This document shows, in pieces, positions 1-8,654 of a stretch of DNA of 8,654 bases. The stretch is from assembly GCA_021781255.1 (NCBI GenBank), contig JAJXXG010000460.1, positions 1-8,654 on the forward strand, written 5' to 3'. This DNA comes from Acidobacteriota bacterium. GTDB taxonomy: Bacteria; Acidobacteriota; Terriglobia; Terriglobales; Acidobacteriaceae. The first letter of the stretch is position 1. The number at the start of each line of letters is the position of its first letter. Below the pieces are notes generated by a model. That model did no database searches and was not told where the DNA came from. It was given only the letters and a program-made list of their open reading frames with translations. A program made the translations under genes and the position numbers.

Positions 1-68
1 CGCGCGTTCACGTAGTAGATTGGCGTGGTGATGTAAAAGCGGCCTTGATGTGAGCCTGAATCTGTCAT
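1..68 (-). CDS. metG: Methionyl-tRNA synthetase, N-terminal fragment (cut by window edge)
   Basis: Reading the minus strand from the ATG at 68-66 gives MTDSGSHQGR followed by FYITTPIYYVNA, then runs off the window. FYITTPIYYVNA is the hallmark first beta-strand of class I methionyl-tRNA synthetase, which normally leads straight into the PHxGH (HIGH-type) signature. That signature would lie just outside the window. The enzyme charges tRNA-Met with methionine in the cytoplasm for initiation and elongation. The ten residues before FYITTPIYY form a slightly longer leader than in many MetRS proteins. A purine-rich AAGGGA lies about 11 nt upstream of the ATG and could be the ribosome binding site. 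The gene is divergent from argS. Only 22 codons are visible, so the rest of the protein cannot be judged, but the motif is highly diagnostic. Confidence 0.9.
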   Translation of the reverse strand, partial: MTDSGSHQGRFYITTPIYYVNA

Positions 69-142
69 GAAAAACGAATTCCCTTCGCGTGCAGGTACAA
101 AAATGTTGTGCCCTGAATCCGAGATTGATCAAACAATCGCAT

Positions 143-205
143 TGTCATCCTGAGCGGCCGAGCTAGCCGCAACGGCCTAGCGAGGGATTCGAAGGATCTG
201 CGGTT
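143..205 (+). repeat. Dispersed head-core-tail repeat, copy A
   Basis: The head TGTCATCCTGAGCG (143-156) and tail ATTCGAAGGATCTGCGGTT (187-205) flank a GC-rich imperfect palindromic core (157-186). The core can fold as GGCCG 156-160 with CGGCC 173-177, or as GCTAGCC 162-168 with GGCCTAGC 174-181. The head is identical to those of the copies at 7745 and 8214. The tail differs from theirs at two positions. The copy lies in non-coding DNA between metG and argS. Within the full element ATCCT of the head can also pair with AGGAT of the tail, so it could form an extended hairpin. Its function is unknown. Confidence 0.85.
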
Positions 206-365
206 GTCTTCTTAAACGAGCTTCAGGGTCAGCACATGAGCAACGATTACCCTCTATCTTAAGACATTGTGCTTGGCGCCTCTGCCTCAACCGTTGCCGC
301 GCCCGCTAACTGGCGAATCCGCTCCATCGCAGATGATAAAATCACTTGGATAATCAAGGATTTTC

Positions 366-369
366 GAGG
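366..369 (+). promoter_or_regulatory. Ribosome binding site supporting the argS GTG start
   Basis: GAGG sits 8 nt upstream of the GTG at 378. There is an in-frame TAA at 351-353 and no other start codon between it and 378, so this site fixes the start. A second purine run, AAGGA at 356-360, is too far away at 17 nt. Confidence 0.6.
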
Positions 370-377
370 CATTCGAC

Positions 378-2423
378 GTGGTTCTGGAACTGCAACAGCG
401 GCTAGGGCGCAGCATCCGCGCCGTGCTCAAAGAAAAATACGATCTCGAGGTCGGGAACATTCCCCTGGAGACGCCGCCTGACCTGCGCTTCGGCGAGATT
501 GCCACGCCCATTGCCTTCGAGTTGGCGCGCAAACTGCGCAAGGCCCCCAGGATCATCGCGCAGGAGATTGTGGCTGCATTAGGGGCACTCGACGGCTTCG
601 CCGGATTCGAGGTCGCCGGCGCTGGCTACATCAATGCCCGCCTCGACCGCGCCGCGGCAACCCGCTTGGTTGCATGTGCCGAAGGCGTCCGTCCCGCATC
701 AGGTGTCCATTCGCTCGTAGAGCACACTTCCATCAACCCCAACAAGGCCGCGCACATCGGGCATTTGCGAAATGCGATTCTCGGCGACACCTTTGTGCGC
801 CTGCTGCGCGCCGCTGGGCAAAAGGTCGACATACAAAACTACATCGACAACACCGGTGTGCAAGTTGCGGATGTTGTCGTGGGTTTCCTGCACCTCGAAG
901 GCAAATCCGCCGCCGAAGTCCGTGCGTTGATCGCCGATTGCGCTAAGCGCGCCGCATCCTCGTGCAGGCCTGCCGACGCGATCGACTACTACTGCTGGGA
1001 TCTCTACGCGCGCACTTCGCAGTGGTACGGCGAAGGAACTGACGAAGAAAAAGCCGCGCGCAAGAAGTTGAGACTCGACACCCTGCACTTGATCGAAGCG
1101 GGCGGCAACGAAACCTCTGAGATCGCCGAGATCATCTCTACTGCCGTCCTGCGCCGCCATCTCGAAACCATGCTGCGCCTCGGCATTGAGTACGATTTCC
1201 TGCCCCGCGAGAGCGAGATTCTGCACCTAAAGTTCTGGGAAGCTGCCTTCGAGCAGCTCAAGAAAACCGGCGTGCTCTACTTCGAGAACGAAGGCAAGAA
1301 CAAGGGCTGCTGGGTGATGACCAGACCCACCGCTGCGGGCAAGGCCGGTGCTGCCACAGAACCAGTCCAGGACGAGAACAGCTCGAAGGGCAACGAAACA
1401 GACGAAGACGCCAAGGTCATCGTCCGCTCCAACGGCACCGTCACCTACGTCGGCAAAGACATCGCCTACCATCTTTGGAAGTTCGGTCTGCTGGGCCGCG
1501 ACTTCGGTTACAAGCGGTTCTTCACGTATCCGAACCACGAGTGCTGGATCTCGGCCGCGCACGGCGAGGAGCCCCACCCTCACTTCGGCGGCGCCACGGC
1601 CATCTACAACGTCATCGACTCCCGCCAGGCTGACCCGCAAGCCAACGTCATCCAGGCGCTGCGCGGAATGGGCCACGCCGCTGAGGCCGATCACTACACC
1701 CACTTCGGCTACGAGATGGTCGCGCTCACGCCCCGCTGCGCCGTCGAACTCGGCTACGACGTGCCCGAAGATGACCTCAGCCGCGCCTACATTGAAGTCA
1801 GCGGACGCAAGGGCTTCGGCGTCAAGGCCGACGATCTGATCGACAAGCTCATCGCCGCCACGCGCGCCGAAGTGGACGCGCGTCAAACCGGCCTGGACGA
1901 GCAGGAGCGCCAGAAGATCGGCGAGCAGATCGCCATCGGCGCGCTGCGCTACTTCATGCTCAAGTACACGCGCAATACCGTCCTCGCCTTCGACTTCAAA
2001 GACGCGCTCAGCTTCGAGGGCGAAACCGGCCCCTACATTCAATACGCCGTCGTCCGCATCCGCAACATCTTTCGCAAAGGAGGAACGACGGCGGAAGCGG
2101 CGTTGGCGGGGCTCGCGGAGTTAACGGAGTTAGGCAGCTATCTTGCCGGCGAGGAGAATGAAGATATCTGGTCCCTCTGGCTGCGCGCCGGCCGCCGGTC
2201 CCTTGTTCTCGACCAATGCATCGCTGGATCAGAGCCAGCCTACCTCGCCAAGCACGCCTTCCAGCTCGCGCAGGAGTTCGCCAATTTCTACCATCGCCAT
2301 CACATCCTCACTGAAGCAGACCCCGCGCGCAAAACATTTCTCCTTGCCACGGCGGCCGTCACCCTGCGCGAACTCGTCGCGTCGCTCAGCCTGCTGGGCA
2401 TCGAAAGCCCGGAAGCGATGTAG
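378..2423 (+). CDS. argS: Arginyl-tRNA synthetase (class I), complete
   Basis: This cytoplasmic enzyme ligates arginine to tRNA-Arg using ATP and requires the tRNA for amino-acid activation. The 681-residue protein shows the expected order of parts. The N-terminal ArgRS-specific domain (about 1-90) has LRFGEIATPIAFELARKL and FEVAGAGYINARL. The Rossmann core carries NPNKAAHIGHLRN with the HIGH box at 126-129. The KMSKS-equivalent loop reads VSGRKG at 474-479, a degenerate form typical of ArgRS. The C-terminal DALR anticodon-binding domain (about 560-681) ends LLGIESPEAM. It is longer than the roughly 550-590 residues common in bacteria. Part of the excess is a low-complexity acidic linker (about 318-344) in the core, followed by the canonical VIVRSNGTVTYVGKDIAYHL. 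Translation starts at GTG because an in-frame stop at 351-353 leaves no other start. It is divergent from metG and convergent with rpoN. The identification is firm. Confidence 0.97.
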   Translation: MVLELQQRLGRSIRAVLKEKYDLEVGNIPLETPPDLRFGEIATPIAFELARKLRKAPRIIAQEIVAALGALDGFAGFEVAGAGYINARLDRAAATRLVACAEGVRPASGVHSLVEHTSINPNKAAHIGHLRNAILGDTFVRLLRAAGQKVDIQNYIDNTGVQVADVVVGFLHLEGKSAAEVRALIADCAKRAASSCRPADAIDYYCWDLYARTSQWYGEGTDEEKAARKKLRLDTLHLIEAGGNETSEIAEIISTAVLRRHLETMLRLGIEYDFLPRESEILHLKFWEAAFEQLKKTGVLYFENEGKNKGCWVMTRPTAAGKAGAATEPVQDENSSKGNETDEDAKVIVRSNGTVTYVGKDIAYHLWKFGLLGRDFGYKRFFTYPNHECWISAAHGEEPHPHFGGATAIYNVIDSRQADPQANVIQALRGMGHAAEADHYTHFGYEMVALTPRCAVELGYDVPEDDLSRAYIEVSGRKGFGVKADDLIDKLIAATRAEVDARQTGLDEQERQKIGEQIAIGALRYFMLKYTRNTVLAFDFKDALSFEGETGPYIQYAVVRIRNIFRKGGTTAEAALAGLAELTELGSYLAGEENEDIWSLWLRAGRRSLVLDQCIAGSEPAYLAKHAFQLAQEFANFYHRHHILTEADPARKTFLLATAAVTLRELVASLSLLGIESPEAM

Positions 2424-2461
2424 AGGCAGGCGTCAGGTGTTAGAGGTCAGGGATCAGTTTG
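2421..2461 (+). repeat. Imperfect ~20-bp tandem duplication across the argS stop codon
   Basis: The unit beginning TAGAGG at 2421, which includes the argS stop codon, is followed by a second degenerate unit beginning TAGAGG at 2441. After the shared hexamer both continue CAGG-N-NTCAG with one extra T in the second copy. Roughly three quarters of the positions match. It is a short degenerate duplication with no evident function. Confidence 0.4.
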
Positions 2462-2482
2462 TTCCCGGCGGGGTCAGTGCTG

Positions 2483-2513
2483 AGGTTTCTCAGATAGCTG
2501 TTGGCTGAAACCT
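2483..2513. terminator. Weak hairpin between convergent argS and rpoN
   Basis: AGGTTTC at 2483-2489 is the exact reverse complement of GAAACCT at 2507-2513. It could alternatively pair as a 9-bp stem with a 2-nt bulge through CAG/CTG. The distal arm overlaps the rpoN stop codon. The 88-bp gap between converging genes is where bidirectional termination would be expected. Neither strand has a T-tract after the stem, so it is not a canonical intrinsic terminator. An alternative 5-bp hairpin, CTGAG/CTCAG, exists at 2480-2493. Confidence 0.25.
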
Positions 2514-4125
2514 AATCCCTTCGTCTCCGCTGGTGCGTCGACGGAATTTGCAAGTCCTCACGGTACTTGGCCACCGTCCGCCGCGTGAGTCGAATGCCCT
2601 GCGCGTTCAGCATCGCGGCAAGCTGGTCGTCGGTGAGCGGATGCTTCGGGTCCTCATCCTCGATGAGCTTGCGCACTTTACGTTTCAGCACCAGCAGCGG
2701 CGTGTCCGCGCCCTCGGGCCCGTTTGAGCCTTCTGAAAAGAAGAAGCGCAACTCCAGTACGCCCTGCGGCGTGTGCGCGTACTTGTTGGCCACGGCGCGG
2801 CTTATCGTCGAGGGGTGAACCCCGATCTCCTCAGCCACTTCCTTGATCATCATGGGGTGCAGCGCCTCGACACCCTTGTCGAGAAAGTCCTGTTGCCGCC
2901 GCACAATCACTTCGCACGTCCGCAGAATGGTGCTCTTGCGCTGCGCGATGTTGCGCAGCAGTTGCAGCGCGGAGCGGAAGCGCTCCTTCACGTACTCCTT
3001 TACCTCTTTGTCGGTATCGGTTGAGACTAACATGCGCCGGTAGCGCTGGCTCAGCCGCAGGCTGGGCAGGTCCTCCTCGTTCATTGAGACCACCCACTCG
3101 CCGCCGCGCTTCACAAAGAACACATCGGGCTCGATGAGCCGCGTCTGCTCGCGGTTGTACAGGCGCCCCGGGCGCGGGTCGAGGGTGCGGATAAACTCCA
3201 CCGCCGCGTGTGCCTCTTCAATCTTCACCTGCGCTGCGCGCGCCAGGTCCTTTACGTCCCGCTTCTGCAACAGAGGCAAGTGACGGTCCACAATCAGCGC
3301 CGCCACCTCCATGGCGCGCCGCCGCTCCTCGATTTTGGCCTCGGCCTCGGCATGAAAGCTGCGATGCGGACTCTCGTCCGGAACATCGTCTGGTTTTTCC
3401 GCCGCTTTTGCGTACAAATGGTCGAACTCGTGCTGCTGCGCCGTAATCTGAATCGCCAGGCACTGGCGCAGGTCGCGTGCGCCCACGCCGGCCGGATCGA
3501 GATGCTGCACCAGATCGATGGCGCGCCGAATCAGGTCGAGCGCCGCAACGTGGTCACTCGTGGCGGCTGGCGTGTGGCCGTTGTCCGCCGCTGCCACTTC
3601 GGGAGCCGTGCTGATCGCTGCGGCCAGCTCTTCCTCGCTCGCAGCCAGGTAGCCGTCCTCGTCCAGATTGCCCACCACGAACTCGGCCGCATCGTGCAGT
3701 TCGCGATCGAGGCTCAGAGCTCCCAACTGCCACGCCAGGTGATCGGACAGGGTCGTCGGCTGGGAGAGAAAGTTTTCAAACGAGGGTTTTTCGCTGTCTT
3801 CGTACTCCGGCTGCGTGCGATAGCCGGGGTCGAGATACTCCTGGAAGTACGAGCCGAAATCGATCTCGTTGAAAATATCCTTGGGCGGAGCGGCTGCTTC
3901 TTCGGCGCCGCGTTCCAGCCGTTCTTCACGGCCCGCCACGTCGTCCAGCATCGGAACCGTCTCGTCAATCTCCTCCAGGACGGGATTCTCCACCATCTCG
4001 GCATCGATCATCTCCTTTAGTTCCAGCTTATTGAGGGCAAGAACGCTCACCATCTGCATCAGGCCCGGCGTCAGGACCTGGCGTTGCGCCACTTTCAAAT
4101 TCAATCTTGGCTGCAGCAGCGGCAT
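2512..4125 (-). CDS. rpoN: RNA polymerase sigma-54 factor
   Basis: Sigma-54 directs RNA polymerase to -24/-12 promoters and needs an AAA+ enhancer-binding protein to open the complex. All canonical regions are present in this 537-residue protein. Region I (1-50) is rich in Leu and Gln and includes LTPGLMQMVSVLALNKLEL and ENPVLEE. A strongly acidic Region II (about 51-115) follows, then the core-binding region with FLSQPTTLSDHLAWQL and GNLDEDGYL. The DNA-binding helix-turn-helix (about 425-466) has EEIGVHPSTISRAVANKY and TPQGVLELRFFFSEG. The C-terminal RpoN box RRTVAKYRE (515-523) reads the -24 element. It is longer than the 477-residue E. coli protein because of Ala/Asp-rich linkers around residues 170-250. 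The ATG at 4125 puts Region I right at the N-terminus, and an AGGAG lies 14 nt upstream (4140-4144), a somewhat long spacing. It follows lptB on the same strand, as in proteobacteria, but the next gene downstream is the convergent argS rather than hpf. Confidence 0.97.
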   Translation of the reverse strand: MPLLQPRLNLKVAQRQVLTPGLMQMVSVLALNKLELKEMIDAEMVENPVLEEIDETVPMLDDVAGREERLERGAEEAAAPPKDIFNEIDFGSYFQEYLDPGYRTQPEYEDSEKPSFENFLSQPTTLSDHLAWQLGALSLDRELHDAAEFVVGNLDEDGYLAASEEELAAAISTAPEVAAADNGHTPAATSDHVAALDLIRRAIDLVQHLDPAGVGARDLRQCLAIQITAQQHEFDHLYAKAAEKPDDVPDESPHRSFHAEAEAKIEERRRAMEVAALIVDRHLPLLQKRDVKDLARAAQVKIEEAHAAVEFIRTLDPRPGRLYNREQTRLIEPDVFFVKRGGEWVVSMNEEDLPSLRLSQRYRRMLVSTDTDKEVKEYVKERFRSALQLLRNIAQRKSTILRTCEVIVRRQQDFLDKGVEALHPMMIKEVAEEIGVHPSTISRAVANKYAHTPQGVLELRFFFSEGSNGPEGADTPLLVLKRKVRKLIEDEDPKHPLTDDQLAAMLNAQGIRLTRRTVAKYREDLQIPSTHQRRRRD

Positions 4126-4326
4126 AAATGGGATCCGTTCTCCTGTGGAGCTAAAGCGAGTTTAGTCTTGCAAGAAAAAGCTTAAGGAAGAAAAAGCCCT
4201 AATTCAAATCACTGGTTCCGGAATGGGCATTGTCCCATGTTGGAATCTCTATCTGGAGTCTATTATCCTGCATTGCGCCAGCGCCATACCGGGAACAGCG
4301 CCTTCCCGTTGCGGCGGGGCGTTACT
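4126..4326 (-). promoter_or_regulatory. rpoN 5' leader / possible promoter region
   Basis: This non-coding stretch lies between the palindrome after lptB and the rpoN start. It is more AT-rich than its neighbours near rpoN (about 4150-4210), as a leader or promoter region would be. Small palindromes present are TTCCGGAA (4216-4223), ATGGG/CCCAT with a 6-nt loop (4223-4238) and CTTGCAAG (4167-4174). On the minus strand GATAAT (4267-4262) could be a -10, but no matching -35 was found. A TGGC...TGCA arrangement nearby has spacing 2 nt too long for a sigma-54 site, so autoregulation is not supported. AGGAG at 4144-4140 is the likely rpoN ribosome binding site. Confidence 0.35.
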
Positions 4327-4392
4327 CTAGAGTCTGTTATTAACTTTCGCGTGGCCTGCGCAGGGCGCTCGAAAGTTGATAACAGGCTCTAG
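4327..4392. repeat. 66-bp near-perfect palindrome between lptB and rpoN
   Basis: The left arm 4327-4349 (CTAGAGTCTGTTAT...) pairs with the right arm 4370-4392 over 23 positions. Only two pairs are non-Watson-Crick (4333/4386 and 4341/4378). Both would be G-U wobbles in plus-strand RNA and A-C mismatches in minus-strand RNA. The 20-nt centre contains the perfect 10-bp palindrome CCTGCGCAGG (4355-4364). The outer CTAG on the right supplies the lptB stop codon. The ends read GAGYCTGTTAT and are flanked by TA (or CTAG), which would suit a short transposon-derived inverted-repeat element. No T-tract follows in either direction, so it does not look like a standard terminator. A related sequence, CTGGAGTCTATTATC, occurs at 4253-4267 with 12 of 15 positions matching. 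Confidence 0.85.
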
Positions 4393-5117
4393 CCCAGCGA
4401 AAATCCTTCGCCCAGATAGAGACGCCGCACATCCGGATTATTGCCCAACTCGTGCGGCGTTCCCGCAAAAATAATCCGCCCTTCGGCAATAATGTACGCG
4501 CGATCGGTTACGCTCAGTGTCTCGCGCACGTTGTGGTCGGTCACCAGCACGCCGATTCCGCTCGCCTTCAGGTCGAAGATGATCTTTTGCAACTCCAGCA
4601 CCGCAATGGGATCGATGCCGCTGAACGGCTCGTCGAGCAAAATAAAACTGGGCTGGATGCACAGCGCCCGCGCAATCTCCACGCGCCGCCGCTCGCCGCC
4701 TGAAAGCGCGTAGCCGCGCGTGGTGCGGATGTGGCCCAGGTTGAGCTTCTTGATCAGCTTCTCGGTGCGTGAGCGGCGCTCCCGATAGCTCAGCGGCTGC
4801 ACTTCCAGCACCGCCAGGATGTTCTCCTCCACGGTGAGCTTGCGGAAGACCGAAGGTTCCTGGGGAAGGTAGCTGATGCCGAAGTTGCGCGCCCGCAGGT
4901 ACATGGGCAGCCGCGTGATGTCGGTTTCGTCCACCAGCACGCGCCCGCTCTCGGGCGCCAGCAGCCCCACGATCATGTAGAAGCAGGTCGTCTTGCCGGC
5001 GCCGTTGGGGCCCAGCAATCCCACTACCTCGCCGCGGGAGATTCTCAGGTCGACGCCCCGGACGACCTGCCTTCCCTTATAGCTCTTGCCGATTCCCTCG
5101 GCAATCAGTGTTTCCAT
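4389..5117 (-). CDS. lptB: Lipopolysaccharide export ABC transporter ATPase
   Basis: LptB is the cytoplasmic ATPase that partners with LptF/LptG in the inner membrane to pull LPS out and push it along the LptC-LptA bridge to the outer membrane. The 242-residue protein has all nucleotide-binding elements. These are Walker A GPNGAGKT (36-43), a Q-loop glutamine in YLPQEPSVF (Q86), the ABC signature LSGGE (138-142), Walker B FILLDEP (158-164) and the H-loop TDHN (H195). The LptB-specific stretches [12 protein letters not shown] and TDHNVRETL are present, as is the C-terminal YLGEGF. The size matches the roughly 240-residue family. It starts 17 bp after the stop of the lptC/A-like gene, with only a weak AGAAG ribosome binding site, so translation is probably coupled. 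Its TAG stop lies inside the outer end of the 66-bp palindrome. Confidence 0.97.
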
Positions 5118-5134
5118 CAGGTTCGCTTCTGCCG

Positions 5135-7705
5135 CTACTTTCTTTGCGCGTGCGGTACGGTCGTCTCTGTTGTGGTTTCGTGCCCGCCGCCTTCGATACT
5201 GACGCTATCATCGCGGCTATGGAAAATCAAAGCCTCGCCGCTCACGCTGCCCCGCTCGGGATCGCTCATTCTCGGCGGTGCTGAAGCAGTGCCGGTCAGC
5301 ACGTAGTCTCCGGTAGCGCCCGAGTACACCAGCTGCTCTCCGGTTCCACGCCGGCCCTGCAAGGTCAGCGTTACGCCGCCCCTGGCCGTCATGCGGTCCA
5401 CTTGAGCCTGTCCGCCATTGTTGCTGTCACGATTTCCAGCGGGAGTGAGCTGCAGTTCGACTTCGTTCGAAGTCGACGTGGCTGTGCCCGTCTCTGCCAC
5501 CACAGTGCCCAACACGCCGCCGTGCATCACCGCCCTGCGCTCGGCGTCGGAATACCAAAGGTCGCCCCCGCGCAGGCGAATCACAGACGGCATGGCCGTC
5601 TTCCCGGCAGCACTGCCGCCATTTTGTCCCGATGGTTGCCTAGCCGCCCGGCCCGGCTTCTCGCCTGCGCTTAACAACACAGCCTTTACCGGGTCTGCGG
5701 GGTCCGTGGTGCGGACCACCAGCGTCTGTTTCTGCCGGTCGAGCACGATCAGCGGCCCGGCTACGGAGTTTGCCTGTTGCCACAGGCGTGCATGGCCGCG
5801 GAATGTGGCCTCACCCGTGGACTGGTGCAGTTGCGCCTCCTCTGCAATCACGTGCGCCGGCTCCTGCCCGCCCAAAACCCCGTTGCCCTGTCCCGATCCC
5901 TGTCCTGCCTTGGCGCCCGGTGCGCCGCCCACCGGCGTGGCGCCCTGGCTTATCCAGGTTGCCTTCACGTTGCCGTGCGCAAAGGCGTCTCCCGACTGCT
6001 CGGATAGATCCACCTTGTCAGCCGTTAACTCCAGGCCTCCGTCCTCCACGCGCGGGCTGAGCGTCAGATGCAGCCACTCTCCCGAACCCTCATACACGGC
6101 TTTGCCCGCCCAGGCGCGGATTGCCGTCTGCGGCTGCGCTCCCGGCTTTGACCCCAGCGACGAAGACCTGTCGCCGGTGGCCCCCGGGGTCGCCGCAGCC
6201 TGCTCGAAGAACGCCACGTGACCATCGAGCTCGGCCAACTGCACCTCATTGGCGCCCGGCACTCCTTTCCCGCTCTTCGTCGCGCCCCGCGTCTTGGCCC
6301 CACCGTTCGCCCCTGTCGCGCCCTGCGGCGTAAATTCAGCCCGCAGCCGGTCGCCGCTTGCGGTTTGCTTGGTCTCCGTAGCCGTCGTCTGCTCGATTCC
6401 TGCGTGGCCCACGCCCGTCAACGAGCGTAGAACTGAATCCGGCCCAAAGGCGCCGGTCACCTCATCGGCGGTCATCTTTGAGGGCGCAGCGGCCTCATTG
6501 CCGCGCTGGCTCTCGCTCGTGACCGTCACCCCGCCCGTGCCATGAATGGCTGCAGGCTCCACGCGTCCCTGGCCCGCGTTACGGAAGTCCACATCGGCAA
6601 CCGGCGAGCGCCATGTACGGCTCAACTGCAGCGGTGCAGCCTGCGCGTTTGCTCCCTGGCTTTTCTCCTCAGTCTCGATCACCACGCCTCTCTCAAGGTG
6701 CGCCCGGCGCAACTGTCCCCCGGCCGTAAACTCCAGATCCGCCGTGGGAGAGGTACCGTGCACTGTGCGGTAAGCGCTTACCGAGTCCATGCTCACGCCG
6801 CCCTCCATGTGTCCGTGGCGCGGCTGGTTGTGCTCATCGAATTCCATCCAACCTGTCGGCGCCGCCAAACGGCCACCCGCCGCGGTCGTCAGCGTAAAAC
6901 CGCCGGTTGCGTCCAGCCGCGCCGCCGAGCCATCCGTGCGGAACAGCAGCTTGGCCTGTGCCGCGCCTGCCTGTCCGCCCTGGTAGTCGGCAGTGGTCGC
7001 CCGCAGCAGGCAAAGCTGCGCGCCGCGGTCAATCTCGGCGTGCTGCGCGTGGATCTCGACCGCATCGCGGCCCTTGTAAGTGGTCAGCTGCACCGCCTGC
7101 TGCAACGTCAGGTTGCCCCTTTGCGAGTCGTACTGGGCGCCTATCGCGCTCCCGTATCCCTGCGTCATGGAAAAATCCACGCGCCGCCCCGTCGTCACCA
7201 TGCCGCTGTTGCGGTCGAAGGTCACTCCACTGGTTTTCAGGCGAATCTGGCCTGAGGAGCCGGCCGGGGCCGAGGGAAGGCGTTTGCCCTTGCCGCCCGC
7301 TTCCTGTGCAGATGCGGGCCGCGTCAGCAGCATGTCTACCGTCCCATCCGCTGTCGCAACGCCGCTCTTCTCGTCATATTCAAATGTGTCGCCCGCAATC
7401 CGGTCGATGTCTTTACCGTCCCGGCCATAGAGCTCGATCTCGACGCCGTGAAGCTCGACGAGGTTGTCCTTGAGCTGCACTTCCTTCGAAGCATGAATCT
7501 TGTACTGCGAGTGCGCGCCGAAGGCATGCACGTAGGTATACCCGTTGGCCTCCTGCTGGATGTTGACGCCCAGCCGCTGTGGCAGATCGCGGCGATTGAG
7601 CCGGCTCTTCCACCTGCCCACCCACAGGAGCCCCGCCAGGGCCACCAGCACCAGCGCTCCCGCGATCAGCACCAGCGTCCGGATTCGTTCGATCGTGAAG
7701 CGCAC
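5135..7705 (-). CDS. lptC: Giant LptC/LptA (OstA)-like LPS transport protein
   Basis: This is an inner-membrane-anchored periplasmic protein that probably forms the LPS bridge between the LptB2FG transporter and the outer membrane. Residues 9-30 form one hydrophobic membrane helix after a short basic N-terminus, as in LptC. Residues about 45-127 ([63 protein letters not shown]) match the LptC/LptA beta-fold pattern. The middle contains more OstA-like pieces ([53 protein letters not shown]) separated by Gly/Ala/Gln-rich linkers. The C-terminal unit (about 768-845) has [30 protein letters not shown] and [10 protein letters not shown]. At 856 residues it is more than four times the size of E. 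coli LptC or LptA, so it may combine both roles. The start is GTG at 7705 with AGGA 7 nt upstream and an in-frame stop shortly before. It is followed directly by lptB. Which of LptC or LptA it best represents is uncertain. Confidence 0.85.
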
Positions 7706-7712
7706 GCTAATG

Positions 7713-7716
7713 TCCT
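7713..7716 (-). promoter_or_regulatory. Ribosome binding site for the lptC/A-like GTG start
   Basis: On the minus strand AGGA (within GGCAGGAC) lies 7 nt before the GTG at 7705-7703. An in-frame TAG six codons upstream, with no ATG, GTG or TTG in between, makes this the only usable start. Confidence 0.65.
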
Positions 7717-7744
7717 GCCTCTAAAGTTCGCATCATAAATGCAC

Positions 7745-7808
7745 TGTCATCCTGAGCGAATTCTGGCGCATTTATTTTGCGCCAAAATGAGTCGAAGGAC
7801 CTGCGGTT
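7745..7808 (+). repeat. Dispersed head-core-tail repeat, copy B
   Basis: The head TGTCATCCTGAGCG (7745-7758) and tail AGTCGAAGGACCTGCGGTT (7790-7808) enclose a strong hairpin. ATTCTGGCGCA (7760-7770) pairs with TGCGCCAAAAT (7778-7788) around the loop TTTATTT, with a single C-A mismatch in 11 positions. It occupies most of the 145-bp gap between the 7851-8573 gene and the lptC/A-like gene, so it would sit in the transcript if the two are co-transcribed. No promoter was recognised in that gap. Confidence 0.88.
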
Positions 7809-7850
7809 AAGGCCGCCGGTTACTTTGCAATGAACCTCCGAAACACCACG

Positions 7851-8573
7851 CTAGTTCCTCATTCCCAATCGCGCCGCAAGCCGCTGCGCAAGGCTCTCGC
7901 CCAGCTCGCTCCACAGCAGGCGCGCTGTGGCTCCGGAATCTCTTTCCACGGCCTGAGTGAGACCGACAAGCTGGCGGACGTTCTCTTCGACATGTCTGGC
8001 GCCCACCTGGTCCAGCTCGGCGTCTTCCTCAAGAAACGGCGTGTCCGTGCCGAAGTCCACGCGGATATGCCCCTCCTGCTCATACGCGCCCTCGTCGAAG
8101 AGCGGCCCAAAGCCCGTCACACGCACTAGCCGCGCCTCCCGCACCCAGCTCCCAAAATGCTTTTCATCCTGAGCGCTCAAATTCGGATTGTCATCCTGAG
8201 CATCTTCTTGGCTTGTCATCCTGAGCGAGTCAGCCAGGGGCTGATGAGTCGAAGGACCTGCGGTTGCTTCTTTCAGCTCCCACAAACTCCATCCAATCTG
8301 GAATTCGTAGGCATAGTCCTCGTGCAGCAGTTCCAGCGCTTCTTCGACGGCTTGCCGCGGCTCGGTTCCGCGCGCCGGCCCGTCCCCCGCACGCCCATAA
8401 ATCCGCTGGAAGACCGGCGCCTCGTTCCAGCTCACCGGCCACACCGTGGCGGCGTACACCCTGGCCTCGCCGCCGTGCGCGGCAAAGGCGCCCAGCACCG
8501 CCGTCAGCTTGTCGGGGAGCGCCTCCAAGCGCAGATTCGGGTACCACAGGCTCAGATAAAGCGTGTCGGACAT
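7851..8573 (-). CDS. Uncharacterised protein carrying an in-frame repeat insertion
   Basis: I do not recognise a family for this 240-residue protein. It has no signal peptide or membrane helix, and is acidic with many aromatics, consistent with a soluble cytoplasmic protein. The N-terminal part (1-100) begins MSDTLYLSLWYPNLRLEALP and contains AAHGGEARVYAATVWPVSW, and FQIGWSLWEL at 91-100. The C-terminal part (141-240) has VTGFGPLFDEGAYEQEGHIRVDFGTDTPFLEE and a helical end. Between them, residues about 103-137 are encoded by repeat copy C and look unlike the rest (Ser/Asp/Gln-rich, with AQDD and AQDE repeated). Without them the protein would be about 205 residues. The ATG has no clear Shine-Dalgarno sequence. 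It lies 11 nt after a probable upstream stop codon, so translational coupling is plausible. It precedes the lptC/A-like gene on the same strand, with a repeat between. Codon use and the ordered flanks suggest a real gene. Confidence 0.75.
   Translation of the reverse strand: MSDTLYLSLWYPNLRLEALPDKLTAVLGAFAAHGGEARVYAATVWPVSWNEAPVFQRIYGRAGDGPARGTEPRQAVEEALELLHEDYAYEFQIGWSLWELKEATAGPSTHQPLADSLRMTSQEDAQDDNPNLSAQDEKHFGSWVREARLVRVTGFGPLFDEGAYEQEGHIRVDFGTDTPFLEEDAELDQVGARHVEENVRQLVGLTQAVERDSGATARLLWSELGESLAQRLAARLGMRN
8164..8265 (+). repeat. Dispersed repeat copy C, triplicated head, inside a coding gene
   Basis: Three heads lie in a row: TCATCCTGAGCG (8164-8175), TGTCATCCTGAGC (8189-8201) and TGTCATCCTGAGCG (8214-8227). 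They are followed by a hairpin, TCAGCC (8230-8235) and GGCTGA (8239-8244) around AGG, and one tail AGTCGAAGGACCTGCGGTT (8247-8265). The span is 102 bp, exactly 34 codons, and contains no stop in the minus-strand reading frame of the host gene. Heads 1 and 2 are 27 nt apart and encode AQDE and AQDD in the same frame. Head 3 is 25 nt further on and is read in another frame, giving LRMTS. Confidence 0.9.
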
Positions 8574-8584
8574 CTGTCTTTAGT

Positions 8585-8654
8585 TTAGACGGGGGCGGCG
8601 GAGAACGATGCTGGAACAGCGATGCCGGCGGCGACGGTCACCCCGTAACAATCT
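8585..8654 (-). CDS. Possible C-terminal tail of an upstream gene (partial)
   Basis: On the minus strand an open frame enters from the window edge and reads DCYGVTVAAGIAVPASFSAA then PV, ending at TAA (8587-8585). Codon third positions are mostly G/C as in the neighbouring genes, and the Ala/Val-rich composition is protein-like. One other minus-strand frame closes at once and the third is Arg-rich. The stop is 11 nt before the ATG of the 7851-8573 gene, which would fit an operon. With only 22 codons visible, neither its reality nor its function can be established. Confidence 0.4.
   Translation of the reverse strand, partial: DCYGVTVAAGIAVPASFSAAPV

Follow-up and report, generated by a model that had tools for sequence, protein, structure and literature searches.

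A dispersed palindromic repeat, for which we coined the name REP-A in this analysis, lies in frame within a gene of an Acidobacteriota bacterium. With a probability of about 80%, REP-A is a non-autonomous mobile palindromic repeat that has inserted in frame into a tolerant inter-strand loop of a conserved protein. Most likely, it is a mobile element similar to the palindromes of Rickettsia, giving a tolerated, fast-changing disordered linker. The insert is absent from most of the orthologs examined, three repeat families occupy the same loop in scattered lineages, and the loops of close relatives differ widely although the remainder of the protein is almost the same. Mobility is suggested by the dispersal and the scattered distribution of REP-A, and the linker is presumably neutral. 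Rickettsia provides the best-known cases of palindromic repeats inserted in frame; these Rickettsia palindromic elements (RPE) reportedly go back to work by Ogata in 2000/2002. The protein described here, with MnmG as a second case, is a conserved soil-bacterial protein in which empty, filled and expanded states are visible across many sequences. It makes testable how selfish repeats turn into coding sequence, what kinds of loop can accommodate them and whether these ever acquire a use. The window, i.e. the whole stretch of DNA analysed, is 8,654 nucleotides long; its relevant features and the other genes with in-frame REP-A copies are listed in Table 1.

Table 1 Features of REP-A and its host gene in the window, and loci of in-frame REP-A copies in other genes
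Feature	Position or locus	Strand	Remarks
Host gene	7851..8573	(-)	240-aa acidobacterial protein, function unassigned; without Pfam or NCBIfam match
Variable linker	8148..8273	(-)	residues 101-142, 42 aa; 9 aa in 51/80 homologous loci
In-frame REP-A insert	8164..8265	(-)	residues ~103-137, ~34 residues
REP-A constant left arm	8247..8273	(-)	..AAAGAAGCAACCGCAGGTCCTTCGACT; gene orientation ..GCAACCGCAGGTCCTTCGACT
REP-A variable core	8227..8246	(-)	20 nt, 6-bp hairpin stem TCAGCC/GGCTGA
REP-A right arm, first copy	8215..8226	(-)	GCTCAGGATGAC; in-frame reading SLRMT
REP-A right arm, second copy	8190..8201	(-)	reading AQDD
REP-A right arm, third copy	8164..8174	(-)	edge changed; reading AQDE
Intergenic REP-A copy	~7746..7808	(-)	other hairpin core (TTTTGGCGCA..TGCGCCAGAA); stop in equivalent frame
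Intergenic REP-A copy	~144..208	(-)	other core; upstream of argS-like ORF; stops in equivalent frame
REP-A in UbiD	L083		genome G009, Occallatibacter savannae AB23, named strain
REP-A in copper ATPase	L095		
REP-A in dihydropteroate synthase	L148		
REP-A in TsaD	L162		
REP-A in IspE	L170		
REP-A in MnmG	L174		two copies
REP-A in TrmFO	L206		
REP-A in CCA-transferase	L217		
REP-A in ValS	L195		

On the minus strand, the CCTTCGACT arm was located at 8247-8255, the 6-bp stem at 8230-8244 and the CTCAGGATGA end three times (8216, 8191 and 8164). The insert is open in the host frame and its translation is AGPSTHQPLADSLRMTSQEDAQDDNPNLSAQDEKH, which confirms the claim of a sequence-only reading that a repeat of about 34 residues is read in frame here. 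That reading had also placed the same repeat in two intergenic regions and found a TAA in the equivalent frame of one of them (its copy B). Both observations hold; the translation of that copy is AGPSTHFGAK*, and the other intergenic copy has stops too. The proposed triplicated head is right in that three right-arm ends are present, but these are not all read in one frame (SLRMT, then AQDD and AQDE). The insert had been placed correctly, but its outer arm extends to ~8273.

In the predicted structure of the host protein, the segment sits between the strands 87-100 and 143-155. The pLDDT is below 50 at residues 104-121 and 123-131, with confident halves on either side. Taken together, the linker lengths of homologs and the predicted structure indicate that the segment is an insertion in a loop, predicted to be disordered.

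Homologs were compared at 80 loci, the best 80 of 133 when ranked by similarity to the protein of the window. The linker is 9 aa long in 51 of them, 10 aa in four, 5 aa in two and 14-75 aa in 23. Most homologs examined thus lack the segment (57 of 80 have a linker of 5-10 aa), which was the check proposed in the sequence-only reading. Relatives without an insert have a clean 9-aa linker with no visible remnant. Twelve loci missed by the linker pattern were considered for rereading: L241 and L248 have 9 aa, L228, L230, L231 and L232 a longer linker, and L225, L226, L227, L229, L239 and L243 lay outside the rereading. As these loci, like the proteins of the two homolog searches and the MnmG relatives described below, were ranked by similarity to insert-bearing queries, the insert frequencies in these samples are biased.

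Of 300 genomes drawn from the family, 268 have the gene, and most listed matches are split at residues ~100-108 and 141-143. A genus survey yielded 76 gene-bearing genomes, 14 of which align unbroken over nearly the whole insert-bearing query. Ten listed distant rows with identities of 45-48% align unbroken over residues 1-237. In the four readable ones (L228, L230, L231 and L232), a linker of ~30 aa rich in Asp and Pro (EIDPNYPNPDIDPDSDIDPEYQ.. and similar) was found at the same place, without REP-A or the repeats B and C introduced below, indicating that the loop accepts other inserts too. Distant homologs in which the segment itself is conserved were not found among these; their linker is longer, with another sequence. 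A further group (P0140) has a 23-aa linker without any of the three repeats. Such long linkers free of the three repeats count against the preferred reading.

As an element, REP-A is more frequent than expected by chance, since a strict pattern matched in 11 of 12 relatives' genomes (those reached from the homologous loci; 0-74 copies each) and the reversed control gave 0 matches. Terracidiphilus gabretensis S55 has 28 strict copies. Across the phylum, the strict pattern was found in 22 of 247 drawn genomes (G005 included), again with 0 matches of the reversed control. A looser pattern yielded 45 matches in 880 kb of related loci, compared to three in reverse. By eye, ~17 of these 45 are chance matches inside conserved genes, so that the looser reversed control understates chance; 12 of these ~17 represent one recurring ferredoxin-like spot.

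In the 117 strict copies from the relatives' genomes, the constant left part consists of an A-rich edge and GCAACCGCAGGTC-CTTCGACT, and the constant right part of GCTCAGGATGAC-A followed by a weakly T-rich stretch. With these edges, intergenic copies could act as two-way terminators. The cores are highly variable (96 distinct ones among the 117 copies). Their longest stem has a mean of 5.2 bp, compared to 3.1 bp in shuffled cores; stems of at most 2 bp were found in 37 cores, mostly short ones.

Covariation was analysed in a single genome, G018, with 18 copies, 16 of them listed. The alignment comprised the 13 of these 16 that have the same length (54 bases). The 13-bp stem is 96.4% paired and both sides change in 12 of the 13 pairs. 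The covariation score of 0.689, for a structure drawn from the same copies and with shared ancestry only partly controlled, compares to a shuffled mean of 0.176 and was reached by 0 of 500 shuffles; sliding the partner columns gave scores of 0.08-0.15. Such strong stem covariation among the copies of one genome, next to invariant arms, raises the question of how these palindromes are copied or corrected. All four pair types occur at three stem positions in G018 while both arms are invariant, reminiscent of palindromic barcodes. Selection for the DNA hairpin in coding copies was considered and rejected: when 20 linkers were folded and each was compared with 30 shuffles of itself, z values ranged from +0.7 to -2.4, with no general signal. 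By eye, the hairpins of coding copies are intact in L012, L023 and L056 and decayed in others.

The loop evolves much more rapidly than the remaining protein. Two homolog searches, each limited to the best 120 matches (of 3962 and 3536, respectively), provided 191 proteins, 187 of which were parsed, and 172 of the latter have a linker longer than 14 aa (20-92 aa). For the 1265 pairs with flanks 96-98% identical, the median linker identity is 0.30 and the lengths are unequal in 1083. At 75-85% flank identity the median is 0.35, indicating that the linker is saturated by ~3% flank divergence. The 298 pairs with flanks 98-100% identical have a median of 0.96 and a minimum of 0.20. Flank identity refers to protein; at loci with DNA, fourfold-site identity is 0.63 at 90-95% and 0.89 at 95-100% protein identity, so that pairs at '97%' may still be separate species. 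The proteins P0047 and P0113 share 200 of 200 flank residues and have different linkers; between P0026 and P0037 (flanks 99.5%), the difference is a single AQDD unit of 9 aa. The word 'exapted' in the sequence-only reading is not supported, as no function for the segment is in evidence and it is the fastest-changing part of the protein.

An in-place swap of the hairpin core was not supported as the mode of change. Among 146 pairs with flanks of at least 96%, both arms were at least 70% identical in 10, and a core identity below 40% was found in 0 of these 10, indicating that linkers differ as whole blocks and not in the core alone. One pair resembles a core swap by eye (P0026 and P0040, 187 of 200 flank residues), nothing more. 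A synonymous conservation of the arm codons of 0.83, compared to 0.55 in the flanks, was set aside as biased, the arm positions having been chosen by best consensus match.

That the inserts are artefacts of assembly or gene calling in repeat-rich metagenomes is hardly credible and already largely refuted. All insert-bearing copies of the host gene with known source do stem from metagenome-assembled genomes, and all six named strains represented in the set of 80 loci have linkers of 5-10 aa, none carrying an insert. Against this stand the proteins P0063, P0126 and P0128, which are encoded on contigs of 514-678 kb, belong to single-member clusters and give the same picture, with different linkers at 97-98% flank identity. 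The reading frame after the linker is kept in 79 of the 80 loci, the other one (L071) running off its contig, and an in-frame REP-A copy splits UbiD in a named strain (Table 1).

The loop of the host protein has received more than one kind of repeat. As read here, REP-A occupies the linker of the host gene in the window and at 15 loci out of the 80, with degenerate copies at some of them (L003, L004 and L005). Repeat B (CCACCCCACG..CGTGGGG..) is present in L010, L021, L032 and L056, with L250 as a fifth locus, and repeat C (GCCGG..CAGGAG..CCGGCGCTAC) in L007, L010 and L016. Copies of both were also seen at other places in the DNA of relatives. In L021, L032, L056 and L250, repeat B contributes exactly 14 codons between linker codons 5 and 6. 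Use of the same codon boundary in independent lineages would be the basis for reading the insertion as directed. As a tentative extension, which we consider rather unlikely, the REP-A family, with its constant arms and self-complementary hairpins particular to each copy, would supply Acidobacteriaceae proteomes again and again with in-frame disordered loops; insertion would be directed to particular sites, and certain conserved proteins would have hypervariable loop slots rewritten within species. A possible fourth repeat type, a further, related arm pair ..CATTCGACT..GCTCAGGGCAGG.., precedes REP-A in the linker of L006 and in several of the searched proteins (for example P0120 and P0128).

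Alternatively, one or a few old insertions may have been inherited and decayed, with losses, and the apparent recurrence would reflect a poor gene tree and recombination of linkers between lineages. The tree of the flanks (80 rows, L071 left out) is indeed weak, being based on a single short gene. In addition, part of the REP-A carriers, namely several species of the clade of the window, have a left extension in common (GG.SA..KATA), which points to old inheritance rather than fresh insertion for part of the REP-A linkers of this clade. The similar cores of pairs sharing both arms are likewise as expected for alleles inherited or exchanged as blocks. However, the loop is occupied by three different repeat families, and the linkers of empty relatives are clean. 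The fewest changes on the flank tree, with gain and loss indistinguishable, are 13 for the 16 carriers of REP-A, four for four of B and three for three of C. Shuffled labels require 14.8 changes for REP-A (sd 1.1), and 18.1 for any repeat compared to 16 seen, so that the observed distribution is close to a shuffled one. A single clade of the B carriers L021, L032 and L056, a group named after the tree had been seen, was rejected (p-AU 0.009). We regard this alternative as improbable and favour recurrent insertion of mobile repeats.

REP-A is found inside other genes as well. From 80 chosen genome stretches and 30 search loci, 119 distinct copies were obtained, two of which belong to the host gene. 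Only 17 of them lie inside gene-like ORFs, compared to 278 of 550 random positions, indicating that REP-A copies avoid genes, though not fully. Pfam or NCBIfam scans covered twelve of these ORFs (without L086, L159 and those in antisense). Matching protein flanks ten in-frame copies on either side; these copies are spread over nine further genes, all of different kinds and with housekeeping genes among them (Table 1). With these, the likeness to RPE proposed in the sequence-only reading fits. Compared residue by residue with solved relatives, the proteins of L083, L162 and L206 break between residues 42 and 72, 82 and 111, and 371 and 399, respectively, with the chain of the structure nearly continuous. 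L206 had been taken for MnmG from its GIDA domain, an assignment rejected by the comparison with solved structures, which shows TrmFO. For L097 no match was obtained; L180 and L215 were unconvincing. In the 880 kb around the host gene, no other conserved gene with REP-A was found when chance matches were set aside by eye.

Seven of the ten in-frame copies read AGPST..AQDD or close to it; L162 uses another forward frame, and in L195 and L206 the reading is from the reverse strand. In a set of 128 REP-A copies, 92 have an open AGPST frame; for the other frames the numbers are 91, 60, 112, 107 and 0. Openness alone thus predicts the AGPST frame in about one in five cases, and a hand-computed binomial, in which the two L174 copies share a core, is near 0.001. 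In 120 relatives of MnmG (ranked by similarity to an insert-bearing query, with about a dozen near-copies of it), two length-variable sites of 0-42 and 3-61 aa were observed, which are REP-A-like in 44 and 45 proteins. The two copies in mnmG of L174 (genome G006), located at residues 148 and 581, have nearly the same core, as would result from duplication or conversion inside this gene.

Y1_Tnp genes are present in 12 of 12 genomes. The REP-A right arm (at most one mismatch) occurs within ~1.5 kb of three of 30 fetched Y1_Tnp loci, two of these being the same place; the 9-base left-arm word is too unspecific to be counted there. Movement driven by RAYT was not supported on this basis, and the 30 fetched Y1_Tnp loci revealed no Y1 transposase linked to REP-A. 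A GTAG tag is absent at either edge in the profile of the 117 copies. So is a CGTC tag: in 94% of these copies, GTC is bordered on its outer side by T (A after GATGAC).

A 2024 review (PMC10969869) describes RPE lying in frame in numerous genes and poses the question whether this also occurs elsewhere. Like RPE, described as dispersed palindromic repeats, intergenic and in frame in many unrelated genes, where they add extra peptides, REP-A is a dispersed hairpin-forming repeat with many genomic copies (up to 74 strict ones per genome). The likeness is one of kind. In contrast to RPE, REP-A belongs to soil bacteria of another phylum and is shorter (~45-75 bp versus ~150 bp as far as described). 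Its constant arms enclose a hypervariable core, and in orthologs it is found repeatedly in one and the same loop, which also takes up repeats of other families.

GTAG and CGTC REPs (Di Nocera 2013, PMC3733652) are short hairpin repeats, mostly intergenic and some in frame in genes, and in this they resemble REP-A. Different REPs are described there at about the same site of recB in two Xanthomonas species, and CGTC repeats are without a dedicated transposase. REP-A differs from both in having neither tag (its edge is TGTC) and a stem that changes from copy to copy with covariation. The same source ties TIRYT-associated repeat families of Acidobacteria to Y1 transposases, unlike REP-A with its few right arms near Y1_Tnp loci. 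In Nematomorpha mitochondria, inverted repeats are kept within translated genes and their arms encode conserved protein regions (PMC6649704), whereas the arms of REP-A make a dispensable, variable linker. No paper on REP-A or on such insertions in Acidobacteria was found in the open-licence literature searched, and papers containing the exact repeat strings were tentatively judged unrelated.

Under the preferred reading, REP-A would insert throughout the genome, and selection would remove nearly all copies except those in exposed loops where a disordered linker can form. In its preferred orientation and frame, REP-A spells the small polar peptide AGPST..AQDD. After insertion, right-arm units of ~9 codons may be gained and lost, and new insertion or recombination may replace whole linkers from lineage to lineage. 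The earlier idea of a mechanism generating protein from repeats is apt as a description, since three families and repeated unit gain built many linkers; the results do not extend to a dedicated mechanism.

A selected role, in which the repeat-built, fast-changing sequence has a job such as partner choice and the repeats serve as raw material, is quite improbable in our view. The persistence of REP-A linkers over such distances could mean use. The host fold has a weak and uncertain similarity to CdiI/TsiT immunity proteins, a likeness that would give such a role a setting; a Foldseek search with the host protein gave no match at E 0.001, and a plasmid search with the region of the window gave none either.

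A second length-variable loop was noticed at host residues ~60-70 in L036, L038, L043 and L067, in which the sequence preceding the linker measures 96-130 aa; no REP-A, B or C was noticed there in an unsystematic reading of these four loci. Elsewhere in the window, a 37-nt inverted repeat whose overlapping arms are 86% complementary lies at 4327-4392, between the rpoN-like and lptB-like ORFs.
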